Source: Armatimonadota bacterium (GTDB lineage: Bacteria; Armatimonadota; DTGP01; JAKQQT01). Taken from it: 64,000 bases of DNA. Positions 1-64,000 of this stretch are shown here, piece after piece. The position numbers were made by a program, and so were the translations under genes. The first letter of the stretch is position 1, and every line of letters starts with the position of its first letter. The stretch covers positions 1 to 64,000 of the forward strand of contig DASXVS010000048.1 of NCBI GenBank assembly GCA_036504095.1, given 5' to 3'. The notes below the pieces were generated by a model. That model did not search any database, was not told the origin of the DNA, and saw only the letters and a program-made list of their open reading frames with translations.

Positions 1-135
1 CGTCGGGTCGTGGCTGTGGCTCTGGCTTCCTTCAGACCCCACCTCGCGGTGACGCCCTTGCCGTCGCTTAACGGTTCCGATTCCCTTTACCGTAGAGGAC
101 TTTCACCTCCGAGAACGGGCGCATGCCCGGCGTAC
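1..135 (-). mobile_element. Group II intron, 5' portion (truncated by window edge)
   Basis: Read on the minus strand from base 135 leftwards, the sequence begins GTACGCCGGGCATGC. It then has GGTGAAAGTCCTCTACGG, GACGGCAAGGGCGTCACC and GGTCTGAAGGAAGCC. These are the domain I landmarks usually found at the 5' end of bacterial group II introns; the normal first bases are GTGCG, here GTACG. The rest of the intron, including any reverse transcriptase ORF, would lie beyond base 1. It starts six bases after a GC-rich hairpin, which is the favoured target type of class C introns. The class is inferred, not shown. Confidence 0.8.
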
Positions 136-171
136 ATGAAACGGGCCCCCAGCCTAGCGGCGGGGGCCCGA
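136..171 (-). terminator. Rho-independent terminator of the DUF1801 gene, cut by the intron
   Basis: On the minus strand CGGGCCCCC (170-162) pairs with GGGGGCCCG (150-142), a 9-bp stem. TTTCAT follows, and then the group II intron begins. The T-tract is short because the intron interrupts it. It lies about 100 bases past the stop of the minus-strand gene at 270-680. Confidence 0.7.
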
Positions 172-269
172 GTTCATTTTTGGAGTGCTGACGTCATATC
201 CAGGACCGGCAGTGCGCCGATGCTGAATTGCCCGGCCGCGAATACCGGGAGCGCCGGGAACCCCGCGGA

Positions 270-680
270 CTACTTCGCTCGCTTCGCCTCTCTGCCGGAG
301 GCATTCAGGGCGACCGCGGCACGGATGAGCGCATTGAACGCGGCCGCATCAACCTCATCCCCGGCATTGATGTCTATCGCCCGCCGCGTGTTCCCTTCGA
401 GGCTCGAGTTGAAGAGCCCAGCCGGGTCAGCGAGCAAAGCCCCCTTGGCGAAGGTCAACTTCACGACCGACTTGTATGTCTCGCCGGTGCAGATGATCCC
501 GTCGTGCGACCAAACAGGAGTGCCCCTCCATTTCCACTCCTCCACAACGTCCGGGTCGGCCTCCCGGATGAGTGCGCGCATCCTGCTCAAGGTCGCCCCG
601 CGCCAATCCCCAAGTTCGGCGATTCTACCGTCAATCAGTTCTGACGCCGATTTCCCGTCCGTCGGTCCCGACTTTACCAT
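270..680 (-). CDS. DUF1801 (YdhG-like) domain protein
   Basis: This is a 136-residue soluble protein. Its centre (DPDVVEEWKWRGTPVWSHDG, then GETYKSVVKLTFAKGA) is the typical core of DUF1801/YdhG-like proteins, a small alpha/beta fold of unknown biochemical role. The length fits the family. The start is supported by a strong AGGAGGAGAAC-ATG ribosome site at about 683-690. It stands alone, with a divergent glycosidase gene upstream and a terminator plus group II intron downstream. No catalytic function can be stated. Confidence 0.75.
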   Translation of the reverse strand: MVKSGPTDGKSASELIDGRIAELGDWRGATLSRMRALIREADPDVVEEWKWRGTPVWSHDGIICTGETYKSVVKLTFAKGALLADPAGLFNSSLEGNTRRAIDINAGDEVDAAAFNALIRAAVALNASGREAKRAK

Positions 681-959
681 GTTCTCCTCCTCAAACGTAC
701 GGTCTCCTCCAATTCACGGAAACACCATGCCCCGAACGTGCTATAACGAGGTAACTTCACGCGGCGTACTACTGTTCCAATAACCCTGGGGCATCGAACA
801 CCGTATTCTGATCGGCGGATGTGCCGGCGTTGGCGGAACCTCACGGCCGAGTGGGATAACGGCCAGCCGAACAGGGGGTATTGGGAAGGGGCAGCGCCGG
901 ACCGACGCCGGCGCGGCCACCCTGAAACGGTGATGGGCGCGTTGAGCTATCCTGTGTCT

Positions 960-3104
960 ATGCGTGAACCTGCCCGAAGATCCGCACATCAAACACGGGC
1001 GCTCCTCTGCGCCGTTATGACCGCCGGCTTGTTCGCCGCAGGCGCCACGCCGGCCACCTGCGCCGCCACGGCGATCGTGAACCCCGACAAATCGTGGGTC
1101 ACGTGGGAAGGCTGGGGGTGCTCCCTGTGCTGGTGGGCCAATCAGTTCGGCCAGCGCGACGACCTGGCCGAAGTGCTGTTCACCAACCATACCACCCGCC
1201 TAACGTCGAGTGTTGGCCCCTATACACTTCCAGGCCTAGGCTTCAACATCGCCCGCTACAACATCGGGGGCACGAGCAGCGCGCCCGCGTTCGGCGAACA
1301 CGCGTCCATCCCCGCTTCCCTGCCGCCGTTCAAACAGATCCAGGGATACTGGCTGGACTGGGGCAGCGCCGATCCCGCGTCCGCAAGTTTCGATTGGTCG
1401 GCGGACGCCAATCAGCGCGCCATGCTTCTCAAAGCCCGCGATCGTGGGGCGGATCGCCTGGAGGCCTTTTCCAACGCGCCTATGTGGTGGATGTGCTACA
1501 ACCATAGCACGGCCGGCAGCGATAGCGGCGGCGACAATCTGCAGTCATGGAACTACGAAACCTTTGCCCGCTACCTGGCCACCGTTACCCGGTATGCGCA
1601 CGATCATTGGGGCGTGGACTTTGAGACCGTTGAGCCGTTCAACGAACCGGCGGCGGGGTGGTGGAAATATCCGGGCGGCCAGGAAAGCTGCCACTTTGAT
1701 ACATCCACCCAGATGCAGGTCATCGCATTCCTCCGCAGCCAGTTGGATGGCCTCGGACTTCAAAACGTCGGGATCAGCGCCTCGGACGAGAACTCCGTAG
1801 ACAGCGCTCTCAACACGTGGAACGCGCTGGCCGGTTCGACCCGAAACCGTATCGCTCGCGTTAACACGCACGGCTACTCCGGGCTGAGCGCCTATCGCGG
1901 GCCGAATCGTTCCGTCCTCTACCAGGCCGTTTCATCCGGCGCAAAACCGCTCTGGATGACCGAATATGGCGAGAGTGACGGCACCGGCCTCACGATGGCG
2001 CAGAGCATCCTGCTCGACATCAACGAAACGCACGCCACGGGATGGGTATACTGGCAGCCACTGGACAGCGGGGGATGGGGACTCATCCAGTCCAACCCCG
2101 GCGACAACTGGATCGGGCCGGCGAACGCCAGGTATTACGTCCTGGCCCAGTTCAGCCGCCACATCCGCCCCGGCATGGCAATTCTGGACAGCGGTGATCC
2201 CGGCTCTGTGGCCGCGTACGACCCGACTGGCCACACATTGGTGATCGTGACAGTAAACGGCCCCACGGGGCGCTGGATGAGCTACGATCTGTCCCGTTTC
2301 CGAAGCGCGGCCGGGCCGGTGACACGATGGACGACCGCCGCCGATGGGAGCGCTTTGTACGTCCGCGGCGCGGATACGGCGCTCAACGGCCTGGCGTTCC
2401 GGTCCTGGTTAGCTCCGAACACGGTGCAGACATTCGAAGTGCGGAACGTATTCCTGAACGCCACCGCGGTGTGGCAGGTCAATGCCGGAGGACCCGCCGT
2501 TGGCCCGGTTGCGGCGGATGCCGGTTTCGCCGGTGGGGCGGTTTCCTCCACGAACGCGCTCATCGACGCGGGCGCTTCCCAGGCGGTACCGCCCGCGGCC
2601 TACAGCAGCGAACGGTACGGCGACTTCCGCTACGTGGCGTCGGGTCTCACACCGGGAGCTGATATGGAGGTGCGCCTTCATTTCGCGGAGATACATTTCA
2701 TCGAGGCCGGCAGGCGGCTATTCAACGTGTGCATCAACGGCGCCCGGGTGCTGACCGATTTCGACGTCTTCACGGAGGCCGGCGGGGCCAATAAAGCTGT
2801 GGTACGGTCATTCCCTGCGAGGGCAGGCAACAACGGGATTATCACGATCGATTTCTCGCGCGGCGCACTCGATCAGCCCACCGTCAGCGCCATCGAGGTG
2901 TGGAGCCGGATGCAGTACATCACCCGGCCGTATACGCTCTCGGATCTGATTCGCGCGGCCAGCATTGCGGACGGCATCACCTTCACGACCGGGGAAGACC
3001 TCGCCCGCTTTGACCTCGTCGGCGGTCTGTCACTGGGAAAGATCGACCTGTCGGACGCCACCCTCGTCGCCCGTAAAGTTGCCGGACTCGAACCCAATCC
3101 GTGA
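960..3104 (+). CDS. Secreted GH30-like glycosidase with malectin-like and dockerin-like C-terminal domains
   Basis: The start at 960 gives a 714-residue protein with a signal peptide (Arg-rich N-terminus, hydrophobic stretch, ATPATCAA cleavage-like site). An earlier in-frame ATG at 819 would put about 47 charged residues before it. Residues 30-500 look like a GH30-type (beta/alpha)8 enzyme with beta sandwich, similar to endo-beta-1,6-galactanases. WEGWGCSLCWWANQFG is the family-like entry motif, VEPFNEP (about residue 228) holds the probable acid/base Glu and MTEYGESD (about 334) the probable nucleophile Glu. Residues about 500-650 (VNAGGPAVGP, then RLHFAEIHF) resemble malectin carbohydrate-binding domains. 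The last 60 residues are a dockerin-like half repeat (KIDLSDATLVARKVAGLEP) also seen at 43100-43160. The substrate is inferred to be a plant galactan and is not certain. Confidence 0.78.
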   Translation: MREPARRSAHQTRALLCAVMTAGLFAAGATPATCAATAIVNPDKSWVTWEGWGCSLCWWANQFGQRDDLAEVLFTNHTTRLTSSVGPYTLPGLGFNIARYNIGGTSSAPAFGEHASIPASLPPFKQIQGYWLDWGSADPASASFDWSADANQRAMLLKARDRGADRLEAFSNAPMWWMCYNHSTAGSDSGGDNLQSWNYETFARYLATVTRYAHDHWGVDFETVEPFNEPAAGWWKYPGGQESCHFDTSTQMQVIAFLRSQLDGLGLQNVGISASDENSVDSALNTWNALAGSTRNRIARVNTHGYSGLSAYRGPNRSVLYQAVSSGAKPLWMTEYGESDGTGLTMAQSILLDINETHATGWVYWQPLDSGGWGLIQSNPGDNWIGPANARYYVLAQFSRHIRPGMAILDSGDPGSVAAYDPTGHTLVIVTVNGPTGRWMSYDLSRFRSAAGPVTRWTTAADGSALYVRGADTALNGLAFRSWLAPNTVQTFEVRNVFLNATAVWQVNAGGPAVGPVAADAGFAGGAVSSTNALIDAGASQAVPPAAYSSERYGDFRYVASGLTPGADMEVRLHFAEIHFIEAGRRLFNVCINGARVLTDFDVFTEAGGANKAVVRSFPARAGNNGIITIDFSRGALDQPTVSAIEVWSRMQYITRPYTLSDLIRAASIADGITFTTGEDLARFDLVGGLSLGKIDLSDATLVARKVAGLEPNP

Positions 3105-3136
3105 GGCCTTCCCCGGGACTGTGCGCACAAGATCGC

Positions 3137-4381
3137 TCAGAACCGTTTGGACACGAACACCCACGGCTGTGGCAACAGCGTTACGCGCGCCTGGTCGGCG
3201 CCGGTGGCCTTCTTCAATAACATGCCCAACGCCCCCACATCGGAGCCGAACAGCGAGTTGAAAGTGAAGACCATCCGCGGGAGGCCGCTTCGGATGCTGT
3301 GGATGAGCTTGAGGTCATCATCCCGCGAAACCGCAGAGCACCGCCCGGCCAGAATGGCCGCCCGCACCGCTTCCACGTTGGGCGCGCAACCCTGCAGCAG
3401 GGTGTAATTCGTGGCAACCATTGCGGGGTCGTGCGCGTCGCTGGCGCCGATGCGCGGCCTGGTGACAGCCGCATAGAAAGCGACGCGCTCCGGCTCCCCG
3501 CGGCGATCGAGGATAAAGTGCAGATCTTCGGCGCCGTTGCATGTTTCCACCGCATCGAACGGCAGCGTGTTCGCCAGCCCCCCCACTCCGTCATCCAGTC
3601 TCGGGTGCGCCGCGATAGCAATCCCCCCTTGCGCGTGGATTTCATCAATGGTGCGGTCTGCTCCCATGCGGGGTGCAATTTCGCGCTTCAGGAACAGCCC
3701 GATGATGTGGCCGTCGGTACTGCTTATCTCCTCCCCGGGGATGACGAAGAACGAAGCCGGAATCTTTCCCTCGCGCACCAGGCGGGGCAGTGCCTCAGCC
3801 GCCTTTCGCGCGCCTTCCATCGTGTTATGGTCTGTGATCGCGATTCCGGCGAGGCCGCGTCGGGCGGCGATACGGATCATCTCGGTGGGGTCGGCCAGTG
3901 AATCGTGACTAAAGCACGTGTGCACATGCGTGTCAACCGCGATTGCGCCGGGCGGCGCATCCACCTTGCCCAGAAGGTCAAGACGGCGCGCGGTGAGCCG
4001 TTTGGCGTACGTCGCGTAGAGGTCGCCCTGCGGTCGGAACAACATTTGTAAGCCATTGCCTCTGCGAAGGAACGGAAGCGCGAGAATGGCTTTGTTGCGC
4101 AAGATATGCCAGTTCGGTTCGTCATCGCCGGGGCGGGAATCGAACAGGCGCTGCAGTTCGTAGAGCGTTGCCTTGCCGTAACTGCCCGTGGAGCCGGAGT
4201 CATCAAGCCCGAACACCAGGGAGGCGGGGCTTCTGCCCGAGGCAATCTGCTCGTCGTACCAGTGCCGTTCGGCTTGCTGAAGCCAGAGGGGGTCATTCAG
4301 GGAAATAAGGGATTGTGCGAAGGATGATTTCGCCATCGCTAACGCGGCAACAGTGACAGCTACCAGTACAACAATTCGCAT
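3137..4381 (-). CDS. Secreted PHP-domain metallophosphoesterase-like protein
   Basis: This is a 414-residue protein. The start at 4381 is chosen because it follows AGGGGG and gives a clean signal peptide (MRIVVLVAVTVAALAMAKSS). From about residue 150 there is a PHP domain: DTHVHTCFSHDS with its metal-binding HxH, GIAITDHNTMEG with its Asp-His, then a Glu-containing PGEEISS stretch and IAAHPRLDD. Such domains bind two or three metals and hydrolyse phosphoesters. The N-terminal 140 residues are unassigned. The substrate is unknown. It lies downstream of the minus-strand deacetylase and glycosyltransferase and may form the end of that cluster, although 80 bases separate them. Confidence 0.75.
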   Translation of the reverse strand: MRIVVLVAVTVAALAMAKSSFAQSLISLNDPLWLQQAERHWYDEQIASGRSPASLVFGLDDSGSTGSYGKATLYELQRLFDSRPGDDEPNWHILRNKAILALPFLRRGNGLQMLFRPQGDLYATYAKRLTARRLDLLGKVDAPPGAIAVDTHVHTCFSHDSLADPTEMIRIAARRGLAGIAITDHNTMEGARKAAEALPRLVREGKIPASFFVIPGEEISSTDGHIIGLFLKREIAPRMGADRTIDEIHAQGGIAIAAHPRLDDGVGGLANTLPFDAVETCNGAEDLHFILDRRGEPERVAFYAAVTRPRIGASDAHDPAMVATNYTLLQGCAPNVEAVRAAILAGRCSAVSRDDDLKLIHSIRSGLPRMVFTFNSLFGSDVGALGMLLKKATGADQARVTLLPQPWVFVSKRF

Positions 4382-4463
4382 GAAGCCCCCTGCGTGGCAA
4401 CGCAATTCCGACAGCGGCAGATTCGTCGCGGTCCGGCCGGCACAAACGATCACAAGTGTCCGG

Positions 4464-5174
4464 TCACGGACTTCTCACGATGCGAAACAGCAGTCCAAGA
4501 GGCCCTGCGCGGTGCGAGACACTGACACGCGGCAGAAGGAAAGGATCCGCGCCGGTATGTACCCGCCCCCGTGCCGTCGTAACTGCTAACGTAAACCCGC
4601 TCTCAACCACCGCGTTCCGCGCAAATTCATCGACACAGCCCGAAGGGTAACAGAACGACGTCACCGGACGATCCAGCAGCGCTTCCAACCCGGTACGGCA
4701 GTCCGCGACCTCGCGCCGCAGGGTTTCCGCGTCCAAAGTAGTCAGGTCTGGGTGCGATACGGTATGGCCCCCTATGTCCCATCCCTCATCGGCCATCGCC
4801 CTGATTTGTTTGGCGTTCAGCAGAGGGCGCCCGCAGAGTGTCGGCGCGGTCTCCCAGTCATTGCTTCCACCGATCCGGCCGCTCACGATGAAGGCGCTGG
4901 CCGTGAAACCGTGCTCCTGTATGACCGGGCGGACCGACCACCACAGGTCCCCGTCACCGTCGTCAAATGTGAGCGCGAAGCGTTTCCTTGGCATCGCGGC
5001 GCCGGCCGCGGCCAGGCGGGCGACTTCGGCGAGGGACAGGGTTTTCCAGCCAAGCCGCCGGAGAAGCCTCATCTGGGCGGCAAAGACCGGGGCATGGCAG
5101 AAAATGCTCCGATGGTGACGTTGGTGAGGGTGGTCGCCGACGAAATGGTACGTGAGGATGGGTAGGCGAACCAT
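4464..5174 (-). CDS. Polysaccharide deacetylase (NodB homology, CE4)
   Basis: At 236 residues this has the size of a bare NodB domain. ILTYHFVGD near the N-terminus, RFALTFDDGDGD at about residues 65-77 (motif 1, metal Asp) and IGGHTVSHPDLT at about 135-146 (motif 2, HxxxH metal ligands) are the CE4 signatures. FCYPSG is the usual motif 3 region. The expected activity is metal-dependent removal of N- or O-acetyl groups from a polysaccharide. It lies 5 bases after the stop of the GT4 gene at 5180-6448, so the two are probably cotranscribed and serve the same surface glycan. No signal peptide is obvious. Confidence 0.85.
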   Translation of the reverse strand: MVRLPILTYHFVGDHPHQRHHRSIFCHAPVFAAQMRLLRRLGWKTLSLAEVARLAAAGAAMPRKRFALTFDDGDGDLWWSVRPVIQEHGFTASAFIVSGRIGGSNDWETAPTLCGRPLLNAKQIRAMADEGWDIGGHTVSHPDLTTLDAETLRREVADCRTGLEALLDRPVTSFCYPSGCVDEFARNAVVESGFTLAVTTARGRVHTGADPFLLPRVSVSHRAGPLGLLFRIVRSP

Positions 5175-5179
5175 ACCGG

Positions 5180-6448
5180 CTAGGCCGCCACGGGGCGCCA
5201 GTTCAGGGCATCCAGATAGACCGCTTGAGTGGCGTCGGCCATCGCCTGCGGTGTGAAGCGTTCTGATGCTTCCTCGCGGGCCGCGGCGCCCAGGCGGCGG
5301 CGCAGGGCACCGTCCGCCAACGTGGACATGAGGGCCTCCGCCAGGGACTCAGGGTTCTCCGGGGGAACGAGGAGACCCGTCACGTTGTGCTCCACAACCT
5401 CGGGTATGCCGCCTACGGTGGACGCGACCACCGGTCGGCCCAGCGTCATCGCTTCCAGAAGGACCAGGGAACACGACTCCATCCGGGACGGCGCGACGAT
5501 GAGGTCGCACGCTTCCATAACCGCCCCCATGTTGTTGCGCGCGCCGAGGAATCGGACGCGATCGGCGACGCCCAATTCGTCCGCCAATGTGCGCAACACG
5601 GCGCCCCACTCCGCCTCTTCCGGACCGGCGAATACGGCCCACGGGCGGATGCTGTCCGGGATCGCGGCGAGGGCGCGGAGAAAGATGTCATGTCCCTTTA
5701 CATTGGTCACGCGGCCCATCAGGCCAACCACTTGCCCGCCCGCGGGGAAGCCCCAGGAGGCGCGTTCCTCGTCAGCGTGAGCGGCGTCTCCCACCAGCTT
5801 ATCGACGTCCACTCCGTGAGGCACCACGACGATCCGGTCGTGCCGGATCTCGGGGATGACCTCCTCCCGCCCTATCGATGTTGGAACAAGCAGGCGATCC
5901 AGGTAGCGCATCGTCCAGTTCGAGTGGAACATGTGGTCGGTGCCCACCGAGGCGCAGCGAGCGACCTTTCCGGTGGCCATGGCGTAAAACATCCCGCGGA
6001 TCAGGTGCCCATGCACCACATCCAGGCGTTCGCGTTTCACGATGGCGACCAGTTTCGCCAGGGAAATGGCGTCGAGGGTTCCGCGGAGAGACATCGGCGT
6101 GTAAGGGATGTTGAGCCCCTCGAGTTGGGACTGCAGCCACCCGCCCCGCGGGAACGCGATATGCACCCGCATGCCCTGCTCCTGCTGAGTGCGCGCCAGA
6201 AGCAGCACGTGGCGCTCAACGCCGGCGAGGGAATTGCCGGAAACCACATGCAGCACGCCGGGCATTGGGCGGGCCGCCCTGCGGCCCCTGCGAGGGAGCG
6301 CCGCTAGAGGGGCGGTGGCCGCCCTGAGCGCCTGGTGGGCAGGGAATATAACTGTTAACGGGTGTTGCCAAGGCATATTCGGGTCTGGGGCGACGCCGCG
6401 GATCACGCGCGGTCGGGCCAACGAGTTATGTTGGCATGGTTCCTTCAT
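5180..6448 (-). CDS. Glycosyltransferase family 4 (GT-B fold)
   Basis: The conserved GT-B fold begins at about residue 62 (MPGVLHVVSG, an internal Met at 6265), so the first 60 residues may be untranslated; no start has a convincing ribosome site. The acceptor half contains GVERHVLLLARTQQEQG. The donor half contains VVPHGVDVDKL, GLMGRVTNVKGHDIFLRALA and the EX7E motif ESCSLVLLE followed by PVVASTVGGIPEVV and GLLVPPENPESLA. These are hallmarks of retaining GT4 enzymes that use nucleotide sugars. With the adjacent deacetylase and the acyltransferase-3 upstream, a role in exopolysaccharide or glycolipid synthesis is likely. Confidence 0.85.
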   Translation of the reverse strand: MKEPCQHNSLARPRVIRGVAPDPNMPWQHPLTVIFPAHQALRAATAPLAALPRRGRRAARPMPGVLHVVSGNSLAGVERHVLLLARTQQEQGMRVHIAFPRGGWLQSQLEGLNIPYTPMSLRGTLDAISLAKLVAIVKRERLDVVHGHLIRGMFYAMATGKVARCASVGTDHMFHSNWTMRYLDRLLVPTSIGREEVIPEIRHDRIVVVPHGVDVDKLVGDAAHADEERASWGFPAGGQVVGLMGRVTNVKGHDIFLRALAAIPDSIRPWAVFAGPEEAEWGAVLRTLADELGVADRVRFLGARNNMGAVMEACDLIVAPSRMESCSLVLLEAMTLGRPVVASTVGGIPEVVEHNVTGLLVPPENPESLAEALMSTLADGALRRRLGAAAREEASERFTPQAMADATQAVYLDALNWRPVAA

Positions 6449-6588
6449 TAAAGGAAACAGCGCTTTGCCAGGGGTTGTTCCGCCGCGTTCTACGGGTTAT
6501 CCGCGGCCGAGGACCTGTTGAATCCGACCGAAATCCCCACGGCCCGGCAGACATCCGCCGTCGTGGAAGCGCTGGCCTGGTATCCGGC

Positions 6589-7734
6589 CTACGAAACAGG
6601 CTGGATCTCCGCGCTCTCGGCGGCCAGGTTGGGCACCGGTTTGAGCGCTGAAGCGGCTTTGGGCTTGCGGATGATGAACCGCTTCTCGACGAATGCGTAA
6701 CTGCCCATGGCCAGGACTGAGGTCACGGCGAGGGAGACAAGAAAGAGAGTGATCGGGCTGAGGTAATTGTGGAAATGCTGGGTCAGTAGTTGTTGAATCG
6801 GCCAGGAATAGATATAGAGGCCGAAGGAGTAATCGGCTCCTCCGGCAAACCGATGCAGTGCCAGGCGGCGGGCGAAACCGATATAGAGGAGCACGTACCC
6901 CCCAAAGATGGGCTCCGTGATGGCAAGCCCTTTGTAGAATGAAGCGACGACGACCAGCACCGAGAAGAGGAATAGCTTTCTGTTGTAGGGGATCACGTCG
7001 CGATACAGGTAAAAGACCATTCCGGCGGTGAAGAACGTCAGCAGAGGTGGCCATTCACCCATCATGCCTGTGAAGTGTCCGCCCTTGTTCGCGAGCCATG
7101 TCGGATCAAAATAGGTTTGCCAGATGAATGCGCTCATCGCGGCCAGGAAGATAGCAAGGACGAGGGCACGGTACCGCAATGCGCCGGCCAGTCCAAGTAT
7201 GGCAACGATGAGGTAGCATCGGAATTGGTAGACGATGGACCACATCGGGTCGTTGATCTTCCCGGCTAACGGGTTGCCGGGGAATGCGGCTTGGATTGCC
7301 GGCACTTGCAGGCGCGCCAGGCTGGTGAGGTAGCCGCGCAGGCTGAGATGGTGAAAATACGTTGAGGTATCGGTTACCGCAAGGGGGCCGACGACAAGCA
7401 GGCAAAACAGGGACATCACCGCTACCCCTGGGTATAAACGCAACGCTCGACGACGGAGGTACTCCCACGTGCTGCGCCGATGCAGCCAGGCCGCTGTGAT
7501 GAGGAATCCGCTCATCATGAAGAAATAGATGACGCCGACGCCCAGGGTGTCTGTTTGTCGGTTTGTCAGGTATGAGAACGCATCCCGGACGGAGTGTCCG
7601 GAGAGCGTCATGTATGAGTGGCGGTAGATGATGGCTACGGCCATCAGCATCCGGATAACCGTGAGGTTATTCTTGCGGTTGCTGCTGACGTCGCCCAGTT
7701 TGGTGTTCTGATCGGATGTTTCGTCAGGTGCCAT
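6589..7734 (-). CDS. Acyltransferase family 3 membrane protein (OafA/WecH type)
   Basis: This 381-residue multi-pass membrane protein has the acyltransferase-3 pattern. Near the N-terminus are a charged-hydrophobic NLTVIRMLMAVAIIYRHSY, where the RH pair matches the conserved Arg and His, then GVIYFFMMSGFLIT and YLRRRALRLYPG. About ten hydrophobic segments follow, including DYSFGLYIYSWPIQQ (Y-x-YxxP-like) near residue 300. Family members acylate surface sugars using a membrane-bound donor. Its GC content is visibly lower than that of its neighbours, which could mean recent acquisition. It lies 140 bases upstream of the GT4 gene on the same strand. Confidence 0.85.
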   Translation of the reverse strand: MAPDETSDQNTKLGDVSSNRKNNLTVIRMLMAVAIIYRHSYMTLSGHSVRDAFSYLTNRQTDTLGVGVIYFFMMSGFLITAAWLHRRSTWEYLRRRALRLYPGVAVMSLFCLLVVGPLAVTDTSTYFHHLSLRGYLTSLARLQVPAIQAAFPGNPLAGKINDPMWSIVYQFRCYLIVAILGLAGALRYRALVLAIFLAAMSAFIWQTYFDPTWLANKGGHFTGMMGEWPPLLTFFTAGMVFYLYRDVIPYNRKLFLFSVLVVVASFYKGLAITEPIFGGYVLLYIGFARRLALHRFAGGADYSFGLYIYSWPIQQLLTQHFHNYLSPITLFLVSLAVTSVLAMGSYAFVEKRFIIRKPKAASALKPVPNLAAESAEIQPVS

Positions 7735-8078
7735 TTTGTGGTTGCGCGGTTTCGGCCTTTCGGCTGTCGAGGGGTTTATTCCGATTCTGAAGTGCTTCTC
7801 ATAACTTCATGGCATAGATGTTAGCCTTCAGTGCCCGCCTGTTCCAATTTGCTGCAATAAGCACTCCAACCGTTCGCTCAACCACTTCTCTCTGGTGTGC
7901 GGAAAAATCCCACGCTGGAGTCTGCTTCTTTTTGACGTGAGCGAGCGTGCGTTGGTTGCCGATCGCCCGGCCTGGTTTGGGGCAGCGCCTCCGCTTGGCA
8001 GTCCTGACTGTGAATTTTCCCCAAGTAACACCGTACGAATGTTCGCATCCCCGGCGAAAGATGGTAAAATGAGCCGTA
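7735..8078. other. 344-base spacer with no confident gene; possible decayed minus-strand ORF
   Basis: The spacer separates divergent genes and holds the promoter side of the ImuB-like gene, with a candidate -10 TAAAAT near 8065. On the minus strand an open frame ending at 7799 encodes a tail (AHQREVVERTVGVLIAANWN then RRALKANIYAMKL) that faintly resembles the end of Fis-type DNA-binding helices. It has no credible start and poor codon bias, so I treat it as a possible remnant and do not call a gene. Confidence 0.3.
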
Positions 8079-8090
8079 GAACAAATGTAC
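8036..8090 (+). promoter_or_regulatory. Possible LexA/SOS operator region before the mutasome
   Basis: GAACAAATGTAC (8079-8090) differs by one base from the GAAC-N4-GTTC core of Gram-positive-type LexA boxes. CGAATGTTCG (8036-8045) is a second related palindrome-like site. Both lie just upstream of the ImuB-like start at 8106, and mutasome operons are classically LexA-controlled. The LexA consensus in this lineage is not known to me, so this is only a candidate. Confidence 0.35.
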
Positions 8091-8105
8091 GGTGAGGTTG
8101 ACAAC

Positions 8106-9281
8106 ATGCAACGCTGGGTTGGGGCCATTCGCATAACGGGACTGTACACCCACGTGGAGGCGGAACGCGGCACGCCGTCGCCGCTCGCCGTGGCGAACGG
8201 CAAGACCATCATGGATGCCTGCCCCGCCGCCCGCTCCCGCGGCGTGGCGCCCGGCATGCCCGTGCCCACCGCCCGGCGATTCTGCGGCGGCCTGCGCGTC
8301 ATCCCCTACGATCCCCGCCGTTACCGCTCCATATCCAACGCGTGGATGCGCCTCGGGCTGGAACACGCGCCCTGGCTGGAGCCGCTCGATCCCCACGAGG
8401 CGTTCCTGGATCTGGCCGGCCACCCCGATCCGGAAGGCGCCATCGCCGAAATCCACGCCGGGGTCTTCGCGATGGGCTTCTCCGTCCGCGCCGGCCTGGC
8501 CACCAACAAACTCGTTGCCCGCGCCGCCACCATCGTGCCGGATACCCTGCGCGACAATGTGACCCTCGTACCCGCCGGCGCCGAGGCGGCTTTCCTGGCC
8601 CCCCACCCTGTGCGCGCCCTCTGGCCGCTCAACGAGAAGGTGATCCAGCGCCTGGAACGCCTGGAATATGAAAACGTGGCCGAACTGGCCGCTTCGGATG
8701 TGGCGGACCTGAAGGCACAGGTGGGGCGCGAGGCGTCGCTGGTCCATACTCTGGCCCGCGGCGTTTATCCCGACCCTGTGCGCCCGCTCTACCCGGAGGC
8801 CAACATACGTCGCCGCAAGCGTTGGCTCGAAGGGCTTGAGCGCGAGGAAGACCTGGCGACAGCCGTCACCGAGATGGCGGAGGACGCGGCGGTGCAGTTG
8901 GGCGGCCGCTGCTGCCGCGTGATGTGCGTGATACTGGAACTGGAAGACCATACGCGCCTGGAGGAGCGGGAAACACGCCGTCTGCTGGATCGCTCCTGCC
9001 TGCCTGCCGTGGCCAAACGCCTTGTCGCCCGGATGGCGCCGGAGCACCCGGTGACGGGCATGGCATTCATCGGCGCCGATATCGTGGACCCGCCGCCGCT
9101 GGAAGGTGATCTTTTCACGCTCGATAAAATCCGGCGCAAGCGCACTCTGGAGACGTCTATGGAGTGCCTGGAAGAGCGCTACGGCAAGCGTATCCTGTTT
9201 CCGTGTTCCGATGTTCCCATCCCGTGGCGGCAAAGGGCGTGGGAAGCGTTCTGGAGCCGCCACAGGGGAATTGCAAATTGA
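8106..9281 (+). CDS. ImuB-like Y-family DNA polymerase homologue, catalytic carboxylates apparently missing
   Basis: The start at 8106 gives 391 residues beginning MQRWVGAIRI. The Y-family layout is clear. The motif I position reads ITGLYTHVEAERG, where active polymerases have DxDxFFAxVE. The palm motif reads LDPHEAFLDL, where active enzymes have SIDEAFLD, so the first Asp pair and the Asp of the DE pair are replaced. Little-finger-like sequence follows (RRKRWLEGLER onward). ImuB proteins are catalytically dead in this same way and act as scaffolds joining the clamp, ImuA and DnaE2. The next ORF overlaps it by 4 bases, and DnaE2 follows after a toxin-antitoxin pair. I see no clear clamp-binding motif and no imuA nearby. 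Confidence 0.75.
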   Translation: MQRWVGAIRITGLYTHVEAERGTPSPLAVANGKTIMDACPAARSRGVAPGMPVPTARRFCGGLRVIPYDPRRYRSISNAWMRLGLEHAPWLEPLDPHEAFLDLAGHPDPEGAIAEIHAGVFAMGFSVRAGLATNKLVARAATIVPDTLRDNVTLVPAGAEAAFLAPHPVRALWPLNEKVIQRLERLEYENVAELAASDVADLKAQVGREASLVHTLARGVYPDPVRPLYPEANIRRRKRWLEGLEREEDLATAVTEMAEDAAVQLGGRCCRVMCVILELEDHTRLEERETRRLLDRSCLPAVAKRLVARMAPEHPVTGMAFIGADIVDPPPLEGDLFTLDKIRRKRTLETSMECLEERYGKRILFPCSDVPIPWRQRAWEAFWSRHRGIAN

Positions 9282-9308
9282 AAAGTGCAAATTTCAAATT
9301 GCAAATTG
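9271..9308. repeat. Heptamer tandem repeat (CAAATTG family)
   Basis: Five consecutive 7-nt units starting at 9274 read CAAATTG, AAAAGTG, CAAATTT, CAAATTG, CAAATTG. The AT-rich block crosses the end of the ImuB-like gene and the start of the next ORF, and its composition is unlike the surrounding GC-rich coding sequence. Confidence 0.8.
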
Positions 9309-9505
9309 GCCCCGCGGCAAGGTGGGTGGTATTGGATGGCCGGCGCGTGGTGGTGCAGTCGGTGCTTCGGGAGTGGGACGAGCCGGCCGCGCCGTGGGCA
9401 GGCGTTGCGGAACGGCGCTACGCTCGCCTTCTGTTGCAATCCGGGGCTGTGCTGGATGTCTATCGCGAGGGTGACCGCTGGACGGTAAGCGCCGTGGAAG
9501 ACTGA
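9278..9505 (+). CDS. Small DUF6504-like protein coupled to the ImuB-like gene
   Basis: This is a 75-residue ORF using a TTG start at 9278 that overlaps the TGA stop of the ImuB-like gene (TTGA). The informative part is LDGRRVVVQSVLREWDEP, then RRYARLLLQSGAVLDVYREG and DRWTVSAVED. The pattern resembles the small beta domains (DUF6504) found fused to or beside Y-family mutasome proteins; this is recalled from family knowledge and was not searched. Its first 15 codons are made of a CAAATTG heptamer repeat, so the true start could also lie near codon 17. It is probably part of the mutasome operon. Confidence 0.55.
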   Translation: MKSANFKLQIGPAARWVVLDGRRVVVQSVLREWDEPAAPWAGVAERRYARLLLQSGAVLDVYREGDRWTVSAVED

Positions 9506-9510
9506 GGGAA

Positions 9511-9585
9511 AACGATGAAGTATGGACGATGAACGATGAATTCCGCAACCAAATTCATCGCTCATCGTTCCGCGTTCATCGCTTC
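9511..9585. repeat. Heptamer repeat pair in inverted orientation (CGATGAA family)
   Basis: The left arm has repeated CGATGAA-like heptamers (9515-9540). The right arm has the reverse-complement words ATTCATC, GCTCATC and GTTCATC (9553-9581). Together they can fold into an imperfect hairpin just upstream of the -10 box of the mazEF-like operon. Confidence 0.75.
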
Positions 9586-9594
9586 CCATTGTGG

Positions 9595-9618
9595 TATACT
9601 TTCGGTAGGAAGGAGGGT
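9595..9618 (+). promoter_or_regulatory. Promoter -10 and ribosome site of the mazEF-like operon
   Basis: TATACT at 9595-9600 is a good -10 hexamer. AGGAAGGAGGG at 9608-9618 is a strong ribosome site and fixes the antitoxin start at 9625. No clear -35 is seen because the heptamer repeat occupies that position. Confidence 0.55.
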
Positions 9619-9624
9619 ATAACC

Positions 9625-9903
9625 ATGCCCGCGGTGAAAACGGCCATATCGGTCGATCGGGAGTTGTTTGAGGCGATGGAGGAACTGGCGAGCCGCCGGA
9701 AGGTCTCTCGCAGCCGCCTGTTTGCGGAGGCAGCGCAGGAACTGGTCAGGAAAGACCGGAACCAGCGCCTGCTGGAGCAGATCAACGCGACTTGCGGCGA
9801 GGGCCCGGACGAAGAGGAGAAGGCGTTTATGCGTCGGGCGACCGCGTTGGCGGCGGAACGCCTGAGGCGTGAGGAGGAAGCGGCTGGAGCGCCACCATGG
9901 TAA
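9625..9903 (+). CDS. Ribbon-helix-helix antitoxin (MazE/PemI-like)
   Basis: This 92-residue protein starts at an ATG after AGGAAGGAGGG. Residues 4-45 (KTAISVDRELFEAMEELASR, then KVSRSRLFAEAAQELVRK) form a ribbon-helix-helix DNA-binding domain. The charged C-terminal tail is the type that wraps and inhibits the toxin. It overlaps the toxin start by 7 bases, the usual arrangement for translationally coupled toxin-antitoxin pairs, and it probably represses its own promoter. The pair lies between the ImuB-like gene and dnaE2. Confidence 0.85.
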   Translation: MPAVKTAISVDRELFEAMEELASRRKVSRSRLFAEAAQELVRKDRNQRLLEQINATCGEGPDEEEKAFMRRATALAAERLRREEEAAGAPPW

Positions 9904-10244
9904 TTCGCCAGGGTGAAGTATTCTGGACCGATCTGGGGCAGCCCGCCGGCTCGGAACCGGGGTACCGTCGACCATGCATCGTCATCCAGAATGATACGTT
10001 CAATGCCAGTCGAATCGGCACAGTGCTGATCTGCACGCTTACGACGAACATCGCGCTGGCATCGGCGCCGCACAACGTATTGTTGGAACCGGGTGAAGGC
10101 GGCTTACCCAAACGGAGCGTCGTGAATGTGTCACAGGTTATGACGGTGGACAGGACGCAGTTGGAGGGGCGCATCGGTTCGCTCTCTTCGCGGCGTATCC
10201 GCGAGGTTATCGCCGGGGTTCACCTGGTGATAGATCCGTCGTAG
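9897..10244 (+). CDS. MazF/PemK-family mRNA interferase toxin
   Basis: This 115-residue protein has the MazF/PemK fold signature: IRQGEVFWTDLGQPAGSEPG at the N-terminus, YRRPCIVIQNDTFNASRIGT with the conserved Arg-Pro, VLICTLTTN, and KRSVVNVSQVMTVDRTQLEG toward the C-terminus. Family members are sequence-specific endoribonucleases that cleave mRNA when the antitoxin is lost. It overlaps the ribbon-helix-helix antitoxin gene by 7 bases. The length is normal and no truncation is seen. Confidence 0.92.
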   Translation: MVIRQGEVFWTDLGQPAGSEPGYRRPCIVIQNDTFNASRIGTVLICTLTTNIALASAPHNVLLEPGEGGLPKRSVVNVSQVMTVDRTQLEGRIGSLSSRRIREVIAGVHLVIDPS

Positions 10245-10278
10245 GCGGGAGTTGGACGGAAGCACCGGCATCGCCCTG

Positions 10279-10306
10279 GATGCCGGACGCTGAATGCCGG
10301 ATGCTG
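10279..10306. repeat. Heptamer tandem repeat (GATGCCG family) before dnaE2
   Basis: Four 7-nt units read GATGCCG, GACGCTG, AATGCCG and GATGCTG. The proposed dnaE2 start codons at 10294 and 10309 lie in or beside this repeat, which makes the annotated N-terminus doubtful. Confidence 0.8.
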
Positions 10307-13300
10307 ATATGGAACAGGACTTCATTCCACCGATAAAGACGCGGAACAACGCGGGGAAGCCCCCTTGCGACCACATTCCTTCGTCCGGGCGCCCGCGGCC
10401 GCCGGCCCTCAAGATCAGCGATGACGGCGGCTGGCATACCAACGACCCGAAGCACATTCCGTCGGCCCCAATCTCCATCCCCCACTCCCCATCCGCCGAG
10501 TACGTGGAACTGCACTGCCACAGCCAGCACAGCCTGCGCGATGGCGCGGCACACGTGGAGGACCTGGTGGAGCGCGCGGCGGCCATGGGTATGCCCGCGC
10601 TGGCAATGACCGACCACGATTCGATGTCCGTGGCGCCGGAGTTTCGCGCGGCGGCCATGGCGGTCAGGTTGAAGCCCATCCAGGGCGTAGAGGTTTCGTA
10701 CGGAGAGCACGCGGGCGGGCAGTTTCACATTACGCTGCTGTCTGAGACCGACGAGGGATTCGCCAACCTGTGCGCAATGATTTCGAAGTACAGTGCCGCT
10801 GCCCCTAACCCCCCAGCCCCCTTCCCTGCGAGCGTAGCGAGCGAATCAGGGAAGGGGGCCGGGGGGTTAGGTTCCGGCATCCTCTGCCTCACCGGCTGCG
10901 CCAAGGGCGAACTGGCATATCATCTCCTGCGCCACGAGGAAGAGAAAAGCGAACAAATGCTCGCTTTCTGGTGCGACGCCTTCGGCAAGGATAACGTCTT
11001 CGTCGAACTCCAGGACCACCGCCTGGGCTTCGAACCCGGACTCAATCGCAAACTCACAGACCTGGCGAAACGCTTCGGCCTGCCGGTCGTTGCCACCAAC
11101 AACGTCCACACGCTCACGCGAGAGGATTTCTGGGTACACGAAGCCCTCGCCTGCTGGCGCGCCGGCCGCCTCAGCCGCTCCGCCGTTTTCCCGGACCGGC
11201 CGCGCAGCGCGGAGGTGTACCTGAAATCCGGCGAAGAAATGGCGCATCTGTTCCCGCCGGAAGCGCTGAAAAACACCCTCGTGATTGCGGAGCGCTGCCA
11301 ACCCGTTCTGGACCCTGCGGTGCGCCGCTGGCCGGAATACGCGCCGCCGGAAGGGTTCACCGAAGCGACCTACCTGGACCATCTGGCCGGCATCGGCGCA
11401 AAGGCCCGCTATGGCGCCTGCGTACCGGATCACGTACAGCGGCGCATCCAGTACGAGCTTCGTCTGATCCGCGACAAGGGGTTCGCGGGTTATTTCCTCC
11501 TGGTGTGGGCCGCCTGCAAATGGATGCGTGACGTTGATATCCTCTACCGCGTGCGCGGCTCGGCCGGCGGCAGCGTGGTCGCCTATTGCCTCTACATCGC
11601 CACGCTGGATCCGTTCGTCTACAACCTGTCGTTTGACCGCTTCCTCAACGAAGCCCGTAACGCGCCGCCGGATATCGACCTGGATATCGACAGCCGCGAA
11701 CGCGACCGCGTGGTGGCGCACATGCGCGAGGTTTATGGCCGTGACCGCGTGGCCAGCGTGGCGGCTTACAATACCATCCGCGGGAAATCACTCATCCGCG
11801 ATTTCGGCCCCGTGTTCGATCTGCCGGCGGACGCGATCGACATCGCCAGCAAGTCTCTGCGTAACGTGGGCGCCCACCACCTGGAAGATGCGTTTGAGTA
11901 TCTGCCGCAACTGCGTGATGCCGGCCTGCCCAAAGAGCCGTTCCGCCCGCTCATCGAACTGGGCAAGTACATCTCCAGGTTCCCCAGCCATAACCAGACG
12001 ACCGTGGGTGTGGTCATCTCCGGCCTGCCGCTCACACAGGTCTCCCCCCTCTGGCCCGCCGCGAAGGATGGCGAGGCCGCCGTGGCCTATGACAAGGACT
12101 GGGTGGAGAGGGTCGGCCTCATCAAGACCGATTTTCTGTTCCTGCGTGAACTCGCCGCGATACGGGACTGCGTGAAGAGCATCGGGGGCGAGGGGCAGTC
12201 AGATATCCTGAGCGAAGCCGGCGCCGGCCGGGCACTGAAGTACCCGTCTGGAGGGCCTTCGGCCAATCGTCCTTCGGACGACGGACACAGCCGGCAGGTT
12301 CGCCCTTTGTGGCGCGGTCTGCCGCACGAAGTCTCCGCTCAGGATACCTGCCTTACTCGCATCGCCGGGTCGCCGTGTCGCCCCATCGCCGCGTCACCCT
12401 CTCTCCCCCTCACCCCCTCGCCTCAGCCCCCGTCCTCCATCCCCCATCCCCTATCCCCTGACTTCTACGACTCCATCCCCCTCGACGACGTGGCCACGTT
12501 CGATCTGCTGTCCTCGGGCCGCACCATCGGCGTGTTCCAGTTGGAGTCGCCTGCCCAGCGGGTGCTGATGCAGCGGCTGAAGCCGCGCCACATCTCCGAT
12601 TGCGTGGCCGCGGTGGCGCTGATCCGGCCTGGCCCGATCACCGGGGACGCCGTGAACCCGTTTGTGATGCGCCGGACCGGCCGCGAGGAGGTCGTCTACC
12701 CGGACGAGCGCCTGAAGCCTGTGCTGGAGGATACGCTGGGCGTGGTGATCTACCAGGACCAGGTCATTGAGTTGGCGATGGCCGCCGCGGGTTGGAGCCC
12801 GGACCGCGCGGATACCCTGCGCCGGCGCATCAGCCACGCGCGCAGCAAGGACAAGATGCGGGACATCGCGGTGGAGTTCATCGCGGCCGTGCAGGAGAAC
12901 GACTTCACGAAAGAGGTCGCGGAGTGGTGTTTCAAAAGCATCCTTGGGTTTGCGAGTTACGGCTTCTGCCACGCCCACGCGGCGGCGTTCGGCGAGACAG
13001 CCTACAAGAGCGCCTACCTGTTGGCCCATTACCCCAGCCACTATCTGATGGGCGTGATGAACAACTTCCCGATGGCCTACTACCCGCTGCGCACCGTGGT
13101 CGCGGAAGCCCGGCGGCGCGGCGTGAAGGTGCTGGGGCCGGATGTGAACCGCAGCGGGACCGACGACCGCGCGAACGGCACAACCATCCGTTCCGGCCTG
13201 AAACATATCCACGGCATGAAGAAGCGCACGCTCGAAGCGGCCGCCGCTGCGCGGGCGCAGGGGCCATTTTACAGTGTGCAGGAATTCTGCACGCGCGTGC

Positions 13301-14001
13301 CCGTTTCGCGTGATGAAGTGGAGTCCCTGGCCCTCGCCGGCGCGTTCGATGGTCTTCACCGCAACAGAAAAGCCGTGCTGCGGGCATCCGCGCGACTGGC
13401 GAGCGAGGGATCTGACCGCCGTGCCTCCGGCGCAACCCTTCTATCGTCCACCACGCTGCCGAACGTACGCGATTTCAGCCCGTACGAAAAATCGCTCAAG
13501 GAACTCGCCGTGCTGGGCTTCAGCGCGGGGGCGGAGCCGATGTCGTTTCATCGAAGGCGGCTGGAGATCGCGGGCGTGCAGACGTGCCTCAGCGTGGACG
13601 GCCTGCGGGACGGCGCTCGCGTCATCGTGGCCGGCTGGCGGACTCGCGCCCATACCCCGCCCATCAAGAGCGGAAAAACCATCGTCTTCTTCACGCTGGA
13701 GGACGAAACGGACACGCTGGACATCACCGTCTTTCCGGACGTGTACGATATCTACGGTCGCACGGTGTTCTCCGAGAAGATGGTGGTGGTGTGCGGTCAC
13801 GTGAACGACCGCGATGGCGCGCGCGGAGTGGTGGCGGAGAGCATCCGCCCGATGCGGGACGTTCTGCTGGCCGCCCGGGAGATGGAGGAGGCGTTGCCGC
13901 TGATGTCGGACGTATCCTACGCCGAAACCGGCTGGACGCTGCCCCAACTGCTGGCCGGATTCCCTACCGCATTCGCCCCCAACGAACGCGACGGCCGATA
14001 G
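10294..14001 (+). CDS. dnaE2: Error-prone DNA polymerase III alpha subunit, DnaE2 type, with two repeat-derived insertions
   Basis: The protein is 1,235 residues if started at 10294, but about the first 70 look repeat-derived, so translation may begin nearer the PHP domain (YVELHCHSQHSLRDG). The PHP motifs continue with ALAMTDHDSM. The polymerase active site shows PDIDLDIDSRERDR (three Asp) and AYNTIRGKSLIRDFG. Helix-hairpin-helix and OB-fold regions follow (GKTIVFFTLEDETDTLDITV). DnaE2 is the error-prone replicase of the ImuABC mutasome, which fits the ImuB-like gene upstream. Two in-frame insertions are unusual. Residues 171-193 are encoded by an almost perfect 24-bp inverted repeat. Residues about 630-722 are Pro/Ser-rich low-complexity sequence built from heptamers. 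The reading frame is otherwise intact. Confidence 0.85.
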   Translation: MPDADMEQDFIPPIKTRNNAGKPPCDHIPSSGRPRPPALKISDDGGWHTNDPKHIPSAPISIPHSPSAEYVELHCHSQHSLRDGAAHVEDLVERAAAMGMPALAMTDHDSMSVAPEFRAAAMAVRLKPIQGVEVSYGEHAGGQFHITLLSETDEGFANLCAMISKYSAAAPNPPAPFPASVASESGKGAGGLGSGILCLTGCAKGELAYHLLRHEEEKSEQMLAFWCDAFGKDNVFVELQDHRLGFEPGLNRKLTDLAKRFGLPVVATNNVHTLTREDFWVHEALACWRAGRLSRSAVFPDRPRSAEVYLKSGEEMAHLFPPEALKNTLVIAERCQPVLDPAVRRWPEYAPPEGFTEATYLDHLAGIGAKARYGACVPDHVQRRIQYELRLIRDKGFAGYFLLVWAACKWMRDVDILYRVRGSAGGSVVAYCLYIATLDPFVYNLSFDRFLNEARNAPPDIDLDIDSRERDRVVAHMREVYGRDRVASVAAYNTIRGKSLIRDFGPVFDLPADAIDIASKSLRNVGAHHLEDAFEYLPQLRDAGLPKEPFRPLIELGKYISRFPSHNQTTVGVVISGLPLTQVSPLWPAAKDGEAAVAYDKDWVERVGLIKTDFLFLRELAAIRDCVKSIGGEGQSDILSEAGAGRALKYPSGGPSANRPSDDGHSRQVRPLWRGLPHEVSAQDTCLTRIAGSPCRPIAASPSLPLTPSPQPPSSIPHPLSPDFYDSIPLDDVATFDLLSSGRTIGVFQLESPAQRVLMQRLKPRHISDCVAAVALIRPGPITGDAVNPFVMRRTGREEVVYPDERLKPVLEDTLGVVIYQDQVIELAMAAAGWSPDRADTLRRRISHARSKDKMRDIAVEFIAAVQENDFTKEVAEWCFKSILGFASYGFCHAHAAAFGETAYKSAYLLAHYPSHYLMGVMNNFPMAYYPLRTVVAEARRRGVKVLGPDVNRSGTDDRANGTTIRSGLKHIHGMKKRTLEAAAAARAQGPFYSVQEFCTRVPVSRDEVESLALAGAFDGLHRNRKAVLRASARLASEGSDRRASGATLLSSTTLPNVRDFSPYEKSLKELAVLGFSAGAEPMSFHRRRLEIAGVQTCLSVDGLRDGARVIVAGWRTRAHTPPIKSGKTIVFFTLEDETDTLDITVFPDVYDIYGRTVFSEKMVVVCGHVNDRDGARGVVAESIRPMRDVLLAAREMEEALPLMSDVSYAETGWTLPQLLAGFPTAFAPNERDGR
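10805..10870. repeat. Palindromic element inside dnaE2
   Basis: The arms at 10805-10828 and 10847-10870 are 24 bases each and complementary except for one position, which would form a G-T pair. The spacer is about 18 bases (GCGAGCGTAGCG-like). The 66-base element keeps the frame and encodes a Pro-rich then Gly-rich stretch between ISKYS and GILCLTG. Confidence 0.85.
12357..12462. repeat. Heptamer repeat array inside dnaE2
   Basis: The sequence shows 7-nt periodicity in two word families: ATCGCCG/GGTCGCC/GTGTCGC, then CATCCCC, CATCCCC, TATCCCC. The array lies in a longer low-complexity insertion (about 12181-12462) that separates the two halves of the polymerase domain. Confidence 0.7.
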
Positions 14002-14133
14002 CAGCAGGACGGTAGCGGCAATACACGTAGGCCGCGAGATGTGGAATATCCGTATGGAGAATCCGCTGGTGAGTGTCACGCGCACCCCGCGAATGACTAC
14101 TTTACGAAATCCACCAGAAAGAGAGCTGGCCTG

Positions 14134-14838
14134 ATGCACCCTGCCGCCGACGCCTGCCGCCCGCAAGTACCCAATATCCAGGCATTTTATCTCAACGGAA
14201 CCCAGGCACTCTACGACCTGTTGGAATGCTCCCAGTATGGATCTGTGACCCAGGCTGTCGCATCGCTAACCGCCTTTACGCACCCCCAGACGGTTGCATC
14301 CACCCGCACGATGAACCTGTTCGTGACGATCCGCAATTTCGCGGGGCGGGGACTCATTACCGACCACCCCACGTGTGGACGTGTGATGCAGGACGACAAT
14401 TACTCGCCGACTGCCGCCTTCCTCTGGGCAAATGGGATAAGGCCCTCACGAGGCGCAACGATCAAAAGCTACCTCGGAGATGTCCAGTTCAACCACATCT
14501 GGACCAGGTCTCAAGACGTGCATGCCTACACGTCGCTGGCGAACCTCTGCATGACCCCGTCCTTCCTGGCGAAACTCACCGACACAGACCATGAGATCCG
14601 GAATCTACTGCGCTTTCGTGCTTACGACTTGTACTCATACGTTCCGAAAGACGAGCCCATACCCGCAAAACCCGATGACTACGATGCCCTGCAATGGTGC
14701 CCGCCGGTGCCGGCGGTCCCGGATGTGGAGCAGGCATTTCGCCAGGCAATGCGTACCAAGCCGCAAGACCGCATAACGAGATCGGCCCGCGAGTTAGGCT
14801 GGTATTTCAGCCACTACCAGCCTGACACAACCCTGTGA
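14134..14838 (+). CDS. Unrecognised protein with possible HNH-like motif
   Basis: This 234-residue protein has its start placed at 14134 after AGAAAGAGAG; an upstream in-frame ATG at 14041 is less likely. I do not recognise the family. A middle segment, FNHIWTRSQDVHAYTSLANL then CMTPSFLAKLTD, has an Asn-His and a later Asn-Leu spaced roughly as in HNH nucleases. The second half is rich in aromatic and charged residues (LRFRAYDLYSYVPKDEPIP). No signal peptide or membrane segment is seen. It lies 130 bases after dnaE2 on the same strand, without an overlap that would prove cotranscription. An HNH nuclease is only a guess. Confidence 0.5.
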   Translation: MHPAADACRPQVPNIQAFYLNGTQALYDLLECSQYGSVTQAVASLTAFTHPQTVASTRTMNLFVTIRNFAGRGLITDHPTCGRVMQDDNYSPTAAFLWANGIRPSRGATIKSYLGDVQFNHIWTRSQDVHAYTSLANLCMTPSFLAKLTDTDHEIRNLLRFRAYDLYSYVPKDEPIPAKPDDYDALQWCPPVPAVPDVEQAFRQAMRTKPQDRITRSARELGWYFSHYQPDTTL

Positions 14839-15089
14839 CGCATCCTGTGCGCGATTCCCCACCGCATTCGCCGCTAGCGAACGCGACAGCAGCCGAGATT
14901 CCCGGGCTTCCGAACCGCGCAAACTGCCGAGGTCGCCATCCGCTGCCCGGCCTCTGGAATCACGGCCGCTTCGCGAGTGTTATGCAGGGGTATGCCAACG
15001 TTAGCGCCTCACCGTTCCGCAAAATACACGCTGGACGGGGCGGCGCGGACTATGCCGTCGCACGGAAATACAGATCATCGGAGGCAGCA

Positions 15090-15974
15090 TTGGAGCTTTT
15101 TAGCGTCTCAAAAATCGAACCACTGGTGCTGGACGCCCAGCCGCCTTTGTCCGAAGCACACACCATGAGCCCTTACGTATGGCAGACGCCCGGAGGCTAC
15201 AGCGTGATGGTTCGAGCGGTGAGTACGGCCGCCGACGCTGCGGGCGCCGTGTCGGCCATCTACTATGGAGAATCCACGGACGGCCTCCGTTTCCATATGG
15301 ACAAGCGCCCCGTCATCGCACCGGGCAAGAACCCCAGCGAACAGGATGGCTGCGAAGATCCTACCGTTGTCCACATCGACGATAGGTACTACGTCTACTA
15401 CACGGGCTGGAACTGGGCCGAGAAGCGCGGTGAACTGATGCTGGCGGACGGCCCCGATGTCCATCACCTGCGGCAGCGAGGCATCCGCCTTCCGTCGACC
15501 GACCGCGTGAGCAACCCGAAAGAAGCCACCCTGGTTCAGACACGAGACGGATCATGGAGGCTGTTCTTCGAGTTCGCCGCCGACGGCAAGTCCAAAATCG
15601 GGGTGGGAGCGTCCCGTACGGTGGACGGGCCCTGGATGGTTGAGCCGCCTCTCATGGATGCGCGACCCGACAAATGGGACAATTGGCATCTCAGCACCGG
15701 GCCGATTCTCACCACGGACAACCATAGACCGATCATGTTCTACAACGGCGCCACACACGACGCCGTATGGCGGATCGGCTGGATTATGTTTGACGCCCAG
15801 TATCTGCGCGTGCTGGACCGGTGTGACGGCCCCATCTTCACGCCGGTACTGGATATCGCAGGCGAAACGGACATCGCCTTCGCCGCCTCTGTCATCCAGG
15901 AAAACGGCAACGCATCCCTGTACTACTCCGTTGGGGACCAGGAAATGCGCCGGGCGACGCTGCATCGGCGCTAG
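15090..15974 (+). CDS. GH130-like glycoside phosphorylase/hydrolase (five-bladed beta-propeller)
   Basis: I chose the TTG start at 15090 because GGAGG (15080-15084) lies 5 bases before it and homology-like sequence begins there (LELFSVSKIEPLVLDAQPPL). The frame stays open upstream to 14835. The 294-residue protein shows GH130-type blades: an Arg-containing YSVMVRAVST, DGCEDPTVVHIDDRYYVYYT with the conserved Glu-Asp-Pro, WNWAEKRGELMLAD, and PIMFYNGATHDAVWRIGWI. GH130 enzymes phosphorolyse or hydrolyse beta-mannosides. The GH38 mannosidase 2 kb downstream suggests use of mannose-containing glycans. Cytoplasmic, since no signal peptide is seen. Confidence 0.75.
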   Translation: MELFSVSKIEPLVLDAQPPLSEAHTMSPYVWQTPGGYSVMVRAVSTAADAAGAVSAIYYGESTDGLRFHMDKRPVIAPGKNPSEQDGCEDPTVVHIDDRYYVYYTGWNWAEKRGELMLADGPDVHHLRQRGIRLPSTDRVSNPKEATLVQTRDGSWRLFFEFAADGKSKIGVGASRTVDGPWMVEPPLMDARPDKWDNWHLSTGPILTTDNHRPIMFYNGATHDAVWRIGWIMFDAQYLRVLDRCDGPIFTPVLDIAGETDIAFAASVIQENGNASLYYSVGDQEMRRATLHRR

Positions 15975-15998
15975 AGCACTGCGGAAGGAACCCACACC

Positions 15999-16766
15999 AT
16001 GCGTTTGGCAGGAAAGACGGCGATTGTTACGGGCGCCGCTACCGGCATCGGTCGGGCTATTGCGCTCGCGCTCGCGGCGGAAGGCGCCTCCGTCGCCGTA
16101 GACTACGTTCAGACTGATGACACCGCCTCGAAAGTGGTCCAGGACATTTTGGCCACAGGCGGGAAAGCCGTGGCGTTGAACGCGGATGTGTCCGATGCGT
16201 CGCAGGTGGCTGATCTTGTCACCCGGACCGTCGAAGCGTTTGGTCGCCTGGACATTATGGTGAACAACGCGGGAATCGAGCACAAGATGCCGTTCCTGGA
16301 AACGCCGCTCGACGTCTGGTCGAAGGTCATCGCGGTGAACCTGACTGGCGCCTGGATCTGCGCGCAAGAGGCGGCCCTTCAGATGGTCAGGCAAGGCCGC
16401 GGAGGGCGCATCATCAACATATCATCGGTCCACGAAGATCTGCCCATGCCATCGAACGCGCCCTATTGCGCGGCCAAAGGAGGGCTTCGCATGCTGATGC
16501 GAACGATGGCTCTGGAACTCGCGCCGCACGGCATTACCGTGAACAACATCGGCCCCGGAGCGATCGACACACCCATGGATGCTCCCCTCAGGCAAGATCC
16601 CGAATCGATGCGCGCCCTTCTGGACGAAATCCCGCTGGGGCGGATGGGCAAACCGGAAGACGTGAGCGCCGTCGCCTGCTTCCTGGCGTCCGATGACGCA
16701 GGATACGTTACCGGCAGTACCTACTTCGTTGATGGCGGTCTTATGCGGTCCGCGAAGAGCCTGTGA
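15999..16766 (+). CDS. Short-chain dehydrogenase/reductase, glucose 1-dehydrogenase-like
   Basis: At 255 residues it has the classical SDR length. TGAATGIGRAIA (residues 11-22) is the nucleotide-binding TGxxxGIG, NNAGIEHK the NNAG motif, IINISSVHED contains the catalytic Ser, and YCAAK the catalytic Tyr-x-x-x-Lys. The C-terminus GRMGKPEDVSAVACFLAS, then GSTYFVDGGL, is typical of glucose 1-dehydrogenase-like members. Tyr and Lys catalyse NAD(P)-dependent oxidation of a sugar or polyol. It follows the GH130-like gene by 24 bases, so the two probably form an operon for sugar use. The exact substrate cannot be read from the sequence. Confidence 0.85.
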   Translation: MRLAGKTAIVTGAATGIGRAIALALAAEGASVAVDYVQTDDTASKVVQDILATGGKAVALNADVSDASQVADLVTRTVEAFGRLDIMVNNAGIEHKMPFLETPLDVWSKVIAVNLTGAWICAQEAALQMVRQGRGGRIINISSVHEDLPMPSNAPYCAAKGGLRMLMRTMALELAPHGITVNNIGPGAIDTPMDAPLRQDPESMRALLDEIPLGRMGKPEDVSAVACFLASDDAGYVTGSTYFVDGGLMRSAKSL

Positions 16767-16786
16767 CGAGGGGGTGGTCTGCCACC

Positions 16787-16826
16787 CGGCGGGCCGGAGG
16801 GTAGCGGATCCCCCCGGCCCATCGCG
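16787..16826. terminator. Possible bidirectional terminator between convergent genes
   Basis: GGGCCGG (16791-16797) can pair with CCGGCCC further on (16814-16820), around GGGTAGCGGATCCCC. It lies between the stops of the SDR gene (+) and the peroxiredoxin gene (-). No T-tract is present, so this is a weak call. Confidence 0.35.
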
Positions 16827-16868
16827 TCAACCATCCTCACACTCAAGTCCCGCAATCCCTGGTCGGGC

Positions 16869-17534
16869 CTACAGTGAGCGCTTGCAGAAGTACCAATCGG
16901 TACATTCATAGCCTTCCGTCATTCGAGCCTCGGCGCCTTCGGTCGTCGCAGGGGGTGGCACGACAACCTTGTCGCCCGGGGACCAACCCTCTGGGGTCGC
17001 GACCTTGTTCTTGTCTGCTGTCTGGAGCGCCTCCAGCAGGCGGAGGAACTCCGCGATGCTTCGGCCGTTCGACATGGGGTAATAGACCATCGCGCGCAGC
17101 ATTCCGTCCGGATCGATAAAGAACACGCTGCGCACGGCCGACGTGTTACTCGCACCAGGGTGGATCATGCCGTAATCGCCGGCGACCTTCATCGAGAGGT
17201 CGGCGATCACGGGGAACGGAACGTGTACGCCGAACTTTTCCTCGATGTTTCGCATCCAGGCGATATGGCTCTGGACGCCGTCAATGGATAGGCCGAGCAA
17301 GTCGCAATTCAGCGCCTGGAACTTGGGGTGATTGATGGCGAAGGCCACAAACTCACTGGTGCATACCGGCGTGAAATCCGCCGGGTGAGAAAACAGGACG
17401 AGCCATCTGCCCTTGTAATCGCTCAGTTTCTTGATGCCGTGGGTAGTGGTGGCCTCGAAATCGGGCGCGGGTTCATTCAGGCGTGGCAACCCGACAGGCT
17501 TGCCGGTCTCCGTGCCAACTGAGGTGTCTGGCAA
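16869..17534 (-). CDS. Peroxiredoxin (Prx6-like, with extra C-terminal cysteines)
   Basis: The TTG start at 17534 is chosen because GGAGACTGCA precedes it and the protein then starts just before the conserved fold (221 residues). SHPADFTPVCTSEF holds the peroxidatic Cys in PxxxTxxC context, with the conserved Arg supplied later (SNTSAVRSVFFID). The C-terminal Prx domain (GWSPGDKVVVPPP) follows. The last residues, YECTDWYFCKRSL, contain two cysteines six apart, as in archaeal-type 2-Cys members of the Prx6 group. It reduces hydrogen peroxide and organic peroxides. It is divergent from the GH38 gene, with a 160-base shared promoter region. Confidence 0.88.
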   Translation of the reverse strand: MPDTSVGTETGKPVGLPRLNEPAPDFEATTTHGIKKLSDYKGRWLVLFSHPADFTPVCTSEFVAFAINHPKFQALNCDLLGLSIDGVQSHIAWMRNIEEKFGVHVPFPVIADLSMKVAGDYGMIHPGASNTSAVRSVFFIDPDGMLRAMVYYPMSNGRSIAEFLRLLEALQTADKNKVATPEGWSPGDKVVVPPPATTEGAEARMTEGYECTDWYFCKRSL

Positions 17535-17693
17535 TGCAGTCTCCTTTCGCAACTGGTCAGGCAAAACATTCCCGACTATCCTGATAAAGACCGTGATGAA
17601 TGGCGAAGTTCCACCGGGCCGGCCCGGTCCGGGCGCGATCCTCGTCATTTCACGGGCTACCTGTAACCTATATATACCCATTGGGAGGCTGTC

Positions 17694-20012
17694 GTGGCGA
17701 AGACCGTGCTACTGGTTCCGCACAACCATTTCGATCCCACCTGGCGCCGCTGTTTCGACCGCCTTGCCGTGTACAATGGCGTCACCGTCCGCGGGTATAC
17801 CGAGGTCGAAGACCAGATATGCTCGGCCTGGCTCGCGATGGCCCCCGCCGGCTACACGTTCACGGAAGGGCAGACATCCGTCTGGCGCGCCTATCTCAAG
17901 CGGCGCCCCGAAACCGCCGAGACCCTGCGCCGGCTCACGAAATCCGGCCAGCTCTGCTGTGTGCTTGCCGGCGAAACGGTGCAGGACACCAACCTGCCGG
18001 CAGCCGAAGGCCTCGTGCGAAACTTCCTGGCGGCGGCGCCGTTCTACCGCGATTTCTGCGACGACGATCACCAGGGACTTAGAATGGCCTGGCTGGAAGA
18101 CGCCTTTGGTACGACACCCAACTACCCGCAGATATTGCGAGGCGTTGGAGCGGAAATCGCCTGCATGACCTCTTACCGACAGTGTCCCGAAGATATCTGG
18201 GTAGGCATCGACGGAACGAGGATCCGGTGTTACGACCAACTCCCCGTTCACGGTCACATCGGCTGCGTGGGTGCGCAGCCCCCTTGTAAAGCGTGCCGTG
18301 GCGTCGGGTGCGCAGCCTGTCTTCATACCGGGATGGTGATCGAAAACACAATCGATTTGGTGGAGGCGCGGCAGACGCTCCAGTCCGCCCTCGATGCGAT
18401 AGGCGACCTGGCGGTGGTGACCATCGGAGGCGAGGAGACGATGCCCCACCCCGGTATCCCGGCTCTCGTCGATGAGCTGAATCGGGCAAACTCGACGCGC
18501 GGCGCCATTCGCTTCGCAACGGTTGCGGACGTCGCAGATGCACACGCTATACGGTTGTCGGCGGCGATGGCGACCCGGGATGATACACCTACGCCGGAAT
18601 TGAACCCGGCGATGCCGGGCACGTACGTCAGCCGAATCGCCAACAAGCAGCGTACGCGAAACGTGTCCTATCTGCTCGTCGCGGCGGAGAACGCGATAGC
18701 CAACGCCGCATGGGCCACTGGAAGCCCCGTGGAACAGCCCGCGGATATCGCGGAAGCGTGGCGGCTGGCCGCATTCAACCAGTTTCACGACGCCATTACG
18801 GGAACGCACATCGACAGCGCCAATGTGGAACTGATCGAGATGCTTGACCGCGCCGAGGGCATCGCTCGAAAACACCTCCCGACCACAGCGGACGCCAATC
18901 CCGCCGGCGAAGTCTTTCGGCCCCTCGCCGGAGACGCCGCCACACTACGGCTGGGAAACCTCGATGTGACGGTGGACAAGACAGGAATCGTTTCTGTTTC
19001 TTGCGACGGGAAGGACGTGTTCGGCTCGTTGCCCTATGTGCGGCGGCGCCGCGATTTCCGCATCGCCGAACTCGTTCTCGAATCCGATTACGGTGACGCC
19101 TGGGGCCAGCGAATCCCGTCGTTCGTGTTTGGCGGCGAGAATTTCGGCCAGGTTCAACTCGGTGACTACAACGACTCGGTGGAAATCGCCGAAGGGGCCA
19201 TCAGGTGGCGCGGTACTTACACCGGTGGAGACCCACACGTGGCGAAACTGTCCTGGACAGTAACCGTACGGGCGTCCGCCGATGGGCGCCGCCTGGATTT
19301 CACCACCGAAGTGGACTGGGATACGCGAAGCAAGCGGCTGAGGGTCGTCATCCCGGTCGCTTCTCACGAAGACTCCGCCACCTGGGAAACTGCCTTCGGG
19401 TTTATCGACCGGCGTTACGATGAGAGCCAACTCGACTACAGTCAGTGGCACGGCAATACCCTCGATTACCCGGCCCTGCACTGGGTACGTCGTTCCGTGG
19501 ACGCAGGTTCCGGAGTGGCGGTGCTCAATCGGGGTCTGCCGTGCCATCGCTGGATGCCCGGGCGCCTCGATATCAGCGTCCTCCGTTCGCCTGAATGGGA
19601 GTTCTGCGCCGTCGAACCATGCCACTACGAGTTCTGGGACATCGACGGGCAGCGGGACACCGGGTTTCACCGTTTGGAGTACTCCATCTGGCCCTACACA
19701 CAGCCGTTGAGCGCCGGGGACCTCACGCGCGCCGGTTACGGGCACAACGCGCCGCACTGTAGCCCGCCGCCGTTCAAGATCACCGGAGATGTTGCGGTGA
19801 CGGCCTGGAAGCCGGCGGAAGATGGTTCCGGATGGATCCTTCGAGTCCACGAGGCGGGCGGTGGCGAAACCGAGCTGTCCCTTGGTTTCGCCGAACCCCG
19901 CACCGTAACGCGGACGGACCTCTTGGAGCGGCCCCAGGAAACCGGCGTGAAGGCCGCGCGATACTCGGCCCGGCTGGGCAAGCATCAAATACTGACACTG
20001 CATATCAGGTAG
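17694..20012 (+). CDS. Alpha-mannosidase-like glycoside hydrolase, family 38
   Basis: This 772-residue protein starts at a GTG with GGGAGG upstream. LLVPHNHFDPTWRR at the N-terminus is the GH38 zinc motif (His and Asp ligands). MAWLEDAFGTTPNYPQIL at about residue 140 contains the nucleophile Asp in its usual W-x-D-x-FG context, and FNQFHDAITGTHID near 370 is the downstream conserved His-Asp region. A beta-sandwich half follows (WGQRIPSFVFGGENFG onward). GH38 enzymes are retaining, zinc-dependent alpha-mannosidases. Unusually, residues about 198-215 contain CKACRGVGCAACLHTG, two CxxC-like pairs resembling a zinc-ribbon insertion. No signal peptide, so probably cytoplasmic. Confidence 0.88.
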   Translation: MAKTVLLVPHNHFDPTWRRCFDRLAVYNGVTVRGYTEVEDQICSAWLAMAPAGYTFTEGQTSVWRAYLKRRPETAETLRRLTKSGQLCCVLAGETVQDTNLPAAEGLVRNFLAAAPFYRDFCDDDHQGLRMAWLEDAFGTTPNYPQILRGVGAEIACMTSYRQCPEDIWVGIDGTRIRCYDQLPVHGHIGCVGAQPPCKACRGVGCAACLHTGMVIENTIDLVEARQTLQSALDAIGDLAVVTIGGEETMPHPGIPALVDELNRANSTRGAIRFATVADVADAHAIRLSAAMATRDDTPTPELNPAMPGTYVSRIANKQRTRNVSYLLVAAENAIANAAWATGSPVEQPADIAEAWRLAAFNQFHDAITGTHIDSANVELIEMLDRAEGIARKHLPTTADANPAGEVFRPLAGDAATLRLGNLDVTVDKTGIVSVSCDGKDVFGSLPYVRRRRDFRIAELVLESDYGDAWGQRIPSFVFGGENFGQVQLGDYNDSVEIAEGAIRWRGTYTGGDPHVAKLSWTVTVRASADGRRLDFTTEVDWDTRSKRLRVVIPVASHEDSATWETAFGFIDRRYDESQLDYSQWHGNTLDYPALHWVRRSVDAGSGVAVLNRGLPCHRWMPGRLDISVLRSPEWEFCAVEPCHYEFWDIDGQRDTGFHRLEYSIWPYTQPLSAGDLTRAGYGHNAPHCSPPPFKITGDVAVTAWKPAEDGSGWILRVHEAGGGETELSLGFAEPRTVTRTDLLERPQETGVKAARYSARLGKHQILTLHIR

Positions 20013-20048
20013 GCAGCCGGCGCGGCGCGGGCGGAGCGGTGCTATACC

Positions 20049-20855
20049 GTGCATATGAGCAATCGATGGCGATTCGGGTGTATGGGATTCTCGTACACGG
20101 AGTGGGTGGGCCCGTTTTACCGGCCCGGCACGCCGCCTGGCGGAATGCTGCGCCAGTATGCTAAGTGTTTTGGCACCGTTGAACTGGACACCACGTTCTA
20201 CGCGCCACCGCGTGAATCCGCCGTTGCCAAGTGGATGAACGATACCCCACCCGGTTTCACATTCGCGGCGAAAGCCTGGCAGCGGATCACACACGAAAAG
20301 CGATTCGTGGACGTTCAGGCCGATCTCGATACCTTCTTGCGCAGCGTCGCGCCCCTCGAACCGAAGCTGGGTCCTTTGCTGGTACAATGCCCTCCCGACA
20401 TGACCGTGGAAAACCTGCCGGCCTTTTCGGATTTCCTCGGATCGCTTCCCGTCGGGTTCCGATGGGCCGTGGAGTTCCGCCACCGATCCTGGTTCACGCC
20501 CGGTGTTCTGGAACTGCTCCAGGCGCGTAACATTTGCCTTGTGGGAGCGGATCTGTACTACATGCCCAAATCCCTTGTCCGGACGGCTGACTATGCTTAC
20601 ATCCGCCTGCTTGGCAACCGCAAGAAGGTAACGAGTATCGGGAAGGTGGTGCAGGACCGCACGGAGGATGTGCACGGGTGGGCGCGGGATCTTTCGGAAA
20701 CCGTCCCGGACCCGGATGAGGGCTGGGTCTTCGCAAACAACCACTACAGCGGTTTCAGCCCGGACACCATCGGGTTGCTGATGCACGATCTGGGGCTGGA
20801 GAAGCCTTTGTACCCGGTGAACGAGCCGCCGGAGCAGCCCTCGCTATTCGGATGA
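20049..20855 (+). CDS. DUF72 domain protein
   Basis: This 268-residue protein has the DUF72 (YecE-like) TIM-barrel pattern. It includes FGCMGFSYTEWVGPFYRPGT near the start, YAKCFGTVELDTTFYAPP, FTFAAKAWQRITHEKRF, GPLLVQCPPDM, FRWAVEFRHRSWF and WVFANNHYSGFSPDT. The biochemical role of the family is unknown. An alternative start at 20055 (MSNRW) is possible. A TATACC box lies only about 6 bases before the start, so the mRNA may be nearly leaderless. It stands alone, followed by a long heptamer repeat. Confidence 0.85.
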   Translation: MHMSNRWRFGCMGFSYTEWVGPFYRPGTPPGGMLRQYAKCFGTVELDTTFYAPPRESAVAKWMNDTPPGFTFAAKAWQRITHEKRFVDVQADLDTFLRSVAPLEPKLGPLLVQCPPDMTVENLPAFSDFLGSLPVGFRWAVEFRHRSWFTPGVLELLQARNICLVGADLYYMPKSLVRTADYAYIRLLGNRKKVTSIGKVVQDRTEDVHGWARDLSETVPDPDEGWVFANNHYSGFSPDTIGLLMHDLGLEKPLYPVNEPPEQPSLFG

Positions 20856-20997
20856 GGAAACGAGGAAATGAGGTAACAGGGAAATGAGCTAACGGGGAAA
20901 TGAGGATACGGAGAAATTGCGATCCCGGAACTCGGAACTCGAATCTAGGAACCCGGAACTAGGAACTCGGAACTCGGAACTGGAAACGCGGAACCCA
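20851..20997. repeat. Long heptamer tandem array (GAACTCG family)
   Basis: From 20921 at least ten consecutive 7-nt units can be read: GATCCCG, GAACTCG, GAACTCG, AATCTAG, GAACCCG, GAACTAG, GAACTCG and so on. A related purine-rich array (GGAAATGAG, roughly 8-nt spacing) precedes it from 20853. The array fills most of the 200-base spacer after the DUF72 gene. Confidence 0.9.
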
Positions 20998-21059
20998 AAA
21001 ACCGGAAAAGCGGTAGCGGTTGTGAGAATCGCTACCGCAATCCGTGTTTGGTTTTCATC

Positions 21060-21287
21060 TTAGTGAATGGCGGCTGCGTGCGCGGTCGCGAGACCGAAGA
21101 CGTGGTACGCTACGAGGAGCAGCATCACAACCAGGTAGCCCTGAAGGGCGAACAGAGAGTACTTGACACTGGGAGTCATCGGCATCGGGCCGAGGTCCTC
21201 CGTATTGCGCTTCACTTCGGGCGTGTCGTCCAGCGGGTGGACAACCGTCCAGGTAGCATGGTTCTTGGTGTTCATCAAGGTAGCCAT
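21060..21287 (-). CDS. Small single-span membrane protein downstream of the Nramp transporter
   Basis: This 75-residue protein has an N-terminal hydrophilic half (HPLDDTPEVKRNTEDLG) and one predicted C-terminal membrane segment (FALQGYLVVMLLLVAYHVFG). A good AGAGGGG ribosome site precedes the start. It begins 33 bases after the Nramp stop on the same strand, so it is probably cotranscribed and under the same M-box control. It could be an accessory subunit of the transporter. I do not recognise a family. Confidence 0.6.
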   Translation of the reverse strand: MATLMNTKNHATWTVVHPLDDTPEVKRNTEDLGPMPMTPSVKYSLFALQGYLVVMLLLVAYHVFGLATAHAAAIH

Positions 21288-21320
21288 TGGCGTGTACCCC
21301 TCTTTCTGTGATTTTCCGGC

Positions 21321-22655
21321 CTATCCGGTCGGAAATAGTTGCGGCGCGATAACCTGCGCCGCCAGGATCATAGATAGTCCGAACAGAACGATGATGATCG
21401 TCCAGTTCACCCAGTTGTTCCAGGGCTTATTGACGTAATCGTCGCCCATAACATCCCTGTCATTCAGCAGGAGTTGCAGGAAGATAATGGCGCTTGGCAA
21501 CAGGATGCCCGCCAGAACCTGCACGCTCAGTACTATCAACTGCAACGGTGCGCGTGGAATCAGCACCAGGCCGCCCGCCACCGCGATGCTGGCCACGTAA
21601 AGGCCATAGAATTTGGGCGCCTGTCGGAAGCCCATTTGCAGGCTGTGCGGCCAGCCCTTCACCTCGCCGTATGCCCACGAACTCGCCAGCGAGATCGCCG
21701 TGCTGCCCAGCACGGCAGCGTTTACCATCAGCAACAGGATCGCATTCTTGGCGAAACGGCCGTAAAGCGGGCCAATCGCCACCGCCATTTGCGCCGGATC
21801 CGTAAACGGAACGTTGCTCTGTTTTGCCGCGTTGCCGGCCAGCAGCATACATCCGGCTACCGCGATCACGATGAACGCGCCCACCAGCGTGTCCAGTCGC
21901 GCATAGCCCAACTGCGCAACCCGCAGCCTCTTGTCCGCTACGCAGCTCTGCTGAAAGAAGAGCTGCCACGGCGCGATCGTCGTGCCCACGATGGCGATCA
22001 CCAGGAACATGAACCCGCCCGTGATGCCGGCTGCCGGTATGCTGGGCGTGAACGTGGCATCAAGGACCGCGCCAAACGACGGTTTCCAGACAAACGCCAG
22101 AGCCACCCACAGCAGATCCAGCATACAGAGGAACACCGTTACGCGTTCCCAGCGCCTGTAACTGCCGGTGAGCACCAGGGCCATCAAGGCCCCCGCCGCC
22201 AGCGGCACGCCCAGATAAGGCGACATTCCCAGCGCCCGCGCCGCCATTGCGATACACGCGAACTCCGTCACCAGCGTCAAAAAGTTTACCAGCAGCAGGT
22301 CGTACAGCGAGAAGATGCCCCACCGCTTGCCGAAACGGCGGAAAATCATCGCGGCATGGCCCTCGCCGGTGACGATCCCCAACCGCACAACCATTTCCTG
22401 CACGAAATAGGTTACGGGCAGCAGAAGCAGAATCAGCCAGAGCAGCTTCAGGCCGTACTGAGCGCCTGCCTGCACGTACGTTGACACCGCGCCCGCGTCG
22501 TTATCGGAGGCCATCACAATGATTCCGGGCCCCGCGACGACGGCGAAGGTGAACATCCGCCGTTGCCAGGGAGTGCGCGCCACGCGACCCGACGGTCCGT
22601 TGGCGGCCTCCGCGGTTGCGGCGCCGATTTTCGCGATGTCCTGCTTCACTGCCAT
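21321..22655 (-). CDS. Nramp-family divalent-metal transporter, probably Mg2+-type (NRMT-like)
   Basis: The start at 22655 follows GAGCAGGGA and gives 444 residues with about eleven membrane segments. Nramp landmarks are altered. The TM1 motif, usually DPGN, reads ASDNDAGAVSTYVQAG. The TM6 motif, usually A-x-x-MPHN, reads GTTIAPWQLFFQQS, so the metal-selective Met is Ala. Canonical Mn/Fe Nramps need that Met. Nramp-related magnesium transporters lack it and accept Mg2+. The 5' leader carries an M-box magnesium riboswitch, which independently points to Mg2+ import. The first segments, GPGIIVMASDNDAG and EGHAAMIFRRFGKRWG, are well preserved. Confidence 0.85.
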   Translation of the reverse strand: MAVKQDIAKIGAATAEAANGPSGRVARTPWQRRMFTFAVVAGPGIIVMASDNDAGAVSTYVQAGAQYGLKLLWLILLLLPVTYFVQEMVVRLGIVTGEGHAAMIFRRFGKRWGIFSLYDLLLVNFLTLVTEFACIAMAARALGMSPYLGVPLAAGALMALVLTGSYRRWERVTVFLCMLDLLWVALAFVWKPSFGAVLDATFTPSIPAAGITGGFMFLVIAIVGTTIAPWQLFFQQSCVADKRLRVAQLGYARLDTLVGAFIVIAVAGCMLLAGNAAKQSNVPFTDPAQMAVAIGPLYGRFAKNAILLLMVNAAVLGSTAISLASSWAYGEVKGWPHSLQMGFRQAPKFYGLYVASIAVAGGLVLIPRAPLQLIVLSVQVLAGILLPSAIIFLQLLLNDRDVMGDDYVNKPWNNWVNWTIIIVLFGLSMILAAQVIAPQLFPTG

Positions 22656-22998
22656 TCCCTGCTCCGTGCCGTCTCCATTGACGGTCGTTCGTTCGGGTTG
22701 CCCGCCCGCGGCCCGTACAGGGCGAAACGGTCGGGACGGATGTCGAGTGAAGAGGTTAAGGGGACTTGCCAAGCCTGCCGCAATTACGCCGCAGGGTGGA
22801 GAGCCGTGCCTCACCCCTCGCATCACCATCGATTGCTCGTGGCGATAGCGAGGGTAACACGGTCTCCCGGAGGGGGAGGGTCAGGTTACGCGCTTACGCC
22901 ACGTCTGGTTGTAGAAGGCCTCCGTAACTAGGAGGCTCTCCTCTGCCTGTGCCCATATACGCTTTCTTCCGCGTGGCATTGAACGATGGAGTGGGGCC
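22656..22998 (-). other. Long 5' leader of the Nramp transcript after the riboswitch terminator
   Basis: About 340 bases lie between the putative riboswitch terminator and the transporter start. Several short hairpins are visible (for example GGAGGCC around 22920 with CCTCC near 22940). An in-frame ORF extends up to 22829 but looks non-coding before residue 59. No gene is seen here. Confidence 0.5.
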
Positions 22999-23034
22999 AA
23001 AAACCAATAGCCCACTCCCCTGTGAGGAATGGGC
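22999..23034 (-). terminator. Candidate riboswitch-controlled terminator in the Nramp leader
   Basis: On the minus strand GCCCATTCC and GGGAGTGGGC form a 9-bp stem (23034-23010, one G-T pair). TATTGG and then TTTTT (23003-22999) follow. It lies about 50 bases downstream of the M-box aptamer, where an expression platform is expected. Confidence 0.55.
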
Positions 23035-23086
23035 GACACGTCACTTTGACGTAGCACGACAGAATACCGTCGTGATTTCCCGGTTT

Positions 23087-23256
23087 CCCCACTCGTTCAA
23101 GCTTCAGCACCGCGGACCGTGAGAGAACTAGTCTCAGCCACGTTAGGCAAACCCTTAATCCGGGAGTGCCTGCTACACCCATCGGGCAGCGTCTTTGGAC
23201 GCTACGCCGGGCAGTGGCTTGTGTGTCTCGCGGGAGCCTCGCCAGTCGAGGACCCG
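23087..23256 (-). ncRNA. M-box (ykoK) magnesium riboswitch
   Basis: Read on the minus strand the leader contains GACTGGCGAGGCTCC, then GCCACTGCCC, GCGTCCAAAGACGC, CGATGGGT and finally GGTGCTGAAGCTTGAACGA. In order and spacing these match the conserved segments of M-box RNAs such as Bacillus mgtE: GAGGCTCC, CTGCCC, GTCCAAAGACGC, ATGGGT and GTGCTAAAGCTCTACGA. The size, about 170 nt, also fits. M-boxes bind Mg2+ and switch off magnesium importers when Mg2+ is plentiful. It lies between a good promoter and the Nramp-family gene. Confidence 0.85.
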
Positions 23257-23287
23257 TGGTTTGCCGGCGAACCAGCTTACCTCTACT

Positions 23288-23317
23288 ATGTTATCCCATG
23301 CTCAACCCCTCTGTCAA
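23288..23317 (-). promoter_or_regulatory. Promoter of the M-box/Nramp transcript
   Basis: On the minus strand TTGACA (23317-23312), an 18-base spacer, then TAACAT (23293-23288). The -35 is perfect. Transcription would start about 23280, some 25 bases before the M-box. Confidence 0.7.
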
Positions 23318-23354
23318 TCACTTTTTGGGCGAGTGGTGTGTCCGGGTCCCCGGA

Positions 23355-23930
23355 CTACGCCCCATTGAATTCGAAGGCCAGCCAATCGCCCTGGAGCCAG
23401 CTCGGCTTCGTTGCCTGGCGGGTGACCCTGACCGTCACCCGGCCGAGCGTCCGGCCCGGATCCAATGAGCCGAGGGATATCGGTCTGAGGGAAGGGAGAG
23501 AAACGAAGCCGTACGTGTAGAACGGCGTAGTGGCGCCGCTGGCGATGAACTCGATCTTGTAGAGCACCTTGCTCCCGTCGGACGGCGGACACGAGTTGCC
23601 CCCGAGGCCGCCGCACCGCCACGCCGTGGCATACAGGTACAGATTGTGTTTCAGCGTAAAAGTGTTCACCACTGTCTTCAACTTGCCGTCGCACGGGGGT
23701 GGCACAAAGGCGAGGGCACGACATGACGTAATCAGTGCACCGCACCCCTCCAGCCCCACGTACGGCTCGATGGTAAGAAAGACGGGGACCGACTGACCCC
23801 CGGCGTCCCGTCCGCGCGTGGTATTCGGGCGTTTCGGCTGCCCGGCCGCGAAGGAATCCGACCCCGATATGCCCAGTGCGGCCAGCAGAGCGAACGCCAC
23901 TATGGCGCGACACAATCCGGTTACAGACAT
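23355..23930 (-). CDS. Secreted Cys-containing subunit-like protein of the secretin locus
   Basis: The start at 23930 has a GAGAAATGAG ribosome site, lies 2 bases after the secretin stop, and gives a signal peptide (CRAIVAFALLAALGISGS). The mature part is about 165 residues. It opens with GGQSVPVFLTIEPYVGLEG, which matches the N-terminal VPVNLTVSPYV motif of the secreted protein at 27364-27891. Five cysteines lie in the middle (GLEGCGALITSCRAL, PPPCDG, WRCGGLGGNSCPP) and could form disulfides. The second half looks like beta strands. I do not recognise a family. Position and the shared motif suggest a third subunit, perhaps a minor or tip component. Confidence 0.65.
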   Translation of the reverse strand: MSVTGLCRAIVAFALLAALGISGSDSFAAGQPKRPNTTRGRDAGGQSVPVFLTIEPYVGLEGCGALITSCRALAFVPPPCDGKLKTVVNTFTLKHNLYLYATAWRCGGLGGNSCPPSDGSKVLYKIEFIASGATTPFYTYGFVSLPSLRPISLGSLDPGRTLGRVTVRVTRQATKPSWLQGDWLAFEFNGA

Positions 23931-23931
23931 C

Positions 23932-25464
23932 TCATTTCTCCTTCGCCTTGTCGGGATCGACGAAGACTTCGGTTCCGTCCAGGATGTGCGGCGTGATGAC
24001 GATGACAACCTCTGTGCGTGATTTCGCTGTCTTCCCGTGGCGGAACAACTGCCCCAGGAGCGGTATATCACCCAGTATTGGCAGCTTGCTTTCGGTGTGA
24101 TCCGCCGTTTCATTGACAAGGCCGCCGATCACGATGCTTTGCCCGTCCTTCACACGCATCGTGGTGGATGCGCGGCGCATGGTAATCTCCGGCAGGCCGT
24201 TGGGCCCCTTCCCGGTGACGTCCCGGACCTCGGGTTCCACGCGAACCGATATCTCGCCCTCGGCCTTCAGCACCCGTGGAGTGATGCGGAGCAAAATGCC
24301 CGACGTTATCTGCTCGATCGTTGCGTATTGGTACGCCGTTGACCCCGTCAGGATGGCGTAGTAGGTCTCCTTGCCGACCTCCATCTCCGCCGTCTGCCCT
24401 TCAACGGTGGCCACGCGGGGGTTTGCGCGGAGTTGCGCCCGGCCCTTGGTGATGAGGGCCTTTAGAGAGACCATCTCGGTCTTGGCGACGTTGGAATACA
24501 GGAGGGATGCCCCCGTCCCAAGCAGGTCCTGCTGCAGCCAGTGCGTCGCCCAGTCGATTCCGAACTCCTTCAAGGCATCGTCGGATACCTCGATGACCTG
24601 GGCTTCGAGCATGACCTGTGCGGGCTCAATGTCCACCTTGGCGATCTCCGACTTGATACGGTCCATCATCGACGGCGGCGCGGTGATAACGAGACGATAA
24701 CGCTGTGGACCGGAGGATGACGAGCCGCCTATCCCGCCGGAGCGGGTCTGGATCCCCGGCGGGGTGCCCATACGCGTGCTCGAGCGACTCTGCGACGAAT
24801 CAATGGGTTGCTGCGGCGCATCGCCTTCGGCGGCGAGGTATTTGCCGTAGGAGTTCGACAACATGCCGATCACGACATTGGGCGCCATGTACTTCAAGTC
24901 CACGATGTCGTTGCGTGTGAGCAGGTTGTAGTTGGGATTGGAAGGATCCGGCAGCCCCACCAGGTAATAGTCATCGACCTTGGCGAAAGCGAAGCCGCCG
25001 GCCTGCAACAGGATGTTCAGCGCCTTCTCGAGCGGCACGCTCTTCAGGTCCGCCGTGACCGTTCCCTGAACGGTGCTGTCCGCTATGATGGTCACACCGG
25101 CGGCCTGGGACACGTCTGAAAGGGCCTGGACGAGATCGGTCGCTGCGAAAACGTTGGTGATGGTCCCGTCAGGCTTGGGCGCGGGCGCGGGTGTCGGAGG
25201 CGGAGCAACGGGGGGCGCAGTCACCGGGGCGGTAGGTTGGGCCTCTGTCCCCGATCCGCTCGCCGGCGTTGCGACCGGCGGGGTTGGCTCCGGCGGCGCG
25301 GCGACCGGCTTAGGCGTGCTCTTGGGTTTCGCCTTTGGCGCGGCCTTGGCCGACTTCGCAGGGGTCTTTGGCCCCGCCTTCGGCGCCTGGGCGAAACCGG
25401 GCGACCCGAAAGCGAACAGGCAGGTCAGAACGGCAAGTTGCAGCAGCCTCGGTGAGTTTCTCAT
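23932..25464 (-). CDS. Secretin-family outer-membrane channel protein
   Basis: This 510-residue protein has a signal peptide (LLQLAVLTCLFAFGSPGFAQ) and a long Pro/Ala/Lys linker (residues 25-100). An STN/N-domain follows (TDLVQALSDVSQAAGVTIIA, then VPLEKALNILLQAGGFAFAK), then a Ser/Gly-rich loop and an N1-like segment. The C-terminal secretin domain has VMLEAQVIEVSDDALKEFGI, LRANPRVATVEGQTAEMEVG, TTMRVKDGQSIVIGGLVNE and SKLPILGDIPLLGQLFR, the canonical secretin signature. Secretins form large outer-membrane rings for type II/III secretion or type IV pili. Here no pil, gsp or sct genes are adjacent. Instead the neighbours are an Ig-like chaperone-like protein and small secreted proteins. Confidence 0.92.
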   Translation of the reverse strand: MRNSPRLLQLAVLTCLFAFGSPGFAQAPKAGPKTPAKSAKAAPKAKPKSTPKPVAAPPEPTPPVATPASGSGTEAQPTAPVTAPPVAPPPTPAPAPKPDGTITNVFAATDLVQALSDVSQAAGVTIIADSTVQGTVTADLKSVPLEKALNILLQAGGFAFAKVDDYYLVGLPDPSNPNYNLLTRNDIVDLKYMAPNVVIGMLSNSYGKYLAAEGDAPQQPIDSSQSRSSTRMGTPPGIQTRSGGIGGSSSSGPQRYRLVITAPPSMMDRIKSEIAKVDIEPAQVMLEAQVIEVSDDALKEFGIDWATHWLQQDLLGTGASLLYSNVAKTEMVSLKALITKGRAQLRANPRVATVEGQTAEMEVGKETYYAILTGSTAYQYATIEQITSGILLRITPRVLKAEGEISVRVEPEVRDVTGKGPNGLPEITMRRASTTMRVKDGQSIVIGGLVNETADHTESKLPILGDIPLLGQLFRHGKTAKSRTEVVIVITPHILDGTEVFVDPDKAKEK

Positions 25465-25504
25465 ACGTTCCTGTCAGTATCTCGGAGAGTCCGGTATGGG
25501 TTTA

Positions 25505-27202
25505 TTAGCCCCTCTTCACGGCGGGCCGCTTTGCCGGAGCGGGCGCGGGCTTCCCCTTGATTTGTTCCATAATAGAGACGATCCGCCGTCCGCTCCTTAC
25601 CTCCACCTTTATCGGAAGCGTCTGCCGCACGGACTTGCTCCCCCCGTACGCCATCTCGGCATTCAATGAGTAGGCGCCGGATTTCACCGCGCTGAAGTCG
25701 ATGACACCGGAAAACTGCGGACTTGAAAGTGGCAGGATCGTCTTCGACGGCGCCTCCAGTTTTATCCTGGCGACCGGATCGCCCATGACCGGGTTCACCG
25801 ATGCAGTTGCAGTCGCATCGAAGTGAGTGTTTCCTGTATTAGCGAACTGGGCCACGACAGCATAAGCGTCCGCTCCCTGACCTGTCAGATTCATCTTCAC
25901 CGGCGCCGCGTTGGGAACGGCCTCAACCTTCGGGTTTGTGACGATGACCTGCGCCTGGGAATCGCCAGCGCTCTGTCCGTTAGGATAAGTGGCGTGAATA
26001 ATTACGTTCGCATAGTAGTTTGCCCGTTCAGGAGCCGTCTCGGGGTAGACCACCCCCAACCGGACGGTCTGGCTGCCGCCGCCTCTAATCGCAAAAGCCT
26101 GGGGTGTCTGCACAACCCAGGCGGCACAGGAATAGCTGGCGCCGGTGATCTGGCCGTCGGTTGCACTGTTCAGTTCGGGGGGTGCAACGGTCTCGCATGT
26201 CACCTGCACTGCTTCCTGGCTCGGGTTTTGCACCACCAAAGTGCCTGACCTGCGGCTCCCTGGCGTGGCTTCGATAATGACAGAAGCCGGTTTCACATTC
26301 AGGCTCGCGTCTGTAGCCACAGACGCCACAGCTGGATCGCCAGCGTAGTCGATCTCCTGGTCAATCCTTCCACTCGGCCGGTTATCAACGTACAGGCGTC
26401 CACTGATCTTATAGTGGCCAGCCGGGAGCGCACGCTTGATATCTGCGGTTGGGCTAAGCACAACACCGGGGAACATTCCGCGTTCCGCAACGTCAGCCTG
26501 GGTTATCCTTCGCCATGCACCGCCAGTCAGGTAGTAGATCTCCACCATCCCACGAACGCGAACGAAAGTCTCTCCTTGATTCTCGATGTTCAGCGCGACC
26601 GCTGTCGAAGCCTGCTTGGTCGCCGACCGCGGAACCAGCTTCATCCCGGCACCAGTGAGGGTAATCCTTTGCTGCACCGGTGGACCCTGCACAGTCACCA
26701 TAACAAGTGGCAGCAACGTGAATTCCACGTTTATGGCCAAACGGCCTGCGCCAGGTGTACGCTGCGTTACGGCAATTCCAGCGTAGTAGTATCCCCTTGC
26801 CTTTTGAGGGATTTTGATCGTGACACTGACGGTCTTGGTTTCCAACGGTGCTAAGTCGACCGAATCGGCGCTGAGCGTGAACCAGTCGAAACAGGAGCGG
26901 GCGGCCACTTTCCCGTTGTTTTGCTGCAGGTCCTTTGGCGCCAGTTGGGTAGGACCCCCACCTTCATCCTGGCCGACTCTTGTGGCGTTCAATGTGATCC
27001 TGGTGTTCGCATCTGCCCTCGCGCTTCGCAATTCGAGGCGTTTCACCACGGTGCTTCCCGGGCGGCCAGTGACTGAGAGTAGCATGGGCTGTGCGCTGAA
27101 CCCCTGGGCGCAGACCGCATGCTGAGTAAGAGCCACAGCTGGGAGCACGAGCAGGCTCTGGACTAAAACCGCGCGTGTGCATGGTAGTGGGATGTGCTTC
27201 AT
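25505..27202 (-). CDS. Secreted tandem Ig-like protein, PapD-chaperone-like or WxLIP-like
   Basis: This 565-residue protein has a signal peptide (ending about AVCAQG). It is almost all beta-rich. The first domain (FSAQPMLLSVTGRPGSTVVK, then LELRSARADANTRITLNATR) resembles the N-terminal domains of DUF916/WxL-interacting proteins and fimbrial chaperones. KKARGYYYAGIAV-like sequence and LLPLVMVTVQG follow. A repeat with the same logic starts near residue 300 (LNVKPASVIIEATPGSRRSG, TLVVQNPSQEAVQVTCE). The C-terminus is a basic Pro/Ala/Lys tail. It lies between two small secreted proteins upstream and a secretin downstream. A role in binding or folding the subunits is an inference from context and fold type. 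Confidence 0.6.
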   Translation of the reverse strand: MKHIPLPCTRAVLVQSLLVLPAVALTQHAVCAQGFSAQPMLLSVTGRPGSTVVKRLELRSARADANTRITLNATRVGQDEGGGPTQLAPKDLQQNNGKVAARSCFDWFTLSADSVDLAPLETKTVSVTIKIPQKARGYYYAGIAVTQRTPGAGRLAINVEFTLLPLVMVTVQGPPVQQRITLTGAGMKLVPRSATKQASTAVALNIENQGETFVRVRGMVEIYYLTGGAWRRITQADVAERGMFPGVVLSPTADIKRALPAGHYKISGRLYVDNRPSGRIDQEIDYAGDPAVASVATDASLNVKPASVIIEATPGSRRSGTLVVQNPSQEAVQVTCETVAPPELNSATDGQITGASYSCAAWVVQTPQAFAIRGGGSQTVRLGVVYPETAPERANYYANVIIHATYPNGQSAGDSQAQVIVTNPKVEAVPNAAPVKMNLTGQGADAYAVVAQFANTGNTHFDATATASVNPVMGDPVARIKLEAPSKTILPLSSPQFSGVIDFSAVKSGAYSLNAEMAYGGSKSVRQTLPIKVEVRSGRRIVSIMEQIKGKPAPAPAKRPAVKRG

Positions 27203-27242
27203 GGGACCTATACCTCCAAAGCTGCATTGGTTTGAGCGCAGC

Positions 27243-27274
27243 GGCGGGGAAGAGATCGAAGCCTCTTCCCCGCC
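27243..27274. other. Strong intercistronic stem-loop before the chaperone-like gene
   Basis: GGCGGGGAAGAG (27243-27254) and CTCTTCCCCGCC (27263-27274) form a perfect 12-bp stem with an 8-base loop. No T-tract follows on the minus strand, so it is more likely an mRNA-stabilising or processing hairpin between the abundant subunit gene and the downstream genes than a full terminator. Confidence 0.7.
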
Positions 27275-27363
27275 ACCTCGGGTCTTGCCGTCTCTACAAT
27301 CTATCCAGTGGCAGAGATTGCACGAGAGTCAAGGGTTAGCAGTTGTGCCTGCTGCGAGTCACG

Positions 27364-27891
27364 TTACGGGTTAGTGGCCGCCGTAATCTTCATCGTACCG
27401 ACGTAGCTGCCCGTAGCTGTAGCGGTAGTGATTCCATTCACCGTAAGCGTCATTGGCACAAGGATTTTCTTGTTATTGTCGGTAGGATTGGTCGTGATGA
27501 GGGTTTGCAGTGGCGGGGCCACAGGGGCGCCGTCGAATTGCATTAGCCAACTGCCGGGCAACGCGGTCGCGCCGGAGCCCAAGTCTAGGTCGAACTTAAT
27601 GGTCGAAGGGCCATTGTCGACCCATGCGACGTTCACTGTGTCGCTACCACTGCCGCCGTTGCCATCGACGGTGATGCTGAATCCGGCCTTGTTGTTTGCT
27701 AGATTCGCGCCGTAAATGGTTGTGTCCCAACCGGTGTTGTAGGAGGCGTCGACGGCGAATGCGGCAAAGACGTACGGGCTGACGGTCAAGTTGACCGGCA
27801 CAGTGGTGTTGCTGGTCGCGGCATTGTTGGATGCAAACGCGGCGGTGCCGAGGGCGAGGACGCCGGCGGCGATGAAAATTCCGAGTTTCAT
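27364..27891 (-). CDS. Small secreted beta-rich protein, subunit-like (paralogue B)
   Basis: The start at 27891 (MKLGIFIAAGVLALGTAAFA) gives a signal peptide and a mature protein of about 155 residues; upstream in-frame codons are not protein-like. The mature N-terminus has TTVPVNLTVSPYVFAAFAVD. Then ASYNTGWDTTIYG and NNKAGFSITVDGNGGSGSDT, VNVAWVDNG and LVPMTLTVNGI. It is clearly paralogous to the next gene (28138-28695): both have PYVFA.FA.DASYN.GWD and NKAGF...VDG.GG..DTVN.AW. No cysteines. Likely an exported structural subunit handled by the chaperone-like protein and secretin downstream. The family is not one I can name. Confidence 0.7.
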   Translation of the reverse strand: MKLGIFIAAGVLALGTAAFASNNAATSNTTVPVNLTVSPYVFAAFAVDASYNTGWDTTIYGANLANNKAGFSITVDGNGGSGSDTVNVAWVDNGPSTIKFDLDLGSGATALPGSWLMQFDGAPVAPPLQTLITTNPTDNNKKILVPMTLTVNGITTATATGSYVGTMKITAATNP

Positions 27892-28013
27892 TTGGAACTC
27901 AATCTCCATGCCATCCATTCTAAAGGATGGCGGGTCGGTTGCCGAAAGGCAACATGGTTGTGTTCGCGGTTGTCCTGTGGTTAGTGGCCCGGACTTCCGC
28001 ATTCCGCTGTTCT

Positions 28014-28040
28014 GCGCCAGGGTTTCTTCAGCCCTGGCGC
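28014..28040. other. Hairpin between the two subunit-like genes
   Basis: GCGCCAGGG (28014-28022) pairs with CCCTGGCGC (28032-28040), a perfect 9-bp stem. TTTTT follows at 28047 on the plus strand only. On the operon (minus) strand it has no T-tract and may protect or separate the two subunit messages. Confidence 0.6.
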
Positions 28041-28137
28041 CGGGCGTTTTTGGCAGCGGCTCCCGTCCGTTGCCATATCGCATTTGGTCCGGCTGCCCCC
28101 GGACCCGGGCGGAACGGCCCTTGCCGTTTCCATGCTC

Positions 28138-28695
28138 CTACCATTTAGGAATGGTTGGGTCGTTCCCGGTTATGTCGGTCTGGACCATCGTGATGCTCAG
28201 CGTTGCGCCGTAATTCCCGGCGGGAACCGACATCGTGACGCCAGATACTCTCACAGTGACCGGCACCAGCACCTGCTTCGTCGGTCTTCTTCCGTTCGGA
28301 TTGCGCGTCAACACCAGCGGATCGGGCGACGTGACGATCTTGCCGCCGGCCTCCATCGTCCAGATACCGGGAAGGCTTCCCTGATCCAGTACCAGGACCA
28401 CGCGGGACGGCACGTTGGCAGCCCACGCGAGGTTGACGGTGTCTTCCGCACCGCCGCCGTGTCCGTCCACTTCGAGGTTGAAACCGGCCTTGTTGTCTTC
28501 AACCAGCGCGCCATACACCGCCCTGTCCCACCCGATGTTGTAGCTTGCGTCCTCGGCGAAGGTGGCGAAGACGTAGGGCTGGCCGATCGGTGGATCGGGC
28601 GGCACTCTGGTGTTGCCCGTCGTTCCGTAAGACTGTGCGAAGGCGTGTGTGCCCAGAACGAGTGCGCCGATAGCTAGAGTGGTTCCCAGTTTCAT
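28138..28695 (-). CDS. Small secreted beta-rich protein, subunit-like (paralogue A)
   Basis: This 185-residue protein has a signal peptide (MKLGTTLAIGALVLGTHAFA). The mature region has IGQPYVFATFAEDASYNIGW, then DRAVYGALVEDNKAGFNLEV, EDTVNLAWAANVPSR, and a C-terminal VLVPVTVRVSGV. It aligns along its length with the product of 27364-27891 at roughly one third to one half identity by eye. It is the first gene of the minus-strand locus ending at 23355. Two tandem paralogues with signal peptides ahead of an Ig-like protein and a secretin suggest major and minor subunits of a surface structure. Confidence 0.7.
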   Translation of the reverse strand: MKLGTTLAIGALVLGTHAFAQSYGTTGNTRVPPDPPIGQPYVFATFAEDASYNIGWDRAVYGALVEDNKAGFNLEVDGHGGGAEDTVNLAWAANVPSRVVLVLDQGSLPGIWTMEAGGKIVTSPDPLVLTRNPNGRRPTKQVLVPVTVRVSGVTMSVPAGNYGATLSITMVQTDITGNDPTIPKW

Positions 28696-29150
28696 CGCGG
28701 GTTCGTGTCGTTCTTTCGGGTCTCGAGAGCGCCGGTCTGGTCGCGGCCGGCGCAGGCTTTGAGGACTGCGGCGGACATTGAGTGATCAGGTTGGTCCGGA
28801 TTCCCCCGGGCCTGGGTGGGAGGGTTTGCAAGCGGGTACGCTTCGTCTCCCGGTCTGCTGCTGGAGCGGGCTTATGGTCCCCTGCTTCCGCTCCTACACC
28901 TCAATTGTATCAGGGTTTAGGTGTAATCCGCTACTACCCAAAAGTGTAGTTTATTACCTACCCGTTCGGGTAGGTTTTGGGGGAGTTCGGCCCCAATCTG
29001 GGTGGATGACACACGAGGCGCCCCCCAACGGGTGAGGGCTCACCCGGGGGGACATACTTGGTGGCGGCGTGGCAGGACCGGCGTCCAGTCGGCCGGGCAC
29101 GGGTCTTGCCGCGGTGGGCGCGACGGGGCGGCAGGGCGGGTTTCGCACGC
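28696..29150. other. Spacer upstream of the subunit locus and of tRNA-Lys
   Basis: The 450-base spacer holds the divergent promoters. On the minus strand TACAAT near 28908-28913 is a candidate -10 for the subunit locus, with no good -35. A hairpin CCTACCCG/CGGGTAGG with TTTTGGG lies at 28957-28978 on the plus strand. No ORF here looks real. Confidence 0.4.
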
Positions 29151-29179
29151 TTGACGGGGGTCCGGCCAGTGGTTATAAT
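29151..29179 (+). promoter_or_regulatory. Promoter of tRNA-Lys
   Basis: TTGACG (29151-29156), a 17-base spacer and a perfect TATAAT (29174-29179). Transcription would begin about 7 bases before the tRNA. Confidence 0.8.
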
Positions 29180-29191
29180 GAGGAAGGTTCC

Positions 29192-29267
<76 letters not shown>

Positions 29268-29301
29268 CTCCTGGTGCTGGTTCTAACCAGATGAGTTACC
29301 G

Positions 29302-29343
29302 GAAAACGGTGGCGGCATGTAATACGTGACCTCCACCGTTTTC
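29302..29343 (+). terminator. Inverted repeat after tRNA-Lys, possible terminator
   Basis: GAAAACGGTGG (29302-29312) and CCACCGTTTTC (29333-29343) are perfect 11-base arms with a 20-base loop. The T-rich right arm and the position 35 bases after the tRNA suit a terminator. Confidence 0.5.
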
Positions 29344-29800
29344 TTGTCAGTCTGTTCCACGCTCTTCACGGCTTGGCCGGCAATTTCCCGCTTTCCAACG
29401 GCTGTCGAGGATTCCAGCCATTCCAGACGTCAGGCGGGGGGGGCAACTGTATCATCAACCCCTGCGGCCGGACGCTGACCTTGCTCCAGAAGCGATGCTA
29501 AGCTACTGTTTCCGCCTACACCTGCGTGACCTCCCCTTCCACCCAGGCACGCAGCCACAGGACGACCACAATTGCGAATCGGTATCAGCTATCTCTGGAC
29601 GCCGGTTGGTATCCGGAAAACCCAGCCGTTGACCGTCGTTCCCCCAGGTTGGGTGCTTACGGACATAGAATGACTCAACCGGCATCATGCAACCTGACGC
29701 GCTATGGATGGGTGCTTCAGGGTGCAGGCCAAACACCAAATAGTAGGCGCCATTCCGCTCGGTGGCCTGCCGCCCGAACGTGCAGGCGCATGTGCCTGAG
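29344..29800. other. Spacer before the MFS exporter; no gene seen
   Basis: About 455 bases contain short ORFs on both strands, none with a ribosome site or recognisable protein. No clear promoter for the exporter was found either. Confidence 0.4.
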
Positions 29801-31399
29801 ATGAACCAATCTCCAACAAGGGAAATCGCGGTCCCGTCCGAAGGCGAGCGTGCACCGGCAAACCGATGGATCATCGCGCTGGCAGTTACCGTTGGCACCC
29901 TGATGGGCGCCATTGATACCAGTATCGTCAACGTCGCGCTCCCCCACATCCAGAGTACCTTGGGCGTCACCATCAACGAGGTCACGTGGATTTCGACCGC
30001 CTACCTGATCTCTCTGGTCATCATCATGCCGTTGACGGCGTGGCTCGCCAGCCTGTTCGGCCGCAAGCGCGTGTACATGGCGTGCCTCATCCTGTTCCTG
30101 GTTGCGTCGTTCTTTTGCGGCAACGCGACGACGTTCGGGATGCTGGTTATCTTCCGTGGCATTCAGGGGATCGGCGCCGGGGCTCTTCAGCCGACCGAGC
30201 AGGCCATCCTGCGCGAGACGTTCCCCGTGGAGGAGCAGGGGCTGGCGATGGCGCTGTACGGCCTCGCCGTCATGATCGGGCCGGCGATTGGCCCCAGCCT
30301 CGGCGGATTGCTCACCGACAACTATTCCTGGCGATGGATCTTCTTCATCAATATCCCGATCGGGCTGATCGGGCTGCTGATGGTATGGCATTTTGTGCAC
30401 GATCCACGATACCTGAAGCGGCAGCCGCTGCGGATCGATTATGCGGGCGTCGGGTTGCTGGCGGTTGGGTTGGCCACGCTGCAGACGCTGCTCGAACAGG
30501 GGCAGACCAACGATTGGTTTTACTCCACCTTCATCGTCGTGCTGACGATTGTGGCTGCGTGCAGCCTTGGCGCGTTCGTCTGGTGGGAACTCCGGATATC
30601 CGAGCCGGCGGTGGACCTGCGCCTCCTGAAGAACCTTCCGTTCGCGTCCGGCACTTTCATCGGCGGCGTACTGGGCCTGAGCCTCTTCTCGGGCATATTC
30701 CTGCTGCCGCTGTATATGCAAACGCTGCTCGGGTTTACCCCTCTGCAATCGGGCCTCGCGCTGATGCCGCGCACGCTCGCGATGATGGCGATGATGCCGA
30801 TCATAGGTTTGGCGTTCAACCGACTGGGTACCTGGAAAATGGTGACAGGCGGACTGACGATCGCGGCATATGCGGTCTGGATGATGGCACACTTCACCGA
30901 CCGGACAGACCTGACGCAGCTCATCATCCCGCAACTGATACAGGGCGTCGGTTTCAGCATGATCTTCGTAGCTCTCTCCACATCGGCGCTTTCCAACGTG
31001 CCGCGGGAGCGTATGACCAATGCGACCGGCCTGTACAACCTCATCCGGCAATTGGGAGGCAGCTTCGGGATCGCCATATTCGCGACGCTGCTGGAGAAGC
31101 ACACAACCGCGATGCATACCCACTTGGCGGAGTATGCGAACGCCTATAACCCGGCGTTTACTCAACGAATGGTTGGCCTGCAGGGCTACTACAGAAGCCT
31201 CGGGAATGACGCGGTAACCGCGCAAGCGCGAGCGCTCGCAACCATCAATGGGATCGTTTGGAAGCAGGCAGCGGTGATGGCGTTCGAATACACGTTTCGC
31301 CTCAGCTTCGTGCTTCTGGTGATGTGCATCCCGCTCGTTTTTCTGCTGAAAGACCGCGTGGTGAAACGGCGCGCCCTGGGCGAGCCCGTGGAGGAGTAA
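29801..31399 (+). CDS. DHA2-family MFS multidrug exporter (EmrB/QacA type)
   Basis: Starting at 29801 (MNQSPTREIA) the protein is 532 residues with 14 membrane segments. TM1 has LMGAIDTSIVNVALPHIQ, the DHA2 signature with the membrane Asp. The loop after TM2 has LASLFGRKRVYM (motif A-like), and TM5 has GPAIGPSLGGLL (antiporter motif C). The long C-terminal periplasmic loop before the last helix (HLAEYANAYNPAFTQ) is typical of EmrB. EmrB proteins export hydrophobic compounds by proton antiport, usually with an EmrA adaptor and TolC. Neither is next to it here. Convergent with the glycosidase gene that follows. Confidence 0.9.
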   Translation: MNQSPTREIAVPSEGERAPANRWIIALAVTVGTLMGAIDTSIVNVALPHIQSTLGVTINEVTWISTAYLISLVIIMPLTAWLASLFGRKRVYMACLILFLVASFFCGNATTFGMLVIFRGIQGIGAGALQPTEQAILRETFPVEEQGLAMALYGLAVMIGPAIGPSLGGLLTDNYSWRWIFFINIPIGLIGLLMVWHFVHDPRYLKRQPLRIDYAGVGLLAVGLATLQTLLEQGQTNDWFYSTFIVVLTIVAACSLGAFVWWELRISEPAVDLRLLKNLPFASGTFIGGVLGLSLFSGIFLLPLYMQTLLGFTPLQSGLALMPRTLAMMAMMPIIGLAFNRLGTWKMVTGGLTIAAYAVWMMAHFTDRTDLTQLIIPQLIQGVGFSMIFVALSTSALSNVPRERMTNATGLYNLIRQLGGSFGIAIFATLLEKHTTAMHTHLAEYANAYNPAFTQRMVGLQGYYRSLGNDAVTAQARALATINGIVWKQAAVMAFEYTFRLSFVLLVMCIPLVFLLKDRVVKRRALGEPVEE

Positions 31400-31442
31400 C
31401 GCGGCATTCCGACGCCAGGGCCGATACGAAGAGGCCTGCCCC

Positions 31443-33683
31443 CTACGCGCCCGAGATCTGGAACATGTGCGTCTCGCACGCGGGCAGATGGAAGATCGCG
31501 CGCTCCGCGCTGGCCATATTCACCACCGTCAGATCAACGTCACGATTCCACGGGTTGCGGATCGTGACAACGCCGCCTTCCCAGTCCTCGTCGAGTATCT
31601 CGACGGACTCGATGACGTAGAGCTTCTCATTGAGGGGGTCTACGAACAGTGTACCCCAGTCGCGCAGCCAATCCTCCACCAGGATGATCCAGCCCGCGCA
31701 CCACGAATGCGCCAGCGGCAGGACCATACCCTTCGGGTGAGTCCAGTCAGTGTGGAACAACTGTTCCGGCACCATCCCGCGCCGCGCATTGAAATCTCCG
31801 TCCCCACGTGCCACGAACTGCCGGAAGCAGAATACATGATCGCGGGCGCGGGCGAAATAGAAATCGTCGCCCGAGAGGCGCCAGAGACGCAGCAGCGCGG
31901 GGATGCAAATGTAGCCGTAGTTGTGGAGGTGCTGATTGCACGGCGACGCGATGTCCGCTCCCTTGCTCCGGAAGTCGTATCGTCCCAACAGCGTCTCTTG
32001 CGGAAAGGTGGCGTTGTACGACATCCGGAACGAGAGGGCATAATCGGCCGCCTGGCAAGCGAGGCGAAGCCAGGAGTCGTCCGTCGTCTCTTCGTACAGG
32101 CCCATCATCGCGATGAGCGCGTTATATCCGTCCTCCGACGTCACACCGTAGGGGACGTCCTCCGGCGCACCGGCGAGATGCTTCGTTCGGATCATCTGCG
32201 CATAGTAGATCCCGGCGCGCGAGGCCGCCGCGAGGTAATCGGCCGCGTGCGCGAAGGGGCTGCCGAACGCGTTGCGGTAGCGCGCCGCCAACAGCAGCGC
32301 CGGTATCCACATCAGCCCGCCCGCGCCGTTCCATTCCTCCACCACGCCCGTTTCCAGGTTATAATACGTCCCGAACGATCCATCCTCGCGCTGAATCTTC
32401 ACCGCGTAGTCGAGGTTAGTGCGAACGGCATTCTCCCAACGCGTCAATCGATCCCCGATGGCCCAGCCTTCGGGATCGGTCAAGGCTTTGAGGAGGAACC
32501 AGGTTGCTTCACTGATGGTGCGGCTCTGCGCCACCGGGGGCAATGTATCATCGTCTACCCAGCCACCCGTCCATCCCGCATCTTCGGTCCACTGAGGGTA
32601 GAACATTCCTGCCGGAGCGATGCCCTCGCCGGCGATTTCGTCGATGACGTCCAACCCCGCGTTCACTTGCTGTGCGGACCCGGTGAGAGCGCCGTGGTGC
32701 GCCAGCGCATACGCGTAGGGAAGGCCGCTGACCCAGGCGACGTGCATATGCTTTCGATCCCACTGTCGCAACCCGGGACGAAAATACCGGTCGAACCCCG
32801 CGGTTTCGTATAGCGCGGAATTGGCCGGGTCATAGTGCCAGTTCAGCAGTCCGTCCGCGGCGAGTTCTGAAGCCTCGGCTCCCGGCATCCACGGATTCAG
32901 GCACTGCGGGTCGTCCACGTAGGTGTCCCGGAGGAGCGAGCGACTCCCAGCAGCGCCCGCATACACCTCGAACGAGAAGCAAACCGTTTCGCCGGGCGCT
33001 ATCCGGAACAGCGGCGCTTCCGCCGCATCGCCTTCCAGGTGGAACGGGGCGTATCGAAGTGGTTCCTCGCGATAGGGAAAATGCACCGAAAGCGCCGCCG
33101 CTGTTGCGTCCGCGGAGAATCCGATTCCCGACGCGCCATGGCTGAACCGGTCCGACGTCACTAACGCGGCAGACAGCCCTTCGGCCCGCAGCATCACCAA
33201 CGGCGTCATCGTGCGGTCGGTCCGGAACTTCCAGGTCGGCGAAGAGGCACGGTCTTCCGGTTCAAATTCGGCCGACCATCGGGGGTAGCTGCCGCGCCCG
33301 CGCGGGCGATTCTCGCCGTAGAAGATGCCGGGCACGAACGGCTCGGCGTTCTGAATATGAACTGACCATTCGGCATCGAAACCGGTTTCAATCGCGGCAT
33401 CGCCAACGTACATCGCCTGCACGCTCCACGCGGCGCGGGGGGACCTTTCGCCAACAACGGAGATTTCGGCGGTAACCTTCCAGCGATCGTCGACCACCCC
33501 GGTCAGAAGCATCGCCCCCTCATCCACCTCGACGCGGGTCCAGAACACGGTCCCACCGTCGCGGTCTGTCAGGCGAAAGCCGTCCGCCACAGTGTCTCCC
33601 GCCATCTCCATCGAAAAGAGGAAACCATGCGTGCCGGGGCGAACGCTGAGCCGAGTGTGTACATCCAGATACAGTTCAAACAT
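31443..33683 (-). CDS. Six-hairpin (alpha/alpha)6 glycosidase-like protein
   Basis: The start at 33683 (MFELYLDVHTRLSV) gives 746 residues. The first 300 residues are beta-rich. From about 330 on, helices typical of six-hairpin glycosidases appear: YETAGFDRYFRPGLRQWDRK, WFLLKALTDPEGWAIGD, LDYAVKIQREDGSFGTYYN and HLHNYGYICIPALLRLW. The WEDGSFG-like turn is typical of lyases and hydrolases with this toroid. A C-terminal beta domain closes it. I cannot assign a GH or PL family or substrate. No signal peptide is visible, so a cytoplasmic enzyme acting on oligosaccharides is likely. Confidence 0.65.
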   Translation of the reverse strand: MFELYLDVHTRLSVRPGTHGFLFSMEMAGDTVADGFRLTDRDGGTVFWTRVEVDEGAMLLTGVVDDRWKVTAEISVVGERSPRAAWSVQAMYVGDAAIETGFDAEWSVHIQNAEPFVPGIFYGENRPRGRGSYPRWSAEFEPEDRASSPTWKFRTDRTMTPLVMLRAEGLSAALVTSDRFSHGASGIGFSADATAAALSVHFPYREEPLRYAPFHLEGDAAEAPLFRIAPGETVCFSFEVYAGAAGSRSLLRDTYVDDPQCLNPWMPGAEASELAADGLLNWHYDPANSALYETAGFDRYFRPGLRQWDRKHMHVAWVSGLPYAYALAHHGALTGSAQQVNAGLDVIDEIAGEGIAPAGMFYPQWTEDAGWTGGWVDDDTLPPVAQSRTISEATWFLLKALTDPEGWAIGDRLTRWENAVRTNLDYAVKIQREDGSFGTYYNLETGVVEEWNGAGGLMWIPALLLAARYRNAFGSPFAHAADYLAAASRAGIYYAQMIRTKHLAGAPEDVPYGVTSEDGYNALIAMMGLYEETTDDSWLRLACQAADYALSFRMSYNATFPQETLLGRYDFRSKGADIASPCNQHLHNYGYICIPALLRLWRLSGDDFYFARARDHVFCFRQFVARGDGDFNARRGMVPEQLFHTDWTHPKGMVLPLAHSWCAGWIILVEDWLRDWGTLFVDPLNEKLYVIESVEILDEDWEGGVVTIRNPWNRDVDLTVVNMASAERAIFHLPACETHMFQISGA

Positions 33684-33993
33684 GGTGTCAGCCGGCGATG
33701 TGCTTTCCCGCAGATTCGGGAGAGGAAATCTGCTCCGCGAAGCGTGATACTTTATTGTTGACCGCGAGGGCGCGCGGCGTCCAACCGCGGAACTACGCTG
33801 TCGCTTTCCCGAATGAGCAACACATCTGCGCAGCCATTGAAAGATTGCTACGGAAATGTGCATACTTCGCACGAGAGAGCGTACCCGCTCGCTTCGCCCT
33901 TCGGGGTTGGACCGTCTGTGTTTCGGTCTCTCGCTTAACCGTCTTCGGCACGGTTCTGAATTAGCGAAACCGTGCCCTGCTCCGAAAGGATGG
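33684..33993. other. Divergent spacer with a hairpin before the Lys-rich protein gene
   Basis: This 310-base spacer has no credible ORF. GGCACGGTT (33947-33955) and AACCGTGCC (33968-33976) form a perfect 9-bp stem just before the ribosome site AAAGGA (33986-33991) of the next gene. It could act as a 5' leader hairpin. Confidence 0.45.
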
Positions 33994-34000
33994 CAACACG

Positions 34001-34342
34001 ATGCGTTTGAAAGGTCTCTTGATCACTGCCCTGGCAGCAAGCATGGCTGCAACGTCCTTCGCATTTCCTGCACGCAAGCCCGTGCCGCCGCCTCCGGGCA
34101 AGGCCGCCGTAACCACCAAGAAAGCCGGCGCCACCAAAGTCAAAGGCTACACGTACAAATCAAAGACCGGCAAGATCGTAAAGGTGAAGGCGCACGAGCG
34201 CAAGGCCCCGGCCGCCATGAAAGGGAAGACCGTAAAGGTCAAGGCCTACACGTACAAGACGAAGACCGGCAAGACGGTCCACGTCAAAGCGCACGAGCGC
34301 AAGGCCCCGGTTAAGGCCAAGGGCGCTCCGAAAATGCCCTAG
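34001..34342 (+). CDS. Small secreted Lys-rich protein with two YTYKTKTGK repeats
   Basis: This 113-residue protein has a signal peptide (MRLKGLLITALAASMAATSF) and a Pro-rich linker. Two near-identical 25-residue repeats follow: KVKGYTYKSKTGKIVKVKAH ERKAP, then KVKAYTYKTKTGKTVHVKAH ERKAP. The mature protein is extremely basic, with about one Lys in four. The repeat resembles the small basic adaptor motif (YxxKTGKxVxVKxHxR) that I recall from chlorella-virus proteins and scattered bacterial secreted proteins. Such a protein could bind polyanions such as DNA, teichoic-like polymers or acidic polysaccharide. Function is unknown. The start has a good AAAGGA ribosome site. Confidence 0.7.
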   Translation: MRLKGLLITALAASMAATSFAFPARKPVPPPPGKAAVTTKKAGATKVKGYTYKSKTGKIVKVKAHERKAPAAMKGKTVKVKAYTYKTKTGKTVHVKAHERKAPVKAKGAPKMP

Positions 34343-34363
34343 GTATCAACTAGACAACGTCGT

Positions 34364-34390
34364 GGGCCGGCCTGGATTACGGGCCGGCCC
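34364..34390 (+). terminator. Terminator-like hairpin after the Lys-rich protein gene
   Basis: GGGCCGGCC (34364-34372) and GGCCGGCCC (34381-34389) form a stem with the loop TGGATTAC. No T-run follows, so efficiency is uncertain. Confidence 0.45.
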
Positions 34391-34463
34391 CAATTGGTTG
34401 ACGTTCCCAACAGAAGGCCGACCGCGCCCCGGATCTTCGGCGCGGTTGAGGGGAGACGATCCT

Positions 34464-35348
34464 ATGCGCGTGGCAGTGACCGGCGCGGCCGGATTCATCG
34501 GTAGATCACTCGTCAAATCCCTTCTTGAACGCGGCGATTCGGTGATCGCGTTCTCGCGCCGGCCTGAGCCGGTCGCCGCGGACCCGGTCAGCCTTACCCC
34601 CGCCGCCTGGCCCCCGACGGGCGTATTCCCAACCGTGGACGCAGTCATCCACCTCGCCGGTGAACCGGTCGACGGCCGGTGGACCGAAGAGAAGAAGGCC
34701 GCCATCAGGGCGTCACGAAGCGAGGGCACCCGCGCCCTGGTCGAGGCGATCGGCGCCGCGCCCGTGCGGCCTGCGGCTCTCATCAGCGCTTCGGCGATTG
34801 GGTACTACGGGGATCGCGGCGAGGAGGTCATCACGGAATCGGCGGAAGCAGGAGACGGCTTCCTCGCAGACGCCTGCGTGCAGTGGGAGCAGGCGGCGTA
34901 CGAGGCCGTATCGCTTGGGCTGAGGGTCGCCACCGTGCGCACCGGCGTCGTCCTCGACAGGGACGGAGGCGCGATCCGGAAGATGCTTCCCGCCTACCGA
35001 ATGGGGCTTGGCGGCCCGATGGGGTCCGGCTCGCAGTGGTTCGCCTGGATTCATCGGGACGATATCGTCGGCCTCTACCTGCACCTGCTGGACACCGGAC
35101 TGGATGGCCCGGTGAACGGCGCATCACCCAATCCGGTCCGCCAGCGCGATTTCGCAACGACTCTCGGCTCCGTCCTCTGTCGCCCCGCCATCCTGCCGAC
35201 ACCGTCATTTGCTCTCAGGCTGGCATTCGGCGAATTCGCGGGTACCTTCTTCCACAGCCAGCGCGTTCTCCCGGAGAAGGCGGAGCGCAACGGTTTCACT
35301 TTCCGCTATCCCGCCCTCCGCGAAGCCCTGACCGCCGCCCTGGCCTAA
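34464..35348 (+). CDS. TIGR01777-family NAD(P)-binding epimerase (YfcH-like)
   Basis: Starting at 34464 after GAGGGGAGACGATCC, the protein is 294 residues. MRVAVTGAAGFIGRSLVKSL is the Rossmann TGxxGxxG. VDAVIHLAGEPVDGRWTEEK and KKAAIRASRSEGTRALVEAI are typical YfcH segments. SASAIGYYGDRGEE holds the SDR Tyr, and QWFAWIHRDDIVGLYLHLLD and VNGASPNPVRQRDFA belong to the family-specific C-terminal half. The family lies near SulA-type cell-division inhibitors, but its substrate is not established. It stands alone and is followed by a long heptamer array. Confidence 0.88.
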   Translation: MRVAVTGAAGFIGRSLVKSLLERGDSVIAFSRRPEPVAADPVSLTPAAWPPTGVFPTVDAVIHLAGEPVDGRWTEEKKAAIRASRSEGTRALVEAIGAAPVRPAALISASAIGYYGDRGEEVITESAEAGDGFLADACVQWEQAAYEAVSLGLRVATVRTGVVLDRDGGAIRKMLPAYRMGLGGPMGSGSQWFAWIHRDDIVGLYLHLLDTGLDGPVNGASPNPVRQRDFATTLGSVLCRPAILPTPSFALRLAFGEFAGTFFHSQRVLPEKAERNGFTFRYPALREALTAALA

Positions 35349-35355
35349 GGCCCCC

Positions 35356-35475
35356 GGAACCCGATACCCCGAATCCGAAACCCGGAACTCGAAACTCGAA
35401 ACTCTGAACCCGCAACTCGAAACCCAGAACTCGGAACTCGGAACTCGAAACCCGGAACTCGAAACTCGAAGCTCG
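35356..35475. repeat. Long heptamer tandem array (GAACTCG/AAACTCG family)
   Basis: From 35371 about fifteen consecutive 7-nt units can be read: GAATCCG, AAACCCG, GAACTCG, AAACTCG, AAACTCT, GAACCCG, CAACTCG and so on to AAGCTCG. It is the same word family as the array at 20921-20997, 14 kb away. The array ends 10 bases before a TATAAT box. Confidence 0.92.
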
Positions 35476-35484
35476 CCCGCGTCA

Positions 35485-35490
35485 TATAAT
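35485..35490 (+). promoter_or_regulatory. -10 box of the sugar ABC operon
   Basis: A perfect TATAAT lies 22 bases before the start of the substrate-binding protein gene. The position where a -35 should be is occupied by the heptamer array. Confidence 0.5.
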
Positions 35491-35511
35491 GCCGCGAGGT
35501 ACCGTGCCGCT

Positions 35512-36870
35512 ATGAGAGCTGTGTTCGCCTCGGTTTTCGCCTTCCTGGTCCTGTGTACCGTCTGGGCCGTTACGCACGTGCCCACACATCCCGTCGGCAA
35601 GACCGTACTCACCTGGGTTTCGGATGACGCGCCCGTCCGCCAGGATCAGATGCGCCTTTTCCGCGAATACTGCAGGGCACAGGGGCGGCCGGACGTAGAC
35701 ATCCGCCTCGACCCCAACAACGGCGGGCTCGACAAGATCGTGGTTCAGAGCGTCGGCGGAGTCGGTCCCGACGTGTTCGATATGTACCAGTCGGACCAGC
35801 TGAATGCCTGCGTGGAAGCCGGGATTCTGCTGGATGTGACCGACTCTGCTAAACGGAGCGGATACGGGCTCGATCGCATGTGGCCTGCTCTGCAGGCGGC
35901 CGCAACCATCAACGGGCGCCAGTATTCCGTACCGCCGAACTGCGCGTCCACGGCGATCTTCTACAACAAGGACGTTTTCGACCGCCGTGGGGTGCCATTC
36001 CCGAAAGGCGACTGGACGTGGCGGCAATTCGTCTCAACGGCGGAGATGCTCACGGTGAAACGCCCGAATGGCCGAGGCTATGAGTCGTTCGGCATCATGG
36101 GCTACACGCTTACGGACGCTATCTGGCAGGCAGGCGGAGAGTTCTACACGCCGGACGGGGCGCGCTGTGTGCTGGACAGCCCGGAGGCCATCGAAGGCGC
36201 GCGGTTCTTCGCTGATCTTCAGCACAAATACCACGTGATGCCCACCGCGTCGGAGGAAACAGCCATGTCATCGGCCGGCGGCTGGGGTTCCGGTGCGCTG
36301 AACTACTTCATGGGTGGCCGCATCGCGATGATCGTTTCCGGCCGATTCGCGGCGATCAACTGGAGGAAGGTTCCCGGCCTGCGCTGGGGAGTGGCGCCGA
36401 TGCCGTTCAACAAACGCCACGCAAACCGTCTGCTCTGGAAGTGCACGGGCATCAATCGCAACAGCCCCAACACGGAGGCCGCCCAGCTGTTCCTGCGATT
36501 CCTCACCACCGGACCGCTCTGCGACAACATCAACGCGACAAGCGATGGCATCTCCGCCATCCCGGAACACGACTATACCGACGCCTATCTTCACGACCGC
36601 GAACACCCGGACGAAACAGACAACGCGCTGTGGCTCAAAGTGATGAAATACTCTCGTGACACGCAGGTCAGCCCGTTCGTGAACCCGTTCACCGTTACCC
36701 GCAAACTCACCGACTACACCGACCTCATCCGCAACGGAGACCTCTCGCCGGACGAAGCGATGAAACGCTGCGCGTCCGACATCAACGCGATGATCCGTAA
36801 CAACATCGAACGCGACCCGGTGATCCGCCAGAGATGGCTGCTGCGAAATGGGAAAGGGACCCGCCCATGA
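35512..36870 (+). CDS. Carbohydrate ABC transporter substrate-binding protein
   Basis: This 452-residue protein has an N-terminal signal or anchor (FASVFAFLVLCTVWAVTHV). It is a family-1 extracellular solute-binding protein: VLTWVSDDAPVRQDQMRLFR, GVGPDVFDMYQSDQLNACVE, YSVPPNCASTAIFYNKDVFD, and the WGSGALNYFMGGRIAMIVSG region are characteristic, with GINRNSPNTEAAQLFLRFLT at the C-terminal lobe. It should capture an oligosaccharide and deliver it to the two permeases that follow. Its stop overlaps the next start (ATGA). The ATPase is not encoded here and is probably a shared MsmX-like protein elsewhere. Confidence 0.9.
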   Translation: MRAVFASVFAFLVLCTVWAVTHVPTHPVGKTVLTWVSDDAPVRQDQMRLFREYCRAQGRPDVDIRLDPNNGGLDKIVVQSVGGVGPDVFDMYQSDQLNACVEAGILLDVTDSAKRSGYGLDRMWPALQAAATINGRQYSVPPNCASTAIFYNKDVFDRRGVPFPKGDWTWRQFVSTAEMLTVKRPNGRGYESFGIMGYTLTDAIWQAGGEFYTPDGARCVLDSPEAIEGARFFADLQHKYHVMPTASEETAMSSAGGWGSGALNYFMGGRIAMIVSGRFAAINWRKVPGLRWGVAPMPFNKRHANRLLWKCTGINRNSPNTEAAQLFLRFLTTGPLCDNINATSDGISAIPEHDYTDAYLHDREHPDETDNALWLKVMKYSRDTQVSPFVNPFTVTRKLTDYTDLIRNGDLSPDEAMKRCASDINAMIRNNIERDPVIRQRWLLRNGKGTRP

Positions 36871-37835
36871 CCGCCGGCTGGTCCATCAAGCGTGAGCGAA
36901 ACCGCGGAGACCTCTTGTCCGCCCTTAAGTTCCTTTCGCCCAATCTCGTAGGCTTCCTCGTATTCACCACGCTGCCGGTGATCCTGTCGTTGGGCGCCAG
37001 TTTCACGAACTGGGATATCCGGCCGGGCGTCCCTCTTCACTACGTCGGACTCGCCAATTTCAAAGAAATGATCGGCGAGGACGACTTCTACCGCTTCCTG
37101 TACAACACGGTCTTCCTGATGCTAGGAATCCCGATCAGCATCGCCGGTTCGCTGGTCCTCGCGCTCATCCTCAACCAGCGCCTCCGGGGAATCGTCGCCT
37201 TCCGCACCATGTTCTACATCCCGACCATCACCAGCGGCGTCGCGCTCTACGTGATGTGGAAGGCACTCTACAATCCCGAGTTCGGGTTCCTGAACATCAG
37301 CCTGTACTGGCTGATTGAGCATCTTGGCATCAACGGGCTACGCCAGGGGATGCATCTTGCTCCGATCACGTTCGACATGCTGCCCAAATGGCACATGGAC
37401 GTCACGTGGGCGAAGCCGTCCCTGATGCTGATGGGCATCTGGGCCGGCGTGGGTGGTGGAAACATGCTGCTGTACCTCGCCGGCCTGAGCAACATCCCGG
37501 TCGAGTTGTACGAAGCGGCCGACCTGGACGGCGCCGCGGCATGGGCCAAATTCCGGAATGTTACCTGGCCCCAGTTGGCGCCCACCACATTCTTCGTGAT
37601 CATCATGAGCGTCATCGGCGGACTTCAGGGAGGGTTCGACCAGGCCCGAGTCATGACGAACGGCGGGCCGGCAGGCGCGACCACCACGCTGGGGTACTAC
37701 ATCTACAACAAGGCCTTCCTGGAGTTCCGGTTGGGCTACGCCTGTACCGTCGCGTGGACGATGTTCGCCGCCATCCTCGTCATCACCCTGATTAACTGGC
37801 GCTTCGGCAACCGATTCGTGGAGAGCGCGACATGA
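36867..37835 (+). CDS. Sugar ABC transporter permease, MalF/UgpA-like
   Basis: The ATG at 36867 overlaps the upstream TGA (ATGA), giving 322 residues. Six or more membrane segments are seen, beginning FLSPNLVGFLVFTTLPVILS. The EAA loop reads ELYEAADLDGAAAWAKFRNV TWPQ, the interface with the ATPase. GLQGGFDQARVMTNGGPAGA TTTLGYYIY is the usual post-EAA region of family-1 sugar permeases. One insertion between the early helices (HLGINGLRQGMHLAPITFDM) is longer than usual. It forms the translocation pore with the next gene product. Confidence 0.92.
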   Translation: MTAGWSIKRERNRGDLLSALKFLSPNLVGFLVFTTLPVILSLGASFTNWDIRPGVPLHYVGLANFKEMIGEDDFYRFLYNTVFLMLGIPISIAGSLVLALILNQRLRGIVAFRTMFYIPTITSGVALYVMWKALYNPEFGFLNISLYWLIEHLGINGLRQGMHLAPITFDMLPKWHMDVTWAKPSLMLMGIWAGVGGGNMLLYLAGLSNIPVELYEAADLDGAAAWAKFRNVTWPQLAPTTFFVIIMSVIGGLQGGFDQARVMTNGGPAGATTTLGYYIYNKAFLEFRLGYACTVAWTMFAAILVITLINWRFGNRFVESAT

Positions 37836-38713
37836 CCGCCTCCCGCCTGAAAATCACGCTCAGTTACGCCGCCCTAACGCTCGTGGCGCTGACCATGTTG
37901 CTGCCGTTCTTCTGGATGGTCCTGACGTCGTTCAAGCCGCTCGGCGAAGTTGACGGCGGCGCGCTTCTGCCGAAGCAATGGCAGGTCCGCTATGTCCCGG
38001 ACGTGAAACACCCCGGCCAGTTCACGGAAGTGAACAACTACCTGGAAGTCATCGCCTCGCGTATCCCGCAGCGACGCATTGCGTTCCCTCGCTACTACTT
38101 CAACAGCATCTTCATCGCGGGCTGGATCACGCTGTTACAGGTCCTCACAAGCGCGATGGCGGCCTATGCCTTCACACGCATCCGGTGGCCCGGCCGGGAG
38201 CAGGCCTTCCTGCTTTACCTGGCCACCCTGATGATCCCGGGCGTGGTCACGCTGATCCCGAACTTCGCCATACTCGAGCGCCTGCACCTAATCGACACCT
38301 ACAGCGGCCTCATCGTGCCTGCGGCGTTCAGCGCTTTCGGCACGTTCCTCCTGCGCCAGTTTATGCTGGGGGTCCCGATGAGTCTGGACGAGGCCGCCGA
38401 GATGGACGGCGCCACCCGCTCCCAGGTATTCTGGGATGTGGTGATGCCAATGGCTCGCCCGGGCCTCATCACACTGGCGATTTTCACGTTCATGGGCGCG
38501 TATCAATCGTTCTTCTGGCCCCTCGTGATGATCAAGAGCGAGTGGCTCCGCACTCTGCCCATCGGCCTGCTGGTCTATGACACGACGCAGGGCCGCGAAA
38601 CGCAACTCATCATGGCGGCCAGCGTGATGACAATGCTCCCGCTGGTCATACTCTTCATCATCGGCCAGCGCTACTTCGTAAAGGGCATACAACTCGGCGC
38701 AGTAAAAGGCTGA
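37832..38713 (+). CDS. Sugar ABC transporter permease, MalG/UgpE-like
   Basis: At 293 residues it overlaps the previous gene by 4 bases (ATGA). TMLLPFFWMVLTSFKPLGEV is the standard MalG-type first helix. YFNSIFIAGWITLLQVLTSA and AAYAFTRIRWPGREQAFLLY follow. The EAA loop is MSLDEAAEMDGATRSQVFWD VVMPMARPG. The C-terminus ends GQRYFVKGIQLGAVKG, typical of the family. With the two preceding genes it makes a complete membrane part of a sugar importer lacking its ATPase. Confidence 0.93.
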   Translation: MTASRLKITLSYAALTLVALTMLLPFFWMVLTSFKPLGEVDGGALLPKQWQVRYVPDVKHPGQFTEVNNYLEVIASRIPQRRIAFPRYYFNSIFIAGWITLLQVLTSAMAAYAFTRIRWPGREQAFLLYLATLMIPGVVTLIPNFAILERLHLIDTYSGLIVPAAFSAFGTFLLRQFMLGVPMSLDEAAEMDGATRSQVFWDVVMPMARPGLITLAIFTFMGAYQSFFWPLVMIKSEWLRTLPIGLLVYDTTQGRETQLIMAASVMTMLPLVILFIIGQRYFVKGIQLGAVKG

Positions 38714-38720
38714 GGCGGAA

Positions 38721-38750
38721 ACGATGAACTATGAGCGATGAACGATGAAT
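38721..38750. repeat. Heptamer tandem repeat (ACGATGA family)
   Basis: Four units, ACGATGA, ACTATGA, GCGATGA and ACGATGA, lie directly after the permease stop. This is the same word family as 9511-9585. Confidence 0.85.
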
Positions 38751-38790
38751 GCCCGCACTCGGGTCTCACCAGAAATGAGAGGATACTCCC

Positions 38791-39705
38791 ATGAAGTTGT
38801 TGGTTACCATTCTGTTAGGCCTGTCATGTTGCGCGGTAGGCCACGCGGAGTCCACGTGGAAAGACATTGTGGGCGACGGGCCGAAGGTAGAGCGCATCGC
38901 CACGGGTTTCGTGTTCACCGAAGGACCGGTCTGGAGCCCGAAGGGCTACCTGCTGTTCTCCGACGTCCCCGCCGGCATCATCTACAGGTGGACACTCAAA
39001 GCAGGCGCGACCAGATTCCGCGATCCCAGTTACCACAGCAACGGCCTCACGTTCGATCGCCAGGCGCGGCTTCTGGCGTGCGAAAGCGAAGGACGCGTCT
39101 CCCGCACGGAGAAGGACGGCTCGCGCAAGGTCATTGCCGACCGCTATGAGGGGAAGAACCTCAACAGCCCAAACGACATCGTGGTGAAGTCGGGTGGCAG
39201 CATCTACTTCACCGACCCCACTTATGGCCTTACCCCCCCCAACGTACCGGTCGCACGGGCCGCGCAACTCGACTTCCGAGGCGTTTACCGGATCGCGCCC
39301 AACGGAAGCCTCGCCCTCCTTGGCAGGGAATTCGGGCAGCCCAATGGACTCGCCTTTTCGCCGGATGAGAAGCGCCTGTACGTGGATGACTCCGAGCGCA
39401 ACAACATCCGCGTGTTCGATGTAAGGGCGGACGGTACGCTCAGCAACGACCGGGTCTTCGCAACGCCTCGTGAACGGGGCAAGGAGGGCGCGACCGACGG
39501 GATGAAGGTGGACACGAAGGGAAACGTGTACTGCACCGGTCCGGGCGCGGTATGGGTGTACGCGCCATCGGGCACGCTCCTGGGCAAGATTGCCACGCCG
39601 GAAGTGCCGGCCAACTGCGCGTTCGGCGACAAGGACCGCAAGACACTCTATATCACTGCCCGCCATTCGGTATATCGAGTCCGCCTCCGCATCCGGGGGA
39701 TGTGA
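38791..39705 (+). CDS. Secreted SMP-30/gluconolactonase-like beta-propeller
   Basis: This 304-residue protein has a signal peptide (MKLLVTILLGLSCCAVGHA); the start is supported by GAGAGG 8 bases upstream. The six-bladed SMP-30 propeller is seen in GFVFTEGPVWSPKGYLLFSD (metal Glu), FDRQARLLACESEGRVSR, LNSPNDIVVKSGGSIYFTDP (metal Asn), GQPNGLAFSPDEKRLYVDDS and KVDTKGNVYCTGPGAVWVY. Family members hydrolyse sugar lactones using a calcium or zinc ion. It follows the sugar importer and probably works on oxidised sugars outside the cytoplasm. Confidence 0.9.
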   Translation: MKLLVTILLGLSCCAVGHAESTWKDIVGDGPKVERIATGFVFTEGPVWSPKGYLLFSDVPAGIIYRWTLKAGATRFRDPSYHSNGLTFDRQARLLACESEGRVSRTEKDGSRKVIADRYEGKNLNSPNDIVVKSGGSIYFTDPTYGLTPPNVPVARAAQLDFRGVYRIAPNGSLALLGREFGQPNGLAFSPDEKRLYVDDSERNNIRVFDVRADGTLSNDRVFATPRERGKEGATDGMKVDTKGNVYCTGPGAVWVYAPSGTLLGKIATPEVPANCAFGDKDRKTLYITARHSVYRVRLRIRGM

Positions 39706-39712
39706 GAATTGA

Positions 39713-39766
39713 ACCACAAAGGCACAAAGACACAAAGGTCTCTTTGTGCCTTTGTGTCTTTGTGGT
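39713..39766. repeat. Inverted repeat of CACAAAG heptamers overlapping the rnpB promoter
   Basis: A 25-base left arm ACCACAAAG-GCACAAAG-ACACAAAG pairs with the right arm built from CTTTGTG units, ending CTTTGTGGT; two positions mismatch and the loop is GTCT. The right arm supplies the -35 region of the rnpB promoter, with TAAAAT (39766-39771) as -10. Confidence 0.85.
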
Positions 39767-39778
39767 AAAATGCACAGT

Positions 39779-40229
39779 GTGAGCGGGCCGGGCGGCCGCC
39801 GCCCGTAAGGGGGGAGGAAAGTCCGGGCTCCGGAGGGCAGGGCGCTCGGTAACGCCGAGGCATCCGCAGGGATGACGGAAAGCGCCACAGAAAAGGAAAG
39901 GCCTCACCATAGGGCTGAGGGTTCTGGGCTGAGGGCTGAGAGTCTCAGCCTTTGTCCCGCAGCCCTCAGCCCTGTGGTGGGGTTGAGCTGAAACGGTGGT
40001 GTAAGAGACCACCGGCGGCGTGGTGACACGCCGGCCTGGCAAGCCCCGCCCGGAGCAACACCGAATAGGGGGAGAGATCGGGGTAGCCCGCCCCGCCGCC
40101 CTTGCGTGCCGAAAGGCCGCGAGGGGTAATCCCCGGGTCGGAGGCTGGAGGGCGCCGGCAACGGCGCTCCTAGAGAGATGGCCGCCGCCGCGAAAGCGGT
40201 ACAGAACCCGGCTTACAGGCCCGCTCACC
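39779..40229 (+). ncRNA. rnpB: RNase P RNA (bacterial type A), with a repeat inserted in the specificity domain
   Basis: The 5' strand GTGAGCGGGCC (39779-39789) pairs with GGCCCGCTCAC (40218-40228) as P1. The universally conserved GAGGAAAGTCCGGGC is at 39814-39828 and ACAGAACCCGGCTTA at 40201-40215; together they form the P4 region. Other landmarks include GGTAACGCC and GATGACGGAAAGCGCCACAG. At about 451 nt it is longer than usual because a GGGCTGA heptamer inverted repeat (39911-39974) extends what should be the P12 arm. The RNA matures tRNA 5' ends. Confidence 0.96.
39911..39974. repeat. GGGCTGA heptamer inverted repeat inside rnpB
   Basis: GGGCTGA and GGGTTCT-like units on the left face CTCAGCC, GCAGCCCTCAGCCCT on the right. 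The same word family occurs at 51840-51860 and 56064-56136. In rnpB it would lengthen a helix in the specificity domain without touching the conserved core. Confidence 0.85.
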
Positions 40230-40230
40230 T

Positions 40231-40262
40231 GATGTTGGATGGTGGAAGTTGGAGGTTGGATT
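40231..40262. repeat. GTTGGAT heptamer repeat after rnpB
   Basis: From 40234 the units GTTGGAT, GGTGGAA, GTTGGAG and GTTGGAT follow the RNase P 3' end. The first 20 bases of this stretch are also copied at 40755-40774. Confidence 0.7.
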
Positions 40263-40277
40263 GAGGGAGGAACACGA

Positions 40278-40478
40278 GTGAACTGGAGAGTCGTGCTGGA
40301 ACGGGACGAGGAGACCTCGGACTGGGCGGCGTGGTGCCCTGAATTGCCGGGCTGCACTTCTGCCGGCGAGACCGAAACCGAAGCGCTCCAAAGCATCCGC
40401 GAAGCGATCCAGCTCTATCTGGAGCCTGAACCCATCAAGTTGGCCGAGGGGGCTTCGGTGTGCCAGGTAACGGTCTGA
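40278..40478 (+). CDS. hicB: HicB-family antitoxin
   Basis: A GTG start at 40278 with GGGAGG upstream gives 66 residues. NWRVVLERDEETSDWAAWCP, ELPGCTSAGETETEALQSIR and EAIQLYLEPEP are the partial-RNase-H-like HicB core (P-x-LPG-C-x-S-x-G-x-T-x-x-E-A). It is short and lacks a separate DNA-binding domain. Its TGA overlaps the hicA ATG (TGATG). HicB neutralises the HicA mRNA interferase. The module sits immediately after rnpB and is bracketed by the duplicated rnpB tail. Confidence 0.92.
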   Translation: MNWRVVLERDEETSDWAAWCPELPGCTSAGETETEALQSIREAIQLYLEPEPIKLAEGASVCQVTV

Positions 40479-40702
40479 TGCCAGACAGGCCGGACCGCTT
40501 GAACGCCAAGCAGGTCGAAGACGTTCTTGCCCGGAATGGTTTTCGCCTGGTGTCACAAAGGGGAAGCCATAGGAAGTGGCGCCACGATGCGCAGCGTTCC
40601 CAGGTCATCGTTCCCGACCATCGCGGACGCGATCTGCCTATAGGCACGCTTCGAGCGATTCAGTCCGCCTCCGGTATTGCAGCAGACGAGTGGCACCGGT
40701 GA
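40478..40702 (+). CDS. hicA: HicA-family mRNA interferase toxin
   Basis: This 74-residue protein starts at 40478, overlapping the hicB stop. The double-stranded-RNA-binding-like HicA fold is plain: LNAKQVEDVLARNGFRLVSQ, then RGSHRKWRHDAQRSQVIVPD with the catalytic His in GSHRKW, then HRGRDLPIGTLRAIQSASGI. HicA cleaves mRNA and tmRNA when not bound by HicB. The gene ends 22 bases before the exact 50-nt copy of the rnpB 3' end. Confidence 0.94.
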   Translation: MPDRPDRLNAKQVEDVLARNGFRLVSQRGSHRKWRHDAQRSQVIVPDHRGRDLPIGTLRAIQSASGIAADEWHR

Positions 40703-40774
40703 TGGTTGCCGCCGCGTAAAGGTGGCACAGAACCCGGCTTACAGGCCCGCTCACCTGATGTTGGATGGTGGAAG
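40699..40774 (+). repeat. Partial duplicate of the rnpB 3' end
   Basis: Bases 40725-40774 are identical over 50 nt to 40201-40250 (RNase P 3' strand plus the start of the heptamer tail). Upstream, 40699-40724 is similar to 40177-40200 with a few differences. The two copies are in direct orientation, 524 bases apart, and enclose hicBA. This looks like an attachment-site or target duplication. Confidence 0.93.
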
Positions 40775-40823
40775 TTTGACTCCGGCGCCTGGCGCCCGAC
40801 ACCTGGCCCCCCCCACCCCACGT

Positions 40824-40860
40824 AAAGAAGGCCTGCCCAATGGATGGACAGGCCTTCTTC
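40824..40860 (-). terminator. Terminator of the PEP-CTERM gene
   Basis: On the minus strand GAAGGCCTG and CAGGCCTTC (40857-40849 with 40835-40827) form a 9-bp stem followed by TTTACG. It lies 36 bases past the stop of the gene at 40896-41477. Confidence 0.75.
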
Positions 40861-40895
40861 AACTTGAAGTCGCCCTTGGCTCCGCTTCGGCGGGC

Positions 40896-41477
40896 CTACT
40901 TGCGGCGGCGGATCAGGCCGAGCAGGGGCAGGATGCCCACGCCCAACAGGCTCGCGGAAGCCGGCTCGGGAACGGCGGAGACATGCGCGCCGATCGCGCC
41001 AAGGCTGCCGCCCGGCGCTTCAGGCGCCGTGTATGTGGTCAGATCGACGACGTACTTGTTCAGGCCAAGGTCGACGGTGTAGTGGGTCGCGCCGGTGAAT
41101 GTGTTTCCGATGTTGGCGGAACCGACCGACGTGGTGCCCTTAAGAACGCCGGAAAACAGCAGATCGGCGGAGGCGCTGCTGGCATCGTCGGTCAAGGTCA
41201 TCGTGATCTCATACGGATTATCGAAGGTGTCAGGCGCCAGGTCCGGGGCGCTGCTTGTGACTCGGAGGTTCGAGAGAACCACATCGGTTCCGATCGTGCC
41301 GGCAAACTTGTGGATGTTGGCGCCCGGAATGAAAGTAATTGCGCTCATTCCGCTCGACATCGTGTTGCCCGGCAGGTTCGTGGTTTCAAAATGAGAGAAA
41401 TACACTTGAGCCTGCGACGTGCCCGCGATGAGCAAGCTCAGACCAGCGCCCAGTAGACAGGTCTTAAGAAGCTTCAT
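40896..41477 (-). CDS. PEP-CTERM sorted secreted protein
   Basis: The start at 41477 (MKLLKTCLLGAGLSLLIAGT) gives a signal peptide and 193 residues. The C-terminus is a PEP-CTERM sorting tail: VPEPASASLLGVGILPLLGL followed by IRRRK, which an exosortase would process. The 150 residues between are Thr/Ser/Asn-rich and beta-like (NTFTGATHYTVDLGLNKYVV), without recognised motifs. Such proteins are exported and often associated with extracellular matrix. No exosortase gene is in this window. Confidence 0.85.
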   Translation of the reverse strand: MKLLKTCLLGAGLSLLIAGTSQAQVYFSHFETTNLPGNTMSSGMSAITFIPGANIHKFAGTIGTDVVLSNLRVTSSAPDLAPDTFDNPYEITMTLTDDASSASADLLFSGVLKGTTSVGSANIGNTFTGATHYTVDLGLNKYVVDLTTYTAPEAPGGSLGAIGAHVSAVPEPASASLLGVGILPLLGLIRRRK

Positions 41478-41762
41478 GTTCAGAGTTTCCTTTCGGTTCT
41501 TGACGGCTCGCTGCCGTCGGTTGGCTTCAGAGATAAGCCCATCGCCGATGGGGGACCACCACCAACGCTGCAACTCTCCTGATAAGCGAGGAGGCACAGA
41601 CCGTGCCAAACCGAGCGAGCACTATAGAACCGCGATTGCTCCGGCCGGCGGCAAGCGGCGCAATTCCGCCCGCCAAACCACCAGGCACACTCGCGCGAAA
41701 GCCCCGCGCCGGAGCATCCGTGCGGGGCTTCTTCCAAAGCGGTTTCCCTGCGGTTTCGTGCT
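41478..41762. other. Spacer upstream of the PEP-CTERM gene
   Basis: This 285-base spacer carries the leader of the PEP-CTERM gene (GGAAACTCTGAAC-ATG on the minus strand). I see no convincing gene or promoter. Confidence 0.35.
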
Positions 41763-41939
41763 CTAGAAACCCTCTTGCTCGTACTCCGCCGCGCATACCG
41801 GGCACTCCTCAACGCCGTCTTCTATCGGCGAATCGCAACGTGCGCAGAGGTGCACTTTCGGGTCGTCACATTCCTCATCCAGCATACCAAACATGATCGC
41901 AGCGACCAGGTCATCTCCGCCAAATGGTGTACCGTTCAT
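41763..41939 (-). CDS. Tiny zinc-ribbon-like protein
   Basis: This 58-residue ORF starts at 41939 with GAGG 8 bases upstream. The translation runs MNGTPFGGDDLVAAIMFGML, then DEECDDPKVHLCARCDSPIE and DGVEECPVCAAEYEQEGF. The CARC and CPVC pairs form a compact zinc ribbon (CxxC-x15-CxxC), with an extra upstream Cys. Its ATG overlaps the TGA of a second tiny ORF upstream (ATGA), which supports real translation. The family is unknown. Confidence 0.65.
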   Translation of the reverse strand: MNGTPFGGDDLVAAIMFGMLDEECDDPKVHLCARCDSPIEDGVEECPVCAAEYEQEGF

Positions 41940-42091
41940 ACATCATACCTCGACCGCAGTAACGAAGAGGCGCCCAGTTGGCGACCATTTTCGTCAACCT
42001 GGCGCACTGTCATTTTCTGCCCATCCCTTGTCCCACCGAACAGGGTGAATGAGTGGATCTGGGCGGGAGGCGCCGGAAGGCGATCCTCCAT
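41936..42091 (-). CDS. Tiny conserved-looking ORF coupled to the zinc-ribbon gene
   Basis: This 51-residue ORF starts at 42091, with AAGGA about 10 bases upstream. Its second half reads SFTLFGGTRDGQKMTVRQVD, then ENGRQLGASSLLRSRYDV, which looks like genuine protein. The stop overlaps the start of the zinc-ribbon ORF by 4 bases. An overlapping frame upstream (MLPAARYRAAGDLVTAKRNG) also looks partly protein-like, so a longer or frameshifted gene is possible. Confidence 0.45.
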   Translation of the reverse strand: MEDRLPAPPAQIHSFTLFGGTRDGQKMTVRQVDENGRQLGASSLLRSRYDV

Positions 42092-42227
42092 TTGGCGCCG
42101 TTCCTTTTCGCCGTCACCAGGTCGCCGGCGGCGCGATACCGCGCCGCCGGCAGCATCGTTCGGTCCACGCTGACCTCACCCGTTCGTCACCATACGGTAG
42201 TCTATCACAGCGTCGCGCACGGCGTGG

Positions 42228-42239
42228 TACAATCGGGCT
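42228..42239 (+). promoter_or_regulatory. -10 box of a leaderless SGNH hydrolase transcript
   Basis: TACAAT (42228-42233) lies 6 bases before the ATG at 42240, so transcription should start at or next to the start codon. No ribosome site is present. Confidence 0.5.
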
Positions 42240-43166
42240 ATGCAACGATATTTAGCAATTTGTTGGTTCGCCTGCCTCTTCGGCCTCTGGGCTCCCGCCG
42301 GGGGCGCGGCTCTGCGCTACGACGCGCTTGGCGCGAGCGACGCCGTCGGTATCGGCGCATCGTCGCCCGGCGCGAACGGCCAGCCGAACAACGGTTACGT
42401 GTACCTGCTCGCCAATTGGCTGACGGCCCGTTATCCGCACTGGACTCTCGAAAACCGCGGCGTTGAGGGGTTGACCGCCCCGGAGATCCGGGATCAGGAA
42501 TTGAATCCCGCCATCCTCGCCCAGCCCGATATCGTCACTCTATGGGCCGGCGCGAATGACGTCCGCGTGAGCATCCAGAAGCAGGAAACCACCGCCGTGC
42601 TTCAGTCGGGGTTTGAACTCGCCTACACCACCATTCTGAGCCGGCTTCGCGGGGAAACACACGCCTTCATCGTAACAGCCAACATACCGGACCTCAGCCT
42701 CGTTCCATCAGCCGTTTTCCTCACGGCGCCGCTGCGCCAGTTAGCGCATGACGATTCCCTCGCCGTCAACCAGTCCATTGCGCGGGTCGCCGCGGCCTAC
42801 GGCGTCCCGGTGATCGATCTGTTCTCAGACCCGACGTCATACGATCCCGCCAACTTCTGGGTGGACGGCTTCCACCCGAACGATCAGGGTTACCTGATCC
42901 TGGCAATGCGGTTCGAGGCCGTTCTTCAAGCTGGGGCCTGGCGAAAAGTGAGCGGCCTGGGCGATGTGAACGGAGATGGCGTGATCGACATCGCAGACGC
43001 CGCCGCTTTGCTTTCAGGGATCGGCGGAATGTCATCCGCTTCAAACCGGCAGGCCGTAGCCGGAGACGTCGCGCCGCCGGGCGGCGACGGCCGGATCGAC
43101 ATCACGGACGCCGTGTTTATCGCCCGCCGGGTCGCCGGCCTCGTTCCGGACGGTGATTGGAGATGA
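42240..43166 (+). CDS. Secreted SGNH/GDSL esterase with C-terminal dockerin module
   Basis: This 308-residue protein has a signal peptide (AICWFACLFGLWAPAGG). DALGASDAVGIGASSPG is SGNH block I with the catalytic Ser, TLWAGANDVRVSI is block III (Asn) and NFWVDGFHPNDQGY is block V with catalytic Asp and His. The last 65 residues are a type I dockerin-like pair of EF-hand-like repeats: GDVNGDGVIDIADAAALLSG and GGDGRIDITDAVFIARRVAG. The enzyme probably deacetylates extracellular polysaccharides. The dockerin may bind a cohesin elsewhere or serve surface attachment. It is transcribed from a leaderless-type promoter. Confidence 0.85.
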   Translation: MQRYLAICWFACLFGLWAPAGGAALRYDALGASDAVGIGASSPGANGQPNNGYVYLLANWLTARYPHWTLENRGVEGLTAPEIRDQELNPAILAQPDIVTLWAGANDVRVSIQKQETTAVLQSGFELAYTTILSRLRGETHAFIVTANIPDLSLVPSAVFLTAPLRQLAHDDSLAVNQSIARVAAAYGVPVIDLFSDPTSYDPANFWVDGFHPNDQGYLILAMRFEAVLQAGAWRKVSGLGDVNGDGVIDIADAAALLSGIGGMSSASNRQAVAGDVAPPGGDGRIDITDAVFIARRVAGLVPDGDWR

Positions 43167-43169
43167 CCG

Positions 43170-44348
43170 TCACAGATTCCCGAATAAAACGCCAAGCGCA
43201 AAGGTAACGCTGCCGGCCAGGATTCCCACCAGCGTCATTTCCAGGCCGCTGGACCACCAACTCCGCGTGGTGATGAGGCTCTTGGCGGCGCCAACAATGA
43301 AATGCGCCAGGATGGACGTCACCGCCGCAACGACCACGGCGGTCATGCCCCTCAGGAAGAAGAATGGCAAAACGGGGATGAAAGCACCCAGGGCGGTGGA
43401 CAGAGTCGCCGAAACCGCGGACACCCATTGGTTGGGCAGCGCCTCCTCGGACAGGCCCAGTTCGGATTGTGCGAGGGCCTTGAGCATCCGCTCCGGATCC
43501 TCGGCCAACCTCGCCGCCATATCCCGGGATTGGAGCTCATCGAATCCCTGGAGTTGGTAGAAGAGCGCCATCTCCTCCATCTCCTCTTCGGGGTGTTCCT
43601 CCAGTTCGGCCCGCTCCCGCCCCAACTCCGCCTCGTGAACTTCGCGCTCGCTCTTCACGGCGAGGTATGCGCTGCTCCCCATCGAGAGAGCAGAGGCGAT
43701 CATCCCCGCCATCCCCGCAACGACGATGGTATGCTGCGTCATCGTGGGCGATGCGGTCGTCGCGCCCGCGACGCCGCTCACAATTCCGAACACCGAGCCG
43801 AGGCCGTCGTTCACGCCGTACACCGCGTCCGAAATCCATGTGCCGGCGCGCGTGTGGCGTTCGCGCCGGAAAATCGCGTCCAGCGCCCCCTGCGGTCCGG
43901 GAAGTGAGGTCATCCCGCGAAGAGCGCGCGCGTGCGCCTCTTCCTCCAGGGCAAAATCGTGAAGCACGCGGGCCGTTTCACCGTCGCCCAAAGCCCTTTG
44001 TTGCATGCTGTAGAGGGACGTTTGCCGGTCTTCCAGCGCCTCCATCTTCTTCAGGGTAACATTCGTGCCCACGAGGCGCGCCACGCCGCGATTCCAGCGG
44101 GTTCTCAGCGTCTCGCGGTCCTCTGGAACGGTCGCGCCCAGTTCCTCCAGCGCTTCGGCCCATCGTTTCGCGTGCCTGTCCTCGGCATCCGCCATCCGTG
44201 ACAGGATGCCGCGTCGCTTTGCGTCTTTCTCATTGGCCGCCAGATCGCGATATACCCTCGCGCTGTCGACTTCCGCGCGCCACGATTTCCGCAGAACGTC
44301 GATGCGCTCCCGAGTGCCCACCGGCTTAACGTCACGTTGGATTGCCAT
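43170..44348 (-). CDS. Rubrerythrin/ferritin-like domain fused to VIT1/CCC1 iron-manganese transporter (MbfA-like)
   Basis: The start at 44348 follows GGAGAAGTACGGC and gives 392 residues. Residues 10-170 are a ferritin-like helical domain with di-iron ligands in SARVYRDLAANEKDAKRRGI, ADAEDRHAKRW and LEEEAHARAL. Residues 175-392 are a VIT1/CCC1 transporter: DAVYGVNDGLGSVFGIVSGV, then MASALSMGSSAYLAVKSERE-like sequence, an acidic Glu-rich helix (ERAELEEHPEEEMEEMALFY) that binds cytoplasmic metal, and five membrane spans. Such fusions export iron and protect against peroxide and iron stress. Confidence 0.9.
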   Translation of the reverse strand: MAIQRDVKPVGTRERIDVLRKSWRAEVDSARVYRDLAANEKDAKRRGILSRMADAEDRHAKRWAEALEELGATVPEDRETLRTRWNRGVARLVGTNVTLKKMEALEDRQTSLYSMQQRALGDGETARVLHDFALEEEAHARALRGMTSLPGPQGALDAIFRRERHTRAGTWISDAVYGVNDGLGSVFGIVSGVAGATTASPTMTQHTIVVAGMAGMIASALSMGSSAYLAVKSEREVHEAELGRERAELEEHPEEEMEEMALFYQLQGFDELQSRDMAARLAEDPERMLKALAQSELGLSEEALPNQWVSAVSATLSTALGAFIPVLPFFFLRGMTAVVVAAVTSILAHFIVGAAKSLITTRSWWSSGLEMTLVGILAGSVTFALGVLFGNL

Positions 44349-44422
44349 GCCGTACTTCTCCTGGTGCCAGTATAGCCCGCCACCCCCTACCCCCGGCCCC
44401 TGGCTCTCGCCCCCCAACCTCC

Positions 44423-44453
44423 AAAAACCAGGACGGCCGCCCAACGGGCGGCC
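44423..44453 (-). terminator. Terminator of the NlpC/P60 gene
   Basis: On the minus strand GGCCGCCC and GGGCGGCC (44453-44446 and 44442-44435) form an 8-bp stem. GTCCTGG and TTTTT (44427-44423) follow. It lies 22 bases past the gene stop. Confidence 0.75.
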
Positions 44454-44474
44454 TCGGAGTCCACAACGACGGCA

Positions 44475-44969
44475 TCAGGCGACCGGGCGGCGAATGCCCA
44501 CCAGGCGGCGCGCCCAGTATCCGCTGAACGGGTTATCGATTGTCACGCCGCGGCGGGGGTTCGCCGCATGGACCATCTTGCCGTTGCCGGCGTACACGCC
44601 AACATGGCCAACCCGCCGGCCGTGAGTGCTGAAAAAGAGGAGGTCTCCGGGCTTGATGTCGTTCCACGCCACTTTGCGGCCGCTGTGATACTGCTGCGCC
44701 GCCGTGCGGGGCAGGCCGACGCCCTCCGATTTGCCGTAAAGGTATTTGGTGAACCCGGAGCAGTCGAAGCCGTGGCGTCCGGTGCCGCCGTAGCGGTAAC
44801 GCGCCCCACGGAACGACAGGGCGGTGCGCACAATGCGCGAGCCACGGTCGGTGGAACGGGAGGGGAAAGGATTGGAGCCGGAGCGTACCGCCGAGGCAGG
44901 TACCGCACCGATCACCGTTAACGAGATGGCCGCAAACAGGGCCGCAACGTTTCGTCCGCGAAAAACCAA
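44475..44969 (-). CDS. NlpC/P60 cell-wall endopeptidase
   Basis: This 164-residue protein has a signal peptide (ALFAAISLTVIGAVPASA). The NlpC/P60 domain covers the rest. Cys70 in HGFDCSGFTKYLY is the nucleophile, His122 in RRVGHVGVYAG is the base and His134 in KMVHAANPRRGV is the third residue. The enzyme cleaves gamma-D-Glu-diaminopimelate bonds in peptidoglycan stem peptides. There is no LysM or SH3 domain, so it is a minimal form. A TTGACC-N17-TAGTAT promoter precedes it by about 70 bases. Confidence 0.93.
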   Translation of the reverse strand: MVFRGRNVAALFAAISLTVIGAVPASAVRSGSNPFPSRSTDRGSRIVRTALSFRGARYRYGGTGRHGFDCSGFTKYLYGKSEGVGLPRTAAQQYHSGRKVAWNDIKPGDLLFFSTHGRRVGHVGVYAGNGKMVHAANPRRGVTIDNPFSGYWARRLVGIRRPVA

Positions 44970-45035
44970 ATGCCAATCCTCTTCCGGGCAATACCCCTGT
45001 GGGTTGGTCCGGCAGACACCGAACAGAACACCTCC

Positions 45036-45064
45036 ATACTAGAGGAACGCCAACCGGAGGTCAA
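45036..45064 (-). promoter_or_regulatory. Promoter of the NlpC/P60 gene
   Basis: On the minus strand TTGACC (45064-45059), 17 bases, then TAGTAT (45041-45036). Confidence 0.75.
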
Positions 45065-45098
45065 GGCAATTTGCATCAAATGCAGGTGCGTCCAGCCG

Positions 45099-45824
45099 CT
45101 AGTCACGCTGACTGCACGCTGAAACAAATCCGAAAAACAATGCCGAAAATCGATCCGGAAGGCACTCCGGGTGGAACTGAACGCCCACGACAAAGGCCTT
45201 GCCCGGCAGTTCCACGGCCTCGATCACCCCATCGGCGGGACAGACCGACGTCACGGTCAAACCCGGCGCGGGATCCTTCACGGCCTGGTGGTGCTGTGAG
45301 TTCACCGCATGCACGCCCGGCCCGATCGCCGCCGCCAGCAGCGAACCCTCGGGCACTTCGACCTCGTGCCGGAGTTCCGTCTCATCGTCGGAACGATGGT
45401 CCACTGTCGAGGTGGTCTGTGCGGGGATGTCCTGGATCAACGATCCGCCCAGCGCGACGTTCATCACCTGAATCCCGCGGCAGATTCCCAGCACCGGTGT
45501 ATCCCGCTCGACCGCCGCACGAAAGAGCGCGATCTCGAACTCGTCGCGCGGGCTGGAAACCACCTTCAGGTTCGGATGGGGTTCCTCCCCAAACAACGCC
45601 GGATCGATATCACACCCACCGGGCAGAAGCACGCCTTGCAAGCGATCCAGGTACCGGTCCAGGATTGGAAGCGCGGCAAGCGGGAGGAATACCGGCAGAG
45701 CGCCGGCTTCCACCAGCCTCTCAGCATAGGATCGGAGGCCGCTCATCTGGCTCGGGGAGTCGGCGTCGTCCACTCGTGTGGGATACATCGGGATGCCGAT
45801 CAGCGGGGGCTTCAGAGTGTCCAT
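45099..45824 (-). CDS. Peptidase C26 / gamma-glutamyl-gamma-aminobutyrate hydrolase-like glutamine amidotransferase
   Basis: The start at 45824 (MDTLKPPLIGIPMYPTRVDD) gives 241 residues. LQGVLLPGGCDIDPALFGEE and LGICRGIQVMNVALGGSLIQ (nucleophile Cys in GICRG) are the class I amidotransferase core. GVQFHPECLPD gives the catalytic His and Glu. HRSDDETELRHEVEV and VNSQHHQAVKDPAPGL are typical PuuD-like segments. Family members hydrolyse gamma-glutamyl amides, for example in putrescine breakdown. No other polyamine genes are adjacent, so the substrate is open. Confidence 0.88.
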   Translation of the reverse strand: MDTLKPPLIGIPMYPTRVDDADSPSQMSGLRSYAERLVEAGALPVFLPLAALPILDRYLDRLQGVLLPGGCDIDPALFGEEPHPNLKVVSSPRDEFEIALFRAAVERDTPVLGICRGIQVMNVALGGSLIQDIPAQTTSTVDHRSDDETELRHEVEVPEGSLLAAAIGPGVHAVNSQHHQAVKDPAPGLTVTSVCPADGVIEAVELPGKAFVVGVQFHPECLPDRFSALFFGFVSACSQRD

Positions 45825-45907
45825 ATTCCCAATGTAGAAACACCGCGTCGCCACGGCCAAACCCGCTTTGCTCGCTCAGACGGGACTCCGCTAGAGTGAC
45901 CGATGTA

Positions 45908-46825
45908 ATGGACGCTGTACACGATACGCCCGATCCGGTCGCAGCCATCGATATCGGGACCAATTCCGTCAAATGCCTGGTTGCGCGGGTGCGGGATGGC
46001 GCCGTGGAGGAACCACTCCTGGACACCTCCGTCACAACGCGTCTCGGGGAAGGCCTGGGCGGTACCGGACGGCTGAACGCCATTGCCATCGAGCGGACCG
46101 CCCAATGTGTTGCGGAGCTCGTGGCGTCGGCTCACCGGTTGTACGCCCAACGCATCAGGATCACCGGCACCAGCGCCGTTCGCGAGGCGGCGAACCCGGA
46201 GGGTCTCACGCGGCGCATCCACGAATTGTGCGGGCTGGGAGTGGACATCCTTCCGGGCGAGGAAGAAGCGCGCCTCGCCTACTTGGGCGCTGTCGGTGCT
46301 TCGGCCCGCCGCGTCGCCATCATCGACGTTGGCGGGGGCAGCACCGAATGGGCCGTCGGAGAAGGGAGCCGAATCGCGTGGCGACACAGTTATCCGGCCG
46401 GTGCGGTCCGATTTACCGAAAAGTACTTCCGCTCCGATCCGCCCACCCCCGCCGAGGTCGATGACGCGGCCCGGGCCGCGGGGGATATGTTCCAATCCGC
46501 GCCCTGCGCCGAATCCGTCCCGGTGGTCGCGGTCGGAGGCACCGCGCGTACCGTCGCTCTTGTCGCCCTCGGCGGCGAGGGCACGGCGGAGGGGTTTGAG
46601 GTCGCGATACCGGAGCTGAGGCGCCAGATTGCGCTATACGCCTCGATGGACCTGATCCATCGCCGCGAAATCCCAGGCATCGAGGCACACCGGGCCGAAA
46701 TCGTGATCGCGGGCGCCATCGTCCTGGCCGCCGCCATCACGCAGGCAGGGGTACCCGGAGCGCGCTGCACCCTTCGAGGCTTGCGCCATGGCATCGTCCT
46801 GGAGTTGGCCAGTCGGCCATTCTGA
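45908..46825 (+). CDS. Ppx/GppA exopolyphosphatase family protein
   Basis: Starting at 45908 (MDAVHDTPDPVAAIDIGTNS) the protein is 305 residues, the length of the short Ppx form with only the two actin-like domains. AAIDIGTNSVKCLVARV is the first phosphate loop. GTSAVREAANPEGL and ILPGEEEARLAYLG contain the catalytic Glu, VAIIDVGGGSTEWAVGEG is the second loop, and PVVAVGGTARTVALVAL follows. These enzymes release phosphate from polyphosphate and/or pppGpp. It starts a plus-strand series leading to the TrkA genes, but those have their own promoter. Confidence 0.9.
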   Translation: MDAVHDTPDPVAAIDIGTNSVKCLVARVRDGAVEEPLLDTSVTTRLGEGLGGTGRLNAIAIERTAQCVAELVASAHRLYAQRIRITGTSAVREAANPEGLTRRIHELCGLGVDILPGEEEARLAYLGAVGASARRVAIIDVGGGSTEWAVGEGSRIAWRHSYPAGAVRFTEKYFRSDPPTPAEVDDAARAAGDMFQSAPCAESVPVVAVGGTARTVALVALGGEGTAEGFEVAIPELRRQIALYASMDLIHRREIPGIEAHRAEIVIAGAIVLAAAITQAGVPGARCTLRGLRHGIVLELASRPF

Positions 46826-46922
46826 CGGCAACCTGGAATCCCGGTGTTGCGCCGGATGTTGTCCTTCGCTCAGCGCGGCGATGCTTCAGCTCCCACCTCC
46901 CGCGGCACAGCGCCCTTCCACG

Positions 46923-46952
46923 TTGGCATCCCCTTTGAAGGCACGCTATACT
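46923..46952 (+). promoter_or_regulatory. Promoter of the trkA-like gene pair
   Basis: TTGGCA (46923-46928), 18 bases, then TATACT (46947-46952), followed by an AAGGAG ribosome site just before the ATG at 46980. Confidence 0.7.
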
Positions 46953-46979
46953 GCGTTGCGTCCTAAGGAGCGTGACAAC

Positions 46980-47444
46980 ATGAAAATCGTGATTCTAGGC
47001 TGCGGCCGCGTAGGTTCGATACTCGCTTTGGCCCTCGAAGATGAGGGGCACCAGGTCAGCATCATCGATAAGAAGAAGGACGCCTTCCGGCGTCTCCCAA
47101 CCCGATTCAAGGGTCAAGCGGTCTTCGGCGTGGGCATTGATGAGGATGTGCTTAAGAAGGCCGGGATAGAGGAAGCGGACGCGTTTATCGCCCTCACTCA
47201 AGGCGACAACACCAACGTGATGGCGTCCCAGGTCGTGCAGGAACGCTTCCGGGTCCCCAAGGTCCTCGCCCGCGTATACGATCCCATCCGCGCGCAGGTC
47301 TTCCGCGAGCTGGGGATTCACACGGTGCCCACTGCCCGCCTTCTCTGCGGGCTGTTCGCGGACATGCTCAACGGACGGCCTACGCAGTGTATTGAGGACT
47401 ATCTCGGCGATACCATCGAATCCGTTACCAATCAGGAGGCCTGA
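46980..47444 (+). CDS. TrkA-N (RCK) domain protein, potassium-channel/transporter regulator
   Basis: This 154-residue protein has an RCK N-domain only. MKIVILGCGRVGSILALALE is the GxGxxG Rossmann motif, SIIDKKKDAFRRL has the ribose-binding Asp, and IALTQGDNTNVMASQVVQER and VPKVLARVYDPIRAQVFREL complete the fold. It lacks a TrkA-C domain. It is separated by 2 bases from a second, full-length TrkA-like gene, so the two likely act as a pair of gating subunits for a Trk/Ktr-type K+ transporter that is not in this window. Confidence 0.9.
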   Translation: MKIVILGCGRVGSILALALEDEGHQVSIIDKKKDAFRRLPTRFKGQAVFGVGIDEDVLKKAGIEEADAFIALTQGDNTNVMASQVVQERFRVPKVLARVYDPIRAQVFRELGIHTVPTARLLCGLFADMLNGRPTQCIEDYLGDTIESVTNQEA

Positions 47445-47446
47445 CA

Positions 47447-48112
47447 ATGTATGTGATCGTAATCGGCGGCGGCAAGGTAGGCTACTACCTCACCAAGACC
47501 CTCGCCCGCGAAAACCATGAGGTTCTCCTCCTCGAGAAGGATCCCCGCCGCGCCGGCGAAATCCGGGAGACCCTGGGCGATCTCGTCGTTCTGGGGGACG
47601 GGTGCGAAGTTCGAACGCAGGAAGAGGCCGGGATGGAACGGGCCGACGTGGTCGCCGCGGTCACCGGCGATGACGAAGACAACCTGGTCATCGCCCAGAT
47701 CGCCAAGCATCGGTTCCAGGTCCCGCGCTCTGTTGCCAGGATCAACAACCCCAAGAACCAGGAAGTCTTCAAGGCCTTGGGGATCGACACCACCGTCAGC
47801 GCCACCGAGATCATCTACCACATGATCGAGCAGCAGATCCCATCGGGCGATCTCATCCCGCTCGCGCTTCTCAAGAACAGCAGCATCGAGATCGTGGAAG
47901 TGGAACTGGCAAGCCGGTCACCCGTGATCGGCCAGTCGCTCAAACAGATAGACCTGCCGGGCGACACCCTGGTCATCGGCATCCTGCGAGACGGCAACCC
48001 TTCGTTGCCGGACGCCGACGCACCGTTCCGGACAGGCGACACGATCATCGCGCTCGTCAGCGCGGTCAATGAACCGGCGCTGCAGGAACTCCTGCATCCC
48101 GAAATGGTTTGA
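47447..48112 (+). CDS. TrkA-like K+ transport regulator with TrkA-N and TrkA-C domains
   Basis: This 221-residue protein starts 2 bases after the previous stop, with an AGGAGG site overlapping that gene's end. MYVIVIGGGKVGYYLTKTLA is the nucleotide-binding loop and LLLEKDPRRAGEIRETLG the ribose contact. The TrkA-C domain occupies about 140-221 (IEIVEVELASRSPVIGQSLK onward). Such proteins bind NAD(H) or ATP/ADP and gate K+ channels. The ion-conducting TrkH/KtrB subunit must be encoded elsewhere. Confidence 0.92.
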   Translation: MYVIVIGGGKVGYYLTKTLARENHEVLLLEKDPRRAGEIRETLGDLVVLGDGCEVRTQEEAGMERADVVAAVTGDDEDNLVIAQIAKHRFQVPRSVARINNPKNQEVFKALGIDTTVSATEIIYHMIEQQIPSGDLIPLALLKNSSIEIVEVELASRSPVIGQSLKQIDLPGDTLVIGILRDGNPSLPDADAPFRTGDTIIALVSAVNEPALQELLHPEMV

Positions 48113-48121
48113 CATCGTCCC

Positions 48122-48154
48122 GAATCGGGATTCCGCCCCGCGGGATCCCGATTC
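48122..48154 (+). terminator. Hairpin between trkA-like and rbsB-like genes
   Basis: GAATCGGGAT (48122-48131) and ATCCCGATTC (48145-48154) form a perfect 10-bp stem followed by CTTTAC. A weak terminator or leader hairpin. Confidence 0.55.
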
Positions 48155-48176
48155 CTTTACGCCGGGAGACGCACCC

Positions 48177-49127
48177 ATGCAATTCCGAATCCCCGCCGCG
48201 ATCGCCGCGGCAGCCATGCTCTTGTCCGGATGCGGCGGAAACAAAACTGCCGCCCCAGGCGCACCGGCGTCCGGCGCCGGCACGAAGAAGATCGGCGTTA
48301 CCCTTCTGGGTCGGACCGATCCCTTTTACCAGGATATGGAAAAGGCGATGGTTGCGGAGGCGAAACTCAAAGGCATGGAGTTGGACGTGCAGGACGGCAA
48401 TCACGACCTCAGCACCCAGCTCGCGCAGGTTGAGAATTTCATTTCCCAGAAGAAAGATGCCCTGATCCTCTGCCCCGCCGACTCAGACGGCATCGGTGGC
48501 GCCGTTGAGAAGGCCAATGCCGCCGGTATCCCGGTCTTCACCGCGGACATCAAAGCGAACAAAGGCACCGTCATCACCCACGTCGCCTCGGACAACGTGA
48601 AGGGCGGCGAGTTGGCGGGCGAGCGCATGGCCAAGCTGCTGAACGGCAAAGGCAAGGTCGTCATCATCGATTATCCGTCCGTCGCCAGCGTCCGACAGCG
48701 GACCGAGGGTTTCGCGAAGGCCGTCGCGAAGTTCCCCGGGATTCAGATCGTGGAGCGCCCGAACGGTAAAGCCAAACGCGACGAAGCGCTCACCCAAACG
48801 GAGAACATGCTTCAGAAGTACCCGGACCTGGCCGGCATTTTCGCCATCAATGACAACACCGCTCTCGGCGCCCTGAAGGCGATCGACAACAGCAAGCGCA
48901 CCAACGTCGTCCTCATCGGGTACGACGGCGATCCGGAAGCGCGCACCGCCATCCTGTCCGGCACCGCATTGAAAGCCGACGCCGTCCAGTACCCGGACAA
49001 AATCGGCAAGCAGACAATCGATGTCATCGACGCGCACTTCCGTGGCGAAAAGACGCCGGCGTTCGCGCCCGTGGAAGTCGGGCTCATCGACCAGGAGTCC
49101 CTGAAGAAGGAAGCCGCCGCCAAGTGA
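48177..49127 (+). CDS. Ribose-type sugar ABC substrate-binding lipoprotein (RbsB-like)
   Basis: The start at 48177 gives 316 residues with a lipoprotein signal (IAAAAMLLSGCGGNK, lipobox LSGC). KKIGVTLLGRTDPFYQDMEK opens a periplasmic-binding-protein type I fold. Then KDALILCPADSDGIGGAVEK, GIPVFTADIKANKGTVITHV, KVVIIDYPSVASVRQRTEGF and AIFAINDNTALGALKAID-like sequence are all typical of RbsB. It binds a pentose or hexose for import. The permease gene overlaps its stop by 4 bases (GTGA). No RbsA-type ATPase gene lies next to them. Confidence 0.9.
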   Translation: MQFRIPAAIAAAAMLLSGCGGNKTAAPGAPASGAGTKKIGVTLLGRTDPFYQDMEKAMVAEAKLKGMELDVQDGNHDLSTQLAQVENFISQKKDALILCPADSDGIGGAVEKANAAGIPVFTADIKANKGTVITHVASDNVKGGELAGERMAKLLNGKGKVVIIDYPSVASVRQRTEGFAKAVAKFPGIQIVERPNGKAKRDEALTQTENMLQKYPDLAGIFAINDNTALGALKAIDNSKRTNVVLIGYDGDPEARTAILSGTALKADAVQYPDKIGKQTIDVIDAHFRGEKTPAFAPVEVGLIDQESLKKEAAAK

Positions 49128-50125
49128 CCGTTTCGAAGCCCTCCGGACGTGTGCTGCGCGGCGCCGTAAGCGCCGCCGCCGGCTACGGAATCCTGCTCTT
49201 TCTCATCGTGCTGGCGCTGTACTTCGACAACGCGACCGGAGGGCGTTTCCACCAGGCCGATAACCTCCACAATATCGGCCTGCAGGTATCCATCAATGCG
49301 ATCCTCGCTGTCGGGATGACATTCGTCATCATTACCGGCGGTATTGACCTGTCGGTCGGCTCGGTGGTCGGCTTCACGGGCATCGTCGCGGCCAACACGA
49401 TGATGAACGGCATCGCCTTCGGGGGCCACACTCTCCTGGGGCCGCCCGCCGAAACCGCCGGCGTGTTCCTCGCCTTCGGCGTCGCCCTGCTCCTCGGAAG
49501 CGCCATCGGGGTGTTCGACGGCTGGTGCATCACCCGCCTCAACGTCCCGCCGTTCATCGCCACGCTTGCCATGTTCACCGCCGCGCGCGGCCTGGGCTAC
49601 GTGTACACCAACGCCGTACCCGTCGGCAATCTGCCGCCGCGCCTCACGTGGTGGGGCGGCGCGCCGATGGTCTTCATCGCTATCGCGCTGGTCATTGTAG
49701 GGGAAATCGTGCTGCGACGGACGCGTTTCGGCCGCCATGTATACGCGGTGGGAGGAAACGAGGAAGCCGCGCGCCTGTCCGGCATCCCCGTCGCTCGGAC
49801 CAAGACCCTCGTCTACGTCCTGGTGAGCGCGCTGGCCGGCCTCGCCGGAGTGCTCCAGGCCGCTCGTCTAGGCAGCGGCGACCCCGATGCGGGCAGCCTT
49901 TTCGAATTGAACGCCATCGCTGCCGTCGTGCTTGGCGGCACCAGCCTGATGGGCGGCCGGGGCCGCGTGGTCGGCACCTTGCTGGGTGTGCTGGTCATCG
50001 GCGTGCTCAATAACGGCCTTCAGCAGATTGGCGTCTCCTCCTACTGGCAGCTCGTAGCCAAAGGCGCTGTCATCCTCGCCGCCGTGGTGCTTGACCAAGC
50101 GAAAGACAGGCTCGTCGCTAAATGA
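49124..50125 (+). CDS. Ribose-type sugar ABC permease (RbsC-like)
   Basis: A GTG start at 49124 overlaps the rbsB-like stop. The 333-residue protein has 8-10 membrane segments. NAILAVGMTFVIITGGIDLS is the signature of RbsC-type permeases, followed by VGSVVGFTGIVAA. PPFIATLAMFTAARGLGYVY, GRHVYAVGGNEEAARLSGIP (cytoplasmic loop to ATPase) and GTSLMGGRGRVVGTLLGVLV are also diagnostic. It forms the membrane pore of the importer. The double-ATPase subunit is absent locally. Confidence 0.93.
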   Translation: MTVSKPSGRVLRGAVSAAAGYGILLFLIVLALYFDNATGGRFHQADNLHNIGLQVSINAILAVGMTFVIITGGIDLSVGSVVGFTGIVAANTMMNGIAFGGHTLLGPPAETAGVFLAFGVALLLGSAIGVFDGWCITRLNVPPFIATLAMFTAARGLGYVYTNAVPVGNLPPRLTWWGGAPMVFIAIALVIVGEIVLRRTRFGRHVYAVGGNEEAARLSGIPVARTKTLVYVLVSALAGLAGVLQAARLGSGDPDAGSLFELNAIAAVVLGGTSLMGGRGRVVGTLLGVLVIGVLNNGLQQIGVSSYWQLVAKGAVILAAVVLDQAKDRLVAK

Positions 50126-50293
50126 CGAGCTATGAATGCCGGAGTCCTGAACAGTGGGAACGGTATCGGCGCCGGCAGTCGACCTGACTAACTCCAACGA
50201 GTCCCACTCGAAGGCTGACCAGCCGGCAGGGCATAATGCACCATGGTACGCGGTTCACACTATCGCGAAGCATTTGGAGGGAGATAGCACACC

Positions 50294-50965
50294 ATGGCGA
50301 ATCAGGAGCAGATCGACCGACTACTTCGCGGCGTAAGCGAATGGAATGCGTGGCGGGAAACGAACCCGGCGCAGTCGGTGGATATCAGTGGCGCCGATCT
50401 CAGCGCGGAAGACCTCGCAGGGGCGAACCTCAGCGAAGCGAACTGCAGCGGAGCCGACTTCAGCGATGCGGACCTTGAAGGGGCGAACCTCTCCGGAGCG
50501 AATTGCAGTGGAGCCGACCTCAGCGGTGCGGACCTTGAAGGGGCTAACCTCTCCGGAGCGAATTGCAGTGGAGCCGACCTCAGCGGTGCGGACCTCGAAG
50601 GGGCGAACCTCTCCGGAGCGAACTGCAGCGGAGCCGACTTCAGCGGTGCGGACCTCGAAGGGGTGAACCTCTCCGAAGCCAACTGCAGCGGAGCCGACCT
50701 CAGCGGTGCGGACCTCGAAGGGGCGAACCTCTCCGGAGCCAACTGCAGCGGAGCCGACCTCAGCGGGTCTGACCTGGAACGAGCGAACCTTACCAACGCT
50801 AATTTCAGTGGCGCGGACTTGGGCGGTGCGGACTTTGAAGGGGCCAACCTCACCGGAGCCAACCTCAGCGGCGCGGACCTCGAAGGGGCGAACCTCTCCG
50901 GAGCGAATTGCAGTGGAGCCGACCTCAGCGGCACCGAACTCAGCGGGCTGACGGGGTCATCCTGA
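50294..50965 (+). CDS. Pentapeptide-repeat protein
   Basis: This 223-residue protein starts after TTTGGAGGGAG. After 30 residues it consists of about 37 pentapeptides of the type A(D/N)LxG: SGADLEGANLSGANCSGADL repeats almost unchanged. Four pentapeptides make one 60-bp DNA unit. The Cys at every fourth repeat (GANCSGA) gives a regular cysteine ladder on one face. Such proteins fold as a right-handed quadrilateral beta-helix, some of which mimic DNA and protect gyrase. No gyrase-specific features are visible, so function is open. Confidence 0.92.
   Translation: MANQEQIDRLLRGVSEWNAWRETNPAQSVDISGADLSAEDLAGANLSEANCSGADFSDADLEGANLSGANCSGADLSGADLEGANLSGANCSGADLSGADLEGANLSGANCSGADFSGADLEGVNLSEANCSGADLSGADLEGANLSGANCSGADLSGSDLERANLTNANFSGADLGGADFEGANLTGANLSGADLEGANLSGANCSGADLSGTELSGLTGSS
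50441..50800 (+). repeat. Six near-identical 60-bp tandem units in the pentapeptide gene
   Basis: Units start at 50441, 50501, 50561, 50621, 50681 and 50741 and differ at only a few bases each (for example AATTGCAGT versus AACTGCAGC). A further partial unit lies at 50881-50935. The homogeneity points to recent expansion by unequal recombination or slippage. Confidence 0.92.
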
Positions 50966-51037
50966 GCGCGGTGAAGGATCCCATCGACAACAGGCGAGGC
51001 GCATTCCCCGCCAACCACTCGCCGGCTATGCCGACTA

Positions 51038-51724
51038 TCACTCGCCGGGAAACGTTATTGCGAGCTGAGTGACCGGCTCCAATAGTGCGGGGGTGTTGTT
51101 CATCGGGCTGTTCACGCAGTCCGACACCTGGTAAGCTTCCGTCTGTTCGCTGGGGTATGGAACGAGAAGCCGCTGAAGGCGGCCGACATCCGTGATGCCG
51201 CCATCGAGCCATTCCGCCTCGTCCGCCCTCTCGAGGATGACGGGCATTCGGTCGTGGATAGCGCGAACAACACCATTCGGCTGCGTGGTGATAATCGAGT
51301 ACGTCATGTGATCAACGCCGTGCTCATCCCGCCACCGCTCATAGAGGCCGGCAAAGGCGAACAGTTCCTGGTCCTTCGGACGGATGAACATCGGGATTCT
51401 ACGCCGGCCTTCCCGTTTCCACTCATAGAAGCCGTTGGACGGAACCAGGCACCGCCGACGCCGGAACGCGTCACGGAACGCTGGCTTGTCAGCTATCGTT
51501 TCCGCCCGGGCGTTGATCATGCTGCTGCCCATGCCCGGATCCTTCACCCACGCAGGGACCAGACCCCACTTCATCAGCTCAATTGCGTTCGTCGAGTTGC
51601 GTACGATCACGGGCATGATCTGCCCGGGCGCGACGTTGTAGCTGGGCATCAACTCGATCTCGCGCAGAACCTCGAAGCGCCTCTGGACCAGGATGACTTG
51701 ATGGAGTGTATAGCGTCCGCACAT
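51038..51724 (-). CDS. SRAP-domain protein (HMCES/YedK family)
   Basis: The start at 51724 makes Cys the second residue (MCGRYTL), as the family requires; after Met removal Cys2 links covalently to abasic sites in single-stranded DNA. MPSYNVAPGQIMPVIVRNS (conserved Asn), MKWGLVPAWVKDP, SSMINARAETIADKPAFRDA, RRCLVPSNGFYEWKREG (conserved Glu) and VRAIHDRMPVILER (conserved His) are all present in 228 residues. The protein protects abasic sites during replication. It is monocistronic and minus strand. Confidence 0.95.
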   Translation of the reverse strand: MCGRYTLHQVILVQRRFEVLREIELMPSYNVAPGQIMPVIVRNSTNAIELMKWGLVPAWVKDPGMGSSMINARAETIADKPAFRDAFRRRRCLVPSNGFYEWKREGRRRIPMFIRPKDQELFAFAGLYERWRDEHGVDHMTYSIITTQPNGVVRAIHDRMPVILERADEAEWLDGGITDVGRLQRLLVPYPSEQTEAYQVSDCVNSPMNNTPALLEPVTQLAITFPGE

Positions 51725-51800
51725 GCAGGGATGATAGCATGCCAACGGCAGCGACGATTATCACCCATGACGGGCGAGGGCGCCCGCGCACCTTCAGACT

Positions 51801-51862
51801 CGCTCATCGCCGTGTCGCCGTCTCCGCCCTTGGCCCTCAGCCCTCAGCCCTCTCCTCCGTCT
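51801..51862. repeat. Heptamer repeat (CCCTCAG and TCGCCGT families)
   Basis: ATCGCCG, TGTCGCC and GTCTCCG units are followed by CCCTCAG, CCCTCAG, CCCTCTC. The same two word families occur inside dnaE2 and rnpB. The block lies just before the phosphatase start. Confidence 0.75.
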
Positions 51863-51873
51863 ATCATTCAGTT

Positions 51874-52374
51874 ATGGCGAAAACAGACATTTACCATTAC
51901 GTGAACGAGGATCCCGTGTACGCTCCGGAGTGGCACTGGGTCACCGATGACATCGCGCTCGGCTCGTACCCGCTGGATCCCGCGTTGAACGAAATCCTCG
52001 CATCCGGCGTAACGGCCATCATGAGCCTCCGCATGGACGAACCCGATTACGACCTCGACCTGTTCGACCGCCACCACCTGTGTCCCGTTGATGATCTCGA
52101 GCCGTTCCCCTACGCCAAGCTCGTGGAGGCGGTCCGCTTCCTGCACTGCGCCATTCGCGACGGTCACAAGGTCTATGTTCACTGCTTCGCGGGAATGTCA
52201 CGCAGCCCGTTTGTGGTGGCGTGCTACCTTATGCTTGAGCGCAATATCCCGTTCGCCGAAGCTGTGGCCCTGCTCCAGGAAGTCCGTGATATTGTCCAAC
52301 CAAGCCGCGCGCTGTGGAGCAATGGGGTTCTCGATCGCCTGCTGGCCGACCGCGAGGCGATACTCGCCTGCTGA
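51874..52374 (+). CDS. Dual-specificity protein phosphatase-like protein
   Basis: Starting at 51874 (MAKTDIYHYVNEDPVYAPEW) the protein is 166 residues. Upstream in-frame sequence is heptamer repeat and not protein-like. HKVYVHCFAGMSRSPFVVAC contains the CX5R active site (about Cys104) with the following Ser. ASGVTAIMSLRMDEPDYDLD and DDLEPFPYAKLVEAVRFLHC (general-acid Asp region) fit small DSPc domains. It should dephosphorylate Ser/Thr/Tyr or a small phospho-compound. Its stop is 3 bases before larB, suggesting cotranscription. Confidence 0.85.
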   Translation: MAKTDIYHYVNEDPVYAPEWHWVTDDIALGSYPLDPALNEILASGVTAIMSLRMDEPDYDLDLFDRHHLCPVDDLEPFPYAKLVEAVRFLHCAIRDGHKVYVHCFAGMSRSPFVVACYLMLERNIPFAEAVALLQEVRDIVQPSRALWSNGVLDRLLADREAILAC

Positions 52375-52377
52375 TTT

Positions 52378-53187
52378 ATGGATACAACAACCCTTAGGAA
52401 CCTTCTGGAACAGGTCGCCGCGGGCGGCGCGTCGGTCGAGGACGCCCTCCTCGGCCTCAAAGATCTGCCGTACGAGGATCTTGGCTACGCCAAGGTGGAC
52501 CACCATCGCGCCGTGCGGACCGGCCGCCCCGAAGTTGTCTACTGCGAGGGGAAGGCAACCGACCACGTGGTCGAGATCATTTCCCGGCTCACGGAGCGCA
52601 ATCCGGTGGTTCTGGCTACCCGCGCCAGGCCCGATGTGTTCGACGCCGTGCAGGCGCGGCTACCGCACGCGCAGTACCACGAACTCGCCCGGATCATCGA
52701 GGTACGCGGCCCCCATTCGATCCCGGTTGAGCACGGAAACGATGAGCCCTATATCCTGGTCGTGTCGGCAGGCACCGCCGACCTTCCGGTGGCCGAAGAG
52801 GCCGTGGTCACCGCCCGCGCCATGGGGAGCCGGGTTGAGGTGCTCTACGATGTGGGCGTTGCCGGCATCCATCGCCTTCTGAGCAAGACAGACATCCTCA
52901 CCGGCGCGAACGTGGTCGTGGTGGTTGCGGGAATGGACGGCGCGCTTCCCAGCGTCGTCGGCGGCCTCGTCGCGGCGCCGGTGATCGGCGTGCCCACCAG
53001 CGTGGGGTACGGTGCGTCGTTCGGCGGAGTGGCGGCGATGCTCACGATGCTCAATTCCTGCGCAACGGGCGTGGCCGTCACGAACATTGACAACGGCTTC
53101 GGCGCAGGCGTGTTCGCCCACACCGTCAACTCCCGAACCTGCTCCGGAAAGGAAACTGGGAAATTGGAAAATCAGGAAATCTCCTAG
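52378..53187 (+). CDS. larB: LarB, nickel-pincer cofactor biosynthesis carboxylase
   Basis: This 269-residue protein shows the LarB pattern. The N-terminal helical part has LKDLPYEDLGYAKVDHHRAV RTGRPEVVYCEGK, and the AIR-carboxylase-like core has PYILVVSAGTADLPVAEEAV, VLYDVGVAGIHRLL, VVVVVAGMDGALPSVVGGLV and PVIGVPTSVGYGASFGGVAA. LarB carboxylates nicotinic acid adenine dinucleotide, the first step to the nickel-pincer cofactor of lactate racemase. The last 15 residues are encoded by a heptamer-type repeat (53146 on) and are not family sequence. larC follows 29 bases later. Confidence 0.93.
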   Translation: MDTTTLRNLLEQVAAGGASVEDALLGLKDLPYEDLGYAKVDHHRAVRTGRPEVVYCEGKATDHVVEIISRLTERNPVVLATRARPDVFDAVQARLPHAQYHELARIIEVRGPHSIPVEHGNDEPYILVVSAGTADLPVAEEAVVTARAMGSRVEVLYDVGVAGIHRLLSKTDILTGANVVVVVAGMDGALPSVVGGLVAAPVIGVPTSVGYGASFGGVAAMLTMLNSCATGVAVTNIDNGFGAGVFAHTVNSRTCSGKETGKLENQEIS

Positions 53188-53206
53188 TTTCCCAGTTTGC
53201 CAATCA
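53146..53206. repeat. Heptamer-type inverted repeat at the larB 3' end
   Basis: AAACTGGGAAATTGG and AGTTTCCCAGTTTGCC (53151-53206) are imperfect inverted copies. The larB stop codon lies inside the repeat. Confidence 0.65.
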
Positions 53207-53216
53207 CCATCAGATA

Positions 53217-54392
53217 ATGGTTGCCTACTTCGACTGCTTTTCCGGCATTGCCGGTGATATGACGGTCGCGGCCCTTCTCGATGCGGGCCTCGATTGGGAC
53301 GCCCTGCGCGCAGCGCTCGCGCAACTGCCTCTGGACGGCTACGAGCTTCGCCGGAGCACCGTCAGCCGCAGCGCCATCAGCGCCACGCACTTCGACGTTG
53401 TCATCGACGCTGAAACCGCGCATCAGCACGGCCGTCATTTGGCGGACATTGAAGCGATGATCGTCGCGAGTGGGCTGCCGCAACCGGTGCAGGATCACGC
53501 CAAAGCGATTTTCCGCAGGCTGGGCGACGCGGAGGCGCACGTTCACGGCGCTCCCATCGAAACCATCCACTTCCACGAAGTAGGCGCGGTGGACAGCATC
53601 ATCGATATCGTCGGGACGTGCGTCGGCCTGCATCTCCTCGGTATCACACGCATCCTGGCTTCACCGCTGCCGGTTGGGCACGGGATGGTCCGCACCGCCC
53701 ATGGCCTGATGCCCATTCCGGCGCCGGCGACCGCCGAGTTGTGCAAGGGGATACCGACCTACCCCGTGGATGTGGAAGGCGAACTTGTAACCCCCACGGG
53801 CGCCGCCATTCTGGCGACGCTTGCGGATGGCTTCGGGCCTCCGCCGCCCCTCGCGGCAACGGCGGTCGGATACGGCGCCGGAACCAAGGATTTTGGCGAG
53901 CGGCCGAACCTGTTGCGCGTCACGCTGGCGGACGACGCCCCCGCCGCAGGCTGGATCTCCGAGCAGCTTACCCTGCTGGAGACCAACATCGACGACATGA
54001 ATCCGCAGATCTACGAAGACATAATGGATCGCTGCTTCGCGGCCGGCGCGCTGGACGTAACCCTCACCCCGATCCAAATGAAGAAGAACCGCCCTGCCGT
54101 CACGCTGGCGATCCTCTGCGAACCAGGAAAGAAGGATGCACTGCTGGACACCCTCTTCAGGCGGACAACAAGCCTGGGGATCCGTGTATCACAGGTCGAA
54201 CGTCTTTCCCTGCCGCGCGAGATCATCGACGTTCAGACGGAGTTCGGCGCGGTGAAGGTGAAAGTAGCCCATCTGCCGGGTGGCGGGCGTAAAGCCCACG
54301 CGGAGTATGAAAGCGCCAAAGCCGTGGCAAACGAAAGCGGCGCGAACCTGCTCGAGGTGATGCGCGCCGCGGAAGAGGGAGCGCGGAGTTAA
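53217..54392 (+). CDS. larC: LarC, nickel insertion protein for the pincer cofactor
   Basis: This 391-residue protein matches full-length LarC (LarC1 and LarC2 fused, with no frameshift between them). AYFDCFSGIAGDMTVAALLD opens it, then ETIHFHEVGAVDSIIDIVG and GHGMVRTAHGLMPIPAPATA. The C-terminal ferredoxin-like part has LLETNIDDMNPQIYEDIMDR and PIQMKKNRPAVTLAILCEPG. LarC uses CTP to insert nickel into the dithio-pincer precursor. larE and a LarA-type racemase are not in the window. Confidence 0.95.
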   Translation: MVAYFDCFSGIAGDMTVAALLDAGLDWDALRAALAQLPLDGYELRRSTVSRSAISATHFDVVIDAETAHQHGRHLADIEAMIVASGLPQPVQDHAKAIFRRLGDAEAHVHGAPIETIHFHEVGAVDSIIDIVGTCVGLHLLGITRILASPLPVGHGMVRTAHGLMPIPAPATAELCKGIPTYPVDVEGELVTPTGAAILATLADGFGPPPPLAATAVGYGAGTKDFGERPNLLRVTLADDAPAAGWISEQLTLLETNIDDMNPQIYEDIMDRCFAAGALDVTLTPIQMKKNRPAVTLAILCEPGKKDALLDTLFRRTTSLGIRVSQVERLSLPREIIDVQTEFGAVKVKVAHLPGGGRKAHAEYESAKAVANESGANLLEVMRAAEEGARS

Positions 54393-54455
54393 GAGTAGAG
54401 TAGGGAGTTGATCAAGGTTGAGGTCTCAGCCCTTAGCTCTTGCCCCTCAGCCCTG

Positions 54456-54869
54456 CTATTTCACTTGCTCAATAGCTACGCTCTTGATGTCCCCTTCCGC
54501 CAGGGTAGCGCTCAGCCGGAAGCGGAACACCACATCCACGCCGGTGGATTGCTGCACGGTGATGTCGAAGTCCCGGAGCGCAACGGTGTCTGTGTTCTTG
54601 GCCTTCCCATTGGCCGTAAGGATGTCATCGTTCCACTTCAGTTTGCCGTCGGGGTTCGGGAGCTCGGTGAAGACGCCGTCAGTAAGCTTCCATGTGACCT
54701 GGCCCGAACCGGCATCCGCAACGGTGAGTTTCGCCGCCGCCGTACCCAGGTTCACCCCGTCCGCCTGAACGTACAGGTTGAAAGTGCGTTCAGCGGCGCG
54801 CGCGCTCACGGTCGCCAGAGCCAGAATAAGCCCAAGCGCAAATATCCATATCGGACGTCGGGTAAACAT
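54456..54869 (-). CDS. Small secreted protein of unknown function
   Basis: The start at 54869 (MFTRRPIWIFALGLILALAT) gives a signal peptide ending near SARAAERT and a mature part of about 110 residues. It looks like an all-beta domain: TFNLYVQADGVNLGTAAAKL, TVADAGSGQVTWKLTDG, DTVALRDFDITVQQSTGVDV, VFRFRLSATLAEG. No cysteines or catalytic motif. It lies 43 bases after the thioredoxin-like gene on the same strand. I do not recognise a family. Confidence 0.6.
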   Translation of the reverse strand: MFTRRPIWIFALGLILALATVSARAAERTFNLYVQADGVNLGTAAAKLTVADAGSGQVTWKLTDGVFTELPNPDGKLKWNDDILTANGKAKNTDTVALRDFDITVQQSTGVDVVFRFRLSATLAEGDIKSVAIEQVK

Positions 54870-54912
54870 CACACATCTAAAACCAGCAATATGCGTGCCG
54901 AATACAAACGGT

Positions 54913-55185
54913 TTAGCCGGAACGGTCAACCTGTTCGCGGCGCAGGTTGCCTTCCGTGATCGGTTCTCGCACACACGACGCGGCGATCCGGCCGTCAACT
55001 ACAATGGTAGGCACGGATGTTATTCCGTACTCGATGGCTTTTCGGTAGCCCGGATCGTCTTCCTCCATGCTGAGGATGTTGTATTCGACGATGCGCACAC
55101 CGGGAAAAGCCACCTGGCGCACCTTGCGAAGCGCATCCTTGCATAGAAAAGTCCCGGCCGTGAAAACCTCTACCTTTTTCGCCAT
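54913..55185 (-). CDS. Small thioredoxin-fold protein
   Basis: This 90-residue protein has a thioredoxin or glutaredoxin fold. VEVFTAGTFLCKDALRKVRQ holds a single Cys where a CxxC normally sits (LCKDA). VRIVEYNILSMEEDDPGYRK, then the cis-Pro loop EYGITSVPTIVVDGRI, complete the fold. With only one active-site Cys it is likely a monothiol type or a divergent redox protein; a second Cys (AASCVRE) lies after the cis-Pro strand. It is divergent from rplI. Confidence 0.75.
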   Translation of the reverse strand: MAKKVEVFTAGTFLCKDALRKVRQVAFPGVRIVEYNILSMEEDDPGYRKAIEYGITSVPTIVVDGRIAASCVREPITEGNLRREQVDRSG

Positions 55186-55319
55186 TTAGTCACTCCATTT
55201 ATAATTGTAGCCTGCGGGCGCTCGAGGCGCAACGTTTGCGCTCACATCTGACACATCGTCCCACGTAGCGAAGTTCCCCGCCCACACGGCCGCCAGCCGT
55301 ACTCCCTGTGCCCTGAATT
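55186..55319. other. Spacer between the thioredoxin-like gene and the rplI promoter
   Basis: No ORF or further regulatory element is evident here. It carries the upstream region of the minus-strand thioredoxin-like gene. Confidence 0.35.
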
Positions 55320-55348
55320 TTGACCTTCGCGTCCATTTCCGGTATACT
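55320..55348 (+). promoter_or_regulatory. Promoter of rplI
   Basis: TTGACC (55320-55325), 17 bases, TATACT (55343-55348). The 120-base leader that follows has a hairpin (GCCCCC-like arms around 55363-55384) and could carry autoregulation by L9, but this is not shown. Confidence 0.8.
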
Positions 55349-55476
55349 TCACACTTGGAACCCCCCACATCCAACGAGGGGGCTTGGGTTGTCGGCGTGT
55401 ACGCCGGGCCCGCCCGTAGGCGCGCCGAAAACCGAAGCCCTTCTCACGAGGACGGAGAATTGGAGATTTCTGGAAC

Positions 55477-56058
55477 ATGCAAGTAATTCTGACACAAAGC
55501 GTCGCCGGGGTCGGAAAAGCCGGCGAATCCCACAAGGTAGCCGACGGCTATGGCCGGAACTACCTCATCCCGCGCAAACTCGCGGTTGAAGCCACCAAGG
55601 GCAATATGCGCAACCTGGACAAGATCCAGGCCGACAGCCTTAAGCGCGAATCCGAGGCCCGGTCCGCCGCCGAAAAGGTTTTTGCGGCCATCGATGGCCA
55701 GCGCCTCACGATTCCTGCCCGCGTCAGCTCGGACGGTAGCAAGCTCTACGGCTCCGTAACGCCGCAGGATATCGCAAACGCCCTGGAAGTTGCCACGAAA
55801 CAGACGCTGGACAAGCGCACCGTCCTAACCGACGCCATCAAACGCGTCGGCACAACCGAAGTGCCTGTCCGCGTCTATGCCGGCCTGACGGGACACATCA
55901 CCGTCGTCGTTTATCCCGAAGGCCAGCAGCCGCCCGCCGTGGTGGTCGCCGCCCCTGAACCCGAACCGGTCGCCGTTGCCGCCGCCCCTGCCCCCGCGCC
56001 GGAGCCGGAGCCCGCGGAAGAAATCGAAGGCGAAGATTACATCGACGCCGAAGGCTAA
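55477..56058 (+). CDS. rplI: 50S ribosomal protein L9 with C-terminal Ala/Pro/Glu extension
   Basis: MQVILTQSVAGVGKAGESHK, then VADGYGRNYLIPRKLAVEAT KGN, is the L9 N-domain signature (VxdGYaRNyLiPkglA). The central helix and the C-domain (SSDGSKLYGSVTPQDIANAL, LPVRVYAGLTGHITVVV-like) follow. The usual protein ends near residue 150. Here about 40 extra residues (PEPEPVAVAAAPAPAPEPEP, then AEEIEGEDYIDAEG) form an acidic, flexible tail. It lies before dnaB, as in many genomes, but rpsF, ssb and rpsR are missing from the usual neighbourhood. Confidence 0.96.
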   Translation: MQVILTQSVAGVGKAGESHKVADGYGRNYLIPRKLAVEATKGNMRNLDKIQADSLKRESEARSAAEKVFAAIDGQRLTIPARVSSDGSKLYGSVTPQDIANALEVATKQTLDKRTVLTDAIKRVGTTEVPVRVYAGLTGHITVVVYPEGQQPPAVVVAAPEPEPVAVAAAPAPAPEPEPAEEIEGEDYIDAEG

Positions 56059-56063
56059 CAATC

Positions 56064-56136
56064 AGACTTGAGGGCTGAGGGCTGAGGGCCGGGGGCAGAG
56101 ACGCCACACCGCCCTCGGCCCTCAGCCCTTTTACCT
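56064..56136. repeat. GGGCTGA heptamer inverted repeat between rplI and dnaB
   Basis: GAGGGCTGAGGGCTGAGGGC on the left faces GCCCTCGGCCCTCAGCCC on the right. It is the same family as in rnpB and could form a long hairpin in the rplI-dnaB transcript. Confidence 0.85.
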
Positions 56137-56150
56137 CAGCCCCTAACACA

Positions 56151-57578
56151 GTGATAGAACGTCTGGCATCGAGGGACACCATCCCCCCACAGAACCTGGA
56201 AGCGGAGCAGAGCGTCCTCGGCGCGATGATGATCGACCGCGTGGCGGTGGAACGCGCCCGCGAAATGCTCCAGCCGGAGGATTTCTACCGCGACGCTCAC
56301 CAACGCATCTTCGAGGCCATGTGGGACCTTGCGGAACGCTCCGAACCGGTTGACCTCGTAACCCTGTCGGACGCGCTTCGCGTACGCCAGCATCTGGATC
56401 AAATCGGCGGCGTCTCGTATCTCGCCACCCTCGCGGACATCGTCCCCACGACCGCCAACATCGAGTACTACGCCCGCATCGTCGAGCAGAAGGCAATCCT
56501 GCGTCGCCTCATCGAGGCCTCGAACCGCATCACCGGATGGGCGTACGAACAGCCGGACGAAGTGGACAGCATCGTCGATCGCGCCGAACAGGAGATATTC
56601 AAGGTCGGCCGCCGTCAAATGGGGTCCTCGTTCTTTCCTCTCAAGACGCTGGTTTCCCAGGGATGGGACGCCATCGAGTCTGCGTACGAGGATCAGAGCG
56701 ACGTCACCGGAGTCGATACAGGCTTCAGCCGCTTCAATTTCATGACGAGCGGGCTCCAGCCGTCCGACCTCGTCATCGTCGCCGCGCGCCCGTCCATGGG
56801 CAAGACGGCGTTCAGCCTTGGTATGGCGATCAACGCCGCAAAATCCCAACCCATTGCCGTCGCGGTGTTCAGCCTCGAAATGAGCAAGGAACAGCTCACG
56901 ATCCGAATGATCACCAGCGAGGCCCGGGTGAACGCCCACAGGCTTCGCACGGGCTATCTCCGCGAAGGCGACTGGTCTCGAATCGGCGACGCCGTGGCTC
57001 GCCTGTCAGACCTTAAGGTCTTCATCGATGACTCTTCGGATGTCACACCGACACAGATGCGCGCGAAGTGCCGGCGACTGGCTGTGGAGGAAAATCTCGG
57101 CCTTATCGTCATCGACTACCTCCAATTGATCCACGGCTCCGGCCGCGATGAGAACAGGAACCAGGAGATCACCACCATCGCGCGGCAGCTGAAATCGATG
57201 GCCAAGGAACTGAACGTCCCGGTTGTCGCCCTGAGCCAGTTGAGCCGCGCCGTGGAAAAACGCGAAGACAAGCGGCCGATGTTAAGCGACCTTCGCGAAT
57301 CCGGTTCCATTGAGGCGGAAGCCGACGTCGTTTGCTTCCTCTACCGCGACCAATACTACAAGCGCAAAGACGAGAGCTCCAGCGGCTTGGCGGCCATGGG
57401 CCACCAAACCGACGAACGCCGCATTCCAGGCGAGGAAAAGGGCGAAGTCACCGAGGTCATCATCGCCAAACACCGAAACGGCCCTGTGGGCACCGTCAAA
57501 CTCACCTTTCTTCCCGAGTACGCCCGCTTCGAAGACCTGGCCGAATACGAGGAAGAGCCGGCCTATCAGGGCGGTTAG
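56151..57578 (+). CDS. dnaB: Replicative DNA helicase DnaB
   Basis: This 475-residue protein starts at a GTG at 56151. The N-terminal domain has IPPQNLEAEQSVLGAMMID and FYRDAHQRIFEAMWDLAE. The RecA-like domain has VAARPSMGKTAFSLGMAINA (Walker A), AVFSLEMSKEQLTIRMI, NLGLIVIDYLQLIHG (Walker B), VPVVALSQLSRAVEKREDKR PMLSDLRESGSIE (with the Arg finger and sensor motifs) and VICFLYRDQYY-like sequence. It unwinds DNA at the fork. No intein is present. Confidence 0.97.
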   Translation: MIERLASRDTIPPQNLEAEQSVLGAMMIDRVAVERAREMLQPEDFYRDAHQRIFEAMWDLAERSEPVDLVTLSDALRVRQHLDQIGGVSYLATLADIVPTTANIEYYARIVEQKAILRRLIEASNRITGWAYEQPDEVDSIVDRAEQEIFKVGRRQMGSSFFPLKTLVSQGWDAIESAYEDQSDVTGVDTGFSRFNFMTSGLQPSDLVIVAARPSMGKTAFSLGMAINAAKSQPIAVAVFSLEMSKEQLTIRMITSEARVNAHRLRTGYLREGDWSRIGDAVARLSDLKVFIDDSSDVTPTQMRAKCRRLAVEENLGLIVIDYLQLIHGSGRDENRNQEITTIARQLKSMAKELNVPVVALSQLSRAVEKREDKRPMLSDLRESGSIEAEADVVCFLYRDQYYKRKDESSSGLAAMGHQTDERRIPGEEKGEVTEVIIAKHRNGPVGTVKLTFLPEYARFEDLAEYEEEPAYQGG

Positions 57579-57608
57579 CGGGCGCCGAATGGCCTCCAAT
57601 CGCCAAGA

Positions 57609-57656
57609 CCGGCGTCGCGCCGGTGTGGCGCAGATAACCGGCGGGACGCCGGTCGT
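57609..57656. repeat. GC-rich inverted repeat after dnaB
   Basis: GACCGGCGTC (57609) with GCGCCGGT on the left and ACCGGCG, GACGCCGGTC on the right (ending 57656) form two nested perfect arms. It is unrelated in sequence to the heptamer families. It may serve as a terminator for dnaB or be a small repeat element. Confidence 0.65.
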
Positions 57657-57725
57657 ACCGCGTACGGACGATTACCAGCAAACTGATTAGCACAATACCC
57701 TGCCCCCCTGGCACCTGCCCCGATC

Positions 57726-58058
57726 ATGCCAACACTCTGGGACAAAATCATAGGCACCTGGGCGGTGGCCGCCGGCATCTCGCTGACCTTCACGTTCTTC
57801 AAGCAGTACCGCGCCGGCTTGCGCTACATCTACCTACTCCTCATCGGCATTTGGATAGGCCTGTGGGGCGTCCAGGCCCTCCGCCATGCGGAGATAATCC
57901 CCCGCTGGGCCATGTGGGCGTTGTTCGGCCTTGGAATGATCACAATGCTTCGCGACAGCGCGCGAAGGTATCGCGAAACGAGCGCCGCCCTCAGGGCCGA
58001 GCGCATCGCCCGCCTCAAGAGCAGCCTGTCCAAGCCACCGGATGACTCCTCCAGTTGA
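57726..58058 (+). CDS. Small membrane protein of unknown function
   Basis: This 110-residue protein has three likely membrane segments: IIGTWAVAAGISLTFTFF, YIYLLLIGIWIGLWGVQAL and MWALFGLGMITMLRDSAR. A basic cytoplasmic tail follows (RYRETSAALRAERIARLKSS). I do not recognise a family. It lies between dnaB and purD on the same strand, 35 bases before purD. Confidence 0.55.
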   Translation: MPTLWDKIIGTWAVAAGISLTFTFFKQYRAGLRYIYLLLIGIWIGLWGVQALRHAEIIPRWAMWALFGLGMITMLRDSARRYRETSAALRAERIARLKSSLSKPPDDSSS

Positions 58059-58093
58059 TTTCGCGTTTCACCCACCCGTTAGAATGAGAACGT

Positions 58094-59374
58094 ATGAAGA
58101 TACTGCTGATCGGAAGTGGTGGTCGCGAACACGCGCTCGCCTGGAGCCTCTCGCAATGTGCGGAAGTGTCTGAAATCCTTGCCGCGCCCGGAAACCCCGG
58201 CATCGCCCATCTCGGGCGATGCCTTCCTGTTTCCGCCACGGACCGGCAAGCGATACTGGACGTCTGCCGCACCGAAGGGATCGGCCTTGTCGTCGTCGGC
58301 CCGGAAGCGCCGCTGATTGCCGGCCTCGCCGACCTCCTCCGGTCCAACGGTTTCGCCGTCTTTGGGCCCGGCGCAGACGGCGCCCGGCTTGAAGGTTCGA
58401 AGGTTTTCGCCAAGGACCTCTTCCGGAAATACGGCATCCCGTCCGCCCACTACCAGTCCTTCGATCATCCCGTCGCCGCCGAAGCCGCCGCGCGTTCGTG
58501 GAACGGGCCGGTGGTCGTTAAGGCCGATGGCGAAGCGGGCGGCAAGGGTGTGCTTATGTGCGAGACACCCGACGAAGCGGTGGCAGCGATTGACAGGATC
58601 ATGCGCGAGCGCGCCTTCGGCGACGCCGGCGAACGGATCGTGCTGGAAGACTGGCTCCGCGGCACCGAGATGAGCCTCTTCGCACTATGCGATGGCAAGA
58701 CCGTCCTGCCGATGCAGACGGCGCAAGATTACAAGCGCATTGGCGAAGGCGATACCGGCCAGAACACCGGGGGCATGGGCGCGGTTACGCCGGTTCCCTT
58801 CGTGACTCCGGAGATGCTGAAATCCGCCGTGAGTGACGTGCTGGAACCCACCGTTCGGGCTCTTCGAGCCGAGGGGATCGATTATCGCGGCGTTCTTTAC
58901 GCCGGCCTGATGTGGACGGCGGACGGATGGAGGTTGCTGGAGTATAACTGCCGGTTCGGCGACCCTGAAACCCAGCCGCTGGTCACCCGCCTGAAGTCGA
59001 GCCTGGCGGACCTCATGCTGGCCTGCGCCAACGGTGATCTCGATGGCCGAACGATCGAATGGTCCTCGGATTGCGCGGCGTGCATCGTGCTCACCGCTGC
59101 GGGCTACCCTGGGGCGTACGACAAGGGCGCCGTCATTCGTGGCCTGAAACTCGCCGCGGAGCTGCCCGATGTGACCGTCTTCCACGCCGGGACCACGATC
59201 AATGAACAGAAACTGGTGGCAACATCCGGCGGACGGGTGCTCGACGTCGTCGCGAAGGGCGCCACATATAAAGAAGCGCTGGAGCGCGCCCGTGAAGCCG
59301 CCGAAATGGTGGACTTCACCGGCAAGTATTATCGCCGGGACATCGGCCGCAACCTATTGGGAACCGCGGGATAA
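58094..59374 (+). CDS. purD: Phosphoribosylamine-glycine ligase (GARS)
   Basis: This 426-residue protein begins MKILLIGSGGREHALAWSLS, the PurD N-domain. FAKDLFRKYGIPSAHYQSFD, GPVVVKADGEAGGKGVLMCE (ATP-grasp loop), YKRIGEGDTGQNTGGMGAVT, GIDYRGVLYAGLMWTADGWR LLEYNCRFGDPETQ and a C-terminal CIVLTAAGYPGAYDKG are all standard. It couples phosphoribosylamine to glycine with ATP in purine synthesis. A TAGAAT box lies about 8 bases before the ATG and there is little ribosome site, so the transcript is nearly leaderless. Confidence 0.97.
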   Translation: MKILLIGSGGREHALAWSLSQCAEVSEILAAPGNPGIAHLGRCLPVSATDRQAILDVCRTEGIGLVVVGPEAPLIAGLADLLRSNGFAVFGPGADGARLEGSKVFAKDLFRKYGIPSAHYQSFDHPVAAEAAARSWNGPVVVKADGEAGGKGVLMCETPDEAVAAIDRIMRERAFGDAGERIVLEDWLRGTEMSLFALCDGKTVLPMQTAQDYKRIGEGDTGQNTGGMGAVTPVPFVTPEMLKSAVSDVLEPTVRALRAEGIDYRGVLYAGLMWTADGWRLLEYNCRFGDPETQPLVTRLKSSLADLMLACANGDLDGRTIEWSSDCAACIVLTAAGYPGAYDKGAVIRGLKLAAELPDVTVFHAGTTINEQKLVATSGGRVLDVVAKGATYKEALERAREAAEMVDFTGKYYRRDIGRNLLGTAG

Positions 59375-59505
59375 CCACCAAGGCGCAAAGACACCAAGAG
59401 GGTGATGAGTTATGAATGGGGATTGCTTGCAAGGTGTCAGGCATTCATTATTCATCGGTCCTAATTCATCATTCCTGCTTTGTGCCTTCGTGATTTTGTG
59501 GTAGA
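59371..59505. repeat. Heptamer inverted repeat between purD and purB
   Basis: CACCAAG, GCGCAAA and GACACCA units (59377 on) face TTTGTGCCTTCGTGATTTTGTGG (59479-59501). Inner arms are of the ATGAATG/CATTCAT family. The CACAAAG words match those before rnpB. Confidence 0.75.
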
Positions 59506-59519
59506 GGATTCGAGCAAGT

Positions 59520-60812
59520 ATGATAGACCGTTACTCGCTGCCGGATATGGCAGCCATATGGAGTGAAGATAACAAATTTCGGAAGTGGCTGGACGTGGAG
59601 CTTGCCGTCTCCGATGCCTTGGCCGAGATCGGCGAAATCCCTGCGGAAGCCGCCCGCATCCAGCGCGAAAAGGGACGCGTGGACGCCGCCGAGATCGCCG
59701 AGATCGAGAAGACCACCGATCACGACGTCATCGCGTTCATCAAATGCGCGACACGCGACATGGGCGAAGCCGAGTCCTACTTCCATCATGGCGTCACCTC
59801 AACAGACATCGTGGACACCGCTCAGGCTCTGCAACTGAGCGAGGCGTGCGACCTGTTGATTGCGGACGTTCAAGCGCTGGAAACCGTTCTGGTTCGCCGC
59901 GCGCGTGAGCACAAAACAACGCTGCAGATTGGCCGTACGCACGGCGTTCACGGTGAACCCGTCACGTTTGGCCTCAAACTCGCCGTCTGGATCGCCGAGG
60001 TCCGCCGCAGCATCGACCGCCTCCAGCACGCCCGAAAAGGCATCACTGTTGGCCAGCTCAGCGGCGCTGTCGGCACTTATGCCAACATCGATCCCCGCGT
60101 CGAAACCCTCGCCTGCCGCGCGCTGGGGTTGGAGCCGTCGCCTGCATCCACCCAGACGCTGCAACGCGACCGTCACGCCGAACTACTGACCACTTTCGCC
60201 GTCGTCGGCGGCAGCCTCGAGAAGTTTGCCACGGAGATCCGCAACCTGCAACGTACCGATATCCTCGAAGCCGAAGAGTACTTCAAGCCCGGCCAGCGAG
60301 GCAGTTCAGCCATGCCGCACAAACGCAACCCGATAACGGCTGAGCGGGTCGCCGGAATGGCGCGTCTTCTGCGCGGCTACGCGGTGACGGCGATGGAAAA
60401 CCAGTCACTCTGGCACGAGCGCGACATTACGCACTCCAGCGCCGAGCGAGTCATCCTGCCGGACGCGTGCCTTTGCCTGCACTACATGCTCCGCAAGTTC
60501 ACGGACGTGATGGATCGCCTCATCGTCTATCCTGCGAACATGATGCGTAACGTTGAGCGTACGAAGGGTCTCGTAGTATCTCAACGGGTGATGCTCGCAC
60601 TTACTGAGAAGGGCATGAGCCGCGAGGATTCCTATAAAGCCGTCCAGCGAAATGCCCTCGCCGCCTGGAACGGCGAAAGCGATTTCCGCGCCAACCTCGA
60701 AGCCGATCCGGAAGTCATGGCTCGCGTAACGTCAGCGGACCTGGACGAGCTGTTCGACTACACCTATTTCACGCGCCACCTCGGCGTCGTGTTCGACAGA
60801 CTGGGAATATGA
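59520..60812 (+). CDS. purB: Adenylosuccinate lyase
   Basis: This 430-residue protein has the fumarase/aspartase fold. MIDRYSLPDMAAIWSEDNKF starts it, as in short-type PurB. TTDHDVIAFIKCATRDMGEA and ESYFHHGVTSTDIVDTAQAL hold active-site residues, LQIGRTHGVHGEPVTFGLKL has the catalytic His, and GQRGSSAMPHKRNPITAERV is the family signature with the catalytic Ser loop. It cleaves SAICAR and adenylosuccinate. The spacers on either side are heptamer repeats, yet the gene order with purS, purQ and purL is kept. Confidence 0.97.
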   Translation: MIDRYSLPDMAAIWSEDNKFRKWLDVELAVSDALAEIGEIPAEAARIQREKGRVDAAEIAEIEKTTDHDVIAFIKCATRDMGEAESYFHHGVTSTDIVDTAQALQLSEACDLLIADVQALETVLVRRAREHKTTLQIGRTHGVHGEPVTFGLKLAVWIAEVRRSIDRLQHARKGITVGQLSGAVGTYANIDPRVETLACRALGLEPSPASTQTLQRDRHAELLTTFAVVGGSLEKFATEIRNLQRTDILEAEEYFKPGQRGSSAMPHKRNPITAERVAGMARLLRGYAVTAMENQSLWHERDITHSSAERVILPDACLCLHYMLRKFTDVMDRLIVYPANMMRNVERTKGLVVSQRVMLALTEKGMSREDSYKAVQRNALAAWNGESDFRANLEADPEVMARVTSADLDELFDYTYFTRHLGVVFDRLGI

Positions 60813-60905
60813 GATTCGAGAATTGACAATTGAGATGCGACTGTTGAGAATCGGATCTCAAATCTCAACCCTCAATACTCGAATCTCAATACTCAAGTCT
60901 CAAGC
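60811..60905. repeat. TCTCAAA heptamer inverted repeat between purB and purS
   Basis: The right arm reads TCTCAAA, TCTCAAC, CCTCAAT, ACTCGAA, TCTCAAT, ACTCAAG, TCTCAAG (60855-60903). The left arm reads TGAGATT, CGAGAAT, TGACAAT, TGAGATG, CGACTGT, TGAGAAT. This is the clearest example of tandem heptamers arranged as an inverted pair. Confidence 0.92.
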
Positions 60906-60920
60906 GACGAAGGAGCGATA

Positions 60921-61157
60921 ATGCCCAAAGCAAAAGTATATGTCACGTTGAAACCGGCCATCCTGGACGCCCAGGGTCAGACGGTAAAAACGGCCCTTGA
61001 ACACCTGGGGTTCGAAGGCATCACCGACGTCCGTGTCGGCAAGTATATAGAGATCAGCCTGCCCGATGGCGCCGGCGAAGCGGATGTCGAGGCCATGTGC
61101 ACGAAACTCCTCGCCAACCCGGTTCTCGAGGAGTATAAGTTCGAGGTAGCAGGTTGA
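60921..61157 (+). CDS. purS: Phosphoribosylformylglycinamidine synthase subunit PurS
   Basis: At 78 residues it is of normal PurS length. KAKVYVTLKPAILDAQGQTV, KTALEHLGFEGITDVRVGKY IEI and CTKLLANPVLEEYKFEV are canonical. PurS bridges PurQ and PurL in the FGAM synthase complex. AAGGAG precedes the start. Its TGA overlaps the ATG of the next gene (TGATG). Confidence 0.96.
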   Translation: MPKAKVYVTLKPAILDAQGQTVKTALEHLGFEGITDVRVGKYIEISLPDGAGEADVEAMCTKLLANPVLEEYKFEVAG

Positions 61158-61783
61158 TGGCATCGCGCATCGCGAAATGGCGCGAGGCCGCCGTCTCCAT
61201 GCACCCGGCGGGCTGGCTGTGGGCGTTCATGCACAAGAACCCCACGCCGAAGCGCTTCGACCTGCTCTACAAACTCGGAAAGGGCGATCCGTGGCGCACA
61301 CAGAACGCTCCCTATGAGGACCGCAAGCGCGCGGATCTTCTGTCCCTGCTCCGCGAGCGGTACACGAGCATACTGGATGTAGGCTGCGGAACCGGTACCC
61401 TGACGCGCCTCCTGGCGCAGCGAGGGCCCGTTCTCGGTGTTGATGCCAGCGCGGTGGCCATCGAGCACGCGCGGCAGGCTGGCGGAATGGATGTGGCCTA
61501 CGAAGCCGCTGATCTCACGAAAGCAGAACTTGCCGGTCCCTACGATCTGGTGGTCGCCAGCGAAGTGCTGTATTACCTGGTGCCGGAACAGCGTGAAGCC
61601 GTCATCGGCAACCTGGCGCGGGCGCTCTCGACCGGCGGCCAGTTTGTCGTCGCTGGCGGGAAGGGAGACGATCGTGTCATCCCTCTGCTCGAGATGCGGC
61701 CGGACTTGAAGTTCGTCGCAGAAGTTGTGCGGGACGAGGATGTCTGGCGCCCCTATCGCATCGCCCTGTTCGAGAAAGTATGA
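61157..61783 (+). CDS. NodS-like SAM-dependent methyltransferase inserted in the pur operon
   Basis: This 208-residue protein overlaps purS (TGATG; a TTG one codon upstream is also possible). The class I methyltransferase motif I is SILDVGCGTGTLTRLLAQRG, motif II GVDASAVAIEHARQAGG, and YDLVVASEVLYYLVPEQREA follows motif III. The pre-domain GDPWRTQNAPYEDRKRADLL resembles NodS-type N-methyltransferases. The substrate is unknown and there is no obvious link to purines. Tight overlap with purS and 14 bases to purQ make cotranscription almost certain. Confidence 0.82.
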   Translation: MASRIAKWREAAVSMHPAGWLWAFMHKNPTPKRFDLLYKLGKGDPWRTQNAPYEDRKRADLLSLLRERYTSILDVGCGTGTLTRLLAQRGPVLGVDASAVAIEHARQAGGMDVAYEAADLTKAELAGPYDLVVASEVLYYLVPEQREAVIGNLARALSTGGQFVVAGGKGDDRVIPLLEMRPDLKFVAEVVRDEDVWRPYRIALFEKV

Positions 61784-61797
61784 TCTGAGAAACAATT

Positions 61798-62484
61798 ATG
61801 ACGTTTGGTGTGATTATATTCCCCGGCAGTAACTGCGATATGGACGCAGTGCACGCTCTTACGGACGCCCTGGGTCAGGAAGCTCGCCCGATCTGGCACG
61901 AGGAGACGAGCCTGGGCGGAGTGGACGGCGTGGTGGTGCCCGGCGGCTTTTCGTATGGCGACTACCTCCGGTGCGGCGCCATCGCCCGGTTCAGCCCCAT
62001 CATGGATGCCGTTCGGGAACACGCCGCCGCAGGCAAGCCGGTCATCGGCATCTGTAACGGCTTTCAGATCCTCACGGAGGCCCATCTGCTGCCCGGCGCA
62101 CTGCATCGCAACGAAGGCCTCCAGTTCCTGTGCCAACCGGTTTACCTGCGAGTGGAGAACAATGAGACCGTGTTCACCCGCGCATACAAACGCGGCCAGG
62201 TCATCCAACTTCCGATCGCGCATAACGAAGGTAACTACTTCGCGGAAAGCGCTGAGATCCGCCGCCTTGAAGACGAACGCCGCGTCGTATTCCGGTATTG
62301 CGATCCGCTCGGTCGAATCAGCGGCGCCGCCAATGTGAACGGCAGCATTAACAACATCGCCGGCATCCTCAACGACGCCGGGAATGTCCTCGGGATGATG
62401 CCGCATCCTGAACGGGCCTGTGAGGCGATTCTGGGCAGCGAGGATGGCCGAGGAGTATTCGAAAGCCTGATAATCGAGGGCTGA
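61798..62484 (+). CDS. purQ: Phosphoribosylformylglycinamidine synthase subunit PurQ (glutaminase)
   Basis: This 228-residue protein is the class I glutamine amidotransferase of FGAM synthase. [60 protein letters not shown] (nucleophile Cys) and [20 protein letters not shown] (His and Glu) are the motifs. It supplies ammonia to PurL. The conserved C-terminal ends are normal. Confidence 0.97.
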
Positions 62485-62528
62485 CATCGGGGCCCGAACG
62501 GCGGCGCAATCCCGAAATCTGGAACCAT

Positions 62529-62957
62529 ATGGATAATCGCGAGATACTGCTGGATCTTGGCTTCGTACCGGCCGGCCAGTGGATCCTGGACAATGGCCGG
62601 CCGTTTCCGCACCTTTTGAGCGGACGGTCAAACCGCTCCGCCCTGTACGCGTTCGTTCTTAGTGGCGAGGTGGTCTTTATCGGCCGGCTCAAAGGGGCGT
62701 TTGGCGGTCAGATCGGCGCCGAAGGGCCGATGGGAATGACCCATCATCACGCGACAGACAACGACCGCCGCATCATCTCAACGCTGATGACCGGTGAAGA
62801 CATTGAAATACTGGAGTTCGCGCCGGACGAAGCGATTGAATACCGCGGTTGGGGCGTCAATATCGGGGCCGGGATCTTGGATGCATTGGTCGAACGCATC
62901 AAGCCGGACTGGAATCTGAACAGCGGCCTTCCGCCCAAATCGACTCGGCCGTTTTGA
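62529..62957 (+). CDS. GIY-YIG-like domain protein between purQ and purL
   Basis: This 142-residue soluble protein has the segment SALYAFVLSGEVVFIGRLKG, which resembles the two strands of a GIY-YIG domain (LYxF and VxFIG), followed by a long helix region. HHHATDNDRRIISTLMTGED IEILEFAPDE could carry the later strand, and DWNLNSGLPPKSTRPF ends it (the WN-N context is common in this superfamily). The canonical tyrosines are only partly kept, so nuclease activity is uncertain. Same strand as purQ and purL, 44 and 36 bases away. Confidence 0.6.
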   Translation: MDNREILLDLGFVPAGQWILDNGRPFPHLLSGRSNRSALYAFVLSGEVVFIGRLKGAFGGQIGAEGPMGMTHHHATDNDRRIISTLMTGEDIEILEFAPDEAIEYRGWGVNIGAGILDALVERIKPDWNLNSGLPPKSTRPF

Positions 62958-62993
62958 GCCACACCCAGCGAAAGCACGAATCGTATCAAACTG

Positions 62994-64000
<1,007 letters not shown>

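Follow-up and report, generated by a model that had tools for sequence, protein, structure and literature searches.

Secretins are known as the outer-membrane exits of ATP-driven machines, and surface fibres delivered by chaperones are known to leave the cell via ushers. What, then, would a secretin do in a gene set that also encodes a chaperone-like protein built of immunoglobulin (Ig)-like domains and several small secreted proteins? The question is raised by a 64-kb stretch of Armatimonadota DNA (the window) from contig C48 of a 4.68-Mb genome in 80 contigs, which contains five genes, all on the minus strand, in the order A1-A2-C-D-E. These genes and two associated hairpins are as follows.

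28138..28695, minus strand: A1, 185 aa, Sec-secreted, beta-rich and subunit-like (signal peptide by eye)
27364..27891, minus strand: A2, 175 aa, subunit-like paralogue of A1, starting at ATG 27891
27243..27274, minus strand: strong RNA hairpin between A2 and C, 12-13 bp stem, no T-run
25505..27202, minus strand: C, 565 aa, predicted tandem double WxLIP-like/chaperone-like protein with four beta-sandwich domains and a signal peptide
23932..25464, minus strand: D, 510-aa secretin with a Pro-rich linker, an N0/STN domain and the secretin core
23355..23930, minus strand: E, 191 aa, Sec-secreted, 6 Cys, starting 1 bp past the D stop
23010..23034, minus strand: terminator-like hairpin downstream of E, 11-bp stem and T-rich tail (consensus match only)

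The sequence-only reading had described five minus-strand genes running in one direction, and they are present in that order; two of the starts needed correction. For A2 the most likely start is 27891, the listed 239-aa frame being a start-site artefact, as is the 254-aa frame listed for E, which starts at ATG 23930 behind AAGGAG and not at TTG 24119. With its start moved, E is still the third small secreted Cys-containing protein of that reading. Sec-type signal peptides, judged by eye, are present on A1, A2, C, D and E. The A2-C intergenic region has an RNA fold z of -3.4, and its hairpin is a possible attenuator of downstream expression. Both hairpins are consistent with one transcription unit, within which the subunit genes could be expressed above the rest. 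The flanking genes on both sides are metabolic or transport genes (GH130, SDR, peroxiredoxin, GH38, DUF72, Nramp, MFS, epimerase, SBP), and a scan of ten genes around the set (about 14.8-36.9 kb of the window) turned up no pil, gsp, sct or tad gene, in line with the earlier remark that pil, gsp and sct genes are missing nearby. An 809-aa protein encoded at 31443-33872 on the minus strand of the window has no Pfam match at 1e-5.

Sequence comparison of the two halves of C shows that the N half is homologous to the C half (hhalign 99.9%, 6e-35), and each half matches a family of half-length relatives (100%; 2e-44 and 2e-37). These alignments show C to have arisen by tandem duplication of a unit with two Ig domains. 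The AlphaFold model of C contains four beta-sandwich domains (mean pLDDT 81.7), and the best consistent PDB matches in Foldseek are WxLIP structures from Enterococcus faecium, 9i1y and 9i25 (E 9e-11 and 2e-10, TM 0.67 and 0.69 of the target, 271-272 columns), the second of which was solved with bound WxL; the remaining top matches are long tandem-Ig proteins with low TM-scores. The modelled fold of C is thus WxLIP-like, which upholds the earlier description of this 565-residue Ig protein as PapD/WxLIP in style, with WxLIP the nearest. Pfam searches with the window C gave weak Ig-type matches (fn3_5 7e-6; WxLIP_PGBD, PF06030, 0.003 and below its cut-off) and no PapD match, and a comparison of C with plasmids gave no match.

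Pilus chaperones act by completing the sandwich of a partner with a strand of their own. In the C model, GYYYAGIAVTQRTPGAGRLAINVEFTLLPLVMVTV, the stretch matching the WxLIP hairpin, forms a strand-loop-strand. In published AlphaFold models, a strand of the WxLIP hairpin fills the gap in WxL and completes the WxL sandwich (PMC10599100).

These matches would also suit a diderm version of a WxL/WxLIP cluster, with C as a peptidoglycan- or surface-bound scaffold for WxL-like small proteins and D as an exit pore only, involving neither polymerisation nor hand-over to D. Besides the best fold match, weak Pfam WxLIP_PGBD matches in 3/10 members of the C family (best 1.5e-4) and the basic Pro/Ala-rich tail at the end of C speak for it. 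However, this tail has no hydrophobic segment and no transmembrane (TM) helix that could serve as an anchor was seen in C, A1, A2, E and 41 related small proteins all lack a WxL domain, and the close association of C with a secretin clade points to partners that work together. We consider the cluster reading rather unlikely.

The nature of D is clear. It matches Pfam Secretin (PF00263, 4.5e-45) together with an N0/STN domain and is full length, bearing out its earlier identification as a full secretin; against the NCBIfam GspD model TIGR02517 it scores 181 bits, under the cut-off of 351. D also matches PHROG 1012, protein IV of M13 (9e-45), as would be expected in a filamentous phage or prophage remnant. 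This single match, however, is explained by membership of the secretin family, the other proteins of the set are without a PHROG match, and the neighbours are metabolic and transport genes, so that a phage origin was ruled out; its chance is negligible.

To which secretins does D belong? Its own genome encodes eight. In a tree of 55 secretin cores, taken from eight genomes and the C-linked loci, the C-linked secretins form one branch of 26 rows (25 linked secretins and L136; support 98/96), and PilQ-type, Tad-type and other secretins fall outside it. L136, the sole unlinked row, lies near a contig edge. In genomes with several modules, the C tree and the D tree give the same groupings, e.g. 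L079 with L082, L083 with L085, and L084 with L089. The C-linked clade and these matching groupings show that D is dedicated to the module. The earlier concern that D might group with the genome's only PilQ falls away, the genome having eight secretins and D being near neither PilQ nor Tad secretins. A search for relatives with the secretin segment gave at least six loci; the alignment of C offered no segment of sufficient conservation for such a search. The sister of the D clade is a tandem secretin cluster, found on contig C26 in the own genome. This secretin triplet (C26:77452-81336, L037), with AMIN-like N-termini in two members by eye, recurs across the phylum, at G010:C138, G019:C31, G047:C45, G058:C59, G257:C2, G251:C67 and G267:C346.

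The tree also bears on the source of energy. D might belong to an orphan type II-like route, powered in trans by type IV pilus or Tad machinery, with C as a cargo adaptor. T2SSE-type ATPases are encoded elsewhere in all 23 C-bearing genomes checked, the own genome has T4P-looking (pilMNOPQ-type) and Tad-looking loci, and D has kept its N0 domain, all of which favour such a route. It is nonetheless quite improbable, since in the tree D lies at a distance from the PilQ and Tad secretins, no inner-membrane partner gene is encoded near it, and the pairing with C would be left unexplained.

How general this pairing is was assessed in related genomes. Profile searches found the C family in 44/291 genomes of the phylum, in a full-length and a half-length shape; the own genome encodes no paralogue of the window C. 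Gene calls in the related loci were made by a simple script, giving approximate starts, and the genes around C were seen only as ORFs with C/D profile matches. Full-length C (about 500-650 aa) occurs in about 24 Armatimonadota genomes and in one genome of another small candidate phylum. At 27 of the 28 testable full-length loci, i.e. those followed by at least 1.5 kb of contig, a D-type secretin lies within four genes on the same strand (within two genes at 25/28), whereas a secretin is found beside 0/19 of the half-length relatives (about 270-310 aa). The difference is significant (Fisher 3e-12), with a p-value overstated by the relatedness of the sequences. The C-secretin pairing is therefore far beyond chance, and the arrangement that the sequence-only reading proposed to look for in other Armatimonadota does recur. 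At the single unlinked locus, L023, the contig ends soon past C, and the same genome has the D-type secretin L136. G128 has four separate C-family loci (L078, L079, L080 and L087) with a secretin for each.

In G291, from the other phylum (four genomes), C lies at a contig end, preceded by two small secreted proteins; another contig, whose first bases resemble the end of a C-family protein, begins with a D-type secretin. This fits one C-D pair broken by an assembly gap. The gene set is conserved, and apparently undescribed, in Armatimonadota.

The small secreted proteins of these loci diverge fast. A1 and A2 are indeed the paralogous pair that had been read from the window (phmmer 7e-45), and a search of 41 genomes with A2 returned no match besides A1 and A2 itself. 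A1, A2 and E have no Pfam or NCBIfam match above noise, and Pfam detects WxL, DUF4402 or other pilin domains in 0/43 small proteins including A1 and A2. E has no detectable homology to other small proteins of related loci; L029 has a subunit-like gene after D, in the same position as E. The AlphaFold model of A2 is all-beta and of low confidence (pLDDT 54), and it gave no Foldseek match below 1e-3. The structure predictions drew on the window and its related loci alone, with shallow alignments of 7 and 2 rows. Weak matches of this model to FimA, the PapG pilin domain and BPSL1626 were set aside because the model is poor.

Small secreted-like ORFs are commoner beside C-family genes (81/111) than elsewhere (59/197), and a G-x-Y C-terminal strand motif occurs in 29/81 of the small ORFs there vs 4/59 elsewhere. 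A1 carries such a C-terminal strand motif (GNY..T), and A1 and A2 share about 29 C-terminal columns with a small-protein family from secretin loci (93%), a similarity that is confined to the motif. ORF 12 of L077, a small protein of a secretin locus, has clear homologues among the subunits of usher-like loci, with values down to 2.7e-17. That the small proteins might never accompany the secretin had been named as a result that would sink the idea of a joint system; small secreted proteins do occur beside the secretin across loci. Iterating a profile search on the small proteins pulled in nearly all of them by drift, and the result was not counted as evidence for homology.

What do the half-length relatives do in place of pairing with a secretin? 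Directly after the gene comes a protein of at least 550 aa at 16/19 loci, two more precede 537-aa and 925-aa proteins, and most of the relatives adjoin a large predicted surface protein of 650-970 aa. As candidate ushers these large partners were rejected: they fail the Pfam usher test, and the term usher-like refers here to no more than their position and architecture. No usher (PF00577) scored above cut-off in 12 genomes including the own one. The proposal that a secretin replaces the usher is strengthened by the single-unit relatives, which adjoin large usher-like proteins, although these are not ushers by Pfam; the secretin of the full-length loci may stand in for an usher. Loci L092-L109 (e.g. 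L098:4380-8534 and L102:6238-11187) look like undescribed chaperone-usher-like loci in Armatimonadota; they encode a half-length WxLIP-like protein, 1-6 small secreted proteins and a surface protein of 650-970 aa that is predicted to form a barrel and bears carboxypeptidase-regulatory domains.

Two half-length loci, L105 and L109, provide a link to pilus chaperones, having DUF4402 subunits above cut-off and a partner of about 870-910 aa. On Polaromonas plasmids, relatives of this partner are encoded beside DUF4402 subunits and a gene with a chaperone annotation. PapD_N scores above cut-off in one of these chaperones, annotated as a fimbria/pilus periplasmic chaperone, and its identity with the L105 chaperone is 34%. 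In profile comparisons, chaperones of the L105 type hit both the half-length family (99.0%, 3e-18, 233 columns) and the N half of C (97.9%, 5e-13), only moderately above a control set of other Ig domains (96.6%, 7e-10, 158 columns). This makes the link of the C family to PapD chaperones suggestive, not proven. Most other large partners are interrelated over their barrel-like part and a CarboxypepD_reg/SdrD_B end, and share C-terminal domains, nothing more, with the partner in L105. The single-unit family found no sequence match in the PDB. The Polaromonas plasmid loci L149 and L150 are DUF4402-chaperone-carboxypeptidase-regulatory operons, likely pilus operons whose likely outer-membrane protein is missed by the Pfam usher model.

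Some partners of the single-unit relatives have weak NCBIfam matches to S-layer proteins. Together with the tandem Ig architecture of C, these would agree with a structural role in which the secretin ring is an outer-membrane tether or S-layer-type anchor and not a conduit, and C and the small proteins are components of the layer. Set against the complete secretin core of D and the recurrent terminal strand motif of the small proteins, this is very unlikely.

With its gene set, its dedicated secretin clade and its duplicated C, the locus is best read as a dedicated chaperone-secretin module, in which C would deliver Sec-exported subunits and D would replace the usher, resulting in a surface fibre or coat. 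We give this reading about an even chance (probability about 0.5). A1, A2 and probably E would be exported by Sec to the periplasm and bound there by C, which would act as their chaperone, most likely by offering a beta-strand of the hairpin that lies between domains 1 and 2; the doubled C may carry two subunits. C would then hand the subunits to the N0 ring of D, which, as the secretin of this module alone, would be the outer-membrane exit in the usher's place, and the exported subunits would remain on the cell surface, forming a fibre or coat. The parts of this scheme that we infer are the lending of the strand, the hand-over to D, polymerisation and independence of an ATPase. More tentatively, and at clearly less than even odds, the module could represent a new class of pathway, in which a doubled chaperone passes folded or part-folded Ig-like subunits to a secretin, polymerisation proceeds by strand exchange without an ATPase, and the pore has been swapped on a chaperone stock of the usher type. 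A C-bearing genome without T2SSE ATPases, which was sought as a test of the ATPase-free idea, was found in 0/23.

A conserved module in which a dedicated secretin is paired with a chaperone-like partner would bring together two pathways regarded as separate. The module would show a swap of the outer-membrane pore with the chaperone stock kept, and would connect the WxLIP proteins of Gram-positive bacteria to the pilus chaperones of diderms; whether a secretin can export and assemble subunits without its usual motor becomes a testable question. A literature search, mostly without subscription papers, found no paper joining DUF916 with a secretin, and none joining secretin, chaperone-usher and Armatimonadetes.

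Among known systems, the WxL/WxLIP clusters (PMC10599100; 9i1y, 9i25) resemble the window set in having one Ig protein with small secreted proteins, and the two-Ig-domain fold of their WxLIP, with its PGBD and HBD domains, appears to be repeated in C. They differ in that WxLIP has a C-terminal TM helix, whereas the window C is doubled and has none; in encoding at least two WxL-domain proteins, whereas the small proteins of the window have no WxL domain; and in being Gram-positive, whereas the window set includes a secretin and has a diderm host. The secretins of type II secretion and type IV pili (GspD, PilQ, CpaC) have the secretin core and N0 domain in common with D, but D is a short protein in a separate clade, with no ATPase or inner-membrane platform genes nearby. 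Archaic chaperone-usher systems have been reported from Proteobacteria, Cyanobacteria and Deinococcus-Thermus (PMC4654587). Compared with the archaic and alternative chaperone-usher systems, the window has a secretin and not an usher as its pore, a C with four domains, and subunits that match no pilin family. Nevertheless, the order of subunits, chaperone and outer-membrane protein is the same, the subunits are likewise small and secreted, and sequence profiles suggest a link, via L105 and L109, between the C family and a PapD_N-positive chaperone.

Follow-up and report, generated by a model that had tools for sequence, protein, structure and literature searches.

Some restriction-modification (RM) systems duplicate a long stretch of the target when they insert into a genome, its length varying around 100 bp, as described in passages of a review (PMC3874152) that cite Nobusato et al. 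2000 and Furuta et al. 2010. According to the same passages, a toxin-antidote module stands alone between the two target copies, transposase and integrase are both absent, and the targets are varied. A second relevant system is the cis-mobilizable element (CIME), presented in part of another paper (PMC5704250), in which repeats of the attL/attR type lie at a gene end, the target is restored and integration genes are lacking. The locus described here, a hicBA toxin-antitoxin module placed between the 3′ end of the RNase P RNA gene rnpB and a second copy of that end, shares these properties with both systems. Unlike the RM insertions, its module is hicBA, the targets of this module and its analogues are mostly ends of co-directional genes, and one target is a structural RNA gene. 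Unlike a CIME, the unit measures only about 524 bp and carries nothing except the toxin-antitoxin pair; moreover, the loci examined yielded neither a related integrase nor an element sharing its core.

The locus lies in a stretch of 64,000 nucleotides (hereafter the window) on contig C48 of an Armatimonadota genome, G000. Its features, in window coordinates, are the following.

39780..40231, plus strand: rnpB, a complete class A RNase P RNA gene, completed by copy 1 (RF00010, 226.6 bits, model positions 1-367).
40177..40253, plus strand: copy 1, the rnpB 3′ end and its tail, with the exact core at 40201-40250 and, upstream of the core, hairpin P18 with a GAAA loop.
40244..40260, plus strand: a dispersed micro-repeat into which copy 1 runs, present at 16 places in the genome at no more than one mismatch.
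40278..40478, plus strand: hicB, predicted antitoxin of 66 aa with a GTG start (PF15919, 1.1e-8), full length in comparison with 12 related loci.
40478..40702, plus strand: hicA, predicted toxin of 74 aa, its ATG start overlapping the hicB stop (PF07927, 1.6e-17 for a longer reading from 40460).
40701..40779, plus strand: copy 2, the rnpB 3′ end again, with the exact core at 40727-40776 and, upstream of the core, an alternative P18 hairpin of 7 bp and 7 nt.
40825..40859, no strand assigned: a strong hairpin 3′ of copy 2 (inverted repeat, fold z -4.1).

An earlier note on this DNA had reported an exact 50-nt copy of the rnpB end. The copy is real, and 40201-40250 is identical to 40727-40776; the second position had been given 2 nt too low, as 40725-40774. 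The expected number of identical 50-nt pairs in 64 kb is about 3e-20, which excludes a chance origin. Around this core the similarity extends imperfectly to 40177-40253 and 40701-40779 (77 and 79 nt, 90% identity). The weaker similarity over some 24 bases upstream of the core, also pointed out earlier, was found as well: the first 24-26 nt of the repeat differ by five substitutions and a 2-nt insertion, whereas the next 50 nt show no difference (Fisher p = 0.0026). This variable part is the region of hairpin P18. At its other end the copy 1 tail runs into the intact dispersed micro-repeat, for which a reversed-pattern control matched no place in the genome, and copy 2 breaks off inside it. Infernal places a 22-bit rnpB fragment at 40687-40757, overlapping copy 2. 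All remaining exact direct repeats of at least 30 nt in the window come from one tandem array at 50.4-50.9 kb. This array (50386-50931; 60 bp, 8.3 copies) is within a reading frame, presumably one of pentapeptide repeats. Other features of the window include an M-box magnesium riboswitch (23081-23257, minus strand), a group II intron end where the window begins (1-53, minus strand) and palindromic dispersed micro-repeats, one forming a hairpin at 39712-39770 just 5′ of rnpB (z -9.7) and another lying inside rnpB at 39902-39982. The hairpin at 40825-40859 is possibly the original rnpB end region, or else a terminator common to a convergent gene; the terminator scan did not call it.

Between the two copies there are only hicB and hicA, just as had been noticed at first sight; both are intact. 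The pair has the features of a type II HicBA system: HicA (PF07927) adjoins HicB (PF15919), and the genes overlap by TGATG. The hicA start at 40478 was picked from the sequence, and the Pfam score belongs to the reading from 40460. NCBIfam gave no match for either protein. HicB is 59-71% identical to the HicB of 12 other Armatimonadota loci and is full length for its subfamily; the HicA of these 12 loci is 50-58% identical to that of the window, and their HicB is also full length. A consensus scan of 39400-41000 found no sigma-70-like promoter (other promoter types are outside its coverage) and called nothing resembling a terminator in the rnpB-hicB interval, so that, judged from sequence, hicBA may be transcribed together with rnpB. 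Relatives of HicA are widespread in the phylum, being present in 96 of 291 genomes, and a search for viral relatives gave no lead. We also considered whether hicBA is simply a constant neighbor of rnpB; this was rejected, since an Rfam search of the 12 hicA loci nearest in sequence revealed no RNA gene. ARAGORN found a tRNA at one of 29 hicA loci.

The nearest relative, G001 (Armatimonadota MAG record JAKQQT010000592.1), is of the same family but another genus. It has a single rnpB 3′ end with no hicBA beside the gene, and its neighbors are different, with no synteny. In a pattern scan of public genomes for the window-type rnpB end, G001 was the sole match. Across the phylum, the rnpB 3′-end pattern matched in 166 of 291 genomes, and two such ends were found in G000 alone; a scan allowing two mismatches was too noisy for use. 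The arrangement that the earlier note had named as fatal to its reading, namely both copies without hicBA, was not seen among the genomes compared, which include no syntenic relative and hence no true empty site for rnpB.

An initial look at 30 HicA loci, including the window, showed significant flanking repeats in six. We then scored 70 loci, the first 30 among them, for direct repeats that flank HicA within 900 nt and reach 40 bits or more, a rule set after those six of 30 had been seen. The loci were taken in list order, most places with in-frame stops or fragments being omitted, and many listed places are outside the sample. Repeats were present at 11 of the 70 HicA loci, compared with 3 of the 266 positions that served as controls within these loci (p = 3.5e-6), and at 5 of the 40 loci fetched solely for the test (p = 0.0013). 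Seven of the 11 positives are gene-end duplications, representing five independent sites. After collapsing to sites the comparison becomes 5/68 versus 3/266 (p = 0.010). Among the 40 later loci there are three gene-end cases (p = 0.031), or 2/39 when collapsed (p = 0.12). At the level of events, therefore, the statistics for a repeat excess at HicA are modest. As to the other positives, L164, L186 and L191 are self-duplications of hicB or of the hicBA promoter, and L201 is of uncertain kind; 59 of the 70 modules have no flanking repeat. One of the control positives, L197, contains a 218-nt direct repeat (2092-2309 and 2991-3208, 84% identity) around a reading frame that we take to be HEPN-like; perhaps this is another toxin module with a duplicated target.

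The five gene-end sites are listed below.

Site 1: rnpB 3′ end, in the window (77/79 nt, 90% identity).
Site 2: ahcY 3′ end, L058/L198 (152 nt, 93%).
Site 3: 3′ end of a 3-keto-disaccharide hydrolase gene, orthologous loci L176 (160 nt, 92.5%) and L187 (100 nt, 95%).
Site 4: dnaX 5′ end, L200.
Site 5: 3′ end of a gene that we take to be RHS-like (no Pfam match), orthologous loci L173 and L076.

At all five sites the module is co-directional with the duplicated gene, and the window's rnpB is the sole structural RNA gene among them. Copy 2 begins at -2, 10, 23, 34 and about 100 nt after hicA (rnpB, ahcY, hydrolase and dnaX sites); in the window its start falls within the hicA stop codon. The ahcY site, which is one of the 12 closest HicA loci, reads ahcY 3′ end, hicB, hicA and a second ahcY 3′ end. 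In the congener G150, ahcY has a single 3′ end, the 6 kb examined contain no HicA match, and synteny downstream of ahcY is lost. At the dnaX site, the congener G283 (L221, G283:C18:36500-46500) has four partial dnaX starts together with hicA and hicB fragments over about 4 kb, in addition to an intact dnaX that follows hicA. This pattern was apparently left by repeated gain or amplification of the duplication.

The same module kind is thus found within gene-end duplications at five independent sites, in seven of the 70 loci, and in the window a direct repeat of the ~100-nt class surrounds a module that stands alone, with no recombinase. Two copies of the rnpB end, an intact rnpB, an intact module alone between the copies and the same layout at four other unrelated genes are what we observe. 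We consider it slightly better than an even bet that a complete hicBA cassette became inserted at the rnpB 3′ end, leaving the duplicated gene end on its far side, as an insertion with long target duplication. The main reason to prefer this explanation to an element with an attachment site is that the repeat follows hicBA to different genes: a single integrase specific for rnpB fails to explain the signature at different genes, and an insertion with long target duplication does explain it. Against it stand the modest event-level statistics, the 59 modules that lack a repeat, the self-duplications among the positives and the lost synteny in G150. Two further points are that RHS genes are repetitive in any case, and that integrases use rnpB as a target in other bacteria, whence the cause at the window locus may differ from that at its analogues.

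This second point deserves closer attention. Four scans of viral contigs (IMG/VR) with rnpB 3′-end patterns returned 49 stretches (25, 13, 3 and 8). Many of these hold complete rnpB genes carried by phages, several of them within arrays of tRNA genes, and a few matches resemble coding sequence. In L092, L100, L124 and L135 a Phage_integrase gene lies no more than about 150 nt beyond the rnpB end, and in L107 the integrase adjoins an rnpB fragment that begins at P18. An rnpB 3′ end with no RF00010 match at the gathering score was found in L098, L126, L127, L128, L133 and L136. L127 and L135 come from opposite ends of a single 41.7-kb contig, evidently a provirus, and their rnpB ends lie about 39.5 kb apart. 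The earlier suggestion to look for other elements at rnpB was thus borne out by viral contigs with an rnpB end and a tyrosine integrase, one of them a provirus with an rnpB end at both borders. Entry of an element into the rnpB 3′ end, with restoration of the gene, is a real mode of integration in other bacteria. No report of integration at rnpB emerged from our literature searches; the papers examined mention rnpB or RNase P RNA with other meanings. With the rnpB 3′ end used by phage integrases, a structural RNA gene joins the tRNA genes and protein genes that the review passages list as targets. Complete RNase P RNA genes are also carried by the viral contigs L043, L044, L088/L097, L093, L096, L101, L103 and L106, most of them within tRNA arrays. 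MT835553 and MT836823, filed as phage, were set aside: they contain complete rnpB genes and look like host DNA. BLAST searches of phages and plasmids with rnpB ends, and a search of viral contigs for the E. coli-type rnpB end, gave no lead.

The contigs with an integrase beside an rnpB end lend weight to a different origin of the window's repeat. Here hicBA might have arrived as cargo of a tyrosine-integrase element (phage, satellite or mobilizable island) whose target was the rnpB 3′ end. The 50-nt core would then be attL and attR. Later deletion of the integrase and most of the cargo would have left a CIME-like unit, still excisable by a related integrase. In the viral contigs L092, L100, L107, L124 and L127/L135, as in the window, the repeated core covers the rnpB 3′ end, starting at or near the ACAGAA box. 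The two ends in L127/L135 share 25 identical nt beginning 6 nt before this box, at which the window's exact core begins. Copy 2 and the L107 fragment are also alike in having a 7-bp stem and a 7-nt spacer adjoining the core. The internal differences between the two copies find a parallel in published att pairs (PMC10763512, PMC10383233): the 79/90-bp pair of Tn7088 shows 12 changes and 11 inserted nt, and that of Tn7089 shows 4 changes in 52 bp. On the other side, the rnpB proviruses have a tyrosine integrase and other phage genes and come from other hosts, whereas the window unit has a mere 524 bp or so. The recombinase signature is absent from the window and PF00589 has no match on contig C48, in agreement with the first impression that no integrase is present. 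The 11 integrase matches of G000 are all elsewhere in the genome, and no core matching the 50-nt repeat was found in five of its integrase loci and three stretches of integrase-bearing contigs; these loci give no support to mobilization in trans, one of the options raised earlier. Furthermore, a second rnpB end exists in G000 alone among the matched genomes, and the same hicBA layout occurs at protein genes with different repeats. We regard the remnant of such an element as a serious but rather unlikely origin. Xer-like recombinases near rnpB, seen in L014 and L016 (2 of 34 loci scanned), were also considered; they are best read as XerC/D, below cut-offs, and no second rnpB end accompanies them. 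In short, the earlier idea of a mobile unit entering the 3′ end of an RNA gene is upheld as a mode of integration by the viral contigs, and it agrees with G001, which lacks hicBA and a second copy at rnpB. It stands less well for this locus, where the repeat seems to follow hicBA rather than rnpB.

In E. coli K-12 (L087), rnpB is followed by a tandem array of a 113-bp unit in 3.5 copies that holds the rnpB 3′ end and no toxin genes. The array resembles the window in placing further copies of the rnpB 3′ end, from near P18 onward, downstream of the gene; it differs in that the units are in tandem and without a cargo gene. It shows that rnpB ends can duplicate without any cargo gene. The rnpB 3′ end in the window could likewise have been duplicated in tandem by slippage or unequal exchange, with hicBA trapped later between the copies. 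The way in which copy 2 ends within the micro-repeat is relevant here, and a truncated duplicate fits it at least as well as an inserted end does. Nevertheless, we consider a duplication that preceded the module improbable. First, hicBA fills the interval exactly, down to the start of copy 2 in the hicA stop codon. Second, flanking repeats are enriched at HicA loci. Third, the two copies differ toward one end alone, unlike the spread-out decay of an old duplicate. Fourth, copy 2 retains an alternative perfect hairpin.

The last of these observations concerns P18, whose loop has a tetraloop role in RNase P RNA. In copy 2 the GAAA loop is replaced by a 7-nt loop on a perfect 7-bp stem (fold z -2.1). 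Random decay would tend to disrupt the stem. A 7-nt loop on a long P18 stem was not found in the rnpB of 28 relatives folded alike, and no donor of this allele was found: it is seen solely in G000 among the 291 genomes of the phylum. At the hydrolase site, the copies in L176 show an excess of synonymous differences (7/12, P = 0.0095), which is not significant in the other three coding repeat pairs. The synonymous excess in L176 and the alternative perfect stem of copy 2 are both as would be expected of alleles of two genes.

An insertion with long target duplication could have produced this outcome as follows. The incoming DNA would have carried a gene end beside hicBA, which paired with the resident gene end; the opposite side of the incoming DNA would have been attached by an illegitimate junction a little upstream of that resident end. 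Such a route is homology-facilitated illegitimate recombination. The duplication would thus have arisen together with the insertion, one copy completing rnpB and the other being left behind. In its present place hicBA would be read with rnpB. Recombination between the copies would remove the module and restore rnpB, a loss that the toxin would oppose. More generally, hicBA cassettes might be minimal mobile units without transposase or integrase that repeatedly enter beside the ends of housekeeping genes, duplicate about 60-160 nt of the end, take a gene-directed orientation that borrows transcription, and are kept by addiction. We offer this generalization tentatively and think it doubtful in its full form.

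The locus bears on how small toxin-antitoxin pairs spread without a carrier mobile element. If hicBA is repeatedly bracketed by long gene-end duplications, these would provide a readable signature of insertion, and its rate, targets and donors could be counted in genomes. In that case, toxin-antitoxin modules would share a mode of mobility described for restriction-modification systems.
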